A stretch of DNA of 64,000 bases. Origin: Acidimicrobiia bacterium. Lineage in GTDB: Bacteria; Actinomycetota; Acidimicrobiia; Spongiisociales; UBA5794. Shown piece after piece: positions 1 to 64,000 of the stretch. Each line of letters starts with the position of its first letter. Within the stretch, counting starts at the first letter, position 1. The stretch covers positions 62,001 through 126,000 of the forward strand of contig DASWKR010000035.1 of assembly GCA_036396535.1 (NCBI GenBank), given 5' to 3'. The translations under genes were made by a program, and so were the position numbers. Below the pieces are notes generated by a model. It did no database searches. It was not told the DNA's origin and was given only the letters and a program-made list of their open reading frames with translations.

Positions 1-442
1 GGACCCCGACGTCCGATTCGAGGTTGCCAGGAAGATCGTCGGCCGGGCCGCCGACCACGGGATCCCGCTGTCGGACATCGTCGTCGACCCCCTCGTGATG
101 CCGATCGGGGCGATCGGGACGGCCGGGCGCCAGGTGCTCCACCTCGTGCGAAGGCTCCACGACGAACTCCGGGTCAACACGACGTGCGGTGCGTCGAACA
201 TCAGCTTCGGCCTGCCCCATCGGGTCGGCATCAACGCCGCCTTCCTCACGATGGCCATCGGGGCCGGGCTGACTTCGGCGATCACGAACCCGATGGAGAG
301 CGAGATTCGCCAGGCGATCCTGGCGGCCGACGTCCTCACAGGGCACGACAGGAACTGCGAGGCCTGGATCCTGGCGCACCGACCGCCCGCCGCAGATGAG
401 CAGGGCGGCAGGCGGCAGAACAGGCGCCGCAGCTCAGGATGA
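1..442 (+). CDS. Methyltetrahydrofolate:corrinoid methyltransferase-like protein, C-terminal part (5' end outside window)
   Basis: The last 146 residues of a protein that begins before the window. The segment with CGASNISFGLPHR, then NAAFLTMAIGAGL and ITNPMES, is the C-terminal half of the pterin-binding TIM barrel found in AcsE/MtgA-type enzymes. These move a methyl group between tetrahydrofolate and a cobalamin (corrinoid) protein. The last ~25 residues are basic and low in complexity. The stop overlaps the start of the RACo-type gene by ATGA, so the two are almost certainly co-translated. A RACo gene next door supports a corrinoid role over folate synthesis. The methyl donor cannot be told from this fragment. 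Confidence 0.8.
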   Translation, partial: DPDVRFEVARKIVGRAADHGIPLSDIVVDPLVMPIGAIGTAGRQVLHLVRRLHDELRVNTTCGASNISFGLPHRVGINAAFLTMAIGAGLTSAITNPMESEIRQAILAADVLTGHDRNCEAWILAHRPPAADEQGGRRQNRRRSSG

Positions 443-2463
443 GCGATCAGGCCGACGTCATTCGAGGTCCGGCCCCCAAGGATGTGCGCGTCACCTTCAC
501 GCCCTCCGGGAGACGAGGCAGCTTCGCAGCGGGGACGACCGTTCTCGATGCCGCCAGGGAGATCGGCGTCGACCTCGATTCGGTGTGCGGCGGCCGGGGC
601 ATCTGCGGCCGATGCCAGGTGGCGATCGGAGCGGCTCCCGGCGCCTCCGGCGTCCACGGCAGGCTGAGCCCACCGGGCCCGACCGAGACCGAGTACCGGG
701 GAAGGCGGCCTCTCGCCGACGGCAGGCGGCTCGGGTGCGCCGCCCATCTGCTCGGTGACGTCGTGATCGACGTGCCCTCCGAGAGCCAGGTGCACCGCCA
801 GGTCGTGCGCAAAGAGGCAGGCGTCGACGCTCTCCCCGTCGACCCCGTCGTGCGGCTCCACTACGTCGAGGTCGAGCCCCCGGCGCTCGAGAGCCCGTCC
901 GGCGACCTGGAACGTGTCCTCGCCGCGCTGACTCGGGAGTGGGGCATGACCGTCTCCGAGACGGACGATCACGTGCTGAAGATCCTCCAAGGGGCGCTGC
1001 GCGCCACGGTGCCGGGGCCGGCATGGTCGGTGACGCTGGCCGTCCGAGAGGAGAGCCGCCTCGTAGGGGTCTGGCCCGGATATCGGGACACGGTCTACGG
1101 CGCCGCCTTCGACATCGGCTCCACCACCATCGCAGGACACGTGTGCGACCTGGCGACCGGCGCAGTGCTCGCCTCCGCCGGGGTGATGAATCCGCAAATC
1201 GCCTTCGGCGAGGACCTCATGAGCCGGGTGAGCTACGTCCAGATGAATCCCGGAGGCGACCGGCTGCTGACGAAGGTCGTCAGGGAAGCCGTCGACGGGC
1301 TCCTCGGCGAGTTGACGGAGCGCGCGGGGATCGAGCGTGACGAGATCCTCGAGGTGACCGTCGTCGGCAACCCGATCATGCACCATCTCTTCCACGGAAT
1401 CGACCCGACCCAGCTCGGCACGGCGCCGTTCGCTCTGGCGACGACCGCCGCCTTGACGACGACGACTCGATCGAACGAGCTGAGCACCCACCCTGGTGCC
1501 AGGGTCTATGCGCTCCCATGCATCGCCGGTCACGTCGGGGCGGACGCGGCGGCCGCCACCCTCGCCGAGGGCCCGCACCGCGGTGACGAGCTGCAGCTGC
1601 TCATCGACGTCGGCACGAACGCCGAGATCGTGCTCGGGAACCGGGACCGGCTCCTCGCCGCCTCCTCACCGACCGGACCTGCCTTCGAGGGGGCCCAGAT
1701 CTCGGCGGGTCAACGAGCGGCCCCGGGCGCCATCGAGCGGGTCAGGATCGACAGGGAGACGCTGCAGCCCCGCTTCAGCGTCATCGGCTCCGAGCTGTGG
1801 TCGGACCATCCCGGCTTCGCCGACGCCGTCGGCGCCACCGGAGTGACGGGGATCTGCGGCTCGGGGATCATCGAAGCCGTCGCCGAGATGTACCTGGCTG
1901 GGATCGTGTCGCGCGACGGCGTCGTCGCCGGCTTGGACCACCCACGGATCGTGCCAACCGGGCGAACGTACTCCTATCGGCTCCTCGAAGACCCGCTCAT
2001 CGAGGTGACCCAGAACGACGTCAGGGCGATCCAGCTCGCCAAGGCGGCGCTCCAGGCGGGGTGCCGCCTGCTCATGGAGCACGCAGGGGTCGACGGCGTG
2101 GACGAGGTGCGGCTCGCCGGGGCGTTCGGGGCGCACATCGACCCGATGCACGCCATGGTGCTCGGCATGATCCCCGACTGCGACCTCGACAAGGTGCGAG
2201 CCGCCGGGAACGCGGCCGGCGTCGGGGCGTTGATGGCACTCACGTCACGTGCTGCCAGGGCCGAGATCGAGCTGGTGGCTCGCTCCATCGAGAAGATCGA
2301 GACGGCCACCGAACCGCGGTTCCAGGAGCACTTCGTCGCGGCGATGGGGTTCCCGAACTCGGTCGTGCCGTACCCGATGCTCTCGGCGAGGGTCGAGCTG
2401 CCGGAGCCGGCGGCAGCCGCTCCCCGCGGTCGGGGCAGGCGCGGACGCCGGGACGTCCCGTGA
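439..2463 (+). CDS. RACo-type ATP-dependent corrinoid reductive activator (2Fe-2S ferredoxin domain plus ASKHA domain)
   Basis: A 674-residue protein. Residues ~15-105 form a plant-type 2Fe-2S ferredoxin with ligands C50, C56, C59 and C100. After a linker, the rest is the DUF4445/ASKHA ATPase fold, with the phosphate-1 segment AFDIGSTTIAG near residue 220, a LIDVGTNAEIVLG segment near 385 and a GSGIIEA segment near 475. RACo proteins use ATP to drive electrons onto inactive Co(II) corrinoids and return them to Co(I). The start overlaps the upstream methyltransferase and the stop overlaps the IclR gene, giving a three-gene unit. The length matches the family. The basic RGRGRRGRRD tail is unusual. 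The corrinoid protein itself is not in the window and probably lies upstream. Confidence 0.88.
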   Translation: MSDQADVIRGPAPKDVRVTFTPSGRRGSFAAGTTVLDAAREIGVDLDSVCGGRGICGRCQVAIGAAPGASGVHGRLSPPGPTETEYRGRRPLADGRRLGCAAHLLGDVVIDVPSESQVHRQVVRKEAGVDALPVDPVVRLHYVEVEPPALESPSGDLERVLAALTREWGMTVSETDDHVLKILQGALRATVPGPAWSVTLAVREESRLVGVWPGYRDTVYGAAFDIGSTTIAGHVCDLATGAVLASAGVMNPQIAFGEDLMSRVSYVQMNPGGDRLLTKVVREAVDGLLGELTERAGIERDEILEVTVVGNPIMHHLFHGIDPTQLGTAPFALATTAALTTTTRSNELSTHPGARVYALPCIAGHVGADAAAATLAEGPHRGDELQLLIDVGTNAEIVLGNRDRLLAASSPTGPAFEGAQISAGQRAAPGAIERVRIDRETLQPRFSVIGSELWSDHPGFADAVGATGVTGICGSGIIEAVAEMYLAGIVSRDGVVAGLDHPRIVPTGRTYSYRLLEDPLIEVTQNDVRAIQLAKAALQAGCRLLMEHAGVDGVDEVRLAGAFGAHIDPMHAMVLGMIPDCDLDKVRAAGNAAGVGALMALTSRAARAEIELVARSIEKIETATEPRFQEHFVAAMGFPNSVVPYPMLSARVELPEPAAAAPRGRGRRGRRDVP

Positions 2464-3212
2464 GCGGCGTGCAGAGCATCGAGCGGGCATTCGCCATCCT
2501 CGAAGCACTCGCCGCCGGCCCGGCGGGCGTCACCGAGCTCGCCGAGCTCATCGCTCTCCCCAAGTCGACCGTGGCGAGGATCCTCGGCACCCTCGCAGAC
2601 CTGGGAGCCGTCGAGCGCGTCGACCAGTCGACGGACTTCCAGATCGGCCAGAGCCTGGCGGGCCTGGCAGGCGTCTCGAGCGCCGCGGCCACAATGGTGG
2701 TCGCCGTGCGGCCGGTGCTCGACAAGCTCGCCTCCGAGATCGGCGAGGCGGCCGAGTTCAGCGTGCCGGAGGGATACCTCATCCGCTATCTCATCCAGGT
2801 CGAGAGCCCGAGCCCCGTGCAGGTGCGCGACTACACCGGGCTGCTGTCACCGCTCCACGTCGTCCCGGCCGGGTTGTGCGTCATGGCCCACTGGCCGAAC
2901 GAGGAGCTGGAGCGTTACCTCGCTCGGCCACTCGAGGCATACACCGCCAAGACGGAGACCAGGCCGGCCCACATCAGGCGCCGGCTGGAAGGCATCCGCC
3001 AGGCCGGTTGGGCGTGGCAGCACGAGGAGTTCGCCGAAGGGATCAGCTCGGTGGCCGCGCCCGTCTTCGACCAACTCGGGAGGATCGCCGGGGCGATCAC
3101 GGTTCACGGTCCGACGTACCGATTCCCCGGTTCTCGTCGTTCCGAGGAGATCGCCCGATTCGTCTGCGACTCGGCGCAGCGCTTCTCGGTGAGAGCGAGG
3201 ACCCCCTCCTAG
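2460..3212 (+). CDS. IclR-family transcriptional regulator
   Basis: A 250-residue protein starting at a GTG that overlaps the RACo stop (GTGA). Residues ~1-65 are a winged helix-turn-helix, with SIERAFAILEALA followed by TELAELIALPKSTVARIL. The rest is the IclR effector domain, including GLCVMAHWP, a RQAGWAWQHEEFAEGISSVA segment and a small-molecule pocket. IclR proteins usually respond to a carbon source or intermediate. Because it is the third gene of the methyltransferase/RACo unit, the likely target is this C1 operon itself, sensing the methylated substrate or a product. That target is inferred from position only. Confidence 0.88.
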   Translation: MSGVQSIERAFAILEALAAGPAGVTELAELIALPKSTVARILGTLADLGAVERVDQSTDFQIGQSLAGLAGVSSAAATMVVAVRPVLDKLASEIGEAAEFSVPEGYLIRYLIQVESPSPVQVRDYTGLLSPLHVVPAGLCVMAHWPNEELERYLARPLEAYTAKTETRPAHIRRRLEGIRQAGWAWQHEEFAEGISSVAAPVFDQLGRIAGAITVHGPTYRFPGSRRSEEIARFVCDSAQRFSVRARTPS

Positions 3213-3219
3213 ACCTGCC

Positions 3220-4020
3220 CTATGAGCCGTCGGCGAAGAGCGACCTCTCCAGGTCGCCGCCCTCGAAGACAGGCTTGCGCCTCGCGAACCACTCCTCACC
3301 GAAGGCCACACGGAACACGTCATCGGGGAGCTGGAGCCACCAGGAGCCCTCGGCGATCTGGCTGGCGTGCGCCGCCATGGCCTGGCGCTTGCGCTCCACA
3401 TGTCCCGAAACGTCGACCACCGTCGTCAGCTCGTCCTCAGGCAGCCCGAGGTCGTCGAACGAACCCTCTTCATCCTCGTCCCAGCCTTCCAGGCCGGCGG
3501 CGACGGCTGCCTCGGCGAGGGCGGCGACCCTGTCACGGTTGATCGTCGACTCGTACACCCGCGGCGTGCCGGCGACCTCTGCGGCGCGGGCTCCGACCCG
3601 GTGGACCTGGATGTGGTCGGGGTGACCGTAACCACCATTGGCGTCGTAGAAGGTGACGACGTCTGCCGTCTCCTCCATGAGGATGGCGGCCAACCGGTGC
3701 GCCGCCTGTTCCACTTCCGCCTGCCAGAAGGCATCCGGATGAGCGTTCGACTCGGCTCCCATCATGCCCGAGTCCCGATATCCGAGGAACTCGACCCTGG
3801 CGACCCCGAGGAGCGAGGCGGCTCGCAGCGTCTCCTCTCTGCGGCGGTCACCGAGACTCTCCCCCGACGTCAGGAAGCCATCCTCCACCTCGCCCTCCTC
3901 GCCGGAGGTCGCCACGACGAGCACGACACGGTGACCCGCCGCGACGGCCCTGAGGACCGTGCCGCCGACCCCGATCGCCTCGTCGTCCGGGTGGGCGTGG
4001 AAGGTGACGAGCGTTGCCAT
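3220..4020 (-). CDS. PIG-L/LmbE family zinc deacetylase, MshB/Mca-like
   Basis: A 266-residue protein. The zinc site is clear: AHPDDEA at residues 9-15 and GHPDH near residue 135. In actinobacteria these enzymes remove acetyl from GlcNAc-inositol (MshB, mycothiol synthesis) or cut mycothiol conjugates (Mca). The length fits either, and the sequence alone does not decide. The ATG at 4020 is chosen because MATLVTFHAHPDDE is the family's usual beginning. The frame stays open 15 codons further up. A TAATCT box 10 bases before the ATG suggests a short or absent leader. The gene converges on the IclR gene with only 7 bases between them. Confidence 0.8.
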   Translation of the reverse strand: MATLVTFHAHPDDEAIGVGGTVLRAVAAGHRVVLVVATSGEEGEVEDGFLTSGESLGDRRREETLRAASLLGVARVEFLGYRDSGMMGAESNAHPDAFWQAEVEQAAHRLAAILMEETADVVTFYDANGGYGHPDHIQVHRVGARAAEVAGTPRVYESTINRDRVAALAEAAVAAGLEGWDEDEEGSFDDLGLPEDELTTVVDVSGHVERKRQAMAAHASQIAEGSWWLQLPDDVFRVAFGEEWFARRKPVFEGGDLERSLFADGS

Positions 4021-4050
4021 GGAAGCGGAGAGATTAGGGTCGGAACCGAC

Positions 4051-4078
4051 AGAGCCCGCTCCCATGAGAGCGGGCTCT
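4051..4078. terminator. Perfect 10-bp hairpin, terminator-like or 5' regulatory
   Basis: AGAGCCCGCT at 4051-4060 pairs exactly with AGCGGGCTCT at 4069-4078 around an 8-base loop. There is no T-run. It sits about 300 bases after the end of the secreted-protein gene and 30 bases before the PIG-L start. It could end transcription of the former or shape the promoter region of the latter. Confidence 0.5.
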
Positions 4079-4270
4079 GAGACAGTTCGGGAGCGGCAGT
4101 TGGATCACCACTGCGCACAGTGCGTATTGGTACAACCACTCCCGTGTCGTGCCGGGGACGGTCCGGCTCCCGCCGGGCCGTCACTCCAAATCGTGAGCCG
4201 GCCCCGATCGCTAGAGCGTGGGAACATCCTCCGCAGAGAAGATCGGCATCGGCAGGCGGAAAGTTGAGTC

Positions 4271-4323
4271 CATCCGGTCGAAATCTGCCCATCCGGCCGA
4301 AATCTGCCCATGCCGAAATCTGC
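4271..4323. repeat. 19-bp tandem repeat, about 2.8 copies
   Basis: Two copies of CATCCGGYCGAAATCTGCC lie head to tail (4271-4289 and 4290-4308), differing at one base. A third, shortened copy CATGCCGAAATCTGC follows (4309-4323). The array lies 51 bases past the stop of the secreted-protein gene. Its role is unknown. Confidence 0.75.
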
Positions 4324-4374
4324 AGAGCCTCCGACGCGCCGAGGGCAGGCGCCGTGGCCCCCCTCGAGCGTCGG

Positions 4375-6273
4375 TCAGCCGGGCCGGTTGACGACCACGC
4401 CGACGAGTTCCGACGCGTGCGCTCCCGCGGAACGGGACGACCAGTTCGTCACCCGGCGCACCTCCCGCATGTCGTCGTCCATGCTCGTGATGCCGCCGCG
4501 CGGCCCGATCCAGTACATGGCGTCCTCGGCGGCGTTGTATGCCATCGCCTCGATGTTGCCCGAGCCGACGGCACCGCCCGACACCTCAACGATACGGCTC
4601 GGTCGTAGTCCCGTCTGGGTCACGAGGGCCTGTCCGACGGACACGGAAGGCTCGGCGAAGCGGTAGACCTCGTCGTGGCCGTTGTCCCAGATCTCGAGGT
4701 ACCACGTGCCCGAGCCGCTCCGGTAGGCGGAGAGGTCCTCGACGTCGGCCCAGGATGACACCGCACCCGCCGCGCCAGATTCCTCGAACTTGCCCCGCCA
4801 CGCCAGGCGATCGTTCACGCTGTCGATGGCGAACAGCATGAAGCCGTCCGGGTGCTGGGAGTCGTGGTCGATGATGAACCAGTGGATGCCCGGATTTCTG
4901 CGCGACACGAACATGCCCGAGAGGCCGTCGCGTGCCCCGGCGAGGCTGGCGGCGTTGTACTCGAACTGCGACCTCCTCCCGTCGTTCGTCGAGACGCTCC
5001 TCCCCGGACCGTATGCGAGGTCGTAGCTGTACACCGAGCTGGCGGACGACCCGGCGCTCCCCTCGCCGGCGACGTACACGGTCCTGCCGTCCGCAGACAG
5101 CGCGACGTTCTCGCCGTCGTGCGACTCGATCACCTCGGAGAGGTCGGGTTGCGGATCGGATGAGATCCGGTCGGACCACCTCGAGGCGCTCCCCAGCCGA
5201 TGGAACAGGCTCGCCCGGTGGTCCCCCGCCGACGTCTGTTGCACGACGATCGTCGAACCGTCGCTCGATATGTCCATGGCTCCTGCCGTGTTCGGGGTGT
5301 CGAGCAGGACCGGCGATGCGCCGGGCGGATCGTCAGGGGGGTCGGCCGGCGGCTCGGTCGTGGTCGTCGTGGGCGGCGGCTCCGTCGTGGTCGTCGTGGG
5401 CGGCGGCTCCGTCGTGGTCGTCGTTCCCGGCGGCTTCGTCGTGGTCGTCGTTCCCGGTGGTTCCGTCGTGGTCGTCACCGGCGGCTCCGGGTTCACGCCT
5501 CCGACGTACTTCCAGGCCGAGCCGGACACGCGCCATGGCATCTTGATCGCTCCGTTGGCCCACGTGTCGTATGGGCGACGGGTCTCGTACCCGTTCTTCG
5601 GGTTGCGAAAGTTGACCATGATCACGGGATCGCCCGTGGCCGCCGTGCCGCTCGTGTACAGATGCACGTAGTACAGGTCGCCTCGGAACGCCTCACGCCC
5701 CTCGCCGCGCGCTCCTATCACCCATGGCGCGTGCACCCCGCGATTCAGCGAAACCGCCGCCTTCCGCTCGTGGGAGGCGATTGGATCGCCCCATCCGATG
5801 TTCGGGATGTATGCGTCGGCGGGGGCGCTCGACTTCCACACGGTGAGCTTCGCGCCCTTCTTGCTCTTGGCGTCGAACTGCAGCCGAAGCCAGGCACCTT
5901 TGCCATCGCTGAGGCCGAGCCGCCTGGCGTACGCCGAGAATGCGTGGTCCCTGCCGGCGGCATCGTGGATGATGAGCTGCAGGTCACCTTGAGGGGCCAC
6001 CTGGAGCTTGATCGTGTTGGCCACTGCAGAACCGGGCCATTGCGACAGGATGACCTGGCGCTGCGGGGATGACCAGTCGTCGGCGGCTGCGTAGAACACG
6101 ATCTCGATATCTCCCGAGCCGACCCCCGTTCCGGATGCAACGACGTGGGTGCCGGAGCCCGAAACCGTCAGGTGGGGGGTCTCGGCAGAGAGGGCAGCCG
6201 GAATGGCAACGGCGAGCGCCGCCGCCAGGACGAGCGCCGCCGCGCTGAACCGGTGACGAAAGAGAAACGACAT
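4375..6273 (-). CDS. Secreted LamG-like / beta-propeller protein with Thr-Pro-Glu linker
   Basis: A 632-residue protein. Residues 1-~28 are a signal peptide (MSFLFRHRFSAAALVLAAAL, then a small-residue cleavage site). Residues ~30-245 resemble a LamG/concanavalin-type beta-sandwich, with LYYVHLYTSG and IMVNFRNP strands. Residues ~250-310 are a spacer of nine-residue TTTTTEPPx repeats, a common stalk in surface proteins. The C-terminal ~320 residues carry WD/TolB-like repeats (MDISSDGSTIVV, VALSADGRTVYVAG), probably a beta-propeller. The ATG at 6273 is chosen because the signal peptide begins there. No sortase motif or C-terminal membrane anchor is visible. It probably binds carbohydrate or protein outside the cell. 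A sigma-28/WhiG-like promoter lies upstream. Confidence 0.75.
   Translation of the reverse strand: MSFLFRHRFSAAALVLAAALAVAIPAALSAETPHLTVSGSGTHVVASGTGVGSGDIEIVFYAAADDWSSPQRQVILSQWPGSAVANTIKLQVAPQGDLQLIIHDAAGRDHAFSAYARRLGLSDGKGAWLRLQFDAKSKKGAKLTVWKSSAPADAYIPNIGWGDPIASHERKAAVSLNRGVHAPWVIGARGEGREAFRGDLYYVHLYTSGTAATGDPVIMVNFRNPKNGYETRRPYDTWANGAIKMPWRVSGSAWKYVGGVNPEPPVTTTTEPPGTTTTTKPPGTTTTTEPPPTTTTTEPPPTTTTTEPPADPPDDPPGASPVLLDTPNTAGAMDISSDGSTIVVQQTSAGDHRASLFHRLGSASRWSDRISSDPQPDLSEVIESHDGENVALSADGRTVYVAGEGSAGSSASSVYSYDLAYGPGRSVSTNDGRRSQFEYNAASLAGARDGLSGMFVSRRNPGIHWFIIDHDSQHPDGFMLFAIDSVNDRLAWRGKFEESGAAGAVSSWADVEDLSAYRSGSGTWYLEIWDNGHDEVYRFAEPSVSVGQALVTQTGLRPSRIVEVSGGAVGSGNIEAMAYNAAEDAMYWIGPRGGITSMDDDMREVRRVTNWSSRSAGAHASELVGVVVNRPG
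5348..5488. repeat. 27-bp tandem repeats coding the TTTTTEPP stalk
   Basis: About five imperfect copies of a 27-bp unit built on ggctccgtcgtggtcgtcgt. On the minus strand each copy encodes a nine-residue PPxTTTTTE unit. Copy number is likely to vary between strains. Confidence 0.85.
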
Positions 6274-6575
6274 GGCGGTTCCGGTCCCTTCTTCCTGAAC
6301 CTCTGTCGGTCGATTCGGAGGAGGACCGGCGGCAATGCCGGAAACCACGCTCCGTGACCTCTTCTGGGGGTCTATCGGCCCAGTCGGGTGGTCCCTTACC
6401 GATTCTTCCCGCCGGTGGAGGACGACCTCGCGCCGACTCCGGGCGATGATGCGAGGTCCGCCACAAGGAGCGTGTTAAGAGGCACTCTCGGTGTTCCTAA
6501 CGAAGTGGCGCCCTTCCTACCAGGCATTTCCGGGAACCGAGCCCGCATCGCCCTGCCCGCCCGGACCGTGGCCGC
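6274..6575. other. 302-bp upstream region of the secreted-protein gene
   Basis: No gene. Minus-strand leader of about 90 bases (6274-6366) preceded by the sigma-28-like promoter at 6372-6398. An imperfect inverted repeat built on GTTAAGAGGCAC and GTGTTCCTAAC lies at about 6473-6501. I did not find riboswitch signatures. Confidence 0.5.
6372..6398 (-). promoter_or_regulatory. Sigma-28/WhiG-type promoter: TAAG-N15-GCCGATAG
   Basis: Reading the minus strand, TAAG (6398-6395), exactly 15 bases, then GCCGATAG (6379-6372). The FliA/WhiG consensus is TAAA-N15-GCCGATAA, so 10 of 12 positions match with the exact spacing. It points at the secreted-protein gene, with a predicted start near 6366 and a leader of about 93 bases. 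Confidence 0.65.
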
Positions 6576-6763
6576 ATGTTCGATGTGCAGGCGTGGCTTG
6601 TGGGCCTCGCCGTCACGCTCGCCATCGCCACGGTCACGTGGCTGGTGGCCTCGCCAAGAGCAACGCCCGGATCATCGACGCTGTGTGGTCGCTGATGTTG
6701 GTCGCGGCGGCCCTGGCGTACACCGCTCTCACGCCTGCTCCATCGGAGCGGGACCGGCGCTGA
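6576..6763 (+). pseudogene. Frameshifted N-terminal remnant of a DUF1295 (steroid-reductase-like) membrane protein
   Basis: From the ATG at 6576 the frame gives MFDVQAWLVGLAVTLAIATV and then TWLVAS before drifting to a stop at ~6693. One frame over, the same stretch continues as LAKSNARIIDAVWSLMLVAA and ends at 6763. Joined with one base restored, this reads as the first helix and the S-L-x-x-x-x-x-x-I-D-x-x-W segment typical of DUF1295. The rest of the ~260-residue family is missing. The remnant stops 27 bases before the end of the convergent DinB gene. Confidence 0.5.
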
Positions 6764-6790
6764 CCGCGGTCGACGACGGATCGGGCGGCG

Positions 6791-7318
6791 TCACTCGCCG
6801 GTGAGCCCGTCGACGGCTTCCCTGATGAGGTCGAGGTGGCCGTTGTGTCTCGCCGTCTCCTCGATCATGTGAACGAGGATCCACCGCAGGCTGAACGGCT
6901 CCCCGGTGGCGCGACTCCGCTTCACGGACAGCTGTTCGAGGGGTAGGCCGGCGGCAGCGGCACGACTGCGGGCGCACGACTCCTCGTACAGCGAGACGAG
7001 GTCGGCCGGCTCGTCGTCGACCGCCGAGTGGAAGTCCCAGTCCTCGTCCTCCTCGAACGGGGCACTCGCCCACGGTTCCGGGAGCTCCGCTCCCAGGAGG
7101 ACGGACTGGAACCAGTTGTCCTCGACGAGGGCGAGGTGCTTCACGATCCCGGACGCCGTGAGCGAGGAGGCCGCCACGGTCCTGAGCGCCTGCTCGTGAT
7201 CGAGCCCGGAGTACTTCCACAACACCGTCGCCCGGTGGAAGTCGAGGAACGAGGCGAGCGTCGCCTGCTCGTCCGCCGCCAGGGGCGGGTTTGGTCGATC
7301 GGCTTCCGAGTACGGCAT
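6791..7318 (-). CDS. DinB-family (DUF664) protein, putative thiol-dependent enzyme
   Basis: A 175-residue four-helix DinB/DUF664 protein. The three metal-binding histidines of the family are visible: the first in GIVKHLALVEDNW, the others in HMIEETARHNGHLDLIR. In actinobacteria many such proteins are mycothiol-dependent transferases or isomerases, which would agree with the PIG-L deacetylase 3 kb away. The exact reaction is not predictable. The start MPYSEADRP at 7318 is conventional, and the gene stands alone, with 54 bases between its start and the end of the sigma-factor gene. Confidence 0.8.
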   Translation of the reverse strand: MPYSEADRPNPPLAADEQATLASFLDFHRATVLWKYSGLDHEQALRTVAASSLTASGIVKHLALVEDNWFQSVLLGAELPEPWASAPFEEDEDWDFHSAVDDEPADLVSLYEESCARSRAAAAGLPLEQLSVKRSRATGEPFSLRWILVHMIEETARHNGHLDLIREAVDGLTGE

Positions 7319-7372
7319 CGGCGGAGCCTACGTGGCCGGGCAACGTTCCGGTTTGCGGTGCCAACCACCGGA

Positions 7373-8701
7373 TCACGTGAGTCGACCTCCGACCTCGACG
7401 ATCCGGCGCTGCAGGAACTCACGCTCCACCTCGTTCGACGCGAGGACAAGGGCCTTCTGGTAGGCGCGCAGTGCCGAGTCGTCGTCGCCGTGCCTGCGCA
7501 GCAGATCGGCGCGCGCCGCATGGAAGAGGTGGTAACCGTCGAGGTCGGCGGCGAGAGGCTCCATCTCGCTGAGCCCTGCCGACGGCCCTGCCGCCATCGC
7601 CACCGCCACGGCCCGGTTGAGAGCCACGACCGGGCCCGGCTGCAGGCGATGGAGCGAGTCGTAGAGCATCACGATCTGCTGCCAGTCGGTGGCGTCCGGC
7701 CGAGGCGCGGTGGCGTGGAGCGACGCGATCGCCGCCTGCACCTGGTAGGGACCCGCCCTGCCCGCCTCGAGCGCCCGATCGAGCAGATCGGATGCGGCTG
7801 CGATCTCGAGGCGGTCCCAACGCGAGCGATCCTGGTCCTCGAGCAGCACCAGTGTCCCGTGCTCGACCCTCGCCGCATGGCGCGAATCGTGGAACATCAT
7901 GAGGGCGGTGAGGCCGAGGGTCTCCGGCTCGCCCGGCATCAGCGAGGCCAGCATCCTCCCGAGCCTGATCGCCTCGCTGCAGAGGTCTCTCCTCACCATC
8001 TGGTTGCCGGACGTCGCCGAGTAACCCTCGTTGAAGATGAGGTACACCACTGCGAGCACGGACTCGAGTCGAGCCGGGAGGTCGGCCGCCGGAGGAACCC
8101 GATAGGGAATCGCCGCGTCGCGGATCTTGCGCTTGGCGCGCACCAGTCGCTGCGCCATGGTGGGCTCCCCGAGGAGGAACGCCCTTGCGATCTCACCCGT
8201 CGTGAGGCCGCCGAGGGTCTTCAGGGTGAGCGCCACCCTGGCCTCCATCGACAGCGCCGGATGGCAGCAGGTGAAGATGAGGCGAAGCCGATCGTCCTCG
8301 ACAGCCGTTTCGCCTATCGCCTCAGCCACGTCGTCACTCCGATCCAACTCGACGAGGTGGGCCAGCTCCTCCTGCTTCCTGGTGTAATTGGTCGCCCGAC
8401 GCATGCGGTCGATCGCCTTGCGACGAGCCGTCGTGGTGATCCACGCCGCCGGATTGGCGGGCTGCTCGACCTGCCAGGCCACGAGCGCCGTCGCCAGCGC
8501 ATCCTGGACCGCCTCCTCTGCGACCTCGAAGTCGCCCGAGTCGCGGATCAGCGTGGCCAGGACGCGCCCGTACTCCTCACGGAAGACGCGCTCGACGGCG
8601 CGTGCCGCGGCCGCCCGATCAGGACTCGTCTGCCCACTCCCACAGCGGCCGGATCTCGACCGAGCCGTACTTCGACCCCGGCAAGTCTGCGGCCACCGCA
8701 A
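7373..8701 (-). CDS. ECF42-type RNA polymerase sigma factor with C-terminal TPR-like extension (start uncertain)
   Basis: About 410-442 residues. The N-terminal ~170 residues carry region 2 ([15 protein letters not shown], then the [12 protein letters not shown] stretch) and region 4 ([20 protein letters not shown]). The remainder is the DUF6596/TPR-like extension typical of ECF42 ([11 protein letters not shown], then the [14 protein letters not shown] stretch and [11 protein letters not shown]). The protein must begin near [13 protein letters not shown], but no ATG, GTG or TTG is in frame between the DGPF stop and that point. The nearest is TTG at 8701, inside the DGPF gene, and it is used here. 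The DGPF gene upstream overlaps it and is the usual ECF42 partner. Confidence 0.85.
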
Positions 8702-8975
8702 TAGCCTCGTCGAGATCGCCCGCCTCGATGAGGTAGAAGCCGCCGAGGGTCTCCTTCGTCTCTGCGAACGGACCGTCGGTCGTGACCGTCTCGCCGTCGC
8801 GTACCCGCACGGTGGTGGCGGTCTCGACTCCGAGGAGCGCCTCACCGCCGAGGTTGCGTCCCGACTCGGTGAGGTTCTTCGTGAACTCGGCGTAATCGGC
8901 GTAGCTCTGCTGTTGCGACTCGGGGTCGGAAGGGACGCTCGCATCGTCCGTGTAGATCAGCAAGGCGTATCGCAT
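8619..8975 (-). CDS. YCII-related DGPF protein, partner of the ECF42 sigma factor
   Basis: A 118-residue protein of the YCII/DGPF family. It begins [12 protein letters not shown] and contains the name-giving [20 protein letters not shown]. The ATG at 8975 has an AGGAG Shine-Dalgarno 6 bases away, better than upstream starts. DGPF genes are characteristic neighbours and presumed targets of ECF42 sigma factors, and their biochemical role is poorly known. Here the gene precedes and overlaps the sigma gene, so the two are one operon. Confidence 0.85.
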
Positions 8976-9011
8976 CGCGTGCTCCTGTCTTCTCGGCTGC
9001 GACGTCATGAC

Positions 9012-9038
9012 GACGAACGAGGCGGCGCCCATTCGACA
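9012..9038 (-). promoter_or_regulatory. Putative ECF42-type promoter: TGTCGA-N17-CGTC
   Basis: Minus-strand TGTCGA (9038-9033), 17 bases, then CGTC (9015-9012). This agrees with the -35/-10 pattern I recall for ECF42 target promoters. It would start transcription near 9005, about 30 bases before the DGPF start, so the sigma factor would drive its own operon. Confidence 0.5.
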
Positions 9039-9114
9039 CCTGTTTGCCAAGCTAGCCGACCGGTGTCGGACGGCTCATGCCTCATCCACCGCGCCCGACG
9101 GCGCGCCCCTCACC

Positions 9115-9120
9115 TATGCT
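9115..9120 (+). promoter_or_regulatory. -10 box of a leaderless acyl-CoA dehydrogenase transcript
   Basis: TATGCT lies 8 bases before the ATG at 9129, and no Shine-Dalgarno is present between them. The spacing places the transcript start on or next to the start codon. Confidence 0.45.
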
Positions 9121-9128
9121 CGAAACGC

Positions 9129-10901
9129 ATGAGCGACTACCGGCCGCCGATCGGCGAGATCGAGTTCGTGCTCGAGCACATCGCAGGGATCGAGCAGATG
9201 TGCGCCCTCGATGACTTCCGGCACGTCGAGCCAGAGCTGGCGTTCGGAGCGCTCAGGGAGGCGGCGAGGTTCTTCGCCGAGGTCGTCGCCCCGACGAACC
9301 GGGCGGGTGACACACAGGGCTCGGTTCGCAACGCCGACGGCAGCGTGACGACCCCCGAAGAGTTCAAGAAGGCTTACGAGCAATACGTTGCCGCCGGGTG
9401 GAACGCAGTGAAGGCCCCCGTCGAGTACGGCGGCCACGGGTTCCCGCTCATCGTCGGCATCGCCGTGCTGGAGATGCTCACGACGGCCAACATGGCGTTC
9501 TCGCTGTGCCCGATGCTCACCTCGAGCGCCATCCTCGCCCTGCAGGAGCACGGCACCGACGAGCAGAAGGCGACCTACCTCGAGAAGCTCATCTCAGGCG
9601 AGTGGACCGGCACGATGGTCCTCACCGAGCCGGAGGCCGGATCGGACGTCGGCGCGCTGCGCACGAAAGCCGTGCCGAACGACGACGGATCCTGGAGCAT
9701 CACGGGCACGAAGATCTTCATCACGTGGGGCGAGCACGACATGGCCGAGAACATCGTGCACCTGGTCCTCGCCCGGACGCCCGGCGCCCCGCCTGGTACG
9801 AGGGGAATCAGCCTGTTCATCGTCCCGAAGTACCTCGTCGGCGCGGACGGAGCGCTCGCAGCCCGCAACGAGGCACATTGCGTTTCCATCGAGCACAAGC
9901 TCGGGATCCACGGCAGCCCGACGTGCGTGATGGCCTTCGAGGGAGCAACCGGGTACCTCGTCGGCGAGGTGAACTCCGGGATGCGCTCGATGTTCACGAT
10001 GATGAACGACGCCCGGCTCCACGTGGGGCTCGAGGGACTCGGCGTCACCGAGCGCGCCTATCAGAAGGCCCTCACATTCGCGACGGAGCGACGCCAAGGG
10101 CAAGCCGTCTCGGCGGGTCCAGGCGAGGCTTCGCCGATCATCGAGCACCCCGACGTCCGCAGGATGCTCCTCACGATGCGGGCGAACGCCGAGGCGATGC
10201 GTGCCCTCATGTACGACACCGCCAGGGCGATCGACATGTCCGCACACGCACAGACCGAGCAGGACCGCTCGGACGCCGCCGCACTCGCCGCTCTGCTCAC
10301 CCCTGTCGCCAAGGGATGGGGCACCGACATCGGCGTCGAGATGACGTCCATCGGGATTCAGGTGCACGGCGGCATGGGCTACGTCGAGGAGACCGGGGCG
10401 GCCCAGCTGTTTCGGGACTCACGAATCGCACCGATCTACGAGGGCACCAACGGGATCCAGGCCATCGACCTCGTCCTGCGCAAGATCCCGATCGACGGCG
10501 GGCGGGTGGTCCGCAAGTACCTGGCACAGATGATGGACGTTGCCGGCGATCTCGGTGCGGCAGGGCTCGACGCGCCGGCGGCCGCCCTGCGCGATGGAGT
10601 GGCCGCCCTGGAGATGGCCACGGAGTGGCTTCTCGAGCAGACCGATCCGAACGACGCCCTGGCAGGGGCATCCCCATACCTGCGGATGTTCGGCGTCGTC
10701 GCAGGTGGCTGCTACCTGGCGCGTGAAGCGATCGCCGCCCGGCAATCGGACGGCATCGACGAGGAGTTCGCAGCCGCCAAGCTGGCGACGGCGAGCTTCT
10801 ACGTCACCCAGCTCGTGCCCCAGGCGACCGGGATGCTGCCTGCGGTGACGGCGGGGGTGGCGGCACTCGGGGACACCGCCGCGGGCGCCCGATCGAGCTG
10901 A
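9129..10901 (+). CDS. Acyl-CoA dehydrogenase, long DmdC/FadE-type (590 aa)
   Basis: A FAD flavoenzyme that oxidises an acyl-CoA to its enoyl form and passes electrons to ETF. It has an N-terminal helical part, the flavin/substrate loop TGTMVLTEPEAGSDVG near residue 160, KIFITWGEHDMAENIVHLVL near 200, VHGGMGYVEETGAAQLFRDS near 415 and the catalytic-base segment IYEGTNGIQAIDL near 435. A C-terminal extension of ~150 residues marks the 590-residue group that includes 3-methylmercaptopropionyl-CoA dehydrogenase. Substrate is not predictable from sequence alone. The ATG at 9129 begins MSDYRPPIGEIEFVLEHIAG, typical of the group. The EtfD-like protein at 48.7 kb may carry its electrons to quinone. 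Confidence 0.9.
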   Translation: MSDYRPPIGEIEFVLEHIAGIEQMCALDDFRHVEPELAFGALREAARFFAEVVAPTNRAGDTQGSVRNADGSVTTPEEFKKAYEQYVAAGWNAVKAPVEYGGHGFPLIVGIAVLEMLTTANMAFSLCPMLTSSAILALQEHGTDEQKATYLEKLISGEWTGTMVLTEPEAGSDVGALRTKAVPNDDGSWSITGTKIFITWGEHDMAENIVHLVLARTPGAPPGTRGISLFIVPKYLVGADGALAARNEAHCVSIEHKLGIHGSPTCVMAFEGATGYLVGEVNSGMRSMFTMMNDARLHVGLEGLGVTERAYQKALTFATERRQGQAVSAGPGEASPIIEHPDVRRMLLTMRANAEAMRALMYDTARAIDMSAHAQTEQDRSDAAALAALLTPVAKGWGTDIGVEMTSIGIQVHGGMGYVEETGAAQLFRDSRIAPIYEGTNGIQAIDLVLRKIPIDGGRVVRKYLAQMMDVAGDLGAAGLDAPAAALRDGVAALEMATEWLLEQTDPNDALAGASPYLRMFGVVAGGCYLAREAIAARQSDGIDEEFAAAKLATASFYVTQLVPQATGMLPAVTAGVAALGDTAAGARSS

Positions 10902-10905
10902 CGCC

Positions 10906-11880
10906 ATGAGGAGGGTCCTCGGCTGGCTCCTCGGGGGCATCGCCCTCGGAGCCGCCTTGAACGCCATCCGGCGCCCCGTCGCCGATGCGGGCGACTCCCC
11001 CGCCCGGGTGGCCGTGCCGGGCGACGGGTCGGGGTCGGCCGGACATACTGCACGACGCGACGTGCGCACCACGGCCAAGACGGTCGCCGTTCGCTTGATG
11101 AGGCGCTTCAAGGAGAACCACACCGGCGTGGTGGCCGGGAGTCTCGCCTACTACGCCATGCTCTCGATCTTTCCGGCGGCGATCGCGGCCGTGGCGATCT
11201 ACGGTCTCGTCCTCCAGCCTGCCCAACTCGAGGCGCAGATAGCGGACATCTCGAGCGCCCTGCCGGCCGAGGCGTCGGAGCTCGTGCTCCGGCAGCTGCG
11301 CGAGATCGTGTCCGGATCCGGCTCGAGCCTCGGGATCGCGGCGGTCGTCTCGATCGGAGGCGCGGTGTGGTCGGCGTCTGCGGGAGTCAAGGCGTTGATC
11401 GTCGGCCTCAACATCGCGTACGGGATCACCGAGACCCGTAGGTTCTTGGTCTTGCGGGCAACGTCCGTGCTCATCACGCTCGGCTCGATCCTGTTCGTCG
11501 TCTCCGCCGTGGCCCTCGCCACGTTTCTCCCGCACCTCCCCGTGATCGGTGAGACCCCGCGGGCGGTCATTGCCTGGCTGAGATGGCCGGTCATCTTCCT
11601 CGTCGTGCTGTTCGGTCTCGGGGCCCTCTACAAGCTGGCGCCCAACCGCCCTGCGAGCACATTCCCGTGGCTGAGCGTAGGCGCCGCCGTGGCCGCCGTC
11701 GCCTGGGTCCTGGCGACCGTCGGCTTCTCCTTCTACGCCAACAGCATCGGGGACTTCAACGCCACATACGGCGCCCTCGGAGGCTTCATCGTCCTGCTGC
11801 TGTGGTTCTTCATGTCCGGATTCGTGGTTCTGCTCGGCGCCGAGCTCAACGCCGAGCTCGAGCATGCCGATATCCACTGA
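10906..11880 (+). CDS. YihY/UPF0761 (BrkB-like) membrane protein
   Basis: A 324-residue inner-membrane protein. After a ~60-residue basic, poorly ordered N-terminus, it carries about six membrane segments and the family's opening HTGVVAGSLAYYAMLSIFPA near residue 75, with SFYANSIGDFNATYGALGGF near 275. Once called a ribonuclease (RNase BN), this family is now an uncharacterised membrane group, sometimes tied to envelope integrity or transport. It starts 4 bases after the dehydrogenase stop, so it is probably co-transcribed, though no functional link is evident. Confidence 0.85.
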   Translation: MRRVLGWLLGGIALGAALNAIRRPVADAGDSPARVAVPGDGSGSAGHTARRDVRTTAKTVAVRLMRRFKENHTGVVAGSLAYYAMLSIFPAAIAAVAIYGLVLQPAQLEAQIADISSALPAEASELVLRQLREIVSGSGSSLGIAAVVSIGGAVWSASAGVKALIVGLNIAYGITETRRFLVLRATSVLITLGSILFVVSAVALATFLPHLPVIGETPRAVIAWLRWPVIFLVVLFGLGALYKLAPNRPASTFPWLSVGAAVAAVAWVLATVGFSFYANSIGDFNATYGALGGFIVLLLWFFMSGFVVLLGAELNAELEHADIH

Positions 11881-11936
11881 ATGCCCCGGCGACGGGGGCG
11901 CATGGAGACCCGGGCGCAAGCCGGCCGGGTCCTAAC

Positions 11937-12920
11937 ATGGCAAGCGGTAGGTTCCCCGACACCCCTTTCGACCACATGGCACTCCAACTCGCAGATCGCT
12001 GGATCTGGGACTTCTGGCTGACGACGGCGGGCGGCAGACACCACGTGTTCTACCTCCAGGCCCCGACGTCGCTGCGGGATCCCGGCTTGCGGCACTTCAA
12101 CGTGTCGATCGGGCATGCCGTGTCGGACGACCTCCACGGGTGGGAGGTGCTCCCGGACGCCTTCGGACCGGGCTCTGCCGGGAGCTTCGACGACCTGGCG
12201 ACGTGGACGGGCAGCATGCTCGAACACGACGGCAGGTGGTACATGCTCTACACCGGCGCCGGGAGCGCAGAGGATGGCCACGTCCAGCGGATCGGGCTGG
12301 CGACCTCCGACGACCTCGTCACCTGGGTGAAGCACCCGGGTCCCGTGATCGAGGCTGATCCGCGTTGGTACGAGATGCTCGATAGGTCCGTGTGGCGCGA
12401 CCTGGCGTGGCGCGACCCGTGGGTGTTCCGGCACGACGGCACCTTCCACGCCTACCTGACGGCCCGCGCCAACACGGGCGACCCGAGCGGGCGAGGGGTG
12501 ATCGGCCACGCCCGCTCTTCCGACCTGGTCGAATGGGAGGTGCTCCCCCCGATCACCGACCCGATGGGGTTCGGTCAGATGGAGGTCCCGCAGCTGTTCT
12601 CGCTCGACGACGGGTGGTACATGCTGTTCGCATCCGACACGCAGACGCAGGGCGACGCCAGGAGACACGGCGGAGCGGGCACCGGCACGTACTACCTGAG
12701 GGCCGACGACCCTCTCGGGCCGTTCGTCTTGGGGGGATCGGGGGTGCTCCAGGCAGACGAGGCGGGCTCGACTTACGCCGGCAAGGTGGTCGACGGGCCA
12801 ACCGGCCCTCTCTTCCTGGCGTGGCACCAGATCGACCCCACCGGGCGATTCATCGGAGCCCTCACGGACCCGATGCCCGTCACCGTCTCACCGGATGGTT
12901 CGCTCGAGGTCGCGGCGTGA
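11937..12920 (+). CDS. GH32-like beta-fructosidase (five-bladed propeller), cytoplasmic
   Basis: A 327-residue single-domain glycosidase of the GH32/GH68/GH43 superfamily. All three catalytic positions can be seen: the nucleophile Asp in RWIWDFWLT, the RDP aspartate in LAWRDPWVFRHDG, and the acid/base Glu in QMEVPQLF. TWTGSML is a GH32-type substrate-loop motif. It lacks the C-terminal beta-sandwich of classical GH32 enzymes and has no signal peptide, so it should act on imported sucrose or short fructans. The start at 11937 or the ATG at 11976 are both possible. Its stop overlaps the GH68-like gene by GTGA. GH43-like specificity cannot be excluded. Confidence 0.75.
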   Translation: MASGRFPDTPFDHMALQLADRWIWDFWLTTAGGRHHVFYLQAPTSLRDPGLRHFNVSIGHAVSDDLHGWEVLPDAFGPGSAGSFDDLATWTGSMLEHDGRWYMLYTGAGSAEDGHVQRIGLATSDDLVTWVKHPGPVIEADPRWYEMLDRSVWRDLAWRDPWVFRHDGTFHAYLTARANTGDPSGRGVIGHARSSDLVEWEVLPPITDPMGFGQMEVPQLFSLDDGWYMLFASDTQTQGDARRHGGAGTGTYYLRADDPLGPFVLGGSGVLQADEAGSTYAGKVVDGPTGPLFLAWHQIDPTGRFIGALTDPMPVTVSPDGSLEVAA

Positions 12921-14059
12921 TCGCCTGGACGAGAGAGCACGTCGCCGCCATCGCCATGGCGGACGACAACACCATCCCGCACATCCGCCGGGAAGACGTG
13001 CACCGCCTCGTCCCCGGCGTCGACTTGTGGGACCTGTGGCCCGTCCGAGAGCATGACGGGTCGATGGCGTCGCTGTGCGGCGGCCAGGTGTGGATCGCAC
13101 TCAGCGCCCCGGCCGAGGGTGACATCGGGCTGCGCCACAACATCGCCCGCCTCAGGGCCATCGGGTTCGTGGATGGGGCGTGGATCGACATGGGGCCGCT
13201 CTTCGAGGAGGGCGGCGCCCTCGGGAGCAGGCAGTGGGCTGGGTGCGCCAGGCTCGACCAGGAATCGGGAGTCCTCACGGTGCTCTACACGGCTGCGGGG
13301 CGCCTCGGCGAGGAGGCGCTCACGTTCGAGCAGGTCATCGCGCGCGGCACGGGCGTCGTGTCGTGTGACGAAGGCCGCCTCGTGCTCGAGCGGCAGGGCG
13401 AGCACGAGATCGTGCTCGACGCCGACGGGACCTGGTACAAGCAGGCCAAGGAAGTCACCGGCCGGGCCGGCTTCATCGACGCCTTCCGAGATCCCTTCCT
13501 CTTCGTCGATCCTGCCGACGGTGTCGAGTACGTGCTCTTCACGGCGACGCTCGCCGGTGCGGAGTCCCAATACGACGGCGCCATCGGCGTCGCCCGCACG
13601 GCCGGCGACGCCTTCGAGCTGCTCCCCCCTCTGGCGCACGCCGACGGCGTGAACAACGAGCTCGAGCGGCCGCACGTTGTCCACGTCGACGGCGGCTACT
13701 ACGTGTTCTTCTCGACACAGCGCCGGACGTTCGACCCGTCGTGCCAGGGCCCCACCGGCCTGTACGGCTTCTACGGGGAGTCGCTCTTCGGCCCGTACCG
13801 CCCACTCAACGGATCGGGCCTGGTGATCGCCAACCCGCCCCGCGAGCCGTTCCAGGGCTATTCATGGCTCGTGCTGAACGACCTGTCCGTGGTGAGCTTC
13901 GTCGACATGCACAACCTCGCAGGGACGCACCCGGATGACATCGGAGGGGTCGGGTTGCGCGAGTACTTCGGGGCGACCGCAGCCCCGATCCTCCAGATCG
14001 AGGTGTCGGGAGATCGCACGAGGCTCGTCGGCGCCCACGGGCCACTCGAGCTGCTCTGA
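12917..14059 (+). CDS. GH68-like fructosyltransferase/beta-fructosidase, no signal peptide
   Basis: A 380-residue GH68-type protein starting at a GTG overlapping the previous stop. The nucleophile motif VDLWDLWPV (Asp39 in the usual WDxWP context), the RQWAGCA substrate motif, the stabiliser FRDPFLF and the acid/base NELERPHVV match levansucrases, except that DE is replaced by NE at the last motif. Known GH68 enzymes (levansucrase, inulosucrase) are mostly secreted and make fructans, whereas this one has no export signal. With the GH32-like partner it may hydrolyse sucrose or transfer fructosyl groups inside the cell. Translational coupling suggests the two are needed together. Confidence 0.8.
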   Translation: MIAWTREHVAAIAMADDNTIPHIRREDVHRLVPGVDLWDLWPVREHDGSMASLCGGQVWIALSAPAEGDIGLRHNIARLRAIGFVDGAWIDMGPLFEEGGALGSRQWAGCARLDQESGVLTVLYTAAGRLGEEALTFEQVIARGTGVVSCDEGRLVLERQGEHEIVLDADGTWYKQAKEVTGRAGFIDAFRDPFLFVDPADGVEYVLFTATLAGAESQYDGAIGVARTAGDAFELLPPLAHADGVNNELERPHVVHVDGGYYVFFSTQRRTFDPSCQGPTGLYGFYGESLFGPYRPLNGSGLVIANPPREPFQGYSWLVLNDLSVVSFVDMHNLAGTHPDDIGGVGLREYFGATAAPILQIEVSGDRTRLVGAHGPLELL

Positions 14060-14077
14060 CCGGCCAGACCTCCGGTC
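14058..14077. terminator. Weak bidirectional hairpin between convergent genes
   Basis: GACCGG (14058-14063, including the last bases of the GH68-like stop) pairs with CCGGTC (14072-14077) around 8 bases. It sits between the ends of the plus-strand glycosidase pair and the minus-strand thioredoxin-like gene. No T-run. Confidence 0.35.
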
Positions 14078-14082
14078 CGGCT

Positions 14083-14655
14083 CTAGGGAGCGATCGAGTC
14101 GGCGATCATCGCCAGCATTGCCGGGTCGAGCTCGCCGGAGGTCCTCTGCACGACGTTGCCGTCGGCGTCTGAGAAGACGAAGAACGGGAAGCCGCTCAGC
14201 CCGAGCGCCTCGCCCGCCGAGTACGCCTCGTCGTCGAAGACGACCGGCGCCGTCCAGTCCTCGTCAACGAGCCACGCACCCGGCGGGAAGTTGCGCAGCT
14301 CGGCGGTCGTGCCGGTCGCCAGGGCGATCACGTCGACACCATCCGGGAGGCCTCCCGCGTCGATCCAGTCAACGATGCGGGGCACCTCGGCTTCGCAGTG
14401 GGGGCACCAATGGGCGAGAGCTACGACGATCTTGGCGCGGCCGTCCGCCTCGATGGCGACCGCCTCCCCCGACAGCCCCGTACCGGAGATCGACGGCAGC
14501 GGCATACCGGATGCCGCATCCGGCTCGCCAACGTACTCCGGCAGTGCCCCGGACACAGCCACGTCGCCGAATGCCACGTCGTTGGCGGATCCGGGCGTCC
14601 CACACGACGTCACGACCAGGGCAAGCGCCAGCACGGCGGGCGTGACCCGTCTCAT
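14083..14655 (-). CDS. TlpA/thioredoxin-like lipoprotein with CPHC active site
   Basis: A 190-residue exported thiol protein. The N-terminus MRRVTPAVLALALVVTSCG is a lipoprotein signal with lipobox VTSC (modified Cys18). The thioredoxin fold carries the redox motif HWCPHCEAEVPRI near residue 88 and the cis-Pro segment SGFPFFVFSD near 158. A CPHC motif favours an oxidising, DsbA-like role. Its start overlaps the DsbB stop (ATGA), so it is probably the exported partner reoxidised by that quinone-linked enzyme. Confidence 0.85.
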   Translation of the reverse strand: MRRVTPAVLALALVVTSCGTPGSANDVAFGDVAVSGALPEYVGEPDAASGMPLPSISGTGLSGEAVAIEADGRAKIVVALAHWCPHCEAEVPRIVDWIDAGGLPDGVDVIALATGTTAELRNFPPGAWLVDEDWTAPVVFDDEAYSAGEALGLSGFPFFVFSDADGNVVQRTSGELDPAMLAMIADSIAP

Positions 14656-15179
14656 CTGTCTCCTCCTCCGTAGATCATGAGGGCGGCGATGAAGGTGAAC
14701 CCGGCGAGCGCCATGAGCGGGATCGACACGAAGTGGTACTCCCAGACCCACGTCAGGGTGCACGGGTTGTCGAGGTCGCAGCTCGCCGACGTCAACGAGG
14801 GAAATCGCTGCAACACGTAGTGGTAGATCGAGACGAGCGACCCGATCGCAACGACCGGCAGGACGTACCGGCGAACCGAGAGGTCCCGCCTGAGCAGAGC
14901 CACCAGCAGCACGACCGACAATGGGTACATCGCGATGCGTTGATACCAACACAGCTCGCACGGCGGATACCCGGCGATCTCCGAGTAGTACAGGCTGCCA
15001 CCGGTTGCGACGGCTGCCACGATCCACGCCACCGTGAGTGAGTGGGTGCGCAACGCCCTGCCCGCTGCGCCTGCCGGCCGTGCCGCCACAGGCAGGACGG
15101 TGAGGGCGCCGATGAAGGCGGCGATGGCGAGGGTCGCGAACAGCAGAGACATCGTCGACAGCCATCCTGCGTGAGCCAC
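14652..15179 (-). CDS. DsbB/BdbC-type disulfide bond formation membrane protein
   Basis: A 175-residue four-helix membrane protein. The first redox pair is CELCWYQR near residue 75, in the loop after helix 2, and the second is CDLDNPC near residue 133, before the last helix. DsbB oxidises a periplasmic DsbA-like partner and passes electrons to quinone. The C-terminal YGGGDR runs into the start of the TlpA-like gene. The start at 15179 is used, and ATG 15152 (MSLLFATLA) is an alternative. The gene diverges from the helicase gene across 76 bases. Confidence 0.88.
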   Translation of the reverse strand: MAHAGWLSTMSLLFATLAIAAFIGALTVLPVAARPAGAAGRALRTHSLTVAWIVAAVATGGSLYYSEIAGYPPCELCWYQRIAMYPLSVVLLVALLRRDLSVRRYVLPVVAIGSLVSIYHYVLQRFPSLTSASCDLDNPCTLTWVWEYHFVSIPLMALAGFTFIAALMIYGGGDR

Positions 15180-15255
15180 GACACGGCGACCAGGGAAGAA
15201 AGTCCCCGATGGGATGCGCCCGGCTCAGCCTGCACTACATTGGGTGCGTTACAGC

Positions 15256-16491
15256 ATGACACAAGACCTCGAAACCTCACCGCAGGTTGCAGATTTCGCC
15301 GGGCTGGGCATCGAAGACGACCTCATAGCGGCATTGGGCCAGGGGGGCATCCGAGCTCCGTTCCCCATCCAGCTTCTCGCCATCCCCGACGCGCTGGCCG
15401 GTCGCGACGTCTCGGGCAAGGCACAGACGGGATCCGGCAAGACGCTCGCCTTCGGGCTGCCGATGGTGCAGCTGCTCGAGAAGGCCCACCCCAAGCGGCC
15501 ACGCGGGCTGGTGCTCGTCCCGACGCGTGAGCTCGCCAACCAGGTCACCGAGGTCCTCACCCTGCTCGCTCGGTCGCGAGGCATGGGCGTCGTCGCCGTC
15601 TACGGGGGAGCGTCGATGAAGCACCAGATCGACGCCTTGCGCCGCGGCGTCGAGATCGTGATCGCCACCCCGGGACGCCTCATCGACCTGCTGGAGCGCA
15701 AGCAGGTGAAGCTCGACGACGTCCGCATGGTCACCATCGACGAGGCGGATCAGATGGCGGACATGGGCTTCCTCCCTCAGGTGCGGAGGATCATGCGCGA
15801 GCTGCCCACGGAGTATCAGACGATGCTCTTCTCGGCGACCCTCGACGGCCAGGTGGCCACGCTCGTCGCCGACTACATGGAGGACCCGGTCAGGCACGAG
15901 GTCGAGACTCCGACCCAGACGGTGGCGACGATGGAGCATCGTTTCCTCAAGGTCCACCACATGGACAAGATCAGGGTCGCCGCTCAGATCGCCCGCAGCG
16001 CCAAACGAACCCTCATGTTCGTCCGCACCAAGACGAGCTGCGACGACGTCGCCAAGAAGCTGCGCGACGAGGGCGTCGACGCCCGCGCCATCCACGGCGA
16101 CCTCTACCAGTCGAAGCGAGAGAAGGCGCTCGAGCAGTTCTCGTCGGGGGTGACGCCGGTCCTCGTGGCGACGAACGTCGCAGCCAGGGGCCTGCACATC
16201 GACGACGTCGACATCGTCGTCCACTACGACCCTCCCGACGACCCGAAGACCTACGTCCACAGGTCGGGTCGCACGGCGCGGGCAGGAGAAGCAGGCCTCG
16301 TGGTCACGCTCGTCGAGTGGGACGAGGTCAACGAGGTGGTTCGGATCCAGCGCAAGGCCGGCCTCAACGTGCCGATCGTCAAGATGTTCTCGAACGACCC
16401 GCGGCTCGACGACCTCACCGCCTGGGAGCCCGACATCGACATGGCACCGATGCAGTCGAAGGTGCCCGGGAAGCGTCGCAGGCGGTTCTGA
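15256..16491 (+). CDS. DEAD-box RNA helicase
   Basis: A 411-residue ATP-dependent RNA helicase with the complete motif set in order: Q-motif region with PFPIQLLAIP, motif I AQTGSGKT near residue 58, PTRELA near 90, TPGR near 138, DEAD near 165, SAT near 195, ATNVAARGLHIDDVD near 305 and HRSGRTAR near 335. It ends with a short Lys/Arg tail, so it is the minimal-core type. It likely unwinds rRNA or mRNA structure. The ATG at 15256 (MTQDLETSPQ) follows a TACATT box by 14 bases. No cold-shock signal was recognised. Confidence 0.92.
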   Translation: MTQDLETSPQVADFAGLGIEDDLIAALGQGGIRAPFPIQLLAIPDALAGRDVSGKAQTGSGKTLAFGLPMVQLLEKAHPKRPRGLVLVPTRELANQVTEVLTLLARSRGMGVVAVYGGASMKHQIDALRRGVEIVIATPGRLIDLLERKQVKLDDVRMVTIDEADQMADMGFLPQVRRIMRELPTEYQTMLFSATLDGQVATLVADYMEDPVRHEVETPTQTVATMEHRFLKVHHMDKIRVAAQIARSAKRTLMFVRTKTSCDDVAKKLRDEGVDARAIHGDLYQSKREKALEQFSSGVTPVLVATNVAARGLHIDDVDIVVHYDPPDDPKTYVHRSGRTARAGEAGLVVTLVEWDEVNEVVRIQRKAGLNVPIVKMFSNDPRLDDLTAWEPDIDMAPMQSKVPGKRRRRF

Positions 16492-16562
16492 CGGATCCTC
16501 ATCCTTCGGGGCAACCGTGGCCCTGAGGGCGCCTTCCCGGCGATGCTTCCTTCACCTCACGG

Positions 16563-16575
16563 TCACCTAAGGTGA
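16563..16575. promoter_or_regulatory. 13-bp palindrome TCACCTAAGGTGA before the cyclophilin gene
   Basis: A perfect dyad lying 27 bases before the GTG start of the cyclophilin gene. It could be a regulator-binding site, or part of the promoter (TAAGGT as a possible -10 box). No regulator is assigned. Confidence 0.35.
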
Positions 16576-16602
16576 TCGGGCAGCGATCGAAGGAGCCACC
16601 AC

Positions 16603-17109
16603 GTGGGCCAGCAGTACCCGGCACCGCCTGACCTGACCATCGACCTCGCCAAGAGCTATTCGGCGACCCTTGCGACGAACCATGGCCACATCGAGATCGA
16701 GCTCCACGCCATGGACACGCCCCAAGCGGTCAACAACTTCGTGTTCCTCGCCAACGAGGGCTTCTACGACGGCGTGATCTTCCACAGGGTGGTCCCCGGA
16801 TTCGTGATCCAGGGAGGCGACCCGACCGGCACGGGCCGAGGCGGGCCCGGCTACAAGTTCCGTGACGAGCTGGAGAAGGCGAAGCCGTACTCCAGGGGCA
16901 CCGTCGCCATGGCGAACGCCGGACCGAACACGAACGGCTCGCAGTTCTTCATCTGCCTGGACGACGTGGGACTCCCCCACGCATACACCATCTTCGGGAA
17001 GGTGACGACCGGCATGGACGCCGTCGACGCCATCGCCTCCCTACCTCGAGCAGGCGAGAAGCCGACAACGGACGCCGTGATCGAGTCTGTGACGATCGCC
17101 GAGGGCTGA
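16603..17109 (+). CDS. Cyclophilin-type peptidyl-prolyl isomerase
   Basis: A 168-residue cyclophilin domain with family landmarks: FHRVVPGFVIQGGDPTGTGR near residue 63, PYSRGTVAMANAGPNTNGSQ near 96, the FFICLDD strand and HAYTIFGKV near 126. It speeds up cis-trans isomerisation of proline bonds. No signal peptide, so cytoplasmic. The GTG start has an AGGAG 7 bases upstream (16591-16595). It converges on kup with 37 bases between. Confidence 0.93.
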   Translation: MGQQYPAPPDLTIDLAKSYSATLATNHGHIEIELHAMDTPQAVNNFVFLANEGFYDGVIFHRVVPGFVIQGGDPTGTGRGGPGYKFRDELEKAKPYSRGTVAMANAGPNTNGSQFFICLDDVGLPHAYTIFGKVTTGMDAVDAIASLPRAGEKPTTDAVIESVTIAEG

Positions 17110-17146
17110 TGGGCCCCAAGGGGCCGAGGTCAGGCCCTGAGCTCAG

Positions 17147-19033
17147 TCAGATCTCGACCTGGGTGACGATCTCGATGACGTCGTCCGGAGGCAGGCCGAA
17201 GTACTGGGCGGCGCTTCGGGCGTTGCGGTGCATCACGGCGAACAGCCTGTCCCGCCAGATGGCCATCCCGGGCCGGGCACTCGGAATCACCGTCACGTCG
17301 CCCAAGAAGTACGTGGCATCCGTAGGGTCGAACCCGAAGTCCCGAGTCGCGATGTTCCGCAGCGCTTCCGGTACGTTGGGGTCCTCGAGGAACCCGAAGT
17401 GGAGCACCACCTGGTGGAATCCCTCGCCCAGGTCGTGGACCGTCGACCGCCTCGCTCTGGGGACCCTCGGCCGGTGGGCGGTTTCCACGCTCGTCAACAA
17501 GACGGTCTGGTGGATGACCTCGTTGTGTTTGAGGTTCGACAGCATGGCGGGTGGAGCGGCGCCGACATCCGGGAAGAGATAGACGGCGGTGCCCGGCACC
17601 CTGATCTGCGGGTTCTTGGTTATGGAGTAGATGAACCGCTCGATGGGCAGCTCCGCCCTCCTCTGGTGTGACGTCATCAGGGCTCTTCCCCTGTTCCACG
17701 TCGTCATCACCGCGAAGATGACCGCGCCGACCACGAGCGGGAACCAGCCGCCGGCCGGCACCTTCACGATGTTGGCAGCGAAGAACGCCAGATCGATCAC
17801 CAGGAAGAGCGAGGTCAGCGAGGCGGCCCTTGCCTGGCTCCAACGCCACTTCGACCGCATCACGATGTAGAGCAGCACGGTCGTGATCACCATCGTCGTC
17901 GTGACGGCGACCCCGTACGCCGCCGCCAGGTTCGAGGACGAGCCGAACCCGATCACCACCCCGACGCAGAGCACCATCAGGGCCCAGTTCACGCTCCCGA
18001 CGTAGATCTGCCCGAACTCGCGGCTCGACGTGTGGTCGACGTGCATCCTCGGCAGGTAGCCGAGTTGAACGGCTTGCATCGTGAGGGAAAAGGCCCCCGA
18101 GATGAGCGCCTGCGAGGCGATCACGGTGGCGAGCGTCGCCAGCACCACGAGCGGGACCAGTGCCCATTCGGGCGGCATCCGGTAGAACGGATTGTCCACC
18201 GCGGCCGGGTCCCGCATCAGCAGGGCGCCCTGCCCGAAGTAGTTGAGGAGCAACGCCGGGAAGACGACTGCGATCCAGCCGAGGCGGATCGGCCGGCGTC
18301 CGAAGTGACCCATGTCGGCGTAGAGCGCCTCGCTGCCGGTGACGACGAGGAAGATCGCCCCCAGGGCGAGGAATGCGAGCTTCGGGTGGTCGAGCACGAA
18401 GGCGGTCCCGTACGTAGGGCTGAGCGCGGCGAGCACTCCTGGATGCCCGACGATCTGACCGGCGCCGAGCACGGCGAGGACGGCGAACCACACGATCATG
18501 ACCGGCCCGAAGATGGCGCCGACCGTGCCGGTTCCCCTGCTCTGGATGCTGAACAACCCGATGATGACGACGGCGGCGATCGGGACGACGTACGACTCGA
18601 GTGACGGCGTGGCGACACCGATCCCCTCGACGGCCGAGAGCACGGAGATGGCCGGGGTGATGATCCCGTCGCCGTACAGCAGGGCGGTGCCGAACAACCC
18701 GAGCACGATGAGGCCCCACCGCAGGTTGCGGCCGGTGACTCCCCGGGACGGTCGCAACAGGGCGGTGAGCGCCAGGATCCCTCCCTCGCCGTGATTGTCC
18801 GCCCGCATCACGAAGATGAGGTACTTCACGCTGACGATGAGGACGAGCGACCACGCCATCAAGGACAAGATGCCGTACACGGATCCTTGGTCGACGCCGA
18901 GCCCCTCTGCGACGGCGAAGGCTTCTCTGAAGGCGTACAGCGGGCTGGTGCCGATGTCGCCATAGACGACACCGAGGGCGCCGAGAGACAGGATGAGCAT
19001 GTACTTGCGGCCGCCGCCCGGCTGCTCACTCAT
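17147..19033 (-). CDS. kup: Kup-family potassium uptake transporter
   Basis: A 628-residue K+/H+ symporter of normal length. It opens with the family signature GALGVVYGDIGTSPLYAFRE near residue 20 and has about 12 membrane helices to residue ~440, including DNHGEGGILAL near 78. A cytoplasmic C-terminal domain follows, with FLEDPNVPE, TYFLGDVTVIPS and PPDDVIEIVTQVEI at the end. It imports potassium at low external concentration. A 6-bp dyad lies 12-32 bases upstream of the ATG (19045-19065). Confidence 0.93.
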   Translation of the reverse strand: MSEQPGGGRKYMLILSLGALGVVYGDIGTSPLYAFREAFAVAEGLGVDQGSVYGILSLMAWSLVLIVSVKYLIFVMRADNHGEGGILALTALLRPSRGVTGRNLRWGLIVLGLFGTALLYGDGIITPAISVLSAVEGIGVATPSLESYVVPIAAVVIIGLFSIQSRGTGTVGAIFGPVMIVWFAVLAVLGAGQIVGHPGVLAALSPTYGTAFVLDHPKLAFLALGAIFLVVTGSEALYADMGHFGRRPIRLGWIAVVFPALLLNYFGQGALLMRDPAAVDNPFYRMPPEWALVPLVVLATLATVIASQALISGAFSLTMQAVQLGYLPRMHVDHTSSREFGQIYVGSVNWALMVLCVGVVIGFGSSSNLAAAYGVAVTTTMVITTVLLYIVMRSKWRWSQARAASLTSLFLVIDLAFFAANIVKVPAGGWFPLVVGAVIFAVMTTWNRGRALMTSHQRRAELPIERFIYSITKNPQIRVPGTAVYLFPDVGAAPPAMLSNLKHNEVIHQTVLLTSVETAHRPRVPRARRSTVHDLGEGFHQVVLHFGFLEDPNVPEALRNIATRDFGFDPTDATYFLGDVTVIPSARPGMAIWRDRLFAVMHRNARSAAQYFGLPPDDVIEIVTQVEI

Positions 19034-19044
19034 CGGCGACCCTG

Positions 19045-19065
19045 CAAGCTCACACGCTCAGCTTG
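19045..19065 (-). promoter_or_regulatory. Small dyad CAAGCT-N9-AGCTTG before kup
   Basis: An exact 6-bp inverted repeat with a 9-base spacer, ending 12 bases before the kup start. Possible operator or leader hairpin. The role is unassigned. Confidence 0.3.
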
Positions 19066-19092
19066 GCACGTTTACCAAGAGCCGAAGCTCCC

Positions 19093-19374
19093 TCAGCTGG
19101 CGCGCCGCTCCCGGTCGCGCAACCGGCGGCGGAGGCGACGCCGCTCGGCGCCGGTCATGCCACCCCAGATCCCGTCGGTCTGGTTGGTGGCGAGGGCGTA
19201 CTGGAGGCAATCCTCTCTGACGGGACAGATCGCACATACAGCCTTGGCCGGCGCGGCAGCCTCGTCGTCCTCCCCGATGGGGAAGAAGAGATCGGTGTCG
19301 GACCCGGCGCAGGCGGCGTGGTCACGCCACGAGCCATCCGGCTCCCACAAGATGTCCGAGAGCGCCATCACCAT
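19093..19374 (-). CDS. WhiB-family iron-sulfur transcription factor
   Basis: A 93-residue WhiB-like (Wbl) protein. The four Cys that hold the 4Fe-4S cluster are present in HAACAGSD and CAICPVREDC. The G-I-W-G-G turn (TDGIWGGMTGAERRRLRR) is followed by a basic DNA-contacting tail. Wbl proteins bind region 4 of the principal sigma factor. DLFFP and the pattern around WEPDGSWR resemble the WhiA/WhmD-like WhiB group, but I do not assign a subclass. The start at 19374 (MVMALSDILW) is used, with ATG 19368 equally likely. A strong hairpin lies 60 bases upstream. Confidence 0.92.
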   Translation of the reverse strand: MVMALSDILWEPDGSWRDHAACAGSDTDLFFPIGEDDEAAAPAKAVCAICPVREDCLQYALATNQTDGIWGGMTGAERRRLRRRLRDRERRAS

Positions 19375-19433
19375 GCGCTGTATCCACCCTTCTTGGCTCT
19401 TCTCTAGAGCTCCGCTCGAACTCGCAACAAGCA

Positions 19434-19466
19434 ACGGACCGGGTTTGTTCCTTCCTCCCGGTCCGT
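19434..19466 (-). promoter_or_regulatory. 10-bp hairpin in the leader of whiB / behind bpa
   Basis: ACGGACCGGG (19434-19443) pairs exactly with CCCGGTCCGT (19457-19466), with a 13-base loop that is purine-rich (AGGAAGGAA) on the minus strand. It lies 60 bases before the whiB start and 133 bases after the bpa stop. It may end bpa transcription or control whiB. Confidence 0.5.
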
Positions 19467-19598
19467 CAAGCCCGCCTGACCTGGGGTTTCGCGTCACAAT
19501 TGGCGCTTCCTGGGCCCTGCGACCTACAACGTAACGCGTTCTTCGCGCTTTGGGAAGGGTGAAGCGCCTGTGCGGCAGGAAAAGGCCAGCTCAGCGTG

Positions 19599-20084
19599 TC
19601 AGAGATACTGCCCGGCGCCACGCCCGCCCTCGTCGGTGCCCGCCTCGAGGGCACGGCGGCCGCGCAACTCCTCGAGCTGGCTCCTGGCGGCCACCTGCTG
19701 GCTCCAGAGCGAGGCTTGAATCCCGCCGAACAGGCCCTCGAGCCACCCGACGAGCTGGGCCTGGACGATCCGCAGCTCGGACTCCGAGGCCTCGTCGCCG
19801 TGCAGCGGCTGGAAGATGGCGTCGAGCTCTTCCTGGAGGTCGGTGCTGAGCGTCTCCCGCAGCTCCTCCATGGCGTTGCCGTATATCTGCGCCAGGCGCC
19901 TCCGCCCCGGCTCGTCGACCGGAGACTGCCTCACCTCGTCGAGCATCGCCCTCGTCATGGAGGCGATTCGCAGCAGCTTCGAAGGCTCGGCGACGAACGA
20001 TCCCGGTCTCGCAGCCTGCGCATCGTCGTTTTCGTCGACGATCTGCGGCTGGAGCGGGGCGGCGTGGCGTTCTGGGGTTGTCAT
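19599..20084 (-). CDS. bpa: Bacterial proteasome activator Bpa (DUF2587)
   Basis: A 161-residue all-helical protein. The core has the STDLQEELDAIFQPLH and ASESELRIVQAQLVGWLEGL segments, matching DUF2587 / mycobacterial Bpa. The last four residues GQYL are the motif that docks into pockets of the 20S proteasome alpha ring and opens its gate without ATP. This implies the organism has a 20S proteasome elsewhere. The start MTTPERHAA at 20084 is chosen as the first Met before conserved sequence. It follows the znuC stop closely (10 bases) on the same strand, so it may share a transcript. Confidence 0.88.
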   Translation of the reverse strand: MTTPERHAAPLQPQIVDENDDAQAARPGSFVAEPSKLLRIASMTRAMLDEVRQSPVDEPGRRRLAQIYGNAMEELRETLSTDLQEELDAIFQPLHGDEASESELRIVQAQLVGWLEGLFGGIQASLWSQQVAARSQLEELRGRRALEAGTDEGGRGAGQYL

Positions 20085-20094
20085 GGCCGCCAGG

Positions 20095-20940
20095 TTACAA
20101 GCGGCGCGGCTGCGGACCGTCGTCCGTGCCGTGGAGGTCCGTCGTGGACGGCTCGACGTGGATCGTCCTCTCACCGTGGACGTGCCGTCCGGCTACCGGC
20201 CGATGAGCGGGGTCGTCGACGAAGAGGCGCTCGCCGTCGACGTGGAGCACCGCGGTCCCGTATGCCATCCCCAGGTTCTCCTGGGTGAGCACCTCGGCAG
20301 GCGGTCCGCTCGCCACGACGGCGCCGGCAAGGAGGAGGACGTGGTCGGCGTGCTGCGCCTCGGAGAGGTCGTGGGTGCTGATGACGACCGAGCACCCGCG
20401 GCGCTGCTCGTCGTGGATGACCTCGTCGATGGCGCGGGCCGACACGATGTCGAGCCCGGTCAGGGGCTCGTCGAGGAGGAGCACGTCGTGGTCCTGGGCG
20501 AGCCCCTGGGCGACGAACACCCTCTGGCGCTGGCCACCGGACAGGTCGTGGAGGTGGCGGTCGCGCTGATCGGCGAGGCCCATCCTGTCGATGGCATCGT
20601 CGACGAGGGCACGATCCGCCGGGCCCAGCCTCCTGTACCGCCCGACCGTGCCGTAGCGGCCCATCGTGACGACTTCGTGCACGGTCACGGGCAGGGCATC
20701 GTTCACCTTGGTGACCTGGAGCACATAGGCGATCCGCGCCTCTGCGCCACCAGGTGTCCGTATCACAAGCGTCCCCGACGCCGGCTCGTGGAGGCCGGCG
20801 ATGGCGTTGAGCAGTGTCGACTTGCCCGATCCGTTCGGGCCGATGAGAGCGGTGACCGACCCGGCGGGAATCTCGAACGACGACCGGCTGAGCGCCTCGA
20901 CCTGGCCGTGGAGGAGAACGATGTCCGTCGCCGTCACCAT
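20095..20940 (-). CDS. Zinc/manganese ABC transporter ATP-binding protein (ZnuC-like)
   Basis: A ~281-residue ABC ATPase. Walker A is GPNGSGKST near residue 42, the ABC signature is LSGGQRQRVFVAQ near 145, Walker B is DVLLLDEPLTG near 168, and the switch His is in STHDLSEAQHADH near 200. TVHEVVTMGRYG is typical of the metal-uptake subfamily. The ~40-residue C-terminal tail is His/Asp-rich (VDDPAHRPVAGRHVHGERT), which may bind metal. ATG 20940 is used. GTG 20946, overlapping the zur stop, or ATG 20952 are alternatives. It is co-transcribed with zur and works with ZnuA/ZnuB across the divergent promoter. Confidence 0.85.
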   Translation of the reverse strand: MVTATDIVLLHGQVEALSRSSFEIPAGSVTALIGPNGSGKSTLLNAIAGLHEPASGTLVIRTPGGAEARIAYVLQVTKVNDALPVTVHEVVTMGRYGTVGRYRRLGPADRALVDDAIDRMGLADQRDRHLHDLSGGQRQRVFVAQGLAQDHDVLLLDEPLTGLDIVSARAIDEVIHDEQRRGCSVVISTHDLSEAQHADHVLLLAGAVVASGPPAEVLTQENLGMAYGTAVLHVDGERLFVDDPAHRPVAGRHVHGERTIHVEPSTTDLHGTDDGPQPRRL

Positions 20941-20942
20941 GC

Positions 20943-21377
20943 TCACGCGCATCGGGAGCACCGCCCTTCGATCTCCAGCGAGTGATCCGTCGGAGTGAAC
21001 GAGGCTGCGGTGGCGACGTCTCGGATGATGCTGGTGAGTCGTGTCTCGTGTCCTTGGGGAATCTGGATGTCCTCGACCGACCCGCAGTTCACGCAGACGA
21101 GGTGGTGATGGTGGCCCGCCAGCCACTCGGCCATCTCGTAACGCGTCAGTCCGCGCGCTCCATGATGCGGAATGACCACGCCGGCCTCCTCGAGCACGTT
21201 GAGCGATCGGTAGACCGAAGAGAGCGGCATGCCGAGCTCGACGAACAGCTCGGAGGCCGACTTGGGTCCATCGGCGCTGCTCAGCGCGCCGATGAGGGCC
21301 CTACGACCACGGGTGTACCGCACGTCCCGGTCTCGCAATCTCGACTCGATCTGTCGCTCGACGCTCGCCGTTGGCAC
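20943..21377 (-). CDS. Fur-family metal regulator, probably Zur
   Basis: A 144-residue Fur-like repressor. The N-terminal winged helix has YTRGRRALIGALSSADGPKS and a LSSVYRSLNVLEEAGV recognition helix. The dimerisation domain has GHHHHLVCVNCGSVEDIQIP and a final CSRC pair for structural zinc. The GTG start has a GGGGGAG Shine-Dalgarno. Position between znuC and a divergent znuA, and an operator within the shared promoter, support zinc sensing. Manganese or iron sensing is less likely but not excluded. Confidence 0.85.
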   Translation of the reverse strand: MPTASVERQIESRLRDRDVRYTRGRRALIGALSSADGPKSASELFVELGMPLSSVYRSLNVLEEAGVVIPHHGARGLTRYEMAEWLAGHHHHLVCVNCGSVEDIQIPQGHETRLTSIIRDVATAASFTPTDHSLEIEGRCSRCA

Positions 21378-21393
21378 GTAGCACTCCCCCTGG

Positions 21394-21399
21394 TATGGT
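21394..21399 (+). promoter_or_regulatory. Extended -10 box of znuA, leaderless
   Basis: TGGTATGGT gives an extended -10 (TATGGT at 21394-21399). Seven bases follow, then the GTG at 21407. This spacing starts the transcript on the start codon itself. No Shine-Dalgarno is available. Confidence 0.55.
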
Positions 21400-21406
21400 T
21401 TCGAAC

Positions 21407-22411
21407 GTGAATGATAACGGTTCTCATTATAGGCAGCAAGTCGAGAGGGTCACACGCCCGACGGGAACACGGCGCGGCGCCTGGCTCCTGGCCGTGCTCG
21501 CCGTCGTCGCCCCATCGGCGAGCTGCGGTGGCCCGCCGGACGGAACTGCCGATTCGCTGACGGTCGTGGTGACGACGACGCCGCTCGGTGACCTCGTCCG
21601 CAACGTCGTAGGCGAGGCGGCCACCGTCGAGGTGCTCATGCCGGTCGGTGCAGACGCTCACGAATTCCAGCTGTCCGCCGAGCAGGTGGCGAGGCTCGCC
21701 ACCGCCGACCTCGTCGTCGTCAACGGGCTCGGCCTCGAAGCCAGGATGGAAGACGCGCTCGAGACGATCGACGGCGCCAAGGTCCTCGCGCTGGCGCCGC
21801 TGCTCGACCCGCAGCCGTTCGACCTCGACGCCAGCTCGGAACCCTGCGACCCGACGGCGAGCCAAGACGACCACGAAGGCGATGCGTGCGACCCGCACGT
21901 GTGGACCGATCCCCTGAGGATGGTCGACGCCGCCCGGATCGTCGGCCGGCGCCTCGACCAGCTCGACCCCTCCGCCGACTTCTCGGCGAGGGCGGACGAG
22001 TACGCCGCCGAGCTGATGAGGGCCGATTCGGAGATCACCGAGATTCTGTCTGTGGTCCCCGCCGGGTCTCGCAAGATCGTCACGAACCACGAGGCCCTCT
22101 CATATTTCGCGAGACGCTACGAGCTCGACGTCATCGGAGTCGTCATACCGGGGGGATCGACGCTGGCGGCCCCGAGCTCGGCGGAGCTGGCAGCCCTCGT
22201 CGACGTGATCGAGGAGGCCGGGGCGCGCGCCATCTTCGCCGAGACGGTCGAGCAGTCGGCGCTCGCCGAGGCGGTCGCTTCGGAGGTCGGGGACGACGTG
22301 TCCGTCGTCGAGCTGTACACAGAGTCACTGGGTGAGCCCGGCTCGGGTGCAGACAGCCTCATCGGGATGCTGGTGACGAATGCCCGACGGATCGCCGAGG
22401 CACTCGAATGA
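21407..22411 (+). CDS. Zinc ABC transporter substrate-binding lipoprotein (ZnuA/TroA-like)
   Basis: A ~334-residue cluster A-I metal-binding protein. The basic N-terminus and GAWLLAVLAVVAPSASCGG suggest a lipoprotein or secretory signal (candidate Cys in SASC). Ligands are seen as GADAHEFQLS (His), DPHVWTDP (His), NHEALSYFARRY (His) and a distal acidic residue. A short acidic/His loop DDHEGDACDPH precedes the second ligand, as in zinc-binding ZnuA. GTG 21407 is chosen because it sits at the predicted transcript start. ATG 21395 would lie within the -10 box. Confidence 0.85.
   Translation: MNDNGSHYRQQVERVTRPTGTRRGAWLLAVLAVVAPSASCGGPPDGTADSLTVVVTTTPLGDLVRNVVGEAATVEVLMPVGADAHEFQLSAEQVARLATADLVVVNGLGLEARMEDALETIDGAKVLALAPLLDPQPFDLDASSEPCDPTASQDDHEGDACDPHVWTDPLRMVDAARIVGRRLDQLDPSADFSARADEYAAELMRADSEITEILSVVPAGSRKIVTNHEALSYFARRYELDVIGVVIPGGSTLAAPSSAELAALVDVIEEAGARAIFAETVEQSALAEAVASEVGDDVSVVELYTESLGEPGSGADSLIGMLVTNARRIAEALE
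21410..21428. promoter_or_regulatory. Zur-type operator palindrome shared by znuA and zur-znuC
   Basis: AATGATAACGGTTCTCATT: the half-sites AATGATAAC and (on the other strand) AATGAGAAC agree at 8 of 9 bases around a central G at 21419. It resembles Fur/Zur boxes (TGATAA-type halves). It covers bases 4 to 22 of the znuA message and overlaps the zur -10 box. Confidence 0.75.
21426..21431 (-). promoter_or_regulatory. Consensus -10 (TATAAT) of zur-znuC
   Basis: A perfect TATAAT on the minus strand. TGTGAC stands 17 bases upstream of it as a -35 candidate. The operator overlaps the -10 box and the expected start point, so the repressor would control its own gene. Confidence 0.6.
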
Positions 22412-22451
22412 CATGCCGCCACGTTCTCGAGCCATCTACCGTCGCCACCTC

Positions 22452-23270
22452 ATGGACTGGTTGATCGCTCCGTTCGAACTGGCGTTCCAGCAGCGAGCCC
22501 TCATCGGAGGCTCGCTGGCGGCGGTCGCCCTCGGCGTCGTCGGGACCTGGGTCGTGATCCGCGGGATGACGTTCCTCGGCGACGCCCTGGTGCATGGCAT
22601 CATCCCGGGGATTGCCCTGGCGATCCTGCTCGGCTTCAACGTGCTCGTGGGGGCGCTCGTCGCCGCCGTCGTCATGATCGCCGGGATCAACCTCATCCAC
22701 CGGCAGACGGCGTTCTCGGAGGACACCGGGATCGGCCTGCTCTTCGTGGGCATGCTCGGGGTGGGGGTGATCCTCGTGTCTCGCACCGATTCGTACAGCG
22801 GCAACCTGACGAGCATCCTCTTCGGAGACGCCCTCGGGGTCACGACCGGCGACATCGCCCTTCTCGCCGCCGTCGCCGCGGTGACCCTCATCCTGTCGGC
22901 CCTCTTCTTCAGGAGCTTCCTGGTGCTGTCGTTCAACGAGCAGAAGGCCGAGCTGCTCGGCTTGCGGCCCAGGCTGGCGCACGTCGTGCTGCTATCGCTC
23001 GTCACGATGACGATCGTCGGCTCGTTCCAGACCGTCGGAACGCTCCTCGTCTTCGGGCTCCTCGTGGGCCCGCCGGCGACTGCGGCTCTCCTCGTGAGGC
23101 GGGTGCCGGCCATGATGCTCCTCGGGGCAGGCATCGGGATCTTCTCGGTCGCTGCCGGGCTCGTCGTCAGCTATCACGCCAACACGTCGGGATCGGCGAC
23201 GATGGCGGTCGTGCCGATCGTCCTCTTCTTCTCGGCCCTCGCCTATCGGACCCTCGCACGGGCGGCGTGA
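22452..23270 (+). CDS. Zinc ABC transporter permease (ZnuB-like)
   Basis: A ~272-residue membrane protein of the ABC-3 family with 7-8 helices. MDWLIAPFELAFQQRALIGG is the family's usual beginning and fixes the start at 22452. ATG 22413, next to the znuA stop, is an alternative. Other landmarks are FLGDALVHGIIPGIALA near residue 40, LFGDALGVTTGDI near 122 and VGSFQTVGTLLVFGLLVGP near 195. It forms the channel for the ZnuA/ZnuC system and follows znuA in one operon. Confidence 0.9.
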   Translation: MDWLIAPFELAFQQRALIGGSLAAVALGVVGTWVVIRGMTFLGDALVHGIIPGIALAILLGFNVLVGALVAAVVMIAGINLIHRQTAFSEDTGIGLLFVGMLGVGVILVSRTDSYSGNLTSILFGDALGVTTGDIALLAAVAAVTLILSALFFRSFLVLSFNEQKAELLGLRPRLAHVVLLSLVTMTIVGSFQTVGTLLVFGLLVGPPATAALLVRRVPAMMLLGAGIGIFSVAAGLVVSYHANTSGSATMAVVPIVLFFSALAYRTLARAA

Positions 23271-23286
23271 CTCCCGCACGAGCTCC

Positions 23287-24789
23287 TCACCGGAGGAAGG
23301 AGAGCACGGTGTCGATCGTGTCGGCTTCGGCGGCGTCCTTGTCGTCCCGGTAGCGCTTCACCCTGGCGAAGCGCAGGGCGACGCCTCCGGGGTAGCGGGT
23401 GCTCCTCTGGACACCGTCGAAGGCGACCTCGACCACCTGCTCGGGGCGCACGTACACGACATGACCCTCGCGGTTGGTCTCGAGCTCGAGGAAACGGACG
23501 GTCTGCCACGTCAGCATCTCGTCGGTCATCCCCTTGAACGTCTTACCGAGCATGACGAAACCGTGCGTCATCGGGTCGCGAGCGCCGAGATGGATGTTGC
23601 TCAGCATGCCGCGCCGCCTGCCGCTCCCCCATTCGACACCGAGCACGACGAGATCGAGCGTGTGCACCGGCTTCACCTTGAGCCAGGCCGCCCCGCGCCT
23701 GCCCGCCTCGTACGGAGCATCGAGCGCCTTCACCATCACGCCCTCGTGGCCTTCGTGGATCGTGGCCTTGAAGAACGCCTCGGCGACGGCGACGTCACTC
23801 GTGGTGACTGCTCGGAAGACAATGGCCTCCGGCAGAGCCGCCCCGAGCCTGGCGAGTCGCTCTCGCGCCGGGAGATCGATGAGATCCGTCCCGTCGAGGT
23901 GGAGGATGTCGAAGAAGACGGCCGAGAGCGCCCCCGCATCCTCCTGGGCGAACCGGCCGATCGAGTCCTGGAACGTGAGTGGCCGGCCGGCAACGTCGAA
24001 AGCGAGCGCCTCGCCGTCGAGGATCACGGACTCGAGGTCGAGGCGTCTCACGATGGCGGCCAGCTCCGGAAGCCCGTTCGTCACGTCGCGCAGGTTGCGG
24101 GTGTAGACCCTCACCTCGTCACCGGCGCGATGGACCTGCACCCTGGCCCCGTCGAGCTTCTGCTCGACCCGGGCAACACCGAGAGCCGCCAGAGCGGCGG
24201 CGACGCTCTCGGCGCTCTGGGCGAGCATCGGCTGGACCGGCTCGAACAGCCGGAGGCGGAACTCGCCGAGCCCGGCGACGCCGTTCTCCAGCGCCGCGGC
24301 AGCCACGGCTCGAGGCCCGCCGCCGAGCATGACGGCACGCCTCACCGTCGCCGCCGGGACGTCTGAGGCGACGGCTATGGCATCGACCATGATTCCCTCG
24401 AGAGCGCCCTGGCGCAGCTCACGAAGCACGAGGGCCCTGAGGAATTCCTGCTCTGTCGCCGTCGCCCTCTCGAACAGCGCCGCCAGGGCGTCGGCGCGCC
24501 GCTGCTGCGACCCGGGACCCGAGATCAGCTCGATGGCGGCCAGGGAGGCGTCGACGTCCCCGAGCGTGATCGTCGCCTCAGGGCTCGGGGCCGCATCGAC
24601 CGCGTATGCCGTTCGGTACCCGACGCCGAGTCGCGCCTGCAACGGCTCACCAGACAAGTAGGCGACCCCGATCTGTCGCTCGTCGGGCTCGAGTGACGCC
24701 AGTAGATCGGCGAGCAGCGAGATCTTGGCCTTGCGCGAGCGAGTCGCAGCCACGGCCCTCGACACCTCGACGAGCGTGGTCAGCAGCAT
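23287..24789 (-). CDS. ATP-dependent DNA ligase, LigB-type
   Basis: A 500-residue ligase. The N-terminal ~200 residues are the helical DNA-binding domain. The adenylation motif KLDGARVQVH (catalytic Lys near residue 215) is followed by ILDGEALAF, FFDILHLDG, EGVMVKALDAPYEAG and WLKVKP (motifs III-V), then an OB-fold with RPEQVVEVAFD. The length and arrangement match actinobacterial LigB. It seals nicks and is normally accessory to NAD-dependent LigA. The ATG at 24789 (MLLTTLVEVS) is the family start. With PolX 1.7 kb upstream on the same strand, it may take part in gap repair. Confidence 0.92.
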   Translation of the reverse strand: MLLTTLVEVSRAVAATRSRKAKISLLADLLASLEPDERQIGVAYLSGEPLQARLGVGYRTAYAVDAAPSPEATITLGDVDASLAAIELISGPGSQQRRADALAALFERATATEQEFLRALVLRELRQGALEGIMVDAIAVASDVPAATVRRAVMLGGGPRAVAAAALENGVAGLGEFRLRLFEPVQPMLAQSAESVAAALAALGVARVEQKLDGARVQVHRAGDEVRVYTRNLRDVTNGLPELAAIVRRLDLESVILDGEALAFDVAGRPLTFQDSIGRFAQEDAGALSAVFFDILHLDGTDLIDLPARERLARLGAALPEAIVFRAVTTSDVAVAEAFFKATIHEGHEGVMVKALDAPYEAGRRGAAWLKVKPVHTLDLVVLGVEWGSGRRRGMLSNIHLGARDPMTHGFVMLGKTFKGMTDEMLTWQTVRFLELETNREGHVVYVRPEQVVEVAFDGVQRSTRYPGGVALRFARVKRYRDDKDAAEADTIDTVLSFLR

Positions 24790-24842
24790 TCGCCCATCTT
24801 CGCGGTTGCCGGCGCACGCCTGTGCCGAGCAGACGAGGGTGC

Positions 24843-26417
24843 TCAGGCCGTGACGAAGCGCGCCGTGTGCCAGCCTGTGGCGCCGCTCGGGGCCGGAGGG
24901 GTCTCCACGTCGGTCTGGGTCTCGCCCGCACCGTCGGTTGCCCGCACCGTGACTTCGTGGCTGCCGGCGGCGACCACCACGTCTCTTTTCCACTGCACCC
25001 ATGCGTCGGACGTGAGCGGGCTGCTCAGCTCACACTCCATCCACTCCCCGCCGTCGATGCTGATCTCGACCTTGGAGATTCCCCTGGTCGGCGCCCAAGC
25101 GACGCCGGCGATCGCCGCCCCCGACGCGACCAGGGTCTGCCCGCGGTTCGGGACGTCGATTCGCGACTGCGTCTTGATCGGGCCCTGCTTGGCCCAGCCT
25201 CGCGGGATCCAGTAACCATCGAACCCGTCCCACGTCGTCAACTCGATCTCCGCCAGCCATTTCGTGGCAGACACGTAGCCGTAGAGGCCCGGGACGATGA
25301 GCCTGGCAGGGAAGCCATGCACGGGCGGGAGCATCTCGTCGTTCATGCCAACGGCAACGAGCGCCGCCCTGCCGTCGATGGCCAGTTCGGTGGGGAAACC
25401 CGCCGTCCATCCGTCCACCGAGCGGCCGACGATCTGCGATGCGCCGTCGCGCACCCCTGCCTCGTCCAACAGCTCGGCAAGCGGAACACCGGTCCACTTG
25501 GCGTTGCCGACGAGTTTGCCGCCCACCTCGTTGGAGACACACGAGATCGTCGTGTACTGCTCGACCAGGTCCCGTCCGAGCAAGTCGTCGAGCGTAAGCG
25601 AGACCTGGCGATCGACCATGCCCGTGATCGTCACGGACCACGACTCCGCTTCCGGGCGCGGGATCACGAGTGCGGTGTCGATCCTGTAGAAGTCTTCGTT
25701 CGGGACGACGATGGGGGTCAGGCCGTCCACGGAGAAGCTCGAGCCTGCCGGCAGCTCGGGGAGCGTCGACGCCGCCGTAGGGATGCCGATCGAGGTCCTC
25801 ACCGTCTCTGATCGCCGGATCGTGAGCCAGCGTCCGCCGAACCCGGCCGTCGCAGCCAGAGCACCTGCGCCTGCCACACCCGTGAGGAACCGGCGCCGCT
25901 CCGAGTTGCCCGGCAGGCCGTCCGTGGGCGTCTCGACGGCGGACGAGACGTTCAAGAGGCGCTCCATCGCCCACCAGCCTGCCCCGGCCGCCACGGTCAT
26001 GGTGACGAGCGTTGCCGGCAGCGACCGGCTCGGCTGACCGGTCGCTGCGACGAATCCGAGAAGGCCGAATCCCCCGAAAGCGACGGGGGCGACCCAGGCT
26101 TGCCGGGCGGCCGCCATGCCGACGACGACGCCGAGCAGCACCGCCGTGACGGCGATGCCGATCGCCAGCGCACCCTTGTCAGAGGTCCCGAACACTGAGA
26201 TGGCGAGCTCAGTGACGAAGTGGGGCGACCAGTCGACGATGTAGCTTCCGATGGACGCCAAGGACGACGGGACGTTCGAGAACAGCCCGCTGAAGAGCTC
26301 CGTCAACCCGACGGCGAACGCGGCAGCCGCCGCTCCCGCGAGCCCCGGGTATGCGGGCCGGGCCTTCTCGCTCGGTGCGGCTGGTGTCTGTGTTGCGGTG
26401 TCTGCGAGCTCAGTCAT
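24843..26417 (-). CDS. Membrane-anchored sulfite-oxidase-type molybdopterin oxidoreductase
   Basis: A 524-residue protein. Residues ~20-165 hold four membrane helices. A basic ERRRFLTGVAG segment near 175, followed by a hydrophobic Ala/Gly stretch, resembles a Tat-type internal anchor. The catalytic domain starts near 225, with the molybdenum Cys in YTTISCVSNEVGG near 293, followed by WTGVPLAELL and the GFPARLIVPGLYGY pterin-binding strand. The C-terminal dimerisation domain is Ig-like. It probably works outside the membrane on sulfite or a related oxyanion or oxide. The substrate is unknown and no haem partner lies next to it. Confidence 0.85.
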   Translation of the reverse strand: MTELADTATQTPAAPSEKARPAYPGLAGAAAAAFAVGLTELFSGLFSNVPSSLASIGSYIVDWSPHFVTELAISVFGTSDKGALAIGIAVTAVLLGVVVGMAAARQAWVAPVAFGGFGLLGFVAATGQPSRSLPATLVTMTVAAGAGWWAMERLLNVSSAVETPTDGLPGNSERRRFLTGVAGAGALAATAGFGGRWLTIRRSETVRTSIGIPTAASTLPELPAGSSFSVDGLTPIVVPNEDFYRIDTALVIPRPEAESWSVTITGMVDRQVSLTLDDLLGRDLVEQYTTISCVSNEVGGKLVGNAKWTGVPLAELLDEAGVRDGASQIVGRSVDGWTAGFPTELAIDGRAALVAVGMNDEMLPPVHGFPARLIVPGLYGYVSATKWLAEIELTTWDGFDGYWIPRGWAKQGPIKTQSRIDVPNRGQTLVASGAAIAGVAWAPTRGISKVEISIDGGEWMECELSSPLTSDAWVQWKRDVVVAAGSHEVTVRATDGAGETQTDVETPPAPSGATGWHTARFVTA

Positions 26418-26461
26418 GGCGCCTCATGTCCCATCAAACACCACGATCGGCAACTATCAGG

Positions 26462-26483
26462 CCGATTCGCGCTTACGAATCGG
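26462..26483. terminator. 8-bp hairpin between polX and the molybdopterin gene
   Basis: CCGATTCG (26462-26469) pairs exactly with CGAATCGG (26476-26483) around CGCTTA. It starts 20 bases past the polX stop on the minus strand. No T-run follows. A likely terminator for polX. Confidence 0.5.
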
Positions 26484-26502
26484 TGAACTCGTCAGCCGCG
26501 GC

Positions 26503-28248
26503 TCATCGGCTGCGCTTCGCCGCCACCCATCTCAGGAAGCGATCGCGGGGCCAGGTGTTGGCGATCCTCGCTTTGGCGACCCATCCTCGCCGGGCGTTGC
26601 GAACCCCCCAGGCGACGTTCCCGAACTCCTTCGTGTGGTGCGAGTCCGTCGAGATGACGAAGGTGACGTCGTCGCGGTCGCGGGCCAGTCGCAGCAGGTC
26701 GCTCGGGACGTCGAGCCGGTCGAGGTGGCAGTTGATCTCGAGCCCGGTGCCGGTGTCGGAGGCTGCCCCGTACACGGCCTCGATGTCGACCTCGATCCCT
26801 GGACGCTTGCCGATGCGACGACCTGTCAGATGGCCGACGACGTTGACGGCAGGGTGGGCGATGGCGCGCAGGACCCGGTCTGTCTGCTCCGACTCACTCA
26901 GGTCGAATGCCGAGTGAACGCTCGCAACGCAGAAGTCGAATTCCATGAGGAACTCGTCGTCGTAGTCGAGAGACCCGTCCGGGCCGATGTTCAGCTCGGC
27001 GCCGTGGAGGATCGTCAGCTGCGGGTGCAGCCGGCGCAGACCGGCGATGACCTCTCGCTCCGATCTCACCTCGTCGCGGCTGAGGCCGTTGATCGCCAGG
27101 TTCTCCCCGTGCTCCGTGATGGCGATGTACTCGAGGCCACGCCTCGCCGCCTCGGCGACCATGTCCTCGAGGCTGCTCCTGCCGTCGCCGGACCAGGTCG
27201 AGTGGACGTGGAGGTCGCCCCGAATGTCCTTCTCCTCGACCGGGCGCGGCAGCGTGCCGGCCTCGGCCGCCTCGATCTCGCCCCAACCTTCTCGGAGCTC
27301 GGGGGCGATCAGGGGAAGACCGAGCGCCGCGTAGATCGCCTTCTCGGTCTTCGATGCGACGACCTCCTCGGTCTCGGCGTCTGCCAGGGCATACTCGTTG
27401 AGGATCCACCCGCGTTCGATCGCCCGTTGGCGCAGAGCGATGTTGTGCTCCTTCGAGCCCGTGAAGTAGAGGGTTGCGGCACCGAACTCCGAGGGTGCCA
27501 CGACTCTCAGATCGACCTGGAGGTCTCCCGCGGTGAGAATCGACGCCTTCGTCTCGCCCTTGGCGACGACTTGGCGTGCCATCGGCATGGAGGTGAAAGC
27601 ATCCATGACCGGCGCAGCGCTCGTGGCTGCGACGAGGATGTCGACGTCTCCGATCGTGTCGCGGAACCGCCGCAGGCTTCCGCAATACGTGACGTGTTTG
27701 GCCGCCGGGAGGCGTTCCAGGTGGGCAACGATCTCGAGGGCGACTCCCAGCGCCTGGATGATCGGAGTACGGCGATCCTTGCCGTGCAGACCCATCCGCT
27801 CGATTGCCTTGGCGATCTTCTCCTGTGACTTCGCCCCGAGGCGGGGCAGATCGGCGAGCGATCCCGCCTCGATGGCGTCACGCAGTCTGTCCACCGAGTC
27901 GATGCCCAACTCGTCCCTGAGCAACAACACGGTCTTCGGGCCGACCCCGGGGATGCGGGTCAGCTCGACGAACCCGGGCGGGTATTTGGCTCTCAGCTTC
28001 TCGAGTCCCGCCATGGAGCCGGTGGCGACGTACTCGAGGATCTTCTCGGCGGTCGACTTGCCGATCCCATCGATCCTCTGGAGCTCGGCCAGGCTCAGCC
28101 CGGCGACGTCGACCTTGGCGTCCCGGACGGCGGCGGCCGCCCTCTCGTAAGCGCGCACCCGAAAGGCCTGCGGGCTCCCTTCCTCCAGCTTCAACAAGTC
28201 CGTGTATTCGTAGAGGAGGCGAGCAACCTCGCCGTTGATGCCTGCCAC
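26503..28248 (-). CDS. polX: Family X DNA polymerase with PHP exonuclease domain (PolX)
   Basis: A 581-residue repair polymerase. It has N-terminal helix-hairpin-helix elements (LQRIDGIGKSTAEKILEYV near residue 57 and LTRIPGVGPKTVLLLRDELG near 92), the polymerase core with the metal-binding FRDTIGDVDILVA near 200, and a C-terminal PHP domain starting DLHVHSTWSGDGRSS near 345 with ITEHGE and STDSHH metal ligands. PolX fills short gaps in base-excision and end-joining repair, and the PHP domain gives 3'-5' exonuclease. The GTG start follows a TACATT box by 6 bases, suggesting a leaderless message. Confidence 0.92.
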   Translation of the reverse strand: MAGINGEVARLLYEYTDLLKLEEGSPQAFRVRAYERAAAAVRDAKVDVAGLSLAELQRIDGIGKSTAEKILEYVATGSMAGLEKLRAKYPPGFVELTRIPGVGPKTVLLLRDELGIDSVDRLRDAIEAGSLADLPRLGAKSQEKIAKAIERMGLHGKDRRTPIIQALGVALEIVAHLERLPAAKHVTYCGSLRRFRDTIGDVDILVAATSAAPVMDAFTSMPMARQVVAKGETKASILTAGDLQVDLRVVAPSEFGAATLYFTGSKEHNIALRQRAIERGWILNEYALADAETEEVVASKTEKAIYAALGLPLIAPELREGWGEIEAAEAGTLPRPVEEKDIRGDLHVHSTWSGDGRSSLEDMVAEAARRGLEYIAITEHGENLAINGLSRDEVRSEREVIAGLRRLHPQLTILHGAELNIGPDGSLDYDDEFLMEFDFCVASVHSAFDLSESEQTDRVLRAIAHPAVNVVGHLTGRRIGKRPGIEVDIEAVYGAASDTGTGLEINCHLDRLDVPSDLLRLARDRDDVTFVISTDSHHTKEFGNVAWGVRNARRGWVAKARIANTWPRDRFLRWVAAKRSR

Positions 28249-28254
28249 ACGCGC

Positions 28255-28260
28255 AATGTA
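28255..28260 (-). promoter_or_regulatory. -10 box of leaderless polX
   Basis: TACATT on the minus strand, 6 bases before the GTG at 28248. No Shine-Dalgarno lies between. Confidence 0.45.
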
Positions 28261-28299
28261 GCCCTGCTCGCCACGAGCCGAGCCTTCGGTCGATCCGGC

Positions 28300-31200
28300 T
28301 CAGCGGCGCCCTCCCTCGGCTGGGAACGGAGCCGGCTCCAGCTCGAGCTCCTGCATCCTCGCAACGTAGATGCCGTAGGCACGGCGGGCCGCCCCGTGCC
28401 GACCGAGGGCCGCCATCGAGCGAACGAGCCCGAGGTGTGCCGGCTCGAGGTAGGCATCGCGCTCCAACATCCGCAGGTACAGCCGCGTGGCGGTCTCGTT
28501 GTCTCCCTCTCCTGCACAGGTCTCGGCGAGCACTCCCTGAATCCGCAGGCAGAGGTTGCGGCATTGCTCCCTCGTCGCCACCGCCCAGTCTTCATAGAGG
28601 TCCTCCTCGAGAAAGTCGCCGACGTAGCTCGACTCGGCCGCTTCCATCAGCGCCCGCCCCGCCAGCTGGTCGCCGGCGGCCCAGGCGCGCAGGCCCCGCT
28701 CCGCCGTCGCGATGAACTCGTCGACGTCGATGGCGATGCGCTCGGAGACCAGGCCGACCGTCTCTCTGTCCGCAGCCAGGAAATGGTCCTGGCTGTGCGC
28801 CTTGACAGGATCGAGCACGCTGCGGACCGTCGAGAGGGCCACCGAGAGGCGACTGGAAGCCTTGCCGGGGTCCTCGTCCGGCCACAGCCGATCGATGAGC
28901 ACCTCGCGATGGACCGGCTTGCCGTGGCCGGCGACGAGCAACTTGAGGAGGTCCCGGGCCTTCTTGGACTGCCACTCCGCGTTCGGCACGGGCCCTTCGC
29001 CTCGGACGACACCGAAGCCGCCGAGGGTCTTGATCGTCAGCTCGGTCCGATCGCCCTCGTCGCCTTCCGAAGCGACCCGCTCGGCCTCTGCGGCGGCACC
29101 GAGGGCGCCGAGTCGCCGCAGCCGGATGGCGGCACTGCGCGCCATGTCTGCCGCCCTCTGCCCGGCCGCCAGCTTGGAGCGCTCCAGATCGACGAGCGCC
29201 TCCTGGAGCGGATCACCCATCTGCGTCCAGATGCGGGCAGCCTGATCGAGCATGGATGCCGCCTTCTCGCCGCCGACCGCAACGGCGCCCAGGGCGAGCG
29301 CCTCCGCCAGCCCGGGCAGATCGCGGCGCTGGCGCGCCACGTCGGCGGCACGGTCCGCAAGCTCTGCCGCCTCGTCGGGCCGCTTGCCTGCCAAGGAGAC
29401 CCGCCCGGCTGCGACGAGGGCCGCCACGTGGCCGAGCACTGCGGAGTTGGCGACCGCCTCGCCTGCGAGACGTGCCGCCTCGTCGGCGTCCTCATCGACG
29501 AGGAGCATCGCCATGCCCGACAGGGACGGCACGAGCGCCTGGAGGTCGCCCTCCGCCTCCGCCAGCGAGAACGCCTGCTGGTACGCCGCCCTGGCGAGCG
29601 CAGTGTCGCCGCGCAGCCGGTACACGTCACCGAGGTGGGTCAACGGGTACGACTCGAGCTTCGACCCGACCCTCCTGTATATCGACCTGGCTTCCTCGAG
29701 ATCCTTGATCGCCTCCTCCAACCTGCCCATGTGCAGCAACGCCTGGCCGCGGTTCGAGAGGGCGAGTGCTCGGAACGAGGCGAACCCGGCGAGGTCGGCG
29801 AGTCGCAGCGCCACGTCCAACTCCTCGAGCGCTTCCCCGAAGCTGCCTTCCTCGAGGCTGCGTGATCCCCTGTTCACCCTGATGCGGGTCGCCTGGAGCA
29901 CGTCGCCGGCGCGCTGCGCGTGCTCGAGCGCACGCAGGTAATGGGTGTCGTTGGCGCTGCGGTCCGCCTCCATGGCGGCGACGAGTGCCATCGCCGTGTG
30001 CGCCGCCGCCAGGGCCTTCGGGTCCTGTGAGAGCCGGGCGGCGTCGAGCGCCTGCGACGCCAGCGACGCACACCGGTCGCGGTCGCCCCGCAGCCAGTGG
30101 GCGCTCGCCGTCCAGCCGAGCAGGATCGCCTCGTTGCCGAGGTCGGAACCGTCGACGACGCCTCGCTCGTACGCAACGAACGCCTCGTCGAGCTCGCCCT
30201 TGAGGTGATGCAGCAGGCCGATACGCCAGGCCATGGCGGCCGCGATCGCCCCGTGCTCCGGGATGACCATGCGGTATCGGTCGAGCGCCGCCTCCCAGTC
30301 TCCGATGACCTGGTGGGCCTCACCCTGGAGAAGCGTCAGGCTGTCGTCCCTCAGGTCATCGGGTACGAGCCGGCAGGCGGCGATCACGTCGTGCGCCGAG
30401 GCCGAGGCGAGGATGGCCCCGCCCCGAGCTCGCAGGAGCCTGGCAAGCTCGCCGTAGTCCTCCGCCGCCGCCAGGCAGCGCATGGCGTCGTCCTCGGCGC
30501 CGGCCGTCTCGTACCAGCGGCCCGCCTCGGCCAGGAGCGCCCTTCGGTCGTCGTCCGAGAGGCGCACCTTGGCTCGAATGAACTCCTGCATGACGGGGGT
30601 GAGTCGGATGGCGCCCCTCTGGTGCTCACTGTCCGCGAAGTACACGCCGCGCCGCACCGTCGTGTCCAGGCTCTCACCGCCGGCAGGCAACACCTTGCGG
30701 GCCATCTCGGCGTTCACCCAGGGCAACTCGGCGACGGCCGCCAGGAACTCGCGGTCGACCTCGGATTCCTGGCCGAGCACCTCCTCGGCCAGATAGTCGA
30801 AGAGTGGCCCGCGCACCACCTCGGGGAGAACCTCGTCGAGCGAGGTGGCGTCGCTCCAACGGAGAGCCTCTGCCGCCAGCCGGGTAGCGGCAGCCCACCC
30901 GGCCGTCCTCGACCAAACGCTCGAAGCCAGGGCGCTGCCGCGCTCCCCGAGCACCACATCCAGCAGGTCTCCGACCTCCTCCTCGGTCATCGCCAGTTCG
31001 GCCGCCGGCACGTCGAGCACGTGGCCCTCCATCGCCAGGCGGGCGGTCGAGAATGGAAGGGCCCTGCGGGAGCCGACGACGACGTGGAGACGATCAGGTG
31101 CGTTACGGCACAGGCCGGCCACGAACCGGGCGCTCGCCTGAGAGTCGCCGATCTCGTGGAGGTCGTCGAGGATCAGCACGAGATGCCTGCTCAGGGCGGC

Positions 31201-31596
31201 GGCCAGCTCCTGGCAGAGGAGCGCCGCGTACATCTCTGCCCGAGCCGGCTCGTCGGAGTCGGCGTCACGGCTGCCGCCACTCTCGATGGCGTACACCAGG
31301 TCGGCCGAGAGTCCCGGTATACGGAGCCGGACGGCGTCGAGCACGGATCTGGCCAGGGTCGTCCAGCCGGCGTCGTTGGCCGTCACCATGTGCCACGCCA
31401 CGGGTTGCGACGCCGACCACTGCCGCAGCAATGTGGTCTTGCCCGACCCGGCTCCGGCGATCAAGGTGGTGAGCCGCCTCGAGAGCAGCTCGTCGAGCCG
31501 CGCTTCGAGCCGCGGGCGCGCCACCGACGCCTCGTCGCCGTCCCACCCTGATCCGCCGAGAGAAGTCAATGCCCGATCCTCGGTCGTCGTGAGCAA
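28300..31596 (-). CDS. STAND-ATPase transcriptional regulator with C-terminal BTAD (SARP-like) output
   Basis: A 1098-residue protein with MalT/AfsR-type architecture. It has an N-terminal NTPase with Walker A AGAGSGKTTLLRQW near residue 46 and Walker B LVLILDDLHEIGD near 138, then a long run of TPR-like helices (residues ~340-820). The C-terminal winged helix (LTIKTLGGFGV, then LLKLLVAGHGKPVHREVLID near 900) is followed by the BTAD domain. There is no LuxR helix-turn-helix, so the BTAD/wHTH is the DNA-binding output. Such regulators sense a ligand through the TPR array and activate metabolism genes. TTG at 31596 is used, with TATCCT 5 bases upstream. Targets are unknown. Confidence 0.85.
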   Translation of the reverse strand: MLTTTEDRALTSLGGSGWDGDEASVARPRLEARLDELLSRRLTTLIAGAGSGKTTLLRQWSASQPVAWHMVTANDAGWTTLARSVLDAVRLRIPGLSADLVYAIESGGSRDADSDEPARAEMYAALLCQELAAALSRHLVLILDDLHEIGDSQASARFVAGLCRNAPDRLHVVVGSRRALPFSTARLAMEGHVLDVPAAELAMTEEEVGDLLDVVLGERGSALASSVWSRTAGWAAATRLAAEALRWSDATSLDEVLPEVVRGPLFDYLAEEVLGQESEVDREFLAAVAELPWVNAEMARKVLPAGGESLDTTVRRGVYFADSEHQRGAIRLTPVMQEFIRAKVRLSDDDRRALLAEAGRWYETAGAEDDAMRCLAAAEDYGELARLLRARGGAILASASAHDVIAACRLVPDDLRDDSLTLLQGEAHQVIGDWEAALDRYRMVIPEHGAIAAAMAWRIGLLHHLKGELDEAFVAYERGVVDGSDLGNEAILLGWTASAHWLRGDRDRCASLASQALDAARLSQDPKALAAAHTAMALVAAMEADRSANDTHYLRALEHAQRAGDVLQATRIRVNRGSRSLEEGSFGEALEELDVALRLADLAGFASFRALALSNRGQALLHMGRLEEAIKDLEEARSIYRRVGSKLESYPLTHLGDVYRLRGDTALARAAYQQAFSLAEAEGDLQALVPSLSGMAMLLVDEDADEAARLAGEAVANSAVLGHVAALVAAGRVSLAGKRPDEAAELADRAADVARQRRDLPGLAEALALGAVAVGGEKAASMLDQAARIWTQMGDPLQEALVDLERSKLAAGQRAADMARSAAIRLRRLGALGAAAEAERVASEGDEGDRTELTIKTLGGFGVVRGEGPVPNAEWQSKKARDLLKLLVAGHGKPVHREVLIDRLWPDEDPGKASSRLSVALSTVRSVLDPVKAHSQDHFLAADRETVGLVSERIAIDVDEFIATAERGLRAWAAGDQLAGRALMEAAESSYVGDFLEEDLYEDWAVATREQCRNLCLRIQGVLAETCAGEGDNETATRLYLRMLERDAYLEPAHLGLVRSMAALGRHGAARRAYGIYVARMQELELEPAPFPAEGGRR

Positions 31597-31703
31597 GAAC
31601 GAGGATAAAGGGCGCGCGCTGAGTAGTCGCCGGTGGGCCGGACCGCCAAGCCGGAGGACGCCGGGGCGTCGGGGCGCCCCGGGGCCGCCGACCGACCTGG
31701 CAG

Positions 31704-31735
31704 AAGGCCCGAGGGTGCGATCGCCCTCGGGCCTT
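31704..31735. terminator. 12-bp GC-rich hairpin terminator
   Basis: AAGGCCCGAGGG (31704-31715) pairs perfectly with CCCTCGGGCCTT (31724-31735) around 8 bases. The right arm touches the stop codon of the small minus-strand gene, placing it as that gene's terminator. No U-tract. Confidence 0.65.
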
Positions 31736-31941
31736 CAGCTTTCCCCCTTGACGGGCTCCCCTTGGTCGCCACGCGTTCCGCTCGTCGTGAGCTCGTGCAG
31801 CAGGCTCCGCAACACGGCGACGAGCTCGTCGCCGGACATGAAGCGGCGCTCCTCCCCCCTGCGCACGTCCATCGCGAGGCCCCGAAGGTCGGAATCGCCG
31901 TCCTCCCATCCGCGGTAGATCCGCAGGATGAATGTCTCCAT
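31735..31941 (-). CDS. Small conserved-looking hypothetical protein (68 aa)
   Basis: METFILRIYRGWEDGDSDLR followed by GLAMDVRRGEERRFMSGDEL and a helical AVLRSLLHELT segment. Not recognised as a named family. The compact beta-strand plus helix pattern, an AAGGAAGGAA ribosome site before the ATG at 31941, and a perfect hairpin right after the stop all favour a real gene. The frame is open further upstream (to 32112), but that part overlaps the neighbouring exchanger gene and looks non-coding. Cytoplasmic, with no signal or membrane segment. Confidence 0.6.
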   Translation of the reverse strand: METFILRIYRGWEDGDSDLRGLAMDVRRGEERRFMSGDELVAVLRSLLHELTTSGTRGDQGEPVKGES

Positions 31942-32038
31942 GGCCCTGCGGTTCCTTCCTTCGTCTCCCGCTGGGAGCACCATATCGAACGGGCTTCGGG
32001 AAGCCTTCAGGTGCCGGGTCCGCCGTGCAAGCCGGGCG

Positions 32039-32971
32039 TCAGAAGGCGAGGCCCGCGAAGGCGAAGAAGACGACAACGAGGGCGGCCCCCTCGTACCGGA
32101 CGATCCGTCCACCGGATCGGTAGAACAACCCAGCTACCAGGGCGGTGGCCACCATGAGTCCCAGGGCGGGAACCCCGAGGCTCTCGAGGACCCCGGGGCC
32201 GATGAGGCCGGCAGTTCCGGCGACGGCGAGCGAGTTGAACAGGTTCGAGCCGAGGACGTTCCCGATGACCAGGTCGGACTCGCCGCGGCGGGCGGATGCA
32301 ACCGCAGTGGCGAACTCCGGGAGGCTGGTACCGACGCCGAGGAGCAGGCCGAGGAACGTCGGCGACCATCCCAGCCGCTCCCCGACGTCGAGCGCACCGT
32401 CGAGGAGCAGGTCGGCTCCCATGATCGTCGCCACCAGGGCTACGAATCCGATGACGAGCTCCGACACGGGACTCCTCTGGATCGGGCCTGCCATCTGCTC
32501 GACCTCTTGCTCGATGACACCGTCCTCCCTCGACCAGCGGAGGATCAAAATGGCCGAGACCATCATCGCAGCAGCGAGCGCCCCCGCTTCGAGCCGGCCG
32601 ATGCGATGGTCGACGAGTACGGCCGACAAGGCGACGGCGGAGGCCAGCATGAGCATCCCCTCGCGTCGCAGCACCCGGAGGTGGGCGACGACGGGCGAGA
32701 CGAGGGCGGCGGCTCCGAGCACCAGCGTGACGTTCGCCACGTTCGAGCCGACGATGTTCGCCATGGCGACGTCGAGCTCGCCCCCGCGAGCCGCCAGCAT
32801 CGAGACGAGCAGCTCAGGCAACGACGTGCCCAGGCCGACCACGAGGGCGCCGATCATCACTGCGGACACCCCGAATGCCCTGCTCACGCGCACCGCCGAC
32901 ACGACCAGCCGATCGGCTGCGACGACCAGCAGCGCCAGCCCGGCGACGATGACTGTGAGCGACCAGGCCAC
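32039..32971 (-). CDS. CaCA-family calcium/sodium antiporter
   Basis: A ~310-residue membrane exchanger with 10 helices in two inverted halves. Both alpha-repeats are intact: GLGTSLPELLVSMLAARGGE with ANIVGSN near residues 45-80, and GVGTSLPEFATAVASARRGE with GNVLGSN near 215-245. These carry the ion-binding Glu and Asn/Ser. Between the halves is a short acidic loop (SREDGVIEQEVEQ). It exports calcium in exchange for sodium or protons. GTG 32971 (VAWSLTVIVAG) is chosen because the first helix begins there. The gene diverges from nhaA, 81 bases apart. Confidence 0.88.
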   Translation of the reverse strand: MAWSLTVIVAGLALLVVAADRLVVSAVRVSRAFGVSAVMIGALVVGLGTSLPELLVSMLAARGGELDVAMANIVGSNVANVTLVLGAAALVSPVVAHLRVLRREGMLMLASAVALSAVLVDHRIGRLEAGALAAAMMVSAILILRWSREDGVIEQEVEQMAGPIQRSPVSELVIGFVALVATIMGADLLLDGALDVGERLGWSPTFLGLLLGVGTSLPEFATAVASARRGESDLVIGNVLGSNLFNSLAVAGTAGLIGPGVLESLGVPALGLMVATALVAGLFYRSGGRIVRYEGAALVVVFFAFAGLAF

Positions 32972-33038
32972 GTGAACCCCATCGAGTCGAGGGACCGGGA
33001 TGGTAAACGGGCACCGAGGATGCATCTGCTGGCCCCAC

Positions 33039-33044
33039 TATTCT
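33039..33044 (+). promoter_or_regulatory. -10 box of nhaA, near-leaderless
   Basis: TATTCT, 8 bases before the ATG at 33053. No ribosome site between. Confidence 0.4.
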
Positions 33045-33052
33045 GGCCCGCC

Positions 33053-34516
33053 ATGAGCCGCATCACGGACAGGGTCCACCAGACGTGGATCACGTCGGAG
33101 CGCCCGATACCCACCAACTTCGTCAGGCCGTTGATGAGGTTCACCCAACTCGAGGCGTCGGGCGGGTTCGTGCTGCTGGCGGCGGCGATCCTCGCCCTGG
33201 TCTGGGCCAACAGCCCGGTCGGGCAGTCCTACACCGACCTGTGGGAGAGCCACATCACCATCGGGGCCGGGCCACTGCACTTCGACCACTCGCTGAAGGA
33301 CGTCGTCAACGACGCCCTCATGGCGATCTTCTTCTTCGTCGTCGGCCTCGAGATCAAACGGGAGCTCGTCGTCGGCGATCTCAACGACCGGAAGAGGGCT
33401 GCGCTGCCTGCGATCGCGGCGTTGGGAGGGATGGTCTTCCCGGCCCTCATCTACGTGGCGTTCGTTGCCGGATCCGACCTCCCGGCCGAGGCGATGCGCG
33501 GGTGGGGGATCCCTATGGCGACCGATATCGCATTCTCGGTGGGGGTGATCTCCCTGCTCGGCACCAGGATCTCCACGGGCGCCAAGCTCTTCCTCCTCGC
33601 TCTGGCGATCGCCGACGACATCGGGGCGATCGTCGTGATCGCCGTCTTCTACACGTCGGACCTGGCGCTCGGCTGGCTGGGCCTGGCGCTGGCCGGTCTC
33701 CTCACCGTCTACGTCGGTCAGCGAGTCGGGATCCGGTCGCTCGGGTTCTACTGGGTCGTCGGCATCGCCGTCTGGTTCTGTGTGTTCGAATCCGGGGTGC
33801 ACGCCACTCTCGCCGGGGTGGCGCTCGGCCTCATGACGCCCGTCTGGCCGTGGTATTCCGACGACGACTACTACCGAAGGGCGAAGCTCATCCTCGACCG
33901 CTTCGAGATGGAGTCGGCAGACCCGAGGGGCCGCGACCGTGTCGACTTCAGCGCTCTGTCGCTGGCGTCGGTGTCGAGGGAGTCCGTGTCGCCGCTCGAC
34001 AGGCTGGAGACGGCGATCCACCCGTGGTCCTCGTTCTTGATCGTGCCGATCTTCGCCCTCGCCAACGCAGGAGTGCGGTTCACACAGATAGATGTCGGCG
34101 AGGCGCTCACGAGCGCCGTCTCGCTGGGTGTCGCCTTCGGCCTCGTCGCCGGCAAGACGATCGGCATCACCCTCGCCACCTGGCTGGCCGTTCGGTTCGG
34201 CGCCGGCAAGCTGCCGAGGCGCACCGGGTTCCGTCAGGTCGTCGGGCTGGCCGCCATCGCGGGTATCGGCTTCACCGTCTCACTGTTCGTGACGGAGCTC
34301 GCCTTCGAAGACGAGTTCCTCACGGACGCAGCCAAGATGGGCATCTTCCTGGGATCGCTCGTCGCCGGAGTCATCGGATACGCAATCCTCAAGGGCAGCC
34401 CCACTCCGGAGGCGACCATGCACGCCGGACTCGAGATGATCGGGCTCGAGGGCATCGACGGCAGGTACGACCCGGACCTCTCGGAGGCCGCCCTCGAGCC
34501 ACCGGCGCCGAGCTGA
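33053..34516 (+). CDS. nhaA: Na+/H+ antiporter NhaA
   Basis: A 487-residue antiporter. Landmarks are DALMAIFFFVVGLEIKREL near residue 85, the PMATDIAFSVGV segment with GTRIS near 155, and the paired aspartates in LALAIADDIGAIVVIAVFYT near 185, which bind Na+. A ~60-residue hydrophilic insert near 265-320 (YRRAKLILDRFEMESADPRG) is longer than in E. coli NhaA (388 residues) and typical of actinobacterial homologues. The ATG at 33053 is used; ATG 33020 is in frame. With the adjacent calcium exchanger it suggests a salt-exposed lifestyle. Confidence 0.92.
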   Translation: MSRITDRVHQTWITSERPIPTNFVRPLMRFTQLEASGGFVLLAAAILALVWANSPVGQSYTDLWESHITIGAGPLHFDHSLKDVVNDALMAIFFFVVGLEIKRELVVGDLNDRKRAALPAIAALGGMVFPALIYVAFVAGSDLPAEAMRGWGIPMATDIAFSVGVISLLGTRISTGAKLFLLALAIADDIGAIVVIAVFYTSDLALGWLGLALAGLLTVYVGQRVGIRSLGFYWVVGIAVWFCVFESGVHATLAGVALGLMTPVWPWYSDDDYYRRAKLILDRFEMESADPRGRDRVDFSALSLASVSRESVSPLDRLETAIHPWSSFLIVPIFALANAGVRFTQIDVGEALTSAVSLGVAFGLVAGKTIGITLATWLAVRFGAGKLPRRTGFRQVVGLAAIAGIGFTVSLFVTELAFEDEFLTDAAKMGIFLGSLVAGVIGYAILKGSPTPEATMHAGLEMIGLEGIDGRYDPDLSEAALEPPAPS

Positions 34517-34518
34517 CC

Positions 34519-35046
34519 ATGCCGTGGCGCATGGCGGCGGCTGCGAGCCCTGCGGCGACTCGGGCGGCGGTCATCGCTTGGCGACTGTCGCTCGGGTGGC
34601 TGGCAGGCAGGTGGTTCACGCTCGTCGGCACGAGTACCGGTGAGAGCGTGCGGCGGAGCATCGTGCCGTTCGCGATGGCCGAGGGCACGCTGTACGTCGT
34701 TGCGCCGCCGGGCGCTCCCTGGCTCGGCGATGTCGCCAGGAGGCCGATCGCGCAGGCGCAGGCGCATCCTGGGCCGCTCGCCGTCCGGGCACGCCCGCTG
34801 CACCGCGACGAGGAGCCTCGCGTCGCCGAGCTGTTCCGCCGGGTTGCGCCCGACCTCGCAGCCACCGACCGCCGGCGGTGGCTGGCCCTTCAGCCGACGG
34901 GCGACCGGCCGCCGGACCCGGTGGTCTCAGACCTCATGTGGGTGTGGGGCGTCGCAGCCGCGGCGATGGCGGTGCGGTTTCTGTCGGGTAGCCCGCGAGG
35001 ATGTCAGCCCTCGCCTGCGAGACGTCGCTCTGCAATCGCCAGGTAG
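34519..35046 (+). CDS. Putative deazaflavin-dependent (DUF385-like) nitroreductase-family protein, divergent
   Basis: A 175-residue protein. The central part, TLVGTSTGESVRRSIVPFAM followed by GTLYVVAPPGAPWLGDVARRP and LAVRARPL, follows the DUF385 pattern (T-T-G-x-x-S-G-x-x-R, then VVAS-x-x-x-x-P-x-W). Those proteins bind F420H2 or quinones. Match is partial and the C-terminal ~40 residues look unlike the family and run 43 bases into the convergent methyltransferase gene. It starts 2 bases after the nhaA stop, so it is probably co-transcribed. Confidence 0.5.
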   Translation: MPWRMAAAASPAATRAAVIAWRLSLGWLAGRWFTLVGTSTGESVRRSIVPFAMAEGTLYVVAPPGAPWLGDVARRPIAQAQAHPGPLAVRARPLHRDEEPRVAELFRRVAPDLAATDRRRWLALQPTGDRPPDPVVSDLMWVWGVAAAAMAVRFLSGSPRGCQPSPARRRSAIAR

Positions 35047-35861
35047 TCCTCGCTGATGTCGTACCCGACGTAGTGCCTCTTGGCCTCGGCGGCGGCGATC
35101 GCAGTCGATCCCGCTCCCACGAAGGGATCGAGGACGAGGTCGCCCCTGAACGTGTACAACTCGATGAGGCGGCGCGGCAACTCGACCGGGAACGGCGCTG
35201 GGTGGCCGACGCGCCTGGCAGAGGCCGGGGCGATCTCCCAGATGGACGTCGTCGCCGCCAGGAACTCGGCCTTGTCGATCGAGTCCGTGCCGTCCTTGCG
35301 TCGCCTGAAGTCCTCCTTGCTCGCCACAAGCACGTACTCGTGCACGTCGCGCAACGTCGGGTTCTTGGCGGATTGCCACGATCCCCATGCGCACGAGCCA
35401 CCGGCGCTCTTGGACTTCTGCCAGATGATCTCGCCCCGCAGCAGGAATCCGATCTCGCCGAGCACGCCTGCGACGAGGTGATTCATCGGCAGGTACGGCT
35501 TGCGCCCCAGGTTGGCGACGTTCACCGCCACCCGGCCGCCGGCCTCCAACACCCGATACGTCTCCGTCAAGACGGTGCGGAGCAATCCCAAGTACTCGTC
35601 GAGCGACAGGTCGCCGTCGTAGTCCTTGCCGACGTTGTACGGCGGTGAGGTGACCATGAGGGCGACACACCCGTCAGGAAGCTGTTCCATCGTCTCACTC
35701 GACTGGCAGAAGAGCCTGTCGAGCACGCCCGGCGGCGGCTCGGTCACCACCTTCGTCGGTTTCGGTCCCCCGGCAGGTGCGGCCATGCGCCTGGCATAGA
35801 ACGCCGATGCGTCATGGCTCTCGCGCTTGCCCGCGCCGAAGGTCGCAGTGGTGGTCGCCAA
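35004..35861 (-). CDS. Orphan DNA methyltransferase (TSPPY type, beta-class order)
   Basis: A 285-residue amino-methyltransferase acting on adenine N6 or cytosine N4. The catalytic motif VTSPPYNVGKDYDG near residue 70 precedes the AdoMet-binding LVLDPFVGAGSTAIAAAEA near 248, an order typical of the beta class. Between lie a WQKSKSAGG segment and the target-recognition region. TTG 35861 is chosen because AGGAGG lies 8 bases upstream. Internal Met starts lack a site. No restriction endonuclease gene is adjacent, so it is probably an orphan enzyme with a regulatory or replication role. Its target site is unknown. Confidence 0.85.
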   Translation of the reverse strand: MATTTATFGAGKRESHDASAFYARRMAAPAGGPKPTKVVTEPPPGVLDRLFCQSSETMEQLPDGCVALMVTSPPYNVGKDYDGDLSLDEYLGLLRTVLTETYRVLEAGGRVAVNVANLGRKPYLPMNHLVAGVLGEIGFLLRGEIIWQKSKSAGGSCAWGSWQSAKNPTLRDVHEYVLVASKEDFRRRKDGTDSIDKAEFLAATTSIWEIAPASARRVGHPAPFPVELPRRLIELYTFRGDLVLDPFVGAGSTAIAAAEAKRHYVGYDISEDYLAIAERRLAGEG

Positions 35862-35927
35862 GGGGGAAGCCTCCTGGCGGAAACCGTAGCAGTCGGCGAT
35901 TCGGCCCCCAGGCAATCGAGGCTCCGG

Positions 35928-36410
35928 CTACTCCCAGAGCGCCTGTCCCGGCTCGGGCTGGCGGTGCAGCTCGTAGATGTTGGCTAACGCCTCCAAATCG
36001 TCCCGGGTACGCACCAGCGCCAGCGCCCGGTAGTAGCTCCCGCCCTCGAACGCATCGAGCCTCGCCCAGTGGTCCGGCAACGCCGGCGACGAGAGCACCT
36101 GGACCTCGACGGGACGCCCGCTCTCCGTGAGCACGATTCCCGGGTACTCGTTCCCGTCGACCCACGGCAGCCGGTAGACGACGCCCCGCACCGCGGCAAC
36201 GTGCCACGTCCCGGCGATGTCGGCAACTGCGTGGTGATTCACCTCGCCCGGCGCCAGCGAGCCGTAGACCGCCAGGTGGTGTGAGGCACCGAAGCGCTCC
36301 TCCACGAGGCGCTCCCGGGCGATGGCGGCGTCGTCGGGCCGGCCGCCCCGGCGGCGCCTCAGGTTGATCTCCCGGAGGACGTCAGCCAGCCGTTCGATCG
36401 GCGCGGCCAC
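35928..36410 (-). CDS. Gamma-glutamylcyclotransferase (AIG2/GGCT-like) family protein
   Basis: A 160-residue protein. The family's substrate loop is HHLAVYGSLAPGEVNHH near residue 45, and the catalytic Glu is in RLDAFEGGSYYRA near 120. Such enzymes release 5-oxoproline from gamma-glutamyl amines or peptides. The N-terminal ~40 residues (helical, Arg-rich) are an addition to the minimal fold. The GTG start directly follows the pheA stop with no gap, so the two are co-translated. Confidence 0.75.
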   Translation of the reverse strand: MAAPIERLADVLREINLRRRRGGRPDDAAIARERLVEERFGASHHLAVYGSLAPGEVNHHAVADIAGTWHVAAVRGVVYRLPWVDGNEYPGIVLTESGRPVEVQVLSSPALPDHWARLDAFEGGSYYRALALVRTRDDLEALANIYELHRQPEPGQALWE

Positions 36411-37241
36411 TCAGGAGGGGTTGCGAGCGGCTCGGTAGCTGCCGAGCACCCGCAGCTTCGCCAGCGTCGCCGGCGGTGGATCGACGACGGCGGCGAGCCC
36501 TGCCGGGCCCGGCTCGTGCTCGAGATCGACGAAGAACCGATAACGCCACGCCTCGTCACTCGGGCGCGACTCGATCCTCGTGAGGTTGGCGCCCCGCAGC
36601 CCGAGCTCGGTGAGTGCCAGGGCGAGCGCACCGGGGGTATGCCCCGTCATGAACAGGACGGTCGACTTGTCGTCGTCGGGGTCGATCTGCGGTTCGCCGG
36701 GAGCCAGCACGACGAACCTCGTCGTGTTGTGGTCGCGATCGAGGAAGTTCTCGGCAAGCACCACCAGGCCGTGCGGCCCGGCCGACTCGGGGGGTGCGAG
36801 GGCGGCGACGGTCGGGTCGCCCATGGCGGCGACCTCCCGGACCGCCCCTGCGGTGTCTGCCGTCGGGACCTCGTCGACGCCGAGCTCCAAGAGGCGTGCT
36901 TCGGCTTGGGCGAGGGCTTGGACGTGCGATCGAACCGATTTGATCTGATCGACGGTCGCTCCTGGGACTCCGAGCAGGGCGTGACGCACCTCCACGAGGT
37001 GCTCGGCGACGATCGAGATCGGCCCATGGCCGGGGCTGCCCGGGAGACGGTCGAGCACCGCGAGCACGCTCCCGGTCGTAGAGTTCTCGACGGGCAAGAC
37101 GAGCCGCTCGACGTCGCCGGACTCGAGCGCCGCGAAGCAGGCCACGAACGTCGGCAGCGCCACCGGTTCGCCTTCGGGGAACGTCTCGGTCGTCGCCCGA
37201 AAGCTGTATGAGTGTGGCTCACCCTGGTAACCGATCCGCAT
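36411..37241 (-). CDS. pheA: Prephenate dehydratase
   Basis: A 276-residue protein that makes phenylpyruvate from prephenate, the last committed step to phenylalanine. It has MRIGYQGEPHSYS at the start, LPVENSTTGSV near residue 48, the catalytic TRF motif in HNTTRFVVLAPGE near 172, and an ACT regulatory domain with GALALALTELGLRGANLTRI and ESRPSDEAWRYRFFVDL near 225. It is monofunctional, without a chorismate mutase domain. Feedback inhibition by phenylalanine through the ACT domain is expected. Confidence 0.93.
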   Translation of the reverse strand: MRIGYQGEPHSYSFRATTETFPEGEPVALPTFVACFAALESGDVERLVLPVENSTTGSVLAVLDRLPGSPGHGPISIVAEHLVEVRHALLGVPGATVDQIKSVRSHVQALAQAEARLLELGVDEVPTADTAGAVREVAAMGDPTVAALAPPESAGPHGLVVLAENFLDRDHNTTRFVVLAPGEPQIDPDDDKSTVLFMTGHTPGALALALTELGLRGANLTRIESRPSDEAWRYRFFVDLEHEPGPAGLAAVVDPPPATLAKLRVLGSYRAARNPS

Positions 37242-37265
37242 GACCAGCCAGGGTAGACGTGAGGG

Positions 37266-37841
37266 TCACTCGCCCGAATGTGGCGGGCGGCGACGGAAGC
37301 CATCCACGGCGGAGCCGGCGTTTCGCCTGCGGGTGCTCAGCCACGCCGCCGTAGCAATGACGGCCGCGGCGGCCGCACCGAGCGCCGGCGCCAGGGGGAA
37401 GGCGCCGTCAGGAGCCGGCTCGGACTCGGCGGTGGAGACGGGGCGTGCATCGGCCGGCCTCAACGACTCGATCTCCGACGTCATGACCTGGGTGGCGGTG
37501 CACGCGTTGTCCTCGAACGGCGGGGCGGTGTTGGCCGGCACGAACAGGTAGCGCCGCCTGAGCAGGAACGTCCGGTCGACCGACGTGAAGACACCTGGCT
37601 GGTCGTCGGCCGCCCCACGCACGACGACGACTCTGTCCAGGTCAGGACCTGCCCAGATCTCTTCCGGCTGCACGACCGCATGGCGCTCGTCGCCATCGAA
37701 CCCGACGACGGTACCGACGAAGACCACAGGCGCGGAAGCGATCACCTCGCCGAGTGGAGGGGGGAGCACGCAGGAGGCGCCCGCCGGGCCGGCGGTGACG
37801 ATCAGGCAGGCGAGTGCTGCTCCGGCGACCAGGGACTTCAC
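37266..37841 (-). CDS. Exported, membrane-anchored hypothetical protein with TIMP/NTR-like N-domain
   Basis: A 191-residue protein. Signal peptide in residues 1-~24 (LVAGAALACLIVTAGPAGAS), followed by CVLPPPLGEVIASAPVVFVG, a beta-barrel pattern with EEIWAGPD, SVDRTFLLRRRYLFVPA, and CTATQ. This is seen in many actinobacterial proteins that resemble netrin/TIMP-like domains. A C-terminal helix (LAPALGAAAAAVIATAAWL) and basic tail anchor it. GTG 37841 is chosen for the signal peptide. Function unknown. The orientation is outside the membrane with the tail inside. Confidence 0.7.
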   Translation of the reverse strand: MKSLVAGAALACLIVTAGPAGASCVLPPPLGEVIASAPVVFVGTVVGFDGDERHAVVQPEEIWAGPDLDRVVVVRGAADDQPGVFTSVDRTFLLRRRYLFVPANTAPPFEDNACTATQVMTSEIESLRPADARPVSTAESEPAPDGAFPLAPALGAAAAAVIATAAWLSTRRRNAGSAVDGFRRRPPHSGE

Positions 37842-37939
37842 GCAGGTGGGACGCCCATCGGGCGGTCGAGGTTCCGGCACGTCACCCTTTCCGCCGAGCT
37901 GTTCGTCTGTCCGACCAAGACGCAAGAACGGAGAGAGCC

Positions 37940-38512
37940 ATGTCGACCTCGCAAACGGGCAGCACATTCTCGAGGATCTCCGCCGTCGCGTGGACGGTCG
38001 TCCCGATCACGTGGATGACGGCGGCGGTGCTCGAGCGCGGGCGCGACTGGGAAGGTCTCCCATCGGCCGTATGGGGCATCGGGTGGTTGGCGCTCGTCGT
38101 CGCTGGGGCGGCGACCGTCATGGCCGTCGTCCGGACCCGGGACAGGACGGACCGCAGAGGCCTCAGGCGGGGCGGTATCGCCGCCATGGGCGCCGGCCTC
38201 GCCGTCTCGGCGATCGCACCATGGGCGATCCCGGTGTGGAGCGCTCTCTACGGTGTGGCGATGCTCCTCGTGGCGGCGTCGGGCCGCGGTGGGGCTGCGG
38301 CCCGGCTGACCGGGTTCGCCTTCCTGGCTGCGGTCGGATCCCTCATCGTTCTCACCGCGCTGCGGGTCGGCACACCAGACAGCTTCGGAAACCGCCCGGT
38401 GGCGTGGACCGTGGCGACGATCATCGCCACCGTCGGCGCCGCCGGCGGGATGGTGGTGTGGCCGAGCGGTGCGCCTTCGAGCGTCGAAACCCGCTCCGCC
38501 GCCGTGGCCTGA
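37940..38512 (+). CDS. Small multi-pass membrane protein, unknown function
   Basis: A 190-residue protein with five or six predicted membrane helices, for example ISAVAWTVVPITWMTAAVL, WLALVVAGAATVMAVV, and ALYGVAMLLVAAS. A basic loop (RTRDRTDRRGLRRG) near residue 70 faces the cytoplasm. No family recognised. The ATG at 37940 has a GGAGAGAG ribosome site. The gene is divergent from the NTR-like gene, so the two may share a promoter region of 98 bases. Confidence 0.65.
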   Translation: MSTSQTGSTFSRISAVAWTVVPITWMTAAVLERGRDWEGLPSAVWGIGWLALVVAGAATVMAVVRTRDRTDRRGLRRGGIAAMGAGLAVSAIAPWAIPVWSALYGVAMLLVAASGRGGAAARLTGFAFLAAVGSLIVLTALRVGTPDSFGNRPVAWTVATIIATVGAAGGMVVWPSGAPSSVETRSAAVA

Positions 38513-38571
38513 ACCGGCGAGCCAGCCCGATCCCGTTAGCCTTGGCGGCTCTCCAACCGATGTAGGGCGGG

Positions 38572-40044
38572 ATGGGCCACGACACACGAACCTGTGAGCA
38601 CTGCGTCGCGGCGCGGCGCGCCGAGACGGCGCCCGATCGTCCCCCGGCGTGGGTATCCGAGGCGGTCTTCTATCAGATCCTCCCCGACCGGTTCGCCATG
38701 TCGGACGAGGTCCCCAAGCCGGGACCTCTGCACCCGTGGGACGAACCGCCGACGTTTCACTCCTACGCGGGCGGCGATCTCGTCGGGATCATCGAGCACC
38801 TCGACCACCTCGAGCGACTCGGAGTCAATGCGATCTACCTCAACCCGATCTTCAAGTCGGCCTCGCCGCACCGCTACCACACTCACGACTACTACGCGGT
38901 GGACACGATGCTCGGGGGCGCAGCAGCACTCGGCGACCTCCTCGGCCGGTGCCACTCCCGAGGCGTCCGCGTCATCCTCGACGGCGTCTTCAATCACGCC
39001 AGCCGCGGCTTTCTCCAGTTCAACGACATCGCCGAGAACGGGCGCAGCTCGCCGTACTGGGATTGGTTCCACGTCCACGACTGGCCGCTCCTCCCGTACG
39101 ACGAGTCGCGACCCCCGGTCTACGAGGCCTGGTGGGGAATGAAGGCGCTGCCGAAGTTCAACACCGAGAACCCCCTGGTCCGCGAGTACCTGATGGCGGT
39201 GGCGGAGCACTGGACGGGTGTCGGGATCGACGGCTGGCGCCTCGACGTGCCGGAAGAGATCAAGACGGAGGGGTTCTGGGAGGAGTTCCGGGCAAGGGTG
39301 CGTGCCGTCAACCCCGACGCCTACATCGTCGGCGAGGTGTGGAGCCCGGGGTCGCCGCTGTGCACAGACGGGAGGCGACTCGACGGCGCCATGAACTATG
39401 CGCTCGGCAGCGCCATCATCTCGTTCACGGCCGGGGAGCGAATCGACCCGGCGCTGCGCATCGGCAACCCGTGGTACGACCTCTCGCCGAGCGACGCCGC
39501 CGGGTACGCCTCGCGTGTCGAAGCCATCCTCGGCAGCTATCCCGGCCACGTGAACCTCGCCAACCTCAACGTGCTCGACTCGCACGACACCGCCCGCATC
39601 CTCAGCGTGGCAGGCGGCGACAAGGACACGGTGCTGCTGGCGGCGTTGCTCCAGCTGACCCATCCGGGGGCGCCGTGCATCTACTACGGCACCGAGGTCG
39701 GGCTGCCGGGAGGCCTCGACCCGGACAGCCGGAGGACGTTCCCGTGGGACGAGGCTCGATGGGATCACGATCTGTTGGACGCCTACCGCGACCTCGTTGC
39801 TCTCAGGGCTTCGACGGGTGCGCTGCGGTCCGCCCGATACTCGACGGTCTACGCCGACGGACAGGTGCATGTGAGCCTGCGCGGCGACGGCCCCGAAGCC
39901 GTATACGTGCTGGTGAACGCGGGAACCGAGACGGTGGCCGTCCCCCTCGAGGCGGCCGGCACCCTCCTGTGGGGGGAAGCCGTCGTCCAAGGCGGGACGA
40001 TCAAGCTGGCGCCGCGTCGCGGGGCGGTCCTCTCCTCGTCGTAG
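38572..40044 (+). CDS. GH13 alpha-amylase-family glycosidase (neopullulanase/maltodextrinase-like)
   Basis: A 490-residue cytoplasmic enzyme. It contains VFYQILPDRFAMSDEV near residue 33, the catalytic nucleophile in GIDGWRLDVPEEI near 225, the acid/base in YIVGEVWSP near 257 and the third Asp in NVLDSHDTARIL near 340. DPDSRRTFPWDEARWD near 385 is typical of maltodextrin-hydrolysing GH13. No signal peptide. It begins with a CEHCVAARR segment whose CxxC pair could bind metal, not a normal part of the family. It likely degrades maltodextrins or glycogen fragments. Confidence 0.88.
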   Translation: MGHDTRTCEHCVAARRAETAPDRPPAWVSEAVFYQILPDRFAMSDEVPKPGPLHPWDEPPTFHSYAGGDLVGIIEHLDHLERLGVNAIYLNPIFKSASPHRYHTHDYYAVDTMLGGAAALGDLLGRCHSRGVRVILDGVFNHASRGFLQFNDIAENGRSSPYWDWFHVHDWPLLPYDESRPPVYEAWWGMKALPKFNTENPLVREYLMAVAEHWTGVGIDGWRLDVPEEIKTEGFWEEFRARVRAVNPDAYIVGEVWSPGSPLCTDGRRLDGAMNYALGSAIISFTAGERIDPALRIGNPWYDLSPSDAAGYASRVEAILGSYPGHVNLANLNVLDSHDTARILSVAGGDKDTVLLAALLQLTHPGAPCIYYGTEVGLPGGLDPDSRRTFPWDEARWDHDLLDAYRDLVALRASTGALRSARYSTVYADGQVHVSLRGDGPEAVYVLVNAGTETVAVPLEAAGTLLWGEAVVQGGTIKLAPRRGAVLSSS

Positions 40045-40082
40045 GCGAGGCCGTGTCGCGATTCGATCGGACCGGACGTACC

Positions 40083-43000
40083 ATGAGCGGGATGGCAGCA
40101 GGGGCTCCCACCTCCGAGTTCGACGCGCCGATCGCGAGCGAGGCGTTCGGGGGAAACACCTGGCTCGTCGACCAGATGTACCGGCAGTATCTCGACGCCC
40201 CGAACTCGGTGAGCGCGGCCTGGCAGGACTTCTTCTCGGACTACCGGCCTGGCGCGACGGTCTCGCCGCCGGTTCCGCAGAGGGAGACGGCGGTCCCGCT
40301 CGGTGAAGGCAACGGCGGCTCGACGACCACCGAGGCGCCGTCGCCTGTTCCTGTGGCGCCATCACATGCTCCCGAGGCGCCGCCGCTTCCCGACTTCGCG
40401 GTCCCGACCGAGCTCAAAGGGGCGCCGGCGACGATCGCACGGCGCATGGAGGAGTCGCGAGACATCCCGACTGCCACGTCGGTTCGGACGTTCCCGGCCA
40501 AGCTGCTCGAGGTCAACCGACGCATCATCAACAACCAGCTCGCCCGGCTGGCCGATGGCGGCAAGGTGTCATTCACCCACGTGATCGGGTGGGCGGTGGT
40601 GCGCGCCCTGCGGGAGCACCCCGACATGAATGCCGCCTACCGGCTGATGGACGGCAAGCCGCACCGCATCCAATACGAGCACATCAACCTCGGTCTGGCG
40701 ATGGACATGGAGCGCAAGGACGGTGGGCGAACCTTGCTCGTGCCGAACATCAAGTCAGTCGACACGATGGACTTCAAGAGCTACTGGGAGGCGTACGAGG
40801 ACGTCGTCCGCCGCGCCAGGTCGGGCGACATCACCCCGGACGACTTCGCCGGCACGACGGCAACACTGACGAACCCGGGCACCGTCGGCACCGTGCAGTC
40901 CGTCCCGCGGCTCATGACCGACCAAGGCGTGATCGTCGGGGTCGGCGCCATCGGCTTCCCGCCGGAGTACGAAGGGTCCGACCCCCAGACGATCGCCATG
41001 GCGGGCATCGGTCGGACTCTCACGATGACGTCGACGTATGACCACCGCATCATCCAGGGTGCCGAGAGCGGCACGTTCCTGGCCAGGGTGCACGAACTAC
41101 TGGTTGGTGCCGACGACTTCTACGACGAGATCTTCCAGTCGATGGCGATCCCCTACGTCGCGGCGAGATGGGCCGTCGACTCCAATCCCCCTCCGGGGAG
41201 CCGACCGTGGGCGGAGAAGCAGGCCCGGGTGTTCCAACTCGTGAACATGTACCGCGTTCGCGGTCACCTCATCGCCGACCTGGACCCGCTGCGCCAGACC
41301 CCTCCCAAGATCCATCCCGAGCTCGATCCCCTCACCTATGGCCTCACCCTGTGGGACCTCGACCGGGAGTTCGCCACCGCAGGGTTGGCAGGCAAGGAAC
41401 GGATGAAGCTGGGCCAGATCCTCGGCGTCGTGCGCGATGCCTACTGCCGCTCGGTCGGCATCGAGTACATGCACATCCAGGAGCCCGATCAGAAGCTGTG
41501 GATCCAACAGCACGTCGAGGACACCCCCGCCGAGCTCGAGCCGGAGGAGAAGCGCAGGATCCTCCAGAAGCTCAACGAGGCGGAAGCGTTCGAGCGTTAC
41601 CTGCACACGAAGTTCCTGGGCGCCAAGCGGTTCTCGCTGGAGGGCTCCGAGTCACTCATCCCGCTGCTCGACGCCATCCTCACCGCATCCGCCGAATCCG
41701 GGATGCAAGAGGTGGCGATCGGAATGGCCCACCGCGGTCGCCTCAACGTGCTCGCCAACATCATCGGAAAGAGCCTGGTGTCGATCTTCAGGGAGTTCAC
41801 CAAGTCGGACGACGCAGCAGCCGACCCGACTTTCTCGGGTGACGTCAAGTACCACCTCGGCGCCGAAGGCATCCACCGAACGCCCGACGGCGCCCAGATC
41901 GACGTGCGCGTCGTCGCCAACCCGAGCCACCTCGAGGCCGTCGACCCGGTCCTCGAGGGGTTCGTGCGAGCCCGGCAGGATGCCCTCGGCTCCGGCGCCG
42001 ACGACCTCGTGCTTCCCCTCCTACTCCACGGCGACGCCGCCTTCTCCGGCCAGGGCGTGGTGGCCGAGACCCTCAACCTCTCTCAGCTCGGGGGCTACTA
42101 CACGGGTGGAACGGTCCACATCGTCATCAACAACCAGGTCGGGTTCACGACGTCGAGCCTCGACGCCCGCTCGAGCTTCTATGCGACCGACATCGCCAAG
42201 GCGGTCCAGGCGCCGATCTTCCACGTCAACGGGGACGACCCCGAGGCAGTGGTGCGTGTCGCCCGGATCGCCTTTCAGTTCAGGCAGGCGTTCCACAAGG
42301 ACGTGGTCATCGACTTGGTGTGTTACCGGCGCCATGGCCACAACGAGGGAGACGAGCCGACGTACACCCAGCCCCGCATGTACAAGCTCATCGAGAACCG
42401 CATGTCGGCGCGCAAGGTGTACCTCGACCGCCTCGTGCGCAACGGCGAGTTGACGATCGCCGAGGGGGAGGCGGTCCTCGACAACTTCAGGCGGCTCCTC
42501 GACACCGCCCTCGATGCGACGAAGCAGGCCCCGATCCGAGAGGCCGTCCGGCAAGAGCCCCACCCTTCCGGGTTCCCGGACACGAGGATCCCCGCCGATG
42601 TCGTCGAGCGCATCCAGAGGAGACTGCGTGCGCTTCCCGACGGCTTCACCGTGCACCCGAAGCTGGCGCGGCAGCTCCAACAGAGACACGAGCTGGCGGC
42701 TGCCGGCTACGCCGACTGGGCCTTGGGCGAGGCCATCGCTTTCGGGTCACTCGCCATCGAGGGTCACTCCGTTCGCCTGGCGGGTGAGGACTCCCAGCGT
42801 GGCACGTTCAGCCACAGGCACGCCGTCCTCGTCGACTACGAGACCGAGGAGGAGTACACACCGCTGGCGAACATCGACCCGAACCAGGGGACGATCAGGA
42901 TCTACGACAGCCTGCTCTCCGAGTTCGCCGCGGTCGGGTTCGAGTATGGGTACTCCGTCGGCGCCCCCGAAGCGCTCGTCATGTGGGAGGCGCAGTTCGG

Positions 43001-43721
43001 CGACTTCGTGAACGGCGCCCAAGTCGTCATCGACCAGTTCCTCGTGTCGGGAGCCGACAAGTGGCACCAGAGCTCGACGCTCGTGCTCCTGCTGCCACAC
43101 GGGTTCGAGGGCCAGGGACCGGAGCACTCATCGGCACGCGTGGAGCGGTTCCTCCAGAACGCCGCCGAGGACAACATCAGGGTGGCGGTGCCCTCGACCC
43201 CGGCGCAGCTCTTCCACATGCTGCGAAGCCAGGTTCACCACGAGTCGAAGGCCCCGCTCATCGTCATCGCCCCGAAGTCGCTGCTGCGGACGAAGGAGAC
43301 CTACAGCCCGCTCGCCGACTTCAGCGAGAAACCGTTCCAGCCGGTCATCCCGGACGACCAGGTCGCCGCAGGCGCCAAGCGGGTGATCCTGTGCTCCGGC
43401 AAGGTGTACTACGACCTGGTGCGGTATCGGGCCGAGCACGCCGTCGACGACGTCGCCGTGATGCGCGTCGAGATGCTCTACCCGTTCCCCGCTCAGGCGA
43501 TCCTCGACGCCCTCAAGCCGCACGACGGGGCCGAGCTCGTCTGGGTGCAGGAGGAGCCGGCCAACATGGGCGCCTGGCGCTTCATGTCGCGCAACCTCTT
43601 CGTGAACGCCGCCCTGCCGTCCCGCGGCATCTATCGCAAGGAGAGCGCCAGCCCGGCGACCGGAAGCGCCGCCACCCACGCCAAGGAGCAACAAGCCCTG
43701 ATAGAGCTGGCCTTTCAGTAG
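40083..43721 (+). CDS. kgd: Multifunctional 2-oxoglutarate decarboxylase/dehydrogenase (KGD)
   Basis: A 1212-residue enzyme, close to mycobacterial KGD (~1230). It has an N-terminal peptide WLVDQMYRQYLDAPNSVSAA, a flexible linker to residue ~105, then an E2-like acyltransferase domain with THVIGWAVVRAL near 163 and the catalytic TYDHRIIQGAESG near 318. The thiamine-diphosphate E1 domain follows, with IGMAHRGRLNVLANIIG near 548, HGDAAFSGQGVV near 650, and GGTVHIVINNQVGFTTS. No lipoyl domain. It replaces separate SucA/SucB in the TCA cycle. A TACCAT box 7 bases before ATG 40092 suggests that codon 4 may be the true leaderless start. Confidence 0.95.
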   Translation: MSGMAAGAPTSEFDAPIASEAFGGNTWLVDQMYRQYLDAPNSVSAAWQDFFSDYRPGATVSPPVPQRETAVPLGEGNGGSTTTEAPSPVPVAPSHAPEAPPLPDFAVPTELKGAPATIARRMEESRDIPTATSVRTFPAKLLEVNRRIINNQLARLADGGKVSFTHVIGWAVVRALREHPDMNAAYRLMDGKPHRIQYEHINLGLAMDMERKDGGRTLLVPNIKSVDTMDFKSYWEAYEDVVRRARSGDITPDDFAGTTATLTNPGTVGTVQSVPRLMTDQGVIVGVGAIGFPPEYEGSDPQTIAMAGIGRTLTMTSTYDHRIIQGAESGTFLARVHELLVGADDFYDEIFQSMAIPYVAARWAVDSNPPPGSRPWAEKQARVFQLVNMYRVRGHLIADLDPLRQTPPKIHPELDPLTYGLTLWDLDREFATAGLAGKERMKLGQILGVVRDAYCRSVGIEYMHIQEPDQKLWIQQHVEDTPAELEPEEKRRILQKLNEAEAFERYLHTKFLGAKRFSLEGSESLIPLLDAILTASAESGMQEVAIGMAHRGRLNVLANIIGKSLVSIFREFTKSDDAAADPTFSGDVKYHLGAEGIHRTPDGAQIDVRVVANPSHLEAVDPVLEGFVRARQDALGSGADDLVLPLLLHGDAAFSGQGVVAETLNLSQLGGYYTGGTVHIVINNQVGFTTSSLDARSSFYATDIAKAVQAPIFHVNGDDPEAVVRVARIAFQFRQAFHKDVVIDLVCYRRHGHNEGDEPTYTQPRMYKLIENRMSARKVYLDRLVRNGELTIAEGEAVLDNFRRLLDTALDATKQAPIREAVRQEPHPSGFPDTRIPADVVERIQRRLRALPDGFTVHPKLARQLQQRHELAAAGYADWALGEAIAFGSLAIEGHSVRLAGEDSQRGTFSHRHAVLVDYETEEEYTPLANIDPNQGTIRIYDSLLSEFAAVGFEYGYSVGAPEALVMWEAQFGDFVNGAQVVIDQFLVSGADKWHQSSTLVLLLPHGFEGQGPEHSSARVERFLQNAAEDNIRVAVPSTPAQLFHMLRSQVHHESKAPLIVIAPKSLLRTKETYSPLADFSEKPFQPVIPDDQVAAGAKRVILCSGKVYYDLVRYRAEHAVDDVAVMRVEMLYPFPAQAILDALKPHDGAELVWVQEEPANMGAWRFMSRNLFVNAALPSRGIYRKESASPATGSAATHAKEQQALIELAFQ

Positions 43722-43746
43722 CAGGGGAATCAGTGGCGCGGGGCCG

Positions 43747-44904
43747 TCAAGCCGTCAGCCTTCGCCTGAAGGCAAGCGTCGCCAGGGCGGTGAGCCCTGC
43801 CGCCATCGCCAGCAGGACGCCGAGCTGACTTCCGATGTCCAGGATCGTCCCGCCACGCCTCACGAGCTCGGCGAAGCCGTCCAGTAGCCAGGCGTGCGGC
43901 GTGAAGCGAGCAACCGTCTTCATCCCTTCGGGGAAGATCTCGATCGGGACCATGGCGCCGCCGAGGGCGGCAATGCCGAGGGCCGCGAAGACGCCGACAG
44001 CGCCGGCCTGCTCCACGTTCGACAGCATCGAACCGAGCAGCATGGCAGCCCCGGCGCCGACCAATGAGAATGCGACCAGAAGCGCGGCGGCACCGATCGG
44101 GTCGCCCCAATCGACTCCGAAGACCACGAGTGCGCCGATGATCACGACGAGGCCCTGGGTGACGGCCACGGCGAACCGGCCGAGCAGCTCTCCTGCGATG
44201 ATCTGGCCGCTCGACGTCGGAGTCGAGAGCATCCGCCTGCTCACCCCGAAGTTCCTCGTCTCGATGAGGGCAACGGCGCCGGTGAGGGACGTGATGAAGA
44301 CGAAGAGCGCCAGCTCCTGGGCGGCGCCCAGGTCGAAGCGTCCGAGGTTCTCGAAGAGCGACTCGCCCGTCGTCTCCACGGTGACCTCGACTCCCGGCAC
44401 GGAATCGGCCGCGGCCCTCGCCGCCTGAAGCGTTTGGTCGAATGGCGTGTCACCGATGGCGGCGACGACACCTGCCGCCAGGATCGCCCGCGACTGCCGG
44501 GCGACGGCGGCCGCCACTGCGGCTTGCAGCTGCCGGGCGAGCTGGTCCGGTCCTGCGACGTAGTCGATCTCTGCGACGCCCCCGGAGGTGAGCGTGGCGT
44601 CGTAGTCGGCCGGAATGACCGCGCCTGCGACGATCCTTGCCCTCTGCACGTCGTCTCTCAGGGTGTCGGCATCGACGACGACCTCGACGGCAAGCCCTTC
44701 AGTCTGCCTGAGCCCTTCGGTCAGCTCGGAGGCGAGCGCCGTGTCGGGGGCAACGACACCGAGCGTTGGCTCGAAGCTGCCGCCGAACGTGGCTCCGATG
44801 ACGAGGATGAGCAGCATCGGGAAGATGAACACGAAGAAGATGCTCGATCGGTCCCTGAGCAGGCGGCGCACCGCGTTCAGGGCGATCGCCAGGACCTTTC
44901 TCAT
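43747..44904 (-). CDS. ABC-2 type exporter permease, second of a pair
   Basis: A 385-residue protein with one N-terminal helix (SSIFFVFIFPMLLILVIGAT), a ~190-residue extracytoplasmic domain, and five C-terminal helices, as in YhfE/DrrB-like ABC-2 permeases. NFGVSRRMLSTPTSSGQIIA near residue 225 is the usual ABC-2 cytoplasmic coupling helix. The ATG overlaps the stop of the first permease (ATGA). It pairs with that protein and the ATPase as an exporter. The substrate is unknown. Confidence 0.85.
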   Translation of the reverse strand: MRKVLAIALNAVRRLLRDRSSIFFVFIFPMLLILVIGATFGGSFEPTLGVVAPDTALASELTEGLRQTEGLAVEVVVDADTLRDDVQRARIVAGAVIPADYDATLTSGGVAEIDYVAGPDQLARQLQAAVAAAVARQSRAILAAGVVAAIGDTPFDQTLQAARAAADSVPGVEVTVETTGESLFENLGRFDLGAAQELALFVFITSLTGAVALIETRNFGVSRRMLSTPTSSGQIIAGELLGRFAVAVTQGLVVIIGALVVFGVDWGDPIGAAALLVAFSLVGAGAAMLLGSMLSNVEQAGAVGVFAALGIAALGGAMVPIEIFPEGMKTVARFTPHAWLLDGFAELVRRGGTILDIGSQLGVLLAMAAGLTALATLAFRRRLTA

Positions 44905-46067
44905 GCCTCCACCATCCTTCTCAGCCGGGTCGCTGCCAATCCGGTCGCCACCAGGGCGAATGCCAGCATCCCCGCCAGCGGCCCGGCCAGCTCGGCGAGA
45001 CCGGCAGCGGCGGCGTTGTCTGCGACGCCGCGCAGGAACCAGGCGTGGGGCGTCAGCAGCGACACCGTCGCAAGCGCATCGGGACCCTGCTCGATCGGGA
45101 AGAAGGTGCCGCCGAGGAGCCCGAGGACCACGGCGACGACCGATTGCCAGTTCGCAGCCTGCTCCGGCGTCTTCGCCATCGTGGCTACGAGCGCCATGAT
45201 CCCCAACGCGGCGGCGACGCCGGCGAGGACGAGGAGCAAGACGCCGAAGGGGTTGCCCCAATGCGCCCCGACGGTGACCGTCGTGCCCAGCGCCAAGACG
45301 ACCATCGAGACGACTCCGACGACGAATGCGGCGATCGCCTTCCCTGCGATGATGGCGCCCGGGCCGATCGGGGCGGCCAGGAGTCGCGGCAGCGTGCCGT
45401 CCGTTCGCTCTGCTATGAGGCTGGAGACACCGAACGACACCGTGAAGAACAGGAAGAAGACCGCCATCCCGGCGGCCAGGTACGTCGCCGAGTCGAGTAC
45501 CTTCGACTCGGCGGTGATGTCGGCGATCGTCACCGGGTCCGGCGCCTCCATGGCAGAGGACACCACGCCCGGGACGTCCGTCACTCCTTGGGCGATGGCG
45601 GTGGCGACTGCTACCTGGGTGGCGGTGATGCGGTCGGCGTAGCTACGGGCGATCGAGGCGGCGATGAGCGTGGCGGTCTGCCCGTCGGCGTTGCCGATGA
45701 CCGACATCGAGGCAGGGCGGCCCGTCGTGGCCGCATCGCCGAATCCCGGCGGGATCACGTAGGCCACGTCGAGCTCGCCTTCGTCGACGAGGCGCCTGGC
45801 CTCGCCGGCGTCGTCGACGGAGCGCACATCGACGAGACCCGTCGATTCGACCGCAGAGAGCGTGGTGGCGAATCCCGAGGACACGTCGCTGCCGTCGTCG
45901 TCCACCACGGCGACGTCTATGACGAACTCTCCTCCGCCGAAGTCGGGGAGTATCTGCCCGAAGATGAGTGCCAGCCCGAGCGGCGCCAGGATCCCGAGGA
46001 CGAAGGCCGACCGGTCGCGCATCCGCAGTCGCAGGTCCTTGGCGGCGATCAGGAATGCGGCCGTCAC
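44901..46067 (-). CDS. ABC-2 type exporter permease, first of a pair
   Basis: A 388-residue relative of the next permease. It begins FLIAAKDLRLRMRDRSAFVL, then helix LGILAPLGLALIFGQ, a large external domain, and C-terminal helices. The ERTDGTLPRLLAAPIGPGAI coupling segment near 215 is clear. It starts with GTG one base after the ATPase stop. Two different permeases suggest a heterodimeric exporter. Confidence 0.85.
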   Translation of the reverse strand: MTAAFLIAAKDLRLRMRDRSAFVLGILAPLGLALIFGQILPDFGGGEFVIDVAVVDDDGSDVSSGFATTLSAVESTGLVDVRSVDDAGEARRLVDEGELDVAYVIPPGFGDAATTGRPASMSVIGNADGQTATLIAASIARSYADRITATQVAVATAIAQGVTDVPGVVSSAMEAPDPVTIADITAESKVLDSATYLAAGMAVFFLFFTVSFGVSSLIAERTDGTLPRLLAAPIGPGAIIAGKAIAAFVVGVVSMVVLALGTTVTVGAHWGNPFGVLLLVLAGVAAALGIMALVATMAKTPEQAANWQSVVAVVLGLLGGTFFPIEQGPDALATVSLLTPHAWFLRGVADNAAAAGLAELAGPLAGMLAFALVATGLAATRLRRMVEA

Positions 46068-46068
46068 G

Positions 46069-47007
46069 TCAGTCCCGGAGCGCCTTGCCCGTGAGGTGGA
46101 GGAAGACGGCCTCCAGGTTCGGCTCGGTGACGATCACACCCGCCAATCCGATACCGCGCTGCGAAGCGGCCGTGATGATCGCCGGGAGCCGGGACCGGGC
46201 GTCGGAGACGAGGAGCTGGACGGCGGAGTCGGCCGCGCTCACCTGGTGCACGCCCTCGAGCCCCTCGAGGGCGTGCACCAGGTCGACGGCTCCCGTCGAC
46301 ACGTCGAGACGCACTCTGTCCAACTCGCCGACGAGGCCGACGAGCTCTCGCTGGGTGCCCTCGGCGACGATGCGGCCGGCGTCGATGATCCCGACCCGGT
46401 CGCAGAGGCGCTCCGCCTCCTCGATGTAGTGGGTCGTGTAGAGCACTGAGATGCCCTCGCGCCCGAGTGCCTCGACGCTCTCGAGGATGGCGTTGCGGCT
46501 CTGCGGGTCGACCCCGACGGTCGGCTCGTCGAGGATGAGCAGCTCCGGCTCGTGGAGCAGCCCGATCCCGATGTTGAGTCGGCGCTTCATGCCGCCCGAG
46601 TATTGGTCGGTTCTGTCTCCAGCCCTGTCCTCCAGGCCGATCACGACGAGCACCTCTTCGATTCGCCCCGCAAGCGTCGCCTTGTCGATCCCGTACAACC
46701 TGCCGAAGAACGCCAGGTTCTCGGCGGCGGTCAGATCGGGGTACACGGCGATGTCCTGGGGCACGTAGCCGATGCGAGACCTCACTGCGGAGTGCCCCGG
46801 CGAGACGGGCTCAGCGCCGAGGGCGACGGTCCCGGCGTCCGGCTCCAAGATCCCCGCGACCATCGAGATCGTCGTCGTCTTGCCTGCTCCATTCGGCCCG
46901 AGGAGCCCGTACGTCTCGCCGGGCGCGATCGAGAAATCGACTCCGTCGACCGCGATGAGGTCGCCGTAAGCCTTCCGCAATCCGCGGCACACCAACGTTG
47001 CGGTCAT
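46069..47007 (-). CDS. ABC-2 transporter ATP-binding protein
   Basis: A 312-residue ATPase. Walker A is LLGPNGAGKTTTISM near residue 38, the signature is YSGGMKRRLNIGIGL near 135, Walker B is LLILDEPTVGVDPQSRNAIL near 153, and the switch His is in TTHYIEEAERLCDR near 185. Residues ~240-312 are the DrrA/CcmA-like C-terminal region, ending in the EAVFLHLTGKALRD segment. The gene starts one base after the glgA-like stop, so all four genes are one transcript. An exact 20-bp inverted repeat lies inside the reading frame at 46241-46283 (residues ~242-256). Confidence 0.9.
   Translation of the reverse strand: MTATLVCRGLRKAYGDLIAVDGVDFSIAPGETYGLLGPNGAGKTTTISMVAGILEPDAGTVALGAEPVSPGHSAVRSRIGYVPQDIAVYPDLTAAENLAFFGRLYGIDKATLAGRIEEVLVVIGLEDRAGDRTDQYSGGMKRRLNIGIGLLHEPELLILDEPTVGVDPQSRNAILESVEALGREGISVLYTTHYIEEAERLCDRVGIIDAGRIVAEGTQRELVGLVGELDRVRLDVSTGAVDLVHALEGLEGVHQVSAADSAVQLLVSDARSRLPAIITAASQRGIGLAGVIVTEPNLEAVFLHLTGKALRD
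46241..46283. repeat. Exact 20-bp inverted repeat with 3-base loop inside the ABC ATPase gene
   Basis: ACCTGGTGCACGCCCTCGAG at 46241-46260, CCC, then its exact reverse complement at 46264-46283. The mRNA would form a very stable stem (20 of 20 pairs) about 175 bases before the ATPase stop. The encoded peptide is DLVHALEGLEGVHQV, whose two halves mirror each other. Confidence 0.97.
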
Positions 47008-47008
47008 C

Positions 47009-48349
47009 TCATCCTCCTGCCGCCGCACGAACATAGACGTCTTCATACTCTGCCGCCCTGGCGTCCCATGACCAGTCACGCGTCATTCCTCGGACTTGGA
47101 GGGCGCGCCACACCCGCGGCCGCTCGGCGTACGTGGTGATTGCCCTGCCGATGGCCGACTCGAGCGCATCGGGGGTGAACGACCGGAACCCGAAGCCCGT
47201 CGCCTCGTCGGGGTCCTCGTCGAGATCCACGACACTGTCGGCGAGCCCACCGACGAAGTGGACGATGGGAGGGGCTCCGTACCGCATCGCATAGAGCTGC
47301 CCGAGTCCGGACGGCTCGAAGGCGCTCGGCATGAGATAGGCGTCGACCCCGGCCGACACGAGCCTGGCGAGGGGCTCGGAGTACGGGAGGTGCGCCACCA
47401 TGCCGGGGTGGGCCTGCACCCACTCGTCGACAGCGAGGTCGAGCTCACCGTTGCCGACCAGCACGAGACGCACCCCTGCCTCGATGGCAGGAGCGAGCAG
47501 CGGCTCCAGCAGGTCGAGTCCCTTCTGGAATGACATTCGCCCGACGTTGCCGAGCACCACGCCGTCGTCGATGCCGGCAGCGGCGATCAGCTCGGCACGG
47601 CAGGCCGCCCTTGCCCTGAGTCGCCTGATCGAGAAACGCTTCGGGAGCGTCGGATCGGCCGCAGGATCCCACGAGCGGTCGTCGATCCCGTTGAGGATGC
47701 CCACGATGCCGTTGGGGCGTTCCCGAATGACTCCCCCGAGCCCAAAGGACGTCTCGTCGACGGTGAGCTCGACGGCGTGAGTCGGCGAGACCGTGGTGAC
47801 GACGTCTGCTGCGACGATGCCTGCCTTCAGGTAGTTGGCACCTTCCCACCACTCGAGGGCACCCGTCGCCCAGGTCGCCTCCACTGGTGCCCCCAGCAGC
47901 AGCGCAGCCGCGTCGAGTGGAGCGTGCATCTGATGGGCGGCGTTGTGGATCGTGAGCACCGTCGGGCTCGGCGTGAGCAGGGCCGCCGCCGCCACGTGGG
48001 CGTCGTGCAGATGGAGCACGTCGAAGCCTGCGGCGAGGTCGGCCACGGCCCTCGTGAACACACCGAAGCGCAGCCAGTTGTCCTCGTACCCGGTTCCCGG
48101 CTCTGGACCGTACACGCCGGGCCTGTCGAAGACGCCGTCGGCGAAGGCGATGACGCGGATCGGATGGCTGGCGAGCTCCACCCAGGGTTCGTCCCCCGGG
48201 GTGACCCCGATGTCCCGGTAACCGGGCACCGCAATGGTGAGGTCGTGGCCGCGCCGCGCCAGCGCCTCCGAGAGCCCGGCGACTGCGTTGCCCAGACCCC
48301 CCGTGGTCACGTATGGCGCCAGCTCGGCGACCGCGACGAGGGCTCGCAT
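47009..48349 (-). CDS. Glycogen/starch synthase-like glycosyltransferase (GT5)
   Basis: A 446-residue GT-B enzyme. The N-domain opens MRALVAVAELAPYVTTGGLG, where the first segment corresponds to the GT5 motif KTGGLGD but has Thr for the sugar-nucleotide-binding Lys and Asn for Asp. The C-domain has VGRMSFQKGLDLLEPLL near residue 270 and the conserved EPSGLGQLYAMRYGAPPIV near 345. It probably makes alpha-glucans from a nucleotide sugar. The altered motif leaves donor specificity open. It is the first gene of the ABC exporter operon, suggesting that a glycan product might be exported or modified by it. Confidence 0.8.
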   Translation of the reverse strand: MRALVAVAELAPYVTTGGLGNAVAGLSEALARRGHDLTIAVPGYRDIGVTPGDEPWVELASHPIRVIAFADGVFDRPGVYGPEPGTGYEDNWLRFGVFTRAVADLAAGFDVLHLHDAHVAAAALLTPSPTVLTIHNAAHQMHAPLDAAALLLGAPVEATWATGALEWWEGANYLKAGIVAADVVTTVSPTHAVELTVDETSFGLGGVIRERPNGIVGILNGIDDRSWDPAADPTLPKRFSIRRLRARAACRAELIAAAGIDDGVVLGNVGRMSFQKGLDLLEPLLAPAIEAGVRLVLVGNGELDLAVDEWVQAHPGMVAHLPYSEPLARLVSAGVDAYLMPSAFEPSGLGQLYAMRYGAPPIVHFVGGLADSVVDLDEDPDEATGFGFRSFTPDALESAIGRAITTYAERPRVWRALQVRGMTRDWSWDARAAEYEDVYVRAAAGG

Positions 48350-48381
48350 CCCGCCGAGGGTATCAGCGGGGCGTCGTGGTG

Positions 48382-48540
48382 CTAGTGCTTCCGGGCCTCG
48401 ACCCTGCCGTTCGGATTGGCCGGCCGAGGCACACGGAGAGCCACCTCACCCCAGGCCAACGCCAGGATGCACCTGCCGCAATGCTGGGGAGCGGCGTGGC
48501 GTATCTCGGTCTCCGACCCACATCGGATGCATGTCGTCAT
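48382..48540 (-). CDS. Small zinc-ribbon protein (52 aa)
   Basis: MTTCIRCGSETEIRHAAPQH is followed by CGRCILALAWGEVALRVPRP. Two CxxC pairs 16 residues apart make a rubredoxin/zinc-ribbon knuckle. ATG 48540 has an AGGGAC ribosome site; ATG 48573 would add 11 residues. The gene ends 33 bases before the glgA-like start region on the same strand. It is a single-domain protein of unknown function. Coding status rests on the zinc pattern. Confidence 0.55.
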   Translation of the reverse strand: MTTCIRCGSETEIRHAAPQHCGRCILALAWGEVALRVPRPANPNGRVEARKH

Positions 48541-48654
48541 GTCTGCGTCCCTACTGGCCAACTGGGATGACATCGGCAGGAACGATACGAGACTTGATGC
48601 TGAGAGTGGTGGATCTCGGCGATGACCGTCACACTGAGTGGCGGCGAGTGTGGG

Positions 48655-50844
48655 TCAGACGTCGCCGAGCGACTGCTCCGCCAGGAGCATGGCCAGATCC
48701 TTCACCTGGACACGCTCGCCTGCTCCGAGCTCTTTGACGCCGTCGTCGAGCATCACGAAGCAGAATGGGCAGCCGGTAGCCACCACATCGGCACCGGTGG
48801 CGATCGCTTCCTCCGAGCGCTCGATGTTCACCTTCTTGCCGGTTGGCTCCTCCATCCACATGCGCCCGCCACCCGCACCACAGCAGAAGGAGCCTGTGCC
48901 GTTGCGGGGCATCTCGACGAGCTCACCGGCGCGGCCGACGACCTGGCGCGGTGCGACGAAGACGCTGTTGTGGCGGCCCAGGTAGCACGGGTCGTGGTAC
49001 GTGATCGTCTGCCCGTTGCTGCGCGGCGTGATCTTCCCCTCATCCACGAGGCGGACGAGGAGCTCACTGTGGTGGATCACCTCATAGTTGCCCCCGAACT
49101 GCGGATACTCGTTGCCGAGCGTGTTGAAACAGTGCGGGCACTGGGTGATGATCTTGGAGATTCCGAGGTCGTTGAGGGTTTCGATGTTCTGGAGCGCCAA
49201 GCCCTGGAAGACGTACTCGTTGCCGGTGCGTCGCGCCGGATCGCCTGTGCACAGCTCACGCGGTCCGAGGATGGCGAAGTCCACCCCAGCCTCGTCGAGC
49301 AGCCTGGCAGTCGAGATCGTCACCTTGCGGTTGCGGTCGTCGAACGAGCCGGCACAACCGACCCAGTAGAGGTACTCGGCTTCCACCCCAGGCTCTCCGA
49401 GCACCTTCACCGGGAAGCCGAGCTGGTCGGTCCAGTCGCCCCGGGTGCTCTGCGCCATCCCGTAGACGTTCGACGAGTTCTCCATCGAGACGTATGCCTT
49501 GCCGAGCTCCGACGGGAACTCGGCCTGCATGAGCGAGAGGTAGCGGCGCATGTCGAGGATCTTGTCGAGTATCTCGATGTTCACAGGGCAGATCTCGTCA
49601 CACGCCCGGCAAGTGGTGCAAGCCCACAGCTCCTCCGGGGTGATCCGCTCGAACACGTTGTCTGCCGTCACGGTGATGCCGGCATCGATGGCGACGGGCG
49701 TGGAGATGGGGGGCGTGGAGGTTCGTGCGGCCACCTCGCCCAGCTTGAGGACGATCTCACGTGGATCGAGCGCCTTACCGGTCGTGTTGGCAGGGCACAC
49801 TGACGTGCAGCGACCGCAGACCGTGCAGGCGTCGGTGTCGAGGAGTTGCTTCCACGTGAACTCCGCCGTGGCAGCGGCGCCCACCGTCTCGATGTCGGTC
49901 GCCTCCATGAGGTTCGGCATCTCCCGCATGGCCCCGATCGGGCGCCGGCGCGGCGACAGATACATGTTCACTGGGGACGTGACCATGTGGCGCAGCTTCG
50001 TCGTGGGGAGCACGACCAAGAAGACCAGGAACGTCACGACGTGAGCCATCCACAGCGCCTGGTGGATCCCGGAGGCAGATCCGGCGGGCACCAGGGCGCT
50101 CAGCGGATACCCGACGAACGACCACACCTCGAAGGATGGTCGCCCGGCGACGGCGATCCTGGCGGCCTCGACGAGCAAACCTGTGACGCCGATCGCCGCC
50201 AGGGTGACGAGCATGACGGCGTCGTCGGGGCGGGTCTTGGAACGGATCCGCCACGGCGGCGTGCCGTAGCGCCGCACGGCCGCCCACGTCAGGCCACCGA
50301 GATAGATGAGCCCGAACAAGTCGAGCGTGAACGAATACCCCTGGTACACCGGGCCGTGCAGGAACTTCAACCCGGCCGGCAAGAGGTGGTCGATCTCGAG
50401 CGTCACTGTGCCGAGGAACAGCACGATGAAGCCGTAGTAGATGGCGGCGTGCATCATGCCGGCGGCCGGGGACTCGAGAAGGGTCTTCATCGCCAAGCCC
50501 TCGCGAAGCTCGTGGAGCCGGCGTTTCAGCATGCGACTCCTGTCCTCGTCGGCCCCTCGCAGCCAGTTGGCGGCGCGCAGGGCGAACAGGTGGAACGTGA
50601 GGAGCAGGAACCCGGCAACGGCGAAGTAGAACATGGCGACGATGACGCCCGGCACGTTGCCGAAGACCCGGCGGCCGATCTCGGGCTCTGTCTCGGCAGA
50701 CCAGGTGCCGGCCCACCACAGGACCAACGTCCCCACTGCCGCCAGAGCTCCGAGCGCCAGGAGCACGACTGGAATCGACGGGCGCCGCCGCGTTGGAGTG
50801 GCGGGCTCGTCCGTGCCCTTCTCCGGTGCAGCTGTGGCCGTCAC
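48655..50844 (-). CDS. EtfD-like membrane (Fe-S) oxidoreductase (HdrD/GlpC type)
   Basis: A ~729-residue protein. The N-terminal ~300 residues hold about six membrane helices resembling nitrate reductase gamma (AMFYFAVAGFLLLTFHLFAL; HAAIYYGFIVLFLGTVTLEI). Two 4Fe-4S motifs follow, CTVCGRCTSVCP and CTTCRACDEICP, then two CCG domains with CPHCFNTLGNEYP, DPCYLGRHN, CCGAGGGRMW and GCPFCFVML. Mycobacterial EtfD has this layout and carries electrons from ETF to menaquinone. GTG 50844 is used; the frame is open to 50955. An 8-codon open frame with a good ribosome site overlaps this start. Confidence 0.85.
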   Translation of the reverse strand: MTATAAPEKGTDEPATPTRRRPSIPVVLLALGALAAVGTLVLWWAGTWSAETEPEIGRRVFGNVPGVIVAMFYFAVAGFLLLTFHLFALRAANWLRGADEDRSRMLKRRLHELREGLAMKTLLESPAAGMMHAAIYYGFIVLFLGTVTLEIDHLLPAGLKFLHGPVYQGYSFTLDLFGLIYLGGLTWAAVRRYGTPPWRIRSKTRPDDAVMLVTLAAIGVTGLLVEAARIAVAGRPSFEVWSFVGYPLSALVPAGSASGIHQALWMAHVVTFLVFLVVLPTTKLRHMVTSPVNMYLSPRRRPIGAMREMPNLMEATDIETVGAAATAEFTWKQLLDTDACTVCGRCTSVCPANTTGKALDPREIVLKLGEVAARTSTPPISTPVAIDAGITVTADNVFERITPEELWACTTCRACDEICPVNIEILDKILDMRRYLSLMQAEFPSELGKAYVSMENSSNVYGMAQSTRGDWTDQLGFPVKVLGEPGVEAEYLYWVGCAGSFDDRNRKVTISTARLLDEAGVDFAILGPRELCTGDPARRTGNEYVFQGLALQNIETLNDLGISKIITQCPHCFNTLGNEYPQFGGNYEVIHHSELLVRLVDEGKITPRSNGQTITYHDPCYLGRHNSVFVAPRQVVGRAGELVEMPRNGTGSFCCGAGGGRMWMEEPTGKKVNIERSEEAIATGADVVATGCPFCFVMLDDGVKELGAGERVQVKDLAMLLAEQSLGDV

Positions 50845-50867
50845 TCGACGCTCGCTCGGGTCGCCAT
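50841..50867 (-). promoter_or_regulatory. Mini open frame overlapping the EtfD-like start
   Basis: On the minus strand, ATG at 50867 behind GGGAGGGGAG gives MATRASVE and a TGA at 50843-50841. That TGA overlaps the GTG at 50844 (GTGA). It could couple translation of the main gene. Whether it is used is unknown. Confidence 0.35.
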
Positions 50868-50994
50868 GGCGCTCCCCTCCCAGGTCGTCGCCCGTACGGC
50901 GAGTGTACCGGGAGGCTGCTGTTCGCTGGTTTCCCTGAGGTTTCCGTGCTGACATGCCGATGGAGTTCTCACTGCGCTCGAGAAGGCGGGACGC

Positions 50995-52380
50995 TTGCTC
51001 TTCAACTCATGGGAGTTCGTGCCACTCTTCGTCGCAGTCCTCCTCCTCTACCGGTTGCTGAACGACACGGCGCGGCGCCAGTGGGTGCTTCTCGCCGGAT
51101 CGTTCGTGTTCTACGGGGCGTGGGACTGGCGATTCCTCGGGCTGCTCGTGTTGTCGACGGTCGTCGACTACACGATCGGGCGGCTCATGGCATGGCGACG
51201 CACCTCGGCCAGGCCGCTGCTCGCCGTGTCCGTCGCCGTCAACCTCGGGCTGCTCGGCACGTTCAAGTACTTCGGCTTCTTCGTCGAGAGCGCCGCCGCG
51301 CTGTTCGAGTCGTTCGGACTCCAGGTCAACGCCCCGACGCTCCACATCATCCTCCCGGTCGGGATCAGCTTCTACACGTTCCAGTCGATGGCCTACACGA
51401 TCGACGTCTACCGACGGCACATCGAGCCGGAGCGCAGCTTGCGACTCTTCGCCCTCTATGTCGCCTTCTTCCCGCAGCTCGTCGCCGGCCCGATCGAGAC
51501 CCCCCGCCACCTCATTCCCCAGCTCGCCCGGCTCGGGAACCCGACCCGCCATCAGCTCGCCACCGGCGCATCGATGTTCCTCACCGGGCTCCTCAGGAAG
51601 GTCGTCATCGCAGACACCATCGCCAGGGCCATCGATCCGGTCTTCTCCGACCCCGGCGCTCACGGCGGGGCGACGCTCGTCGCTGCCGTCGTCCTGTTCG
51701 CGATTCAGATCTACGCCGACTTCGCCGGCTACACCGACATGGCGAGGGGGATCGCCCTGACGTTCGGGGTCGAGCTGGGAGTCAACTTCAGGGAGCCGTA
51801 CTTCGCGGTCTCCCTCACCGACTTCTGGCGGCGCTGGCACATCTCGCTGTCGACGTGGCTGCGTGACTACCTCTACGTCCCGCTCGGCGGGAACCGGGGC
51901 GGCAAGGTGGCGACATATCGCAATCTCTTGGTGACGATGCTGCTCGGCGGCCTCTGGCACGGGGCGGCGTGGAACTTCGTGATCTGGGGCGGGATGCACG
52001 GCGTCGGGCTGGCATTCGAGCGCAGCCGCAGAGATCGGGGCCGGCCGCCGCGCGCCGGCGTCGCCGGTTGGGTGAGGACGATGGCGATCGTGACCTTGGC
52101 GTGGATCTTCTTCAGGGCAGCCGACCTGGCGACGGCGTGGTCTTTCGTCACCGGCATCGCCACGTGGCGCCCAGGCGTCGACAGCGCCCTGCTGCTCGGG
52201 GCGTTGGCAGCCGTCTGCGTCACCTTGCTGCTCGATCATCCGCAGTCGCGATGGTCCGACCCCGGAACGATCCGATCGTGGGCCCCGGCTCGCCGCGGCG
52301 TCTACGCCGGCCTGGCGGTGCTCGTGTTGCTGACCACCGCGTCTGCGAGCGCCATCCCGTTCATCTACTTCCAGTTCTGA
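50995..52380 (+). CDS. MBOAT-family O-acyltransferase (AlgI-like)
   Basis: A 461-residue membrane acyltransferase with about 11 helices. The family landmarks are YFGFF near residue 82, ILPVGISFYTFQSMAYTID near 118, FFPQLVAGPIETPRHLIPQL near 158, the active-site region VSLTDFWRRWHISLSTWLRD near 275 and the catalytic His in GLWHGAAWNFVIWGG near 320. It passes an acetyl group across the membrane to a polysaccharide. TTG at 50995 is the only start before the first helix. With the SGNH-type partner 2 bases downstream, it resembles AlgI plus AlgX/AlgJ-type acetylation pairs. Confidence 0.9.
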   Translation: MLFNSWEFVPLFVAVLLLYRLLNDTARRQWVLLAGSFVFYGAWDWRFLGLLVLSTVVDYTIGRLMAWRRTSARPLLAVSVAVNLGLLGTFKYFGFFVESAAALFESFGLQVNAPTLHIILPVGISFYTFQSMAYTIDVYRRHIEPERSLRLFALYVAFFPQLVAGPIETPRHLIPQLARLGNPTRHQLATGASMFLTGLLRKVVIADTIARAIDPVFSDPGAHGGATLVAAVVLFAIQIYADFAGYTDMARGIALTFGVELGVNFREPYFAVSLTDFWRRWHISLSTWLRDYLYVPLGGNRGGKVATYRNLLVTMLLGGLWHGAAWNFVIWGGMHGVGLAFERSRRDRGRPPRAGVAGWVRTMAIVTLAWIFFRAADLATAWSFVTGIATWRPGVDSALLLGALAAVCVTLLLDHPQSRWSDPGTIRSWAPARRGVYAGLAVLVLLTTASASAIPFIYFQF

Positions 52381-52382
52381 CG

Positions 52383-53387
52383 ATGACGACGCTTTCCCGC
52401 ATTCGCTCGAGCCCATGGACCCGCACCCTGGTGGCGGCGGTCGCAGTGCTCCTGTTGTTCGAGTTCGGCGTCGCCAGGTCGAAGGCGGCGATGGGGCTGA
52501 CGTCCGGCCTCTTCGTCGGGGCGACGTTCGCCATCGAGGACAGCATCATCGAGCCTGGACCGGACCCGGAGGTCCTGCTGTTCGGCTCGAGCCGGATCCA
52601 AGCGGCTCTCTCCCCCAGGATGATGGAAGCCGACCTCGGCCTCGACGGGGGAACCGTGATGAACCTGGCCCAGCCGTTCGGCGACGCCGTCGTCGGACGC
52701 ATCGTGTACGAGCGCAACCGGGAGAAGCTGTCGCGCGCCGGCATCGCGGTGGTCGGCGTCGAGATGTGGGACGTCTTCGGTCCTGCCTCGATCGACCCGA
52801 CGACGGAATACCTCCTCCCTCTCGGAGAGCGTCTCGAGTACGGGGGCAAGGACGAGATCTCGCTCCTCATCGGTGCGACCTGGAAGACGTACGCCATCCG
52901 GCGGATCCTCCCCCAGCTCATCTCCAACATCATCGCCGGCGGAGCGGAGACGGGGCCGGTGGCTCCCGACGGGCGCCTGCAGTTCTTCGCTGCGGATGCC
53001 GACGGCCCGGCCACCATCAACGCCGCGGAGCAGTTCGACGAGAGGTTCGGGAGGCTCGAGGAGCCGGGAGCCTTCGACTCATCGAGCCACCGGGCGGACC
53101 TCGCCGAGCTCGTTGCAACGCTCCAGGCCGACGGCATGCAGGTCATCCTCGTGCACCTTCCTCTCCGGTCCGACTTCCTCCCCGAGCTCGAGCGCAGGCT
53201 CCCGAACGCGATGGAGCAGTTCGCCCGGGTGCTCGAAGACGTCCCGGGTGTCGCCACGGTCGACCTGGGAACGACGCTGGCCGCGCTCGGCCTGCCGGAC
53301 ACCGGCTACTACGACTTCGGCCACGCCGCCGAGTCCGGGGTGGCAGCGCTGACGCGGCACGTCGCGCGCGTCATCGGCGACGTGTGA
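52383..53387 (+). CDS. Exported SGNH-like partner of the MBOAT protein
   Basis: A 334-residue protein with an N-terminal membrane segment (TLVAAVAVLLLFEFGVA). The block I motif LLFGSSRIQAALSP near residue 62 supplies a Ser nucleophile, and YYDFGHAAESG near 310 looks like the D-x-x-H catalytic pair of SGNH hydrolases. Such proteins finish acetyl transfer onto glycans on the outer face (AlgX, AlgJ, DltD-like). It starts 2 bases after the MBOAT stop. Identity as an SGNH enzyme rests on the two motifs only. Confidence 0.7.
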   Translation: MTTLSRIRSSPWTRTLVAAVAVLLLFEFGVARSKAAMGLTSGLFVGATFAIEDSIIEPGPDPEVLLFGSSRIQAALSPRMMEADLGLDGGTVMNLAQPFGDAVVGRIVYERNREKLSRAGIAVVGVEMWDVFGPASIDPTTEYLLPLGERLEYGGKDEISLLIGATWKTYAIRRILPQLISNIIAGGAETGPVAPDGRLQFFAADADGPATINAAEQFDERFGRLEEPGAFDSSSHRADLAELVATLQADGMQVILVHLPLRSDFLPELERRLPNAMEQFARVLEDVPGVATVDLGTTLAALGLPDTGYYDFGHAAESGVAALTRHVARVIGDV

Positions 53388-53420
53388 GCTTCGCCCGACA
53401 GAGTCCCGGTGAAGCCGCAG

Positions 53421-53446
53421 CGCCTCGGCCACCGGAGGCCGAGGCG
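53421..53446. terminator. Bidirectional 10-bp hairpin terminator
   Basis: CGCCTCGGCC (53421-53430) pairs exactly with GGCCGAGGCG (53437-53446) around ACCGGA. It fills the 61-base gap between the convergent SGNH-like and DUF2179 genes. GC-rich and without a T-run, as in many high-GC terminators. Confidence 0.7.
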
Positions 53447-53448
53447 GC

Positions 53449-53973
53449 TCACTTCCTGATCCGGGCAGCCTTCATGGTGGTGACCTGAGCCGCCTCGACC
53501 TCGTCGACCGTCACGAAAGCGGCCGGGTTGGCGGCATGGACGAGCTGGAGGGCCTCGGGAAGTCGCTTGCGCGAGATCGCCGAGATCGTGAGACGTACCT
53601 CGCCGTCGCGCCCCTCGGCGTTCACCACGGTGACCCTGAACCCGGCATCTCGCATCCGGCCGGCGACCGGCGGTGTCTCGATGGGAGCCATGATCCGCAC
53701 CATCACCTGACCGTCGGCGATCCACCTGTCGATCGACCCCCCGAGGGCGGTTCCGAGCCCGAAGCCCGCGGCATAGGCCGCCACCTTGTACCACTCGTCG
53801 AGGTCGCTCAGAACGAGACCCGCGGCAACCACCCAGGAGAGCGACTCGAAGAAGCCGAGTATGCCCGCGACGAAGCGCTTGCCGCGAACGAGGTTCGTGA
53901 TGCGCAGCGTGCCGACCGAGACGTCGAGCAGGCGCAGCGCGATGATTCCGAGGACGGTGAGTAAGACGACCAT
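53449..53973 (-). CDS. UPF0316-type membrane protein with DUF2179 domain
   Basis: A 174-residue protein. Three N-terminal helices (VVLLTVLGIIALRLLDVSVG, GFFESLSWVVAAGLVLSDL, YAAGFGLGTALGGSIDRWIA) match the DUF5698/UPF0316 group. The remaining ~70 residues form a DUF2179-like alpha/beta domain (MRDAGFRVTVVNAEGRDGEV). Members with this fold in YitT-type proteins may sense a small ligand. Function unknown. ATG 53973 is the start that brings the first helix to the N-terminus. Confidence 0.8.
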   Translation of the reverse strand: MVVLLTVLGIIALRLLDVSVGTLRITNLVRGKRFVAGILGFFESLSWVVAAGLVLSDLDEWYKVAAYAAGFGLGTALGGSIDRWIADGQVMVRIMAPIETPPVAGRMRDAGFRVTVVNAEGRDGEVRLTISAISRKRLPEALQLVHAANPAAFVTVDEVEAAQVTTMKAARIRK

Positions 53974-54153
53974 GGCCGGGCGGGACCCTAACGAGGTGAC
54001 GGACTTGTGCACGAGACCGACGGAGCGGTCGCGCCCCTCATCGGTTGGGTGGATGCGTAACTTGAGGGAGCCTCCTCCGCAGCCGACCCGGTGAACCAGG
54101 ATCGGCTCGAGTGGAAGCTCGGGGAGACGGCGGAGTGCCCGGTCGGTGATCCG

Positions 54154-54876
54154 TCAGGACGTGAGTCCGAGCTCCGCCTTGAGCTCTTCGAGCTTGGCGT
54201 CCGCCTGCACCACGTTGATCGCTTCCTTGAGCTCGGCCTCGGCACCGTCGGGCGTGGCCTCACGAAGCTCGGCCTTGGCCATGGCCTCGGCCTTGCGGGC
54301 TTCGATCTTCTCCTCGACCTTGTCGAGTGACGGGGCGTCGTAGTCCATCGTGTTCGAGAGGGTGTCGACAGCCTTGTTGACCGACTCCTGCATCTTGGCT
54401 GCCTCGAGGCTCCCGAGCAGCTCCATGCGTCGCGCCGCCAGCTCCTGAACCCGCATGGCGTTCTGCTGGACCGCCTCCTTGGCACTCTCGGCCTGGCCGG
54501 TTGCCGTCTCGTACTGGGTCCTGAGCGTCGCCAAGTTGTTCTCCGCCGCTTGGAGCTTCATGGCGATGGACTGCGCCGTTTGGGTCCATTTCGCCTGCTC
54601 GGCGGCATCGCCGGAGGACCTGCCCCCTTCGGCGCGCAGCAGAGCCTGCTTGGCCATCTCGCGGGCCTCGCCCACATCTCCTGCGGCACGCTCCATCTTG
54701 CTCTCGAGCTGGGTGCGATGTGCCACGACCTTGGCTGCTTGGTTGCGAAGCTCCTGGTCGCGCCTGCGAGCCTCGGTGATCGCCTGCTCGATCTCGATCT
54801 CAGGATTCATCGCCCGTTCGGCGCTCGTCCTGAACAGAGCCGCGATGTAGCCCCACAACCGCCTCAAGAAACCCAT
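54154..54876 (-). CDS. PspA/IM30-family membrane stress protein
   Basis: A 240-residue, nearly all-helical coiled coil. The amphipathic N-terminus MGFLRRLWGYIAALFR binds membrane. The QAITEARRRDQELRNQAAKV segment and long heptads run to residue ~200. PspA polymers stabilise a damaged membrane. The ATG has a GAGGAAGG ribosome site. It follows the TPM gene upstream with 60 bases between their ends and shares its strand, a pairing seen in many bacteria. Confidence 0.9.
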   Translation of the reverse strand: MGFLRRLWGYIAALFRTSAERAMNPEIEIEQAITEARRRDQELRNQAAKVVAHRTQLESKMERAAGDVGEAREMAKQALLRAEGGRSSGDAAEQAKWTQTAQSIAMKLQAAENNLATLRTQYETATGQAESAKEAVQQNAMRVQELAARRMELLGSLEAAKMQESVNKAVDTLSNTMDYDAPSLDKVEEKIEARKAEAMAKAELREATPDGAEAELKEAINVVQADAKLEELKAELGLTS

Positions 54877-54936
54877 GTGTGTCCTTCCTCGCAGGGAGGC
54901 GGAGTCTAACGGCGGGTGGAGCGGTGCTCTCTGCCG

Positions 54937-56133
54937 TCAACCCCTGCGGCGCTTGCCGCCTCTCACCCGTCGGCCGCCGCTGCCCTGGCGTTCCCCGCCG
55001 GCGGTCCGACGGTCCAGCTGCGACGGGGTCGGCACCGGACCCGAGGAGCTCGTCCGCCCCGGCGGTGTCCTTCTGCCGACCATCCCGCTGAGGCGTCCCG
55101 ACCGCCCCCTGCCGCTCATCACCGCGCCCCCGACCACGATCAGCAGATCGGTGATCGAAGGTCCCGAGTACGAGCTGCGCCTCGTCGGCCTCCTCTCGTA
55201 CTGGACCTGCTCGCCGGCTGTGCTGCCTGCTTCGCCTGGCGACGGCACCCGGGCGGCCGGTTCCAGCCGCTTCGACTCGGGGCGGGCCGGGAGGGGCTTG
55301 CCGTCGAGGACCGCCTCGGCCGAGTCGAGTTGCCAGATGGCCGTGTCGAGACGGTTGGACAGACCGATCAGCTGCTCCGGCGTCTCGGCGGCCGGGAACG
55401 CATCGGACACCTCGCTGTACGTCTGGGCCGCCTCCTCATAGAAGCCGTCGGCTCCGACGTCGTCTGCAGAACGGACCTCGTCCTCCATGTCGAGTATGTC
55501 GTTGGCGAGTGCGCTCATCTGCTGCTCGACTGCGTGGCGCGCCTTGGAGAGCTGCCCTGCTGCATCGGCGGCGGATCTCCTCCTGCTTCGCACCGCCAGC
55601 CATACGAACAGGCCGACGACGCCCACCGCCAGGAGGAGGAGCCACAGGAGGCCGGCCCCTCCGCCACCACCCTCCCCGGCGTCGTCGATCGGCGCTTCGG
55701 TCAGGGTCGATGCGAACGTGGCGGCGACGGCTGCGTCGTCGCCTCCGACGTCGACGGCTCGCTCGAGCGCCGCCTGGATCTCGATGTCCGTGTACACCTC
55801 GGGAATCCCGTCGAAGCCGACCGTCTCGGGCGCCAGGACCACGACTATCGAGGAGCCGAGCCGCTCGAACACGGCACCGGCGAACGTCGTTGCGCCGGCG
55901 GGCGGCTCTCTGGCGAGGACGACCAGCGTGAGGTTCTCTCCCTCGCTGCGCACGTCGGAGACGACTCGCCCGATGTCGGCGGCCGTGGCGGAGGAGCCGT
56001 CCTCGACGTAGAACCCCTGATCGACGACCTCGGCGGCCACCTCGTCCGGCTCCGCCGCCAGCGCCGGAGATCCGGCGAGTACCAGCCACGAGGTGATGCC
56101 GAGAAGGGCCACCCCGGCACGACGCAGAGTCAT
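54937..56133 (-). CDS. TPM-domain membrane protein (DUF477), PspA partner
   Basis: A 398-residue protein. A signal peptide (residues 1-26, ending SPALAAEP) is followed by a TPM domain to ~150 (GRVVSDVRSEGENLTLVVLA, FERLGSSIVVVLAPETVG), a Gly-rich hinge, and one helix near 160-180 (AGLLWLLLLAVGVVGLFVWL). A cytoplasmic helical region and a long Arg/Gly/Ser tail follow. TPM proteins accompany PspA or photosystem repair. TAACCT 6 bases before the ATG suggests a leaderless message. Confidence 0.82.
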   Translation of the reverse strand: MTLRRAGVALLGITSWLVLAGSPALAAEPDEVAAEVVDQGFYVEDGSSATAADIGRVVSDVRSEGENLTLVVLAREPPAGATTFAGAVFERLGSSIVVVLAPETVGFDGIPEVYTDIEIQAALERAVDVGGDDAAVAATFASTLTEAPIDDAGEGGGGGAGLLWLLLLAVGVVGLFVWLAVRSRRRSAADAAGQLSKARHAVEQQMSALANDILDMEDEVRSADDVGADGFYEEAAQTYSEVSDAFPAAETPEQLIGLSNRLDTAIWQLDSAEAVLDGKPLPARPESKRLEPAARVPSPGEAGSTAGEQVQYERRPTRRSSYSGPSITDLLIVVGGAVMSGRGRSGRLSGMVGRRTPPGRTSSSGPVPTPSQLDRRTAGGERQGSGGRRVRGGKRRRG

Positions 56134-56139
56134 GCGGGC

Positions 56140-56145
56140 AGGTTA
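56140..56145 (-). promoter_or_regulatory. -10 box of leaderless TPM gene
   Basis: TAACCT on the minus strand (56145-56140), 6 bases before the ATG at 56133. Confidence 0.4.
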
Positions 56146-56210
56146 GATGCCGGGTGGCGTTCGCCATCCTTCGGGGCAGCAGAGTCACCCGGCGGGTGCA
56201 GCCGCAACCG

Positions 56211-57128
56211 TCACCGCCTGCCGGCGGCGGCCCTCAGGAAGAACCGGAGATTGCCGGGTCGCTCGGCGAGCCGCCGCGTGAGATACGGGTACCAGGCGAC
56301 ACCGTACGGCACGTAGACCCGAACCGGATAACCACGAGCCACCAGGTCGCGCTGCAAGGGCCCTCGCACGCCGTACAGCATCTGGAACTCGTAGTTCCCC
56401 GGGCGCCGCTCTGCCAGCCGGCGGGCATGGGCGATCCTGTCGTCGTCGTGGGAGGCGATGGCCGGCCTGACGCTCTCCGCCGCCATGAGCACGGTCAGCA
56501 GCCGGTCGTAGCTCTCGTCCACCTCTTCCTGTTGCTGGAACGCGACACCTTCCGCCTCGAGATACGCCCCCTTGCAGAGGCGGATGTGGCCACCGAGCGG
56601 GATGATCCTCTCGAGGTCGGACGCCGTTCTCCTCAGGTAGGCCTGCACGGCGACGCCGAGGTTGCCGTGGTCCGCCTGGGCGGCGGAGTACAGGTCGATG
56701 GTGGCAGCCGTGTAGGCACTCTCCTCCATGTCGACTGTGACCGTGGTGCCGACCGCCTGGGCACGCCGCGCCAGCGCAGCCAGGGACTCCGCCACGAGGC
56801 CGTCACTGAGGCCGAGCCCGAGCTGCGTCAGCTTCACAGACACGTTGGCGTCGAGGCCGCTGTCTCCGATCTCGTCGAGCGCCGCCAGGTAGTCGTCGCG
56901 AGCTGCCGCAACGGCTGCCGCGTCCTCGACGTGCTCGCCGAGGTGGTCGAGCGAGACGCTGAAGCCTTCGGCGTTGAGGCGCTTGGCGACCGTGATGGCC
57001 TCGTCGAGGGACTCGCCCGCGACGAACCTGGCGGCGAGTGCTCGTCCGGGGCGTGTCTCGGTGAACATCTTGCGGACGATGGGCCTCTCGGTGACGATCA
57101 TCAGCGCCTTGCCGAGCCTCCCGGGCAC
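56211..57128 (-). CDS. Proline dehydrogenase
   Basis: A 305-residue monofunctional ProDH barrel that oxidises proline to pyrroline-5-carboxylate with FAD. Landmarks include SVSLDHLGEHVED near residue 57, VSVKLTQLGLGL near 98, TVDMEESAYTAATIDLY near 130, GGHIRLCKGAYLEAEGVAF near 178 and the FQMLYGVRG motif near 248. The final YVPYGVAWYPYLTRRLAERP holds the substrate Arg pair. GTG start 2 bases after the proC stop. Catabolic and synthetic proline genes in one operon could form a futile cycle. Confidence 0.93.
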   Translation of the reverse strand: MPGRLGKALMIVTERPIVRKMFTETRPGRALAARFVAGESLDEAITVAKRLNAEGFSVSLDHLGEHVEDAAAVAAARDDYLAALDEIGDSGLDANVSVKLTQLGLGLSDGLVAESLAALARRAQAVGTTVTVDMEESAYTAATIDLYSAAQADHGNLGVAVQAYLRRTASDLERIIPLGGHIRLCKGAYLEAEGVAFQQQEEVDESYDRLLTVLMAAESVRPAIASHDDDRIAHARRLAERRPGNYEFQMLYGVRGPLQRDLVARGYPVRVYVPYGVAWYPYLTRRLAERPGNLRFFLRAAAGRR

Positions 57129-57130
57129 CG

Positions 57131-57949
57131 TCAGGCCTCGCCCCTGGCCGCCTCGCCCATCTCGCGCGACCGTTGCGCCGCGGCCCGCACCGCATCCTCC
57201 ATGAGCGCTCGAAAGCCGCCGTCCTCGAGCACGTGCATCGCCGCCGCGGTGGTTCCGCCCGGCGAGGTGACCTCACCACGCAGGCGGAAGGCGCTCTTCT
57301 CGGACTCCGACAGCAGGACACCAGCGCCGCGGATGGTCTGGTCGACGAGCAACTCGGCGGCGTGGTGGGGCAGACCTTCCCTGATCGCCGCCTCCGTGAG
57401 GGCCTCCGCCAGCAGGAAGACGTATGCCGGGCCCGTCCCGGACACGGCGGTCACGGCATCGAGGAGGTCTTCGCTGAGGTGGATCGTCTTGCCGACGGCG
57501 CCCAGCACCGCGGCCGCCTTCTCCTCCGCCCCCAGATCGACGTGCGTTCCCGTGCAATAGGCGGTCATGCCCTCGTCGACGGCCGCCGGCGTGTTCGGCA
57601 TCGAGCGAACGACGGGCACGCCCGGGAGGGCGGCCTCGTAGACCGAGATCGGTACGCCCGCGGCAACGGACACCACCACCTGGCTCTCGTCGACGACCCC
57701 CTGCAACTCCGCCAGCAGGCCGGGAACGTCCTTGGGCTTGACCGCGATCACGAGGACTTGGCGGCCTTGCGCGACCTTGCCGGCGTCGACCAGGGTGACG
57801 AGCCCGGTACGCCGCTCGGTCTCGCGGGCGCGCTCCTCGCGTCTGGCGGCGAGGGTCACGTTCTCCTCGGGCCAGCCGGCGCGCAAGAGCCCGGAAGCAA
57901 TGATCTCGCCGAGCGAGCCAGCGCCGAGGATGGCGACGGTCGGGTGCAC
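57131..57949 (-). CDS. proC: Pyrroline-5-carboxylate reductase
   Basis: A 272-residue NADPH enzyme that reduces pyrroline-5-carboxylate to proline. The nucleotide-binding AILGAGSLGEIIASGLLRAG is at residues 6-25. VIAVKPKDVPGLL is near 70, RSMPNTPAAVDEGMTAY near 115, and the C-terminal signature AVSGTGPAYVFLLAEALTEA near 170 with VTSPGGTTAAAMHVLEDGGF near 230. GTG start. First gene of the proline pair. Confidence 0.94.
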   Translation of the reverse strand: MHPTVAILGAGSLGEIIASGLLRAGWPEENVTLAARREERARETERRTGLVTLVDAGKVAQGRQVLVIAVKPKDVPGLLAELQGVVDESQVVVSVAAGVPISVYEAALPGVPVVRSMPNTPAAVDEGMTAYCTGTHVDLGAEEKAAAVLGAVGKTIHLSEDLLDAVTAVSGTGPAYVFLLAEALTEAAIREGLPHHAAELLVDQTIRGAGVLLSESEKSAFRLRGEVTSPGGTTAAAMHVLEDGGFRALMEDAVRAAAQRSREMGEAARGEA

Positions 57950-57983
57950 GGAGCGATGATACGGCTCGCCGCCGGCTGGCCGG

Positions 57984-57989
57984 TACCCT
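57984..57989 (+). promoter_or_regulatory. -10 box of leaderless YibE/F gene
   Basis: TACCCT, 7 bases before the ATG at 57997, with no ribosome site. Confidence 0.4.
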
Positions 57990-57996
57990 GCGCGTC

Positions 57997-59448
57997 ATGG
58001 CCGACACGCCGCGGCGGTCCGAGGACGATGCGGAGCGCGATCTCGACGATTGGCTCGCCTTCGCCGACGAGCCGCCGCCCCCAACCGGAAGATCGCGCGG
58101 TCGGGGCCTGGCCGTCGCCCCGGTCGTGATAGCAGTCGTGATCGTCGTAGGCATCGTCCTCCTCCGCCCGACCGGCGAGTCGCGAGATGCCGCGGCCCGT
58201 GCGGTCTCCGAGCTCGGTATCCCGACGGAGTTCCACGCCGCCGCCGTCACCGGCGTCGCCTCGGCTCCGTGCGAGTTCGACGAGGCCGCCATCTGCTCCG
58301 ACGTGTCGTTCACCTTGCGGGCCGGCCCGGACGCCGGGTCGGTCTACGAGCAGGCTTTCGTCGAGGGCCCGTTGACCCCGCCTTTCGCAGTCGGTGACAC
58401 CGCCATCCTCTCGTACCGGGCGCCGAATGCCACCGTGCTCGGCTCCGTCGAGAATCCCTGCAGCTTCGACGACGCCTCGACCTGCTGGACGGTGTCCGTG
58501 GCGATCGAAGGCGGGTCACCTGCGGTCGTCGAGGTGCTGGACGACGATCCCGTTTCGTTCCTGCTGCCCGGTGAGAGCGTCGACGTGACATACCTCGACC
58601 AGGGTGGGGACCTGGTGGTCACGTCGGCAGCCCGGCCCACCGTGGCGACCCAGTATCAATTCGCCGACTTCCAGCGGCGCAGCGTGCTGCTGTGGCTTGC
58701 GATCGTCTTCGTCGTCGCCGTAGTCGCCCTCGGCCGCTGGAAGGGCGTCGCCGCCATCGGAGGACTGCTCGCTTCGATCGCAGTCCTCCTGCTGTTCGTC
58801 CTCCCGGCCATACTCGACGGCCGCAACCCGGTCCTGGTGGCCGTCTTCGGCGCGGCCGCCATCGCCGTCATCGCCCTCTACGGGTCTCACGGGTTCGGTC
58901 CGCGGACGACCGTGGCGCTCCTCGGCATGATCGCAGCGCTCGGGCTGACGGCCGTGCTCTCGTGGGTGGTCGTATCCCTGTCCCGCTTCTCGGGATTCGC
59001 CTCCGAAGAGGCAACCTTGTTGAGCATCTTCGAGGGGATCGACGTTCCCGGGCTCGTGCTGGCCGGAATCGTGCTCGGGGCGGCAGGCGCCCTCGACGAT
59101 GTCACGATCACGCAGGCGGCGGCCGTCTGGCAGCTCCGTGCCGCCAACCCTTCGCTCTCGATGGTGGAGTTGTGGCGCAGAGGGATCGCCATCGGCCGAG
59201 ACCACATCGCTGCGACCGTGAACACGCTGCTGCTCGCATACGCAGGAGCGGCCCTTCCCCTGATGATCCTGTTCGTGTTGGCTAGGCAGTCGCTTGGAGC
59301 GGCAGTGAACGGAGAGGTGGTCGCGATCGAGGTCGTCCGTACGCTCGTCGGCAGCATCGGCCTCGTGGCGGCGGTGCCGCTGACGACGTGGCTGGCGGCC
59401 CTGGTGGCCTCGAACAGACCGGTCAGGCAGGCAGGCGGTCACCGATGA
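57997..59448 (+). CDS. YibE/F-family membrane protein
   Basis: A 483-residue protein. One N-terminal helix (VVIAVVIVVGIVLLRPTGES) leads to an external domain of ~165 residues with two Cys pairs (CEFDEAAIC and CSFDDASTC), probably disulfides made by the DsbB system. Seven or more C-terminal helices carry the family signature LVLAGIVLGAAGALDDVTIT near residue 350. YibE/F function is unknown, though the family is often near transport genes. The start follows a TACCCT box by 7 bases. Confidence 0.88.
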   Translation: MADTPRRSEDDAERDLDDWLAFADEPPPPTGRSRGRGLAVAPVVIAVVIVVGIVLLRPTGESRDAAARAVSELGIPTEFHAAAVTGVASAPCEFDEAAICSDVSFTLRAGPDAGSVYEQAFVEGPLTPPFAVGDTAILSYRAPNATVLGSVENPCSFDDASTCWTVSVAIEGGSPAVVEVLDDDPVSFLLPGESVDVTYLDQGGDLVVTSAARPTVATQYQFADFQRRSVLLWLAIVFVVAVVALGRWKGVAAIGGLLASIAVLLLFVLPAILDGRNPVLVAVFGAAAIAVIALYGSHGFGPRTTVALLGMIAALGLTAVLSWVVVSLSRFSGFASEEATLLSIFEGIDVPGLVLAGIVLGAAGALDDVTITQAAAVWQLRAANPSLSMVELWRRGIAIGRDHIAATVNTLLLAYAGAALPLMILFVLARQSLGAAVNGEVVAIEVVRTLVGSIGLVAAVPLTTWLAALVASNRPVRQAGGHR

Positions 59449-59470
59449 CGGTCCCCCGGGCAACGCCCCG

Positions 59471-62400
59471 TCACTGCCAGGCGACCTGGACGAGCTCGGT
59501 GGCTCCGTCACCGATGAGATAGCCACGCCCCGGCGGGAAGTGCGCTGGACCCCGTCTCGGTAGCGACACCTGGAACAGGTCGCCGTCACTGGCGACGTTC
59601 GGTCGCAGGGCGATTCCGATCCGGGACCTCCTCACGTCGCTGGTCCAATGGCCGTACGCCGAGCGCAGCAGGTCCGCAGACCCTGCTGCAACCACGTGGA
59701 CGGCCGGATCGCGCCGGGCGACGAGCGAGGCGATGTGGCCGTGGGCGTCATCGACCGACTCGGCGTCGTCGACAAGCACCAGGTGGAGTCCGGCGACGTC
59801 GGAGAGCCGCTCGAGCTCGGCCGCCTCTGTGAGGAGCACGTCGATGTCGGGTGAGTCCGCCAGCGCCGACCTGCGTGGTGCGATGGCCGTCACGAACACC
59901 TCCCTCCGAGCTCGCTTCACGACACAGGCGATCGTCGCCAGCGCCGTCGACTTCCCCGACCTGGCCGGGCCCGTCACCAGCGCGTGGTCGGCGTCCCGCA
60001 GCACGAATCCGGCAGGCATGAGATCGGAGTCGCCCATGCCGACCGGGATCATCCACTCGAGGTCGAAGATCCTTCCGCGGTCGACGATCTCGGGGATCTT
60101 CACCTCGCTCGACAGGGTCTCGATCACCCATGGTCTGACGGAGGCCTCCCGATGAGCGACGTCGGCCACCGCAGAGGCCAGGTCGCCGCCCCCCGGCAGG
60201 AAGACCTGCACTTCTCGTCCTGACCCCGACTCGAACGCCCTGCCGGGAGCGTCCGGCGGCTCGACCGCCGGCACTCCGAGGCTGGTGTAGTCGTAGCGAT
60301 CGGTGAGCCGCATGGCGAGCTTCACAGGAACCTGCCCGGCGATCTGTGCCGGCACGTCCGCCGGTTGCTTGGCCGACATGGCGACACAGACCCCGACACC
60401 CGGGCCGTCGGCGACGATGCGAGCGACCGTCCCCTTGATCGCCATGTCCGCCGGATCGTCGTAGGCGGCCGCCAGGCCGGCGTAGTTGTCGACGACGAGG
60501 AGCACGACCGGGAGTGCTTTGGCGCCGAGCGAGCCGCTCGCTGCCAACGCCCGCCGCCTGGCGATCTCATCGAGCACGTATCTGAGCAGTCTGGTCTGCT
60601 TGTCGCGCTCTCCGGCCCCGATCACCGCCCCGACGTGCGGCAGGTCCACCAGCGGCGCCAGCAGCTGGTCGTCGAAGTCCATCACGTAGGCGTGCAGGTC
60701 GTCGGGGGCGCATCGGCGCGCCAGGCCGACGACGAGCGCTGCGAGTGTCGTCGACGTGCCGCTGCCGCCCACTCCGTAGACGATGAGGTTGCCGTCGTCC
60801 GCCGACCACCAGGCGACCGCGGTGCGCTGACGGTGCGGCTCGTCTGCGAGCCCGATGGGCGTCGCGATCCGGCCTTCGGAGGAGTCCCCGGCGTCGAGAT
60901 CGGCGTCGCTGACGACCCGGGGCAGAGGTTCGGGCCATGGGAGCCTCTGTTGGCGGATTCCGAGACGTCTGGCGGCTTCGCCTGCTGCCGCCACGATGAG
61001 CTCGAGGTCGTTCGGCTGATCTTGCTGTGGGGCGGTCGCCAGACGCGGCTGCCTCGAGGCGAGCACGAACGGCTCGATGGCGAGCCTCCCTCCCCGGCCA
61101 CCGGCCGTGACGCCGGTGACCTGGGCGGCTTGAAAGGCGAGGATGTCGCCGGGACCGCGCCTCATGAACGCCCTCCCGGGCTGGTGGCGCCCGATCGCGG
61201 CGGCATCCGGGATCCCGATGACGTCGGCGGAGTCTGCGCCGTCGTGGACGCGAAGCGAGATGCGGAGATTCGTGTTCGCCCTGATGCTGTCGCTGACGAC
61301 TCCCCCGGGCCGCTGGGTCGCCAGGAGGAGGTGCACCCCCAGCGAGCGCCCCCGCTGTGCCACGTCCACGAGGGCCGCCATGAAGTCGGGCAGCTCCTTC
61401 GCCAGGGCGGCGAACTCGTCGATCACGACGAGCAGGCGTGGAAGGGCCTCCTCTCGATCGAGCGCGTGAAAGGCGTCGATGTCGCCTGCTCCTGCCTCTC
61501 GCAGCCTCTGCTCTCGATAGAGGAGCTCGGCCTCGAGACACGTGAGTGCCCGCTGCGCCAGATGACCATCGAGATCGGTGACCATCCCGACCGTGTGGGG
61601 CAGCGCAGCACACGCGTCGAAGGCGCTGCCACCCTTGTAGTCGACGAGGACGAAGTTGAGGTCGTCTGGTCCGTGACACACCGCCAGCGAGGCGACGAGG
61701 GATCGCAACAACTCGGACTTGCCGGAACCGGTGGTCCCGGCGAGGAGACCATGTGGGCCGTCGCGCACCACATCGACGACGACGACCCCTTCCCGGCCGG
61801 CTCCGATCGGGACGGCGTCGGCGGAGTCACGGCTCGCCCAGCGGCTACCGATCTCGTCCGCGGTCGGCGTCTCGATCCCGAGCAGATCGAGGAGATCGAC
61901 CCTGTCCGGCACGTCGGTCGACGTCCTCGAGTCGGGATCGGCCAGCTCGCCGAGTGACCGGGCACACGCCCGGGCCGCGCTCGTCGAGTAGTACCAAGTG
62001 TCGACGCCGGTGACTCGCTCGCCACGCGAGGGGATTCGCAAGACGGCCGAGCCCGTTTCGTCGACCTCGACGATGGCGGCGCACGCCGATGGCAGGCTCG
62101 ACACGGCGTCGGCGATGGCGATACCGCAGAGCCGGCCTGCGGAGCTCGCCGCCAGCACGTCGCGCAGGATCGTGTGCTCCGGCGATGAAGCGTCGCCGAC
62201 GTCCACGACGACGAGGGTCGTCCTGCGAGAGGGGCCCTCGTCGTCGGCGACGACGAGAGGGTGGAGCACGGCGAGCGCGTCGCCCGGTTCGGTGACGACC
62301 GCTCGCAGACCGCCGGCGACGGAGAGGTGCGGGAGCCACTTCAGCCAGTCCCAATCGCCCGGCCGGTCGGTGGCGATCACGATCCCGAGGTCGCATGGAC

Positions 62401-63574
62401 CGTGGAGGGCGGCCGCCTGGACGATCACGAAGCGGACCATCCCGAGGGCGCGCCTCCTCGGTCCGGCCACCCCGACGACGGTCTCCCTCCTGAGGGACAC
62501 GACGACCGGCGCGTCGTGGAGGGCAGAGAGCTCCTCCACGAGGCCGGCGACGGCCGCCGAAGGGGAGGCATTGCCGAGCGGCGGACGCCACGGCACGCAA
62601 CCGGTGCCGATGCCGAGTTCGAGGAAGTCGTCGTGCCACGGTCGCCGTTCCCAGAGACGCGGGTCGCGACGCACGACGGCCGTGACGACCGCTTCCGGGC
62701 CCGGCGAAGCCCGCACCCTGCTGCGAATCGTGGCCGAGGCCGCCTCCACCAGGCGCTCCCTGAATAGGGCGAGACCCCCATCGACGGCGCGGCGAGCCTG
62801 TGCCGTCTCTCGGGCCGATCGCCGCCTGTCCTCGACCCAGCCGGCGACCGCGACAACCGGGCCGACGAGGGCGACGATCGCCATCATCGGGCCATACGCA
62901 AGAGCCAGGACCAGCCCGAGCACAACGGGAGCCGCGAACGCCGCCCAGCCGAAGCGAGGGCTGGGCGGCGAGGACGGCTGTTCGTCCGGAAGCCTCAAGG
63001 GAGGCACTTCAGCGGGGAACTCGGCGCGCGGCGGACGGTTGAAGACCACGGCTCCACCGGACGTGGTGGAGGGCTGGGCGGGCCGGAGGATCACGACGGC
63101 GGTGCCTCCGTCCCAGGCGATCGTCGACCGGGCCTCCACCGCGGAGCCCGCCTCGGCAGCCGCCTGGTCGACTGACACGGGCGTCACGACCGGCAGGACG
63201 TCGAGTCGGCCGGACGCGTCGACGACCAGCCCGGCGTGCGCGGTCAGCTCGCACCACGGACCGGCCAGGGCGTCGTAGGCCCCGGGTGGGAGATCGAGCC
63301 GGCGCCCCGTGACACGTCCGGCGACTCCGACGAGCGAGATCACCGGTGCTCGGGTGGGGCCACCCCCCAGCTCGAGGATCGACCCCCGATGAACCCCACA
63401 GCCGAGCAACGGTGAACCCGAGTCGGCAGGCATGCCGTCCACGACCAGCGGGCCTGCGACGCCGATCTCGGCGAGCAGCCCGGCGACGCTGAGATCACCG
63501 TCCCGCACGTCGAGCGTCACCTCGTACTCCACGCCGCCGACCCGCAGGACGACCTCGAACTTCGACCGGATCAC
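59471..63574 (-). CDS. FtsK/SpoIIIE-type triple ATPase of a type VII secretion system (EssC/EccC-like)
   Basis: A 1367-residue motor. Residues ~1-110 form an FHA/ubiquitin-like N-domain (VVLRVGGVEYEVTLDV). Two helices follow near 213-246 (AAPVVLGLVLALAYGPMMAI). ATPase D1 has Walker A LAGTTGSGKSELL near 610, then LVDYKGGSAFD, a LPRLLVVIDEFAALA Walker B near 710 and LLLATQRPGG. D2 near 940 has GVGGSGTSTT, where Thr replaces the Walker Lys. D3 near 1205 has GPARSGKST. EssC/EccC motors pull WXG substrates across the membrane. GTG start overlaps the WXG gene stop. Confidence 0.87.
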   Translation of the reverse strand: MIRSKFEVVLRVGGVEYEVTLDVRDGDLSVAGLLAEIGVAGPLVVDGMPADSGSPLLGCGVHRGSILELGGGPTRAPVISLVGVAGRVTGRRLDLPPGAYDALAGPWCELTAHAGLVVDASGRLDVLPVVTPVSVDQAAAEAGSAVEARSTIAWDGGTAVVILRPAQPSTTSGGAVVFNRPPRAEFPAEVPPLRLPDEQPSSPPSPRFGWAAFAAPVVLGLVLALAYGPMMAIVALVGPVVAVAGWVEDRRRSARETAQARRAVDGGLALFRERLVEAASATIRSRVRASPGPEAVVTAVVRRDPRLWERRPWHDDFLELGIGTGCVPWRPPLGNASPSAAVAGLVEELSALHDAPVVVSLRRETVVGVAGPRRRALGMVRFVIVQAAALHGPCDLGIVIATDRPGDWDWLKWLPHLSVAGGLRAVVTEPGDALAVLHPLVVADDEGPSRRTTLVVVDVGDASSPEHTILRDVLAASSAGRLCGIAIADAVSSLPSACAAIVEVDETGSAVLRIPSRGERVTGVDTWYYSTSAARACARSLGELADPDSRTSTDVPDRVDLLDLLGIETPTADEIGSRWASRDSADAVPIGAGREGVVVVDVVRDGPHGLLAGTTGSGKSELLRSLVASLAVCHGPDDLNFVLVDYKGGSAFDACAALPHTVGMVTDLDGHLAQRALTCLEAELLYREQRLREAGAGDIDAFHALDREEALPRLLVVIDEFAALAKELPDFMAALVDVAQRGRSLGVHLLLATQRPGGVVSDSIRANTNLRISLRVHDGADSADVIGIPDAAAIGRHQPGRAFMRRGPGDILAFQAAQVTGVTAGGRGGRLAIEPFVLASRQPRLATAPQQDQPNDLELIVAAAGEAARRLGIRQQRLPWPEPLPRVVSDADLDAGDSSEGRIATPIGLADEPHRQRTAVAWWSADDGNLIVYGVGGSGTSTTLAALVVGLARRCAPDDLHAYVMDFDDQLLAPLVDLPHVGAVIGAGERDKQTRLLRYVLDEIARRRALAASGSLGAKALPVVLLVVDNYAGLAAAYDDPADMAIKGTVARIVADGPGVGVCVAMSAKQPADVPAQIAGQVPVKLAMRLTDRYDYTSLGVPAVEPPDAPGRAFESGSGREVQVFLPGGGDLASAVADVAHREASVRPWVIETLSSEVKIPEIVDRGRIFDLEWMIPVGMGDSDLMPAGFVLRDADHALVTGPARSGKSTALATIACVVKRARREVFVTAIAPRRSALADSPDIDVLLTEAAELERLSDVAGLHLVLVDDAESVDDAHGHIASLVARRDPAVHVVAAGSADLLRSAYGHWTSDVRRSRIGIALRPNVASDGDLFQVSLPRRGPAHFPPGRGYLIGDGATELVQVAWQ

Positions 63575-63897
63575 GGGAAGGCGGCTCCCATGCCCAGGGC
63601 TTCTCCGTCGAGGCGAGCGGCGTCCGACCGCAGGACCCTCGCACGCGCCTCGAGCTCGGCAGCCGCCTGCACCATGGAGTCCGCCTGGGCATCGACGGCT
63701 GCGCTCCTGGTCGCCGCCTCGTCCTCGAGCTGGTCAGCGGCGGGACCCTCCCACACCCGCCTCGACATCGCCGGGATGTCCGCCAGCGACCCGCGGATGG
63801 TGGCGGCGATCGATCGCAGGCGGCCGGCGGTTCCCTCGAGACCCGCCGCCTCGACGCGCTTGTCGGCTGCCAGCCCGTACAGTTGCTCGGGTGTCAC
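63571..63897 (-). CDS. WXG100-superfamily-like secreted helical hairpin protein
   Basis: A 108-residue helical protein. The motif VWEGPAADQLEDEAATRSAA near residue 50 gives the W-x-G turn of WXG100 proteins between two long helices. The size and all-helical character match ESAT-6-like or ESX-associated proteins. It could be a substrate or a chaperone-like subunit of the EssC-type motor. The GTG start at 63897 has no strong ribosome site. The stop overlaps the ATPase start, so the two are coupled. Confidence 0.7.
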   Translation of the reverse strand: MTPEQLYGLAADKRVEAAGLEGTAGRLRSIAATIRGSLADIPAMSRRVWEGPAADQLEDEAATRSAAVDAQADSMVQAAAELEARARVLRSDAARLDGEALGMGAAFP

Positions 63898-63939
63898 GTG
63901 ACGTGTTCGTCGGGGCGCCCTCCGGCAGAGCGGGACGCA

Positions 63940-64000
63940 CTATCGCGTGGCGATCTCGATGTTGTCGTGATACTTGCCGACTGCGACCGACGCCTCACGA
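63940..64000 (-). CDS. C-terminal end of a further gene of the secretion locus (partial)
   Basis: An open frame entering from the right end gives ...EASVAVGKYHDNIEIATR and stops at 63942-63940. It reads in the same direction as the WXG and ATPase genes, 43 bases upstream. Its length and identity lie outside the window. It could be a second WXG-like protein, which cannot be tested here. Confidence 0.4.
   Translation of the reverse strand, partial: REASVAVGKYHDNIEIATR

Follow-up and report, generated by a model that had tools for sequence, protein, structure and literature searches.

A site at positions 6372-6398 of a 64,000-nucleotide stretch of Acidimicrobiia DNA (the window), upstream of a gene for a secreted lectin-like protein, is likely to be a promoter of the sigma factor WhiG. 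Judging from sequence comparisons, WhiG would run a surface-motility set in this bacterium that includes pilT and a CheA hybrid, and the lectin-like protein would be made along with it.

A sigma-28-type site upstream of a gene for a secreted protein

On the minus strand, positions 6398-6372 read TAAG-GGACCACCCGACTGG-GCCGATAG, with a spacer of exactly 15 bases. The flagellar promoters of E. coli FliA and B. subtilis SigD have the form TAAA-N15-GCCGATAA. The site shares their two-part element and spacing and agrees with their consensus at 10 of 12 positions, so that the description of these elements in an earlier note on this DNA holds throughout. The clade consensus derived below differs from the flagellar one (YAAG-N15-NYCGATAN, with the last position often C or T), and no flagellum genes were found in this genome. 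The ATG at 6271-6273 (minus strand) of the 632-aa secreted protein is co-directional with the site and lies 98 nt past the end of the -10 element, a gap longer than in most members of the putative regulon. In this genome and its relatives, several genes look leaderless, with starts 7-9 nt beyond the same -10 element, and the transcription start in Table 1 is predicted on this basis. Note that start codons are our choices from ORF scans.

A matrix built from the pilT promoters of other genomes gave this site the highest score on either strand of the window (18.96; next 16.14). Two GATG-type sites in the window, at 48571 and 54039 (minus strand), were weaker and were set aside because they looked poorly placed relative to genes. 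Upstream of the promoter, a possible gene remnant lies at 6576-6765 (plus strand): the fragment resembles the beginning of a membrane protein of the DUF1295/steroid-reductase type and seems to be both frameshifted and truncated.

Table 1. Features of the promoter region and of the downstream gene (window coordinates)
Feature	Position	Strand	Basis or remark
-35 element TAAG	6395..6398	-	sequence; clade consensus YAAG
-10 element GCCGATAG after 15-base spacer	6372..6379	-	sequence; clade consensus NCCGATAN
Predicted transcription start, 6-8 nt past -10	6364..6366	-	inferred from leaderless-looking genes
Predicted 5' UTR, ~91 nt	6274..6364	-	no Rfam family, folding ordinary
Purine-rich AGGAAGAAGGGA, candidate ribosome-binding region	6285..6296	-	sequence
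632-aa secreted protein	4375..6273	-	signal peptide ~6184-6273
N-terminal LamG/CBM40-like lectin fold, residues ~34-222	5608..6174	-	predicted structure; homologues in A1
TTTTTEPP repeat linker	5320..5484	-	sequence
C-terminal beta-rich region, propeller-like but unproven	4375..5319	-	Pfam Phytase-like 17.6 bits, below cut-off

The genome encodes a single FliA/WhiG-family sigma factor

The earlier note had proposed a search for a FliA/WhiG sigma gene, on which its promoter reading depended. One such gene scores above the curated cut-off in the genome (G000:C65, L036:7542-8336), in the gene order dprA-xerC-whiG-fic-rpsB-tsf. The protein easily clears the FliA/WhiG subfamily model TIGR02479 (265.7; cut-off 189.6) and passes the WhiG equivalog model NF004935 by a narrow margin (343.6 bits; cut-off 343). 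Its best match in the PDB is the S. venezuelae RsiG-WhiG complex (6pfj; E 3.8e-82), with regions 2 and 4 aligned and region 4.2 nearly identical to that of WhiG in this structure.

FlhA was not found in the genome (it is present in 12 of 60 relatives), and the bacterium is therefore apparently non-flagellated. Among the 28 larger ORFs of the window that were scanned, no flagellar or chemotaxis family was detected, in agreement with the earlier note. A strict-motif DNA pattern search of the genome for RsiG returned only an in-frame match to a DivIVA-like coiled coil and a doubtful antisense frame; diverged motifs would escape this search, and its outcome is compatible with the presence of RsiG. 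RsiG has been reported in three of four Acidimicrobiales species (PMC8325347).

The clade form of the consensus is enriched in the genome

A pattern search with the literal consensus TAAR-N15-GCCGATAR gave site 6372-6398 as the sole match without mismatch in the 3,134,566 bases of the genome. With one mismatch allowed, 8 matches were obtained in the genome versus 5 for the reversed pattern, a difference that is not significant, and exact matches in 149 relatives showed no excess over the control. Thus, on the evidence of the earlier note alone, the site could have been a chance occurrence. As the literal form was not enriched, we substituted the clade's own consensus, YAAR-N16-CCGATA, a form chosen after inspection of the pilT promoters of relatives and not from site 6372-6398. 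The same two elements at 30 other spacings served as control.

The genome contains 10 YAAR-N16-CCGATA sites, versus 60 over the 30 control spacings (mean 2.0, maximum 6), corresponding to a Poisson P of ~5e-5. Every one of the ten carries G in position four. Three of them have the TAAG form, always upstream of an ORF, versus one such match over all 30 control spacings. The counts for the whole genome were obtained solely by pattern searches, in an assembly that is 96% complete.

WhiG-type sites precede pilus and chemosensory genes

Nine of the ten sites are located 7-121 nt ahead of an ORF on the same strand. Their targets are coherent in function and, as assigned by Pfam, are pilT (the pilus retraction ATPase), a single-domain CheY-like response regulator, two sensor kinases, a DUF3352 protein, a BON-OmpA protein with a solute-binding protein downstream, a DivIVA-domain protein, an Hpt-HATPase-CheW-receiver hybrid (the CheA hybrid) and the gene in the window. 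No GGDEF/EAL proteins (c-di-GMP enzymes) were found among the eight other targets scanned. The tenth site (C35:187762), located within an ORF, is probably a chance match. The earlier note had expected further sites before other secreted TTTTTEPP proteins. Further sites do exist, but they precede pilT, chemosensory and signalling genes instead, and the company of this probable promoter is a set of type IV pilus and chemosensory genes, similar to that of Rubrobacter.

The pilT gene of this genome carries TAAG-N15-GCCGATAC 43 nt before its start (C2:1216-1242; one mismatch to the literal consensus). Upstream of pilT in 37 relatives, YAAG-N15-NCCGATAN is found at a near-constant distance, with a leave-one-out score of at least 12.8 in 34 of the 37. 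For the CheA hybrid, which was outside the training set of the matrix, ~22 of the 24 relatives that were informative have YAAG-N15-NYCGATA upstream of the start, at a distance of ~25-42 nt. In this genome the pilB-pilB-pilC-pilin operon also has a site, CAAG-N15-GCCGATGT, which is weaker and lies 50 nt before pilB. Relatives have exact literal sites directly upstream of pilT (L063, L071), of a pilX-like gene (L064), of a response regulator gene (L076) and of genes for secreted proteins, the gene names being our reading of the translations. Separately, in L053-L057 (family f5 of the order) two uncharacterized gene families are preceded by a conserved TAAG-N15-GCCGATAA whose spacers are AT-rich; this is probably a further regulon of the WhiG type.

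The lectin-like protein and its homologues

The 632-aa protein had been described as a secreted, stalked surface protein with LamG and propeller domains. The signal peptide, the LamG/lectin-like domain and the TTTTTEPP linker of this description were found, but the C-terminal propeller was not confirmed. The terms 'stalked' and 'surface' fit the signal peptide and the linker; however, no membrane or wall anchor is visible. The AlphaFold2 model of the lectin-like domain is of moderate confidence (pLDDT 67) and has a jelly-roll fold that matches LNS and CBM40 domains (TM 0.4-0.56; Foldseek E 5.7e-6 to neurexin LNS). Pfam LamG gave no match in the 632-aa protein. The single-sequence fold of the C-terminal half reached a pLDDT of 39, too poor for use.

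No second protein of this kind was found in the genome. Homologues are rare: at 1e-6, a match was obtained in 6 of the 137 other genomes analyzed from the order. Four of the six are from the same family, with one match being a fragment; the other two belong to a different family and match weakly. Upstream of the homologues in three genomes we found CAAG-N15-CCCGATCA with a score of 8.4, which was equalled in 26-28 of 200 shuffles and is not significant singly. A second homologue copy (L048/L207) in one of these three genomes is preceded by (T)AAA-N15/16-CCCGATAG (score 11.7; 6 of 200 shuffles). These sites lend weak backing to the promoter reading. In two relatives the homologue is divergent from an adjacent ORF, which by its translation looks like a sugar transferase of the exopolysaccharide type, and a role in the matrix would fit this arrangement.

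Three further observations concern this gene. In three related genomes, the region ahead of the lectin-like gene has a conserved block, TGCTCAAGARCACTC...CCCGATCAMCACTC (L039 ~1200-1400, and L040 and L041); within it, the direct repeat ACACTC could be a regulator site. A short peptide stretch encoded on a haloarchaeal contig (L208, Halorientalis persicus) shares 49% identity with the lectin-like domain (E 1e-4). Between the lectin-like and PIG-L genes of the window, positions 4048-4083 form a GC-rich inverted repeat, AGAGCCCGCTCccatgaGAGCGGGCTCT, perhaps a terminator without a T-run.

Alternative explanations

Site 6372-6398 might resemble a promoter by chance and be unused, even if pilT and the chemosensory genes are under WhiG control. 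About 2 matches to YAAR-N16-CCGATA are expected per genome, the one at C35:187762 falls within an ORF, and the sites upstream of the homologues are weak. In contrast, the controls predict ~0.03 occurrences of the TAAG form per spacing, but there were three, each of them ahead of an ORF, and no other position in the window scores as highly with the matrix. We therefore regard a chance resemblance as unlikely. We give slightly less credence still to the idea that another sigma factor drives the gene from a site missed by simple scans, either the housekeeping factor or the neighbouring ECF sigma (7373-8944, minus strand). The gene for this ECF-type sigma, which carries DUF6596, does lie ~1.1 kb upstream, and consensus scans often miss actinobacterial promoters because of their degeneracy. 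However, a scan of window positions 3200-6800 found no sigma-70-type -35/-10 pair, and ECF sigmas of the DUF6596-carrying type usually drive their own neighbourhood. As a side observation, a small YCII/DGPF-type-like ORF precedes the ECF-type sigma with its DUF6596 tail (7373-9050, minus strand), the usual ECF42-like pair.

That the conserved-looking stretch is an RNA element (a riboswitch or leader) and not a promoter is very improbable. AUCGG...CCGAU could pair across the site, but there was no Rfam match, folding was no better than that of shuffled sequences (z -0.87 and 0.12), and the same -35/-10 pair recurs ahead of unrelated genes with unrelated spacers. With a WhiG-family sigma present, further sites in the genome and the fit to the matrix from other genomes, a WhiG/sigma-28-type promoter, as originally suggested, is the best reading of the site.

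A putative WhiG regulon for surface motility

We propose that the single FliA/WhiG-type sigma of the genome, WhiG, would bind and read site 6372-6398. In this non-flagellated actinobacterium WhiG would also control pilT, the CheA-CheW-receiver hybrid kinase, the CheY-like regulator, the sensor kinases and the OmpA/BON protein, and, given its weaker site, probably the pilB operon. The lectin-like protein would then be produced together with the pilus/chemosensory set; it is probably extracellular and may act in adhesion or matrix binding.

In Streptomyces, WhiG is a sporulation sigma under RsiG-c-di-GMP control. The sigma factor described here matches the same equivalog model and has a near-identical DNA-binding region, and control by c-di-GMP and RsiG may operate here as well. 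In contrast to Streptomyces, the targets are pilus and chemosensory genes, not sporulation genes, and RsiG was not found by its strict motif. A closer parallel is Rubrobacter radiotolerans, where the starts of WhiG promoters have been mapped: three lie within the pil cluster and five precede c-di-GMP enzymes (PMC8325347). Both are cases of WhiG in a unicellular actinobacterium, although of different classes, with flagellar-type promoters before type IV pilus genes (here pilT, and pilB with its weaker site). They differ in that the set here comprises pilT, the CheA hybrid, kinases and the lectin-like protein, in that its starts are predicted, and in that its ten targets include no c-di-GMP enzyme. 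In Actinoplanes, zoospore pili have been described as under FliA-family control (cited in PMC8325347). FliA/WhiG-type sigma factors thus direct pilus genes there too, but Actinoplanes is filamentous with flagellated zoospores, whereas the genome analyzed here has one WhiG and lacks FlhA.

That WhiG can control pili is already known, while the Acidimicrobiia-type regulon and its lectin-like target appear to be new. Within one family, the conservation of WhiG-type sites upstream of both pilT and a chemosensory kinase suggests a common surface-motility programme. We lean towards the view that WhiG is the master sigma of twitching and chemosensing in non-flagellated Acidimicrobiia-type actinobacteria, with pilT and the CheA hybrid as the core to which lineages would add their own secreted lectin-like adhesin. 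If so, pilus control, not sporulation, would be the older role of WhiG. The regulon would tie an unstudied secreted protein to a definable gene set and offer a sequence-only route to the role of WhiG before its use in Streptomyces sporulation.

Other observations

Searches of viral contigs and phage records gave no match to the searched DNA. In one relative (L010), a DNA match of 28 bases fell inside a gene that reads as anthranilate synthase and was dismissed as chance. Elsewhere in the window, positions 38649-43721 (plus strand) carry a 1690-aa ORF, a Kgd-type fusion of 2-oxoglutarate dehydrogenase and acyltransferase.

Follow-up and report, generated by a model that had tools for sequence, protein, structure and literature searches.

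How one short palindrome can serve two opposed zinc-uptake operons while lying inside the predicted coding sequence of one of them is the question raised by a locus of an Acidimicrobiia bacterium, analyzed here in a window of 64,000 nucleotides (contig DASWKR010000035.1). The 19-bp near-palindrome AATGATAACGGTTCTCATT, with 8 of 9 base pairs symmetric, starts directly 3' of the znuA GTG (21407-21409) and is placed between the divergent zur-znuC and znuA-znuB genes, the start codons of which are separated by a 29-bp gap (21378-21406; Table 1). We read this arrangement, with a probability of roughly 70%, as an interlocked bidirectional control of zinc uptake in which one operator would act on two opposed, overlapping promoters by polymerase exclusion and znuA would be leaderless. 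The control region appears to be built from parts of known kinds; its interlocked layout, which recurs among relatives, appears to be new.

Table 1. Positions of the genes and control elements of the zur/znuA locus in the window.
Feature	Position	Strand	Basis or remark
znuC/aztA-like ATPase	20095..20952	-	Family search; overlaps the end of zur
zur, Fur-family regulator, GTG start	20943..21377	-	Domain, fold, context
znuA -35 TTGGCA	21371..21376	+	Reverse complement of zur codons 1-3
GGGGGAG, probable zur ribosome-binding site	21384..21390	-	Sequence
znuA extended -10 TGG-TATGGT	21391..21399	+	Promoter scan, relatives
znuA, zinc ABC transporter substrate-binding lipoprotein, AztC/ZnuA-like	21407..22411	+	GTG at predicted transcription start
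19-bp operator AATGATAACGGTTCTCATT (Zur-type box)	21410..21428	.	Conservation; 18/19 core identity to the C. glutamicum cg0042/cg0043 Zur site
zur -10 TATAAT	21426..21431	-	Promoter scan; 3-base operator overlap
zur -35 GTGACC	21448..21453	-	Spacer 16, 4/6, weak; within znuA codons
znuB/aztB permease	22413..23270	+	AztB equivalog above cut-off; start uncertain, 22413 or 22452

The palindrome was accepted as a real operator because it is conserved; its symmetry alone is not significant and was rejected as evidence, since the window holds 32 equally symmetric 19-mers. A matrix made from 56 relatives, with the window excluded, scored the site at 29.9 bits compared with 1.6 bits for the second-best place in the 64-kb window, and the site was the sole match at up to 2 mismatches in the whole 3.13-Mb genome. 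For the comparison, zur loci were gathered by protein search from 60 relatives (55 with a match), 138 genomes of the order (89 with a match at 1e-35) and a named genome collection (80). Removal of duplicates gave 103 non-redundant loci, 70 of which had a divergent znuA within 300 bases; the 33 others, some of them owing to contig ends, were excluded from the counts, and several of these had no operator. The operator was present in all 70 loci with a zur/znuA pair. Each of the 57 training loci scored between 20.4 and 34.2 (best equal-length coding control, -1.0), and 13 later loci outside the matrix scored between 20.7 and 32.1. A stricter pattern with at most 1 mismatch was found in 53 of 137 sampled genomes of the order and its reversed control in 0. 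The original prediction had proposed a Zur-type operator common to two opposed promoters, to be checked by comparing palindrome and codons among relatives; this comparison supports it, with the operator in 70 of 70 loci and the codons fixed by it. At 3 mismatches the genome contained 5 further sites, compared with 1 per strand for the reversed control pattern; no second operator target is claimed in this genome, and a wider regulon within it was rejected on this count.

In an alignment of the 70 operators, the half adjoining the zur -10 carries 16.4 bits and is better conserved than the half at the znuA start, which carries 10.8 bits. In L006, L008, L009, L010, L049 and L050 a pair of operator-like boxes is spaced by about 21-23 bases, and in several of these relatives the upstream one overlaps the -10 of znuA; the window has no such second layer. 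L012 retains the operator and its divergent gene is apparently the permease directly, with znuA not found in the stretch.

Analysis of positions 21300-21600 with a consensus scan revealed exactly two promoters, TTGGCA-17-TATGGT on the plus strand and GTGACC-16-TATAAT on the minus strand (mean of 0.0 in 50 shuffles). The plus-strand -35 is followed at a spacer of 17 by the extended -10 TGGTATGGT, and 7 further bases lead to a predicted +1 at 21407, on which count the operator would begin on base 4 of the znuA message, just past the start point as originally proposed. The same arrangement was traced in the relatives. The reverse complement of the first zur codons reads TTGNCA in 30 of the 70 loci, and TANNNT follows at a spacing of 17 (13 loci) or 18 (14 loci) in 27 of these 30, compared with 0 or 1 of 30 loci at any other spacing (5-30 bases counted). 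This peak at 17/18 identifies the zur start codon region as the znuA -35. Among the 27 promoter-call loci, 26 (all except L049) have a -10 whose first base lies 11-18 bases ahead of the operator, and placement of the operator immediately past the predicted znuA start appears to be the rule in this group. We also examined the zur codons in 67 of the 70 loci. Of these 67 loci, 41 had a codon 2 ending in A, compared with 10.6% of codons in gene bodies, and where it encodes Thr it was ACA in 18 of 27 loci compared with 42 of 435 in gene bodies. This bias is consistent with a znuA -35 and by itself no proof of one; a preference for A near starts may contribute, and A-rich second codons could in their own right aid translation.

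The promoter prediction puts the +1 on GTG 21407 itself, and the frame from this codon runs open through the operator to the lipobox MNDNGSHYRQQVERVTRPTGTRRGAWLLAVLAVVAPSASC. A 5'-terminal ATG or GTG suffices for leaderless translation in mycobacteria, according to the accessible text of PMC4633059. The starts of znuA, classed by hand, placed the operator inside the open reading frame in 16 of the 70 loci and upstream of the start codon in 51, with 3 ambiguous (L011, L021 and L022). The start that follows the operator in these 51 relatives often has a Shine-Dalgarno-like stretch, and the window retains GAGAGGG past the operator, as would be expected if znuA were transcribed from further upstream, or translated from GTG 21494, with the operator in an ordinary 5' UTR. 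We regard this alternative as unlikely. GTG 21494, the only downstream in-frame start, would leave a signal of 11 residues, none of them basic, and of the other in-frame starts ATG 21395 lies within the -10 and TTG 21371 within zur. Moreover, L020, from another family of the order, has an ATG followed by the operator as codons 2-8 at the spacing of the window. An ATG or GTG 12-15 bases past the first base of the -10 was found in 6 of the 7 promoter-call loci that lack a usable downstream start compared with 2 of the 20 others (Fisher P = 0.0006), with ambiguous loci grouped among the 20 and ambiguous L011 as one of the 2. A leaderless znuA, as originally proposed, is thus supported as a prediction, with the +1 on GTG 21407 favored by the comparison across relatives.

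The operator coincides with znuA codons 2-7 and the first base of codon 8, in agreement with the earlier assignment to codons 2-8. These codons are AAT GAT AAC GGT TCT CAT TAT, and 6 of 7 end in T (P = 3e-5 for the T-ending excess) in a gene with a GC3 of 0.87, which indicates that the DNA site and not codon preference set them. Codon bias and comparison with relatives together support the idea that the operator constrains the ZnuA sequence. The residues concerned precede the lipobox Cys and should leave with the signal peptide, and their removal would explain why such a constraint is tolerated at low cost.

On the opposite strand, the zur -10 shares only 21426-21428, or 3 of its 6 bases, with the operator. 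The original prediction that the palindrome covers the zur TATAAT therefore held as an overlap and failed as full cover. In 21 of the 70 loci an exact TATAAT stands at this register, from operator plus 16 to plus 21, and in 34 one with at most 1 mismatch. A spacing test for the zur -35 gave no clear peak across relatives. The predicted zur start point lies at about 21419, near the operator centre.

Initiating RNA polymerase normally covers about -55 to +20. For zur-znuC, transcribed leftward, the operator would be centred near the +1 and overlap the -10, and for znuA-znuB, transcribed rightward, it would extend from about +4 to +22 with its centre at about +13. As the operator falls within the polymerase-covered region at both promoters, one dimer could exclude polymerase from both. 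Under the preferred reading, a metal-loaded Zur-like dimer on the single operator would switch off both promoters, mainly by excluding RNA polymerase. At low zinc the dimer would leave the DNA and both transporter arms would be made together with the repressor. The znuA mRNA would begin at its GTG and be translated leaderless with the operator as codons 2-8, and the first codons of zur would double as the znuA -35. The promoters are oriented toward each other with footprints that would overlap, so that they probably compete even without the repressor.

The earlier proposal that each gene is blocked in its own way was not supported. It assigned promoter occlusion to zur and a true downstream roadblock to znuA, with polymerase starting and then stalling on the dimer. 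In the window the whole operator does follow the predicted znuA start point, and the distance of 11-18 bases from the -10 in 26 of 27 relatives fits such a block. However, an operator from +4 to +22 is inside the usual initiation footprint, where exclusion is at least as likely. At lac O1 an operator shortly after the start point prevents initiation; that operator sits in an untranslated leader and serves one promoter, whereas the window operator, similar in position, would be coding and serve two. The authors of the Corynebacterium glutamicum Zur study also read promoter-overlapping Zur sites as preventing polymerase entry, in the accessible text of their report (PMC2823685). We consider a roadblock at znuA improbable and retain polymerase exclusion at both promoters.

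The metal to which this control responds was judged from the regulator and its neighbours. The regulator matched Pfam FUR with 65.3 bits, its AlphaFold model had a pLDDT of 89 and Fur-family structures topped the matches. Fold search was uninformative for separating Zur from Fur, as Foldseek ranked Fur, PerR, Mur and Zur together. The regulator misses every NCBIfam cut-off, including that of the Zur equivalog PRK11639.1 (24.9 bits versus 167). Its Cys4 structural site (C95, C98, C140 and C143) was invariant in 28 aligned sequences, and the sequence and this alignment revealed no Cys besides these four and hence no sensory-site Cys; E81, W85, G88 and H89-H92 were also invariant in the 28 regulators. 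The composition suggests a sensory site of His and Glu only. In the known cases covered by the accessible part of PMC6103462, the major Zur sensory site, of N2OS type, always has one sulphur ligand. The missing Cys and the similarity of the fold to Fur and Mur are what would be expected of a Mur- or Fur-like regulator acting on a transporter for manganese or iron.

Fur-type boxes, too, resemble motifs of the AATGATAACGGTTCTCATT type. The genes under control nevertheless point to zinc. The permease passed the cut-off of the AztB NCBIfam equivalog (297.1 versus 280), and AztA and AztC were the best families for the ATPase (214.7, below 220) and the substrate-binding protein (254.2, below 350). 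Glu as the third ligand of the substrate-binding protein sets manganese and iron apart from zinc, which has His; alignment with zinc-binding AdcA, on the AdcA ligand numbering, gave His as the third metal ligand of ZnuA. The best PDB sequence match of the regulator was M. tuberculosis Zur/FurB (2o03), and a Zur box is present at the zinc transporter of the zur/znuA locus. The core of this box matches, at 18 of its 19 positions, TAATGATAACGGTTATCATTT, a proven Zur site listed for cg0042 in Table 1 of the C. glutamicum study, the accessible text of which includes a 40-mer of the cg0042-cg0043 gap among the gel-shift probes used with purified Zur (PMC2823685). We give little credence to a manganese or iron sensor and conclude that the regulator probably works like Zur; the name is a putative one that rests on the operator and the gene context.

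Other homologues were noted alongside. Seven loci (L030, L031, L083, L085, L087, L102 and L103) encode distant regulator homologues, 40-46% identical, without an adjoining znuA or a strong operator and possibly with another function. Two loci on other contigs of the same genome (L002 and L003) matched the beginning of the znuA domain over short stretches of DNA and are perhaps paralogous metal-binding lipoprotein genes. The window also encodes, at 19093-19497 on the minus strand, what is presumably a WhiB-like small protein with HAACAGSDTDLFFP.

Comparison of the 70 loci further revealed that the operator is read in different ways. In the window, L007, L020 and L067 it is read as hydrophilic codons (e.g. 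NDNGSH or NDNSSH), and in L055, L056, L078, L082 and more loci it serves in another frame as signal-peptide code (e.g. MLRTILIIG). On a tree of the 70 ZnuA-plus-Zur sequences, the state with the operator inside the gene requires 10 changes, at least 6 of them forced by well supported branches. Only the sisters L007 (inside) and L039 (downstream), joined at a fork with support 100/99, aligned well enough to follow a change of start, the groups with L067 and L004 aligning poorly. The operators of these sisters are nearly identical; L007 has CTG where L039 has its downstream ATG, and nothing in L039 corresponds to the upstream ATG of L007. We see somewhat better than an even chance that zur and znuA are mutually embedded across this Acidimicrobiia order and that the znuA start has repeatedly crossed a fixed operator, turning a repressor site into signal-peptide code in more than one frame. 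In such an arrangement the zur start region would be the znuA -35 and the first znuA codons the operator, with the zur -10 adjoining in some loci. The loci form a natural series in which one stretch of DNA would be operator, promoter and code and close relatives differ in where translation starts. Such a series makes it testable why genes turn leaderless and how far a regulatory site dictates protein sequence; the start codon of znuA is also easy to annotate wrongly in these genomes.

As far as we have seen, three elements appear to be new: an operator in the codons of its target gene, a promoter embedded, in many genera, in the start of the other gene and the repeated shifting of the start codon across a fixed operator. 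No account of an operator that lies within the codons of its leaderless target gene was found in the accessible open-access literature, subscription journals lying mostly outside this scope. Divergent leaderless genes with one Zur site and a gap of 29 bp are already known from C. glutamicum cg0042/cg0043. There, as in the window, the cg0041-cg0042 and cg0043 zinc ABC-transporter operons diverge from a near-identical single Zur site with 29 bp between the start codons and leaderless transcripts, the latter predicted here. In the accessible text of that report, Zur binding was shown by gel shift, the start points were mapped by RACE or predicted, and the zinc response was followed with a reporter (PMC2823685). 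The two loci differ in that the C. glutamicum site overlaps the core promoters, whereas the window operator lies past the znuA start codon and inside the open reading frame. The regulator gene is elsewhere in C. glutamicum (PMC2823685) and one of the divergent pair in the window, and the window zur, unlike the C. glutamicum genes, has a predicted leader that would start inside znuA. The locus shares with Zur-regulated znu operons in general a Fur-fold repressor with a Cys4 structural site, a palindromic box and a zinc-uptake target; in those operons, as covered by the accessible text, boxes often lie over the -35 and the regulator has the sensory Cys ligand that is absent here (PMC6103462). 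Leaderless messages, opposed genes and operators are likewise combined at lambda cI and Tn1721 tetR (PMC3848588) and PaaR2 (PMC8630535), in the accessible parts of these reports. At lambda cI and Tn1721 tetR, however, it is the repressor gene that is leaderless (PMC3848588), whereas in the window the predicted leaderless gene is the target and carries the operator in its codons.
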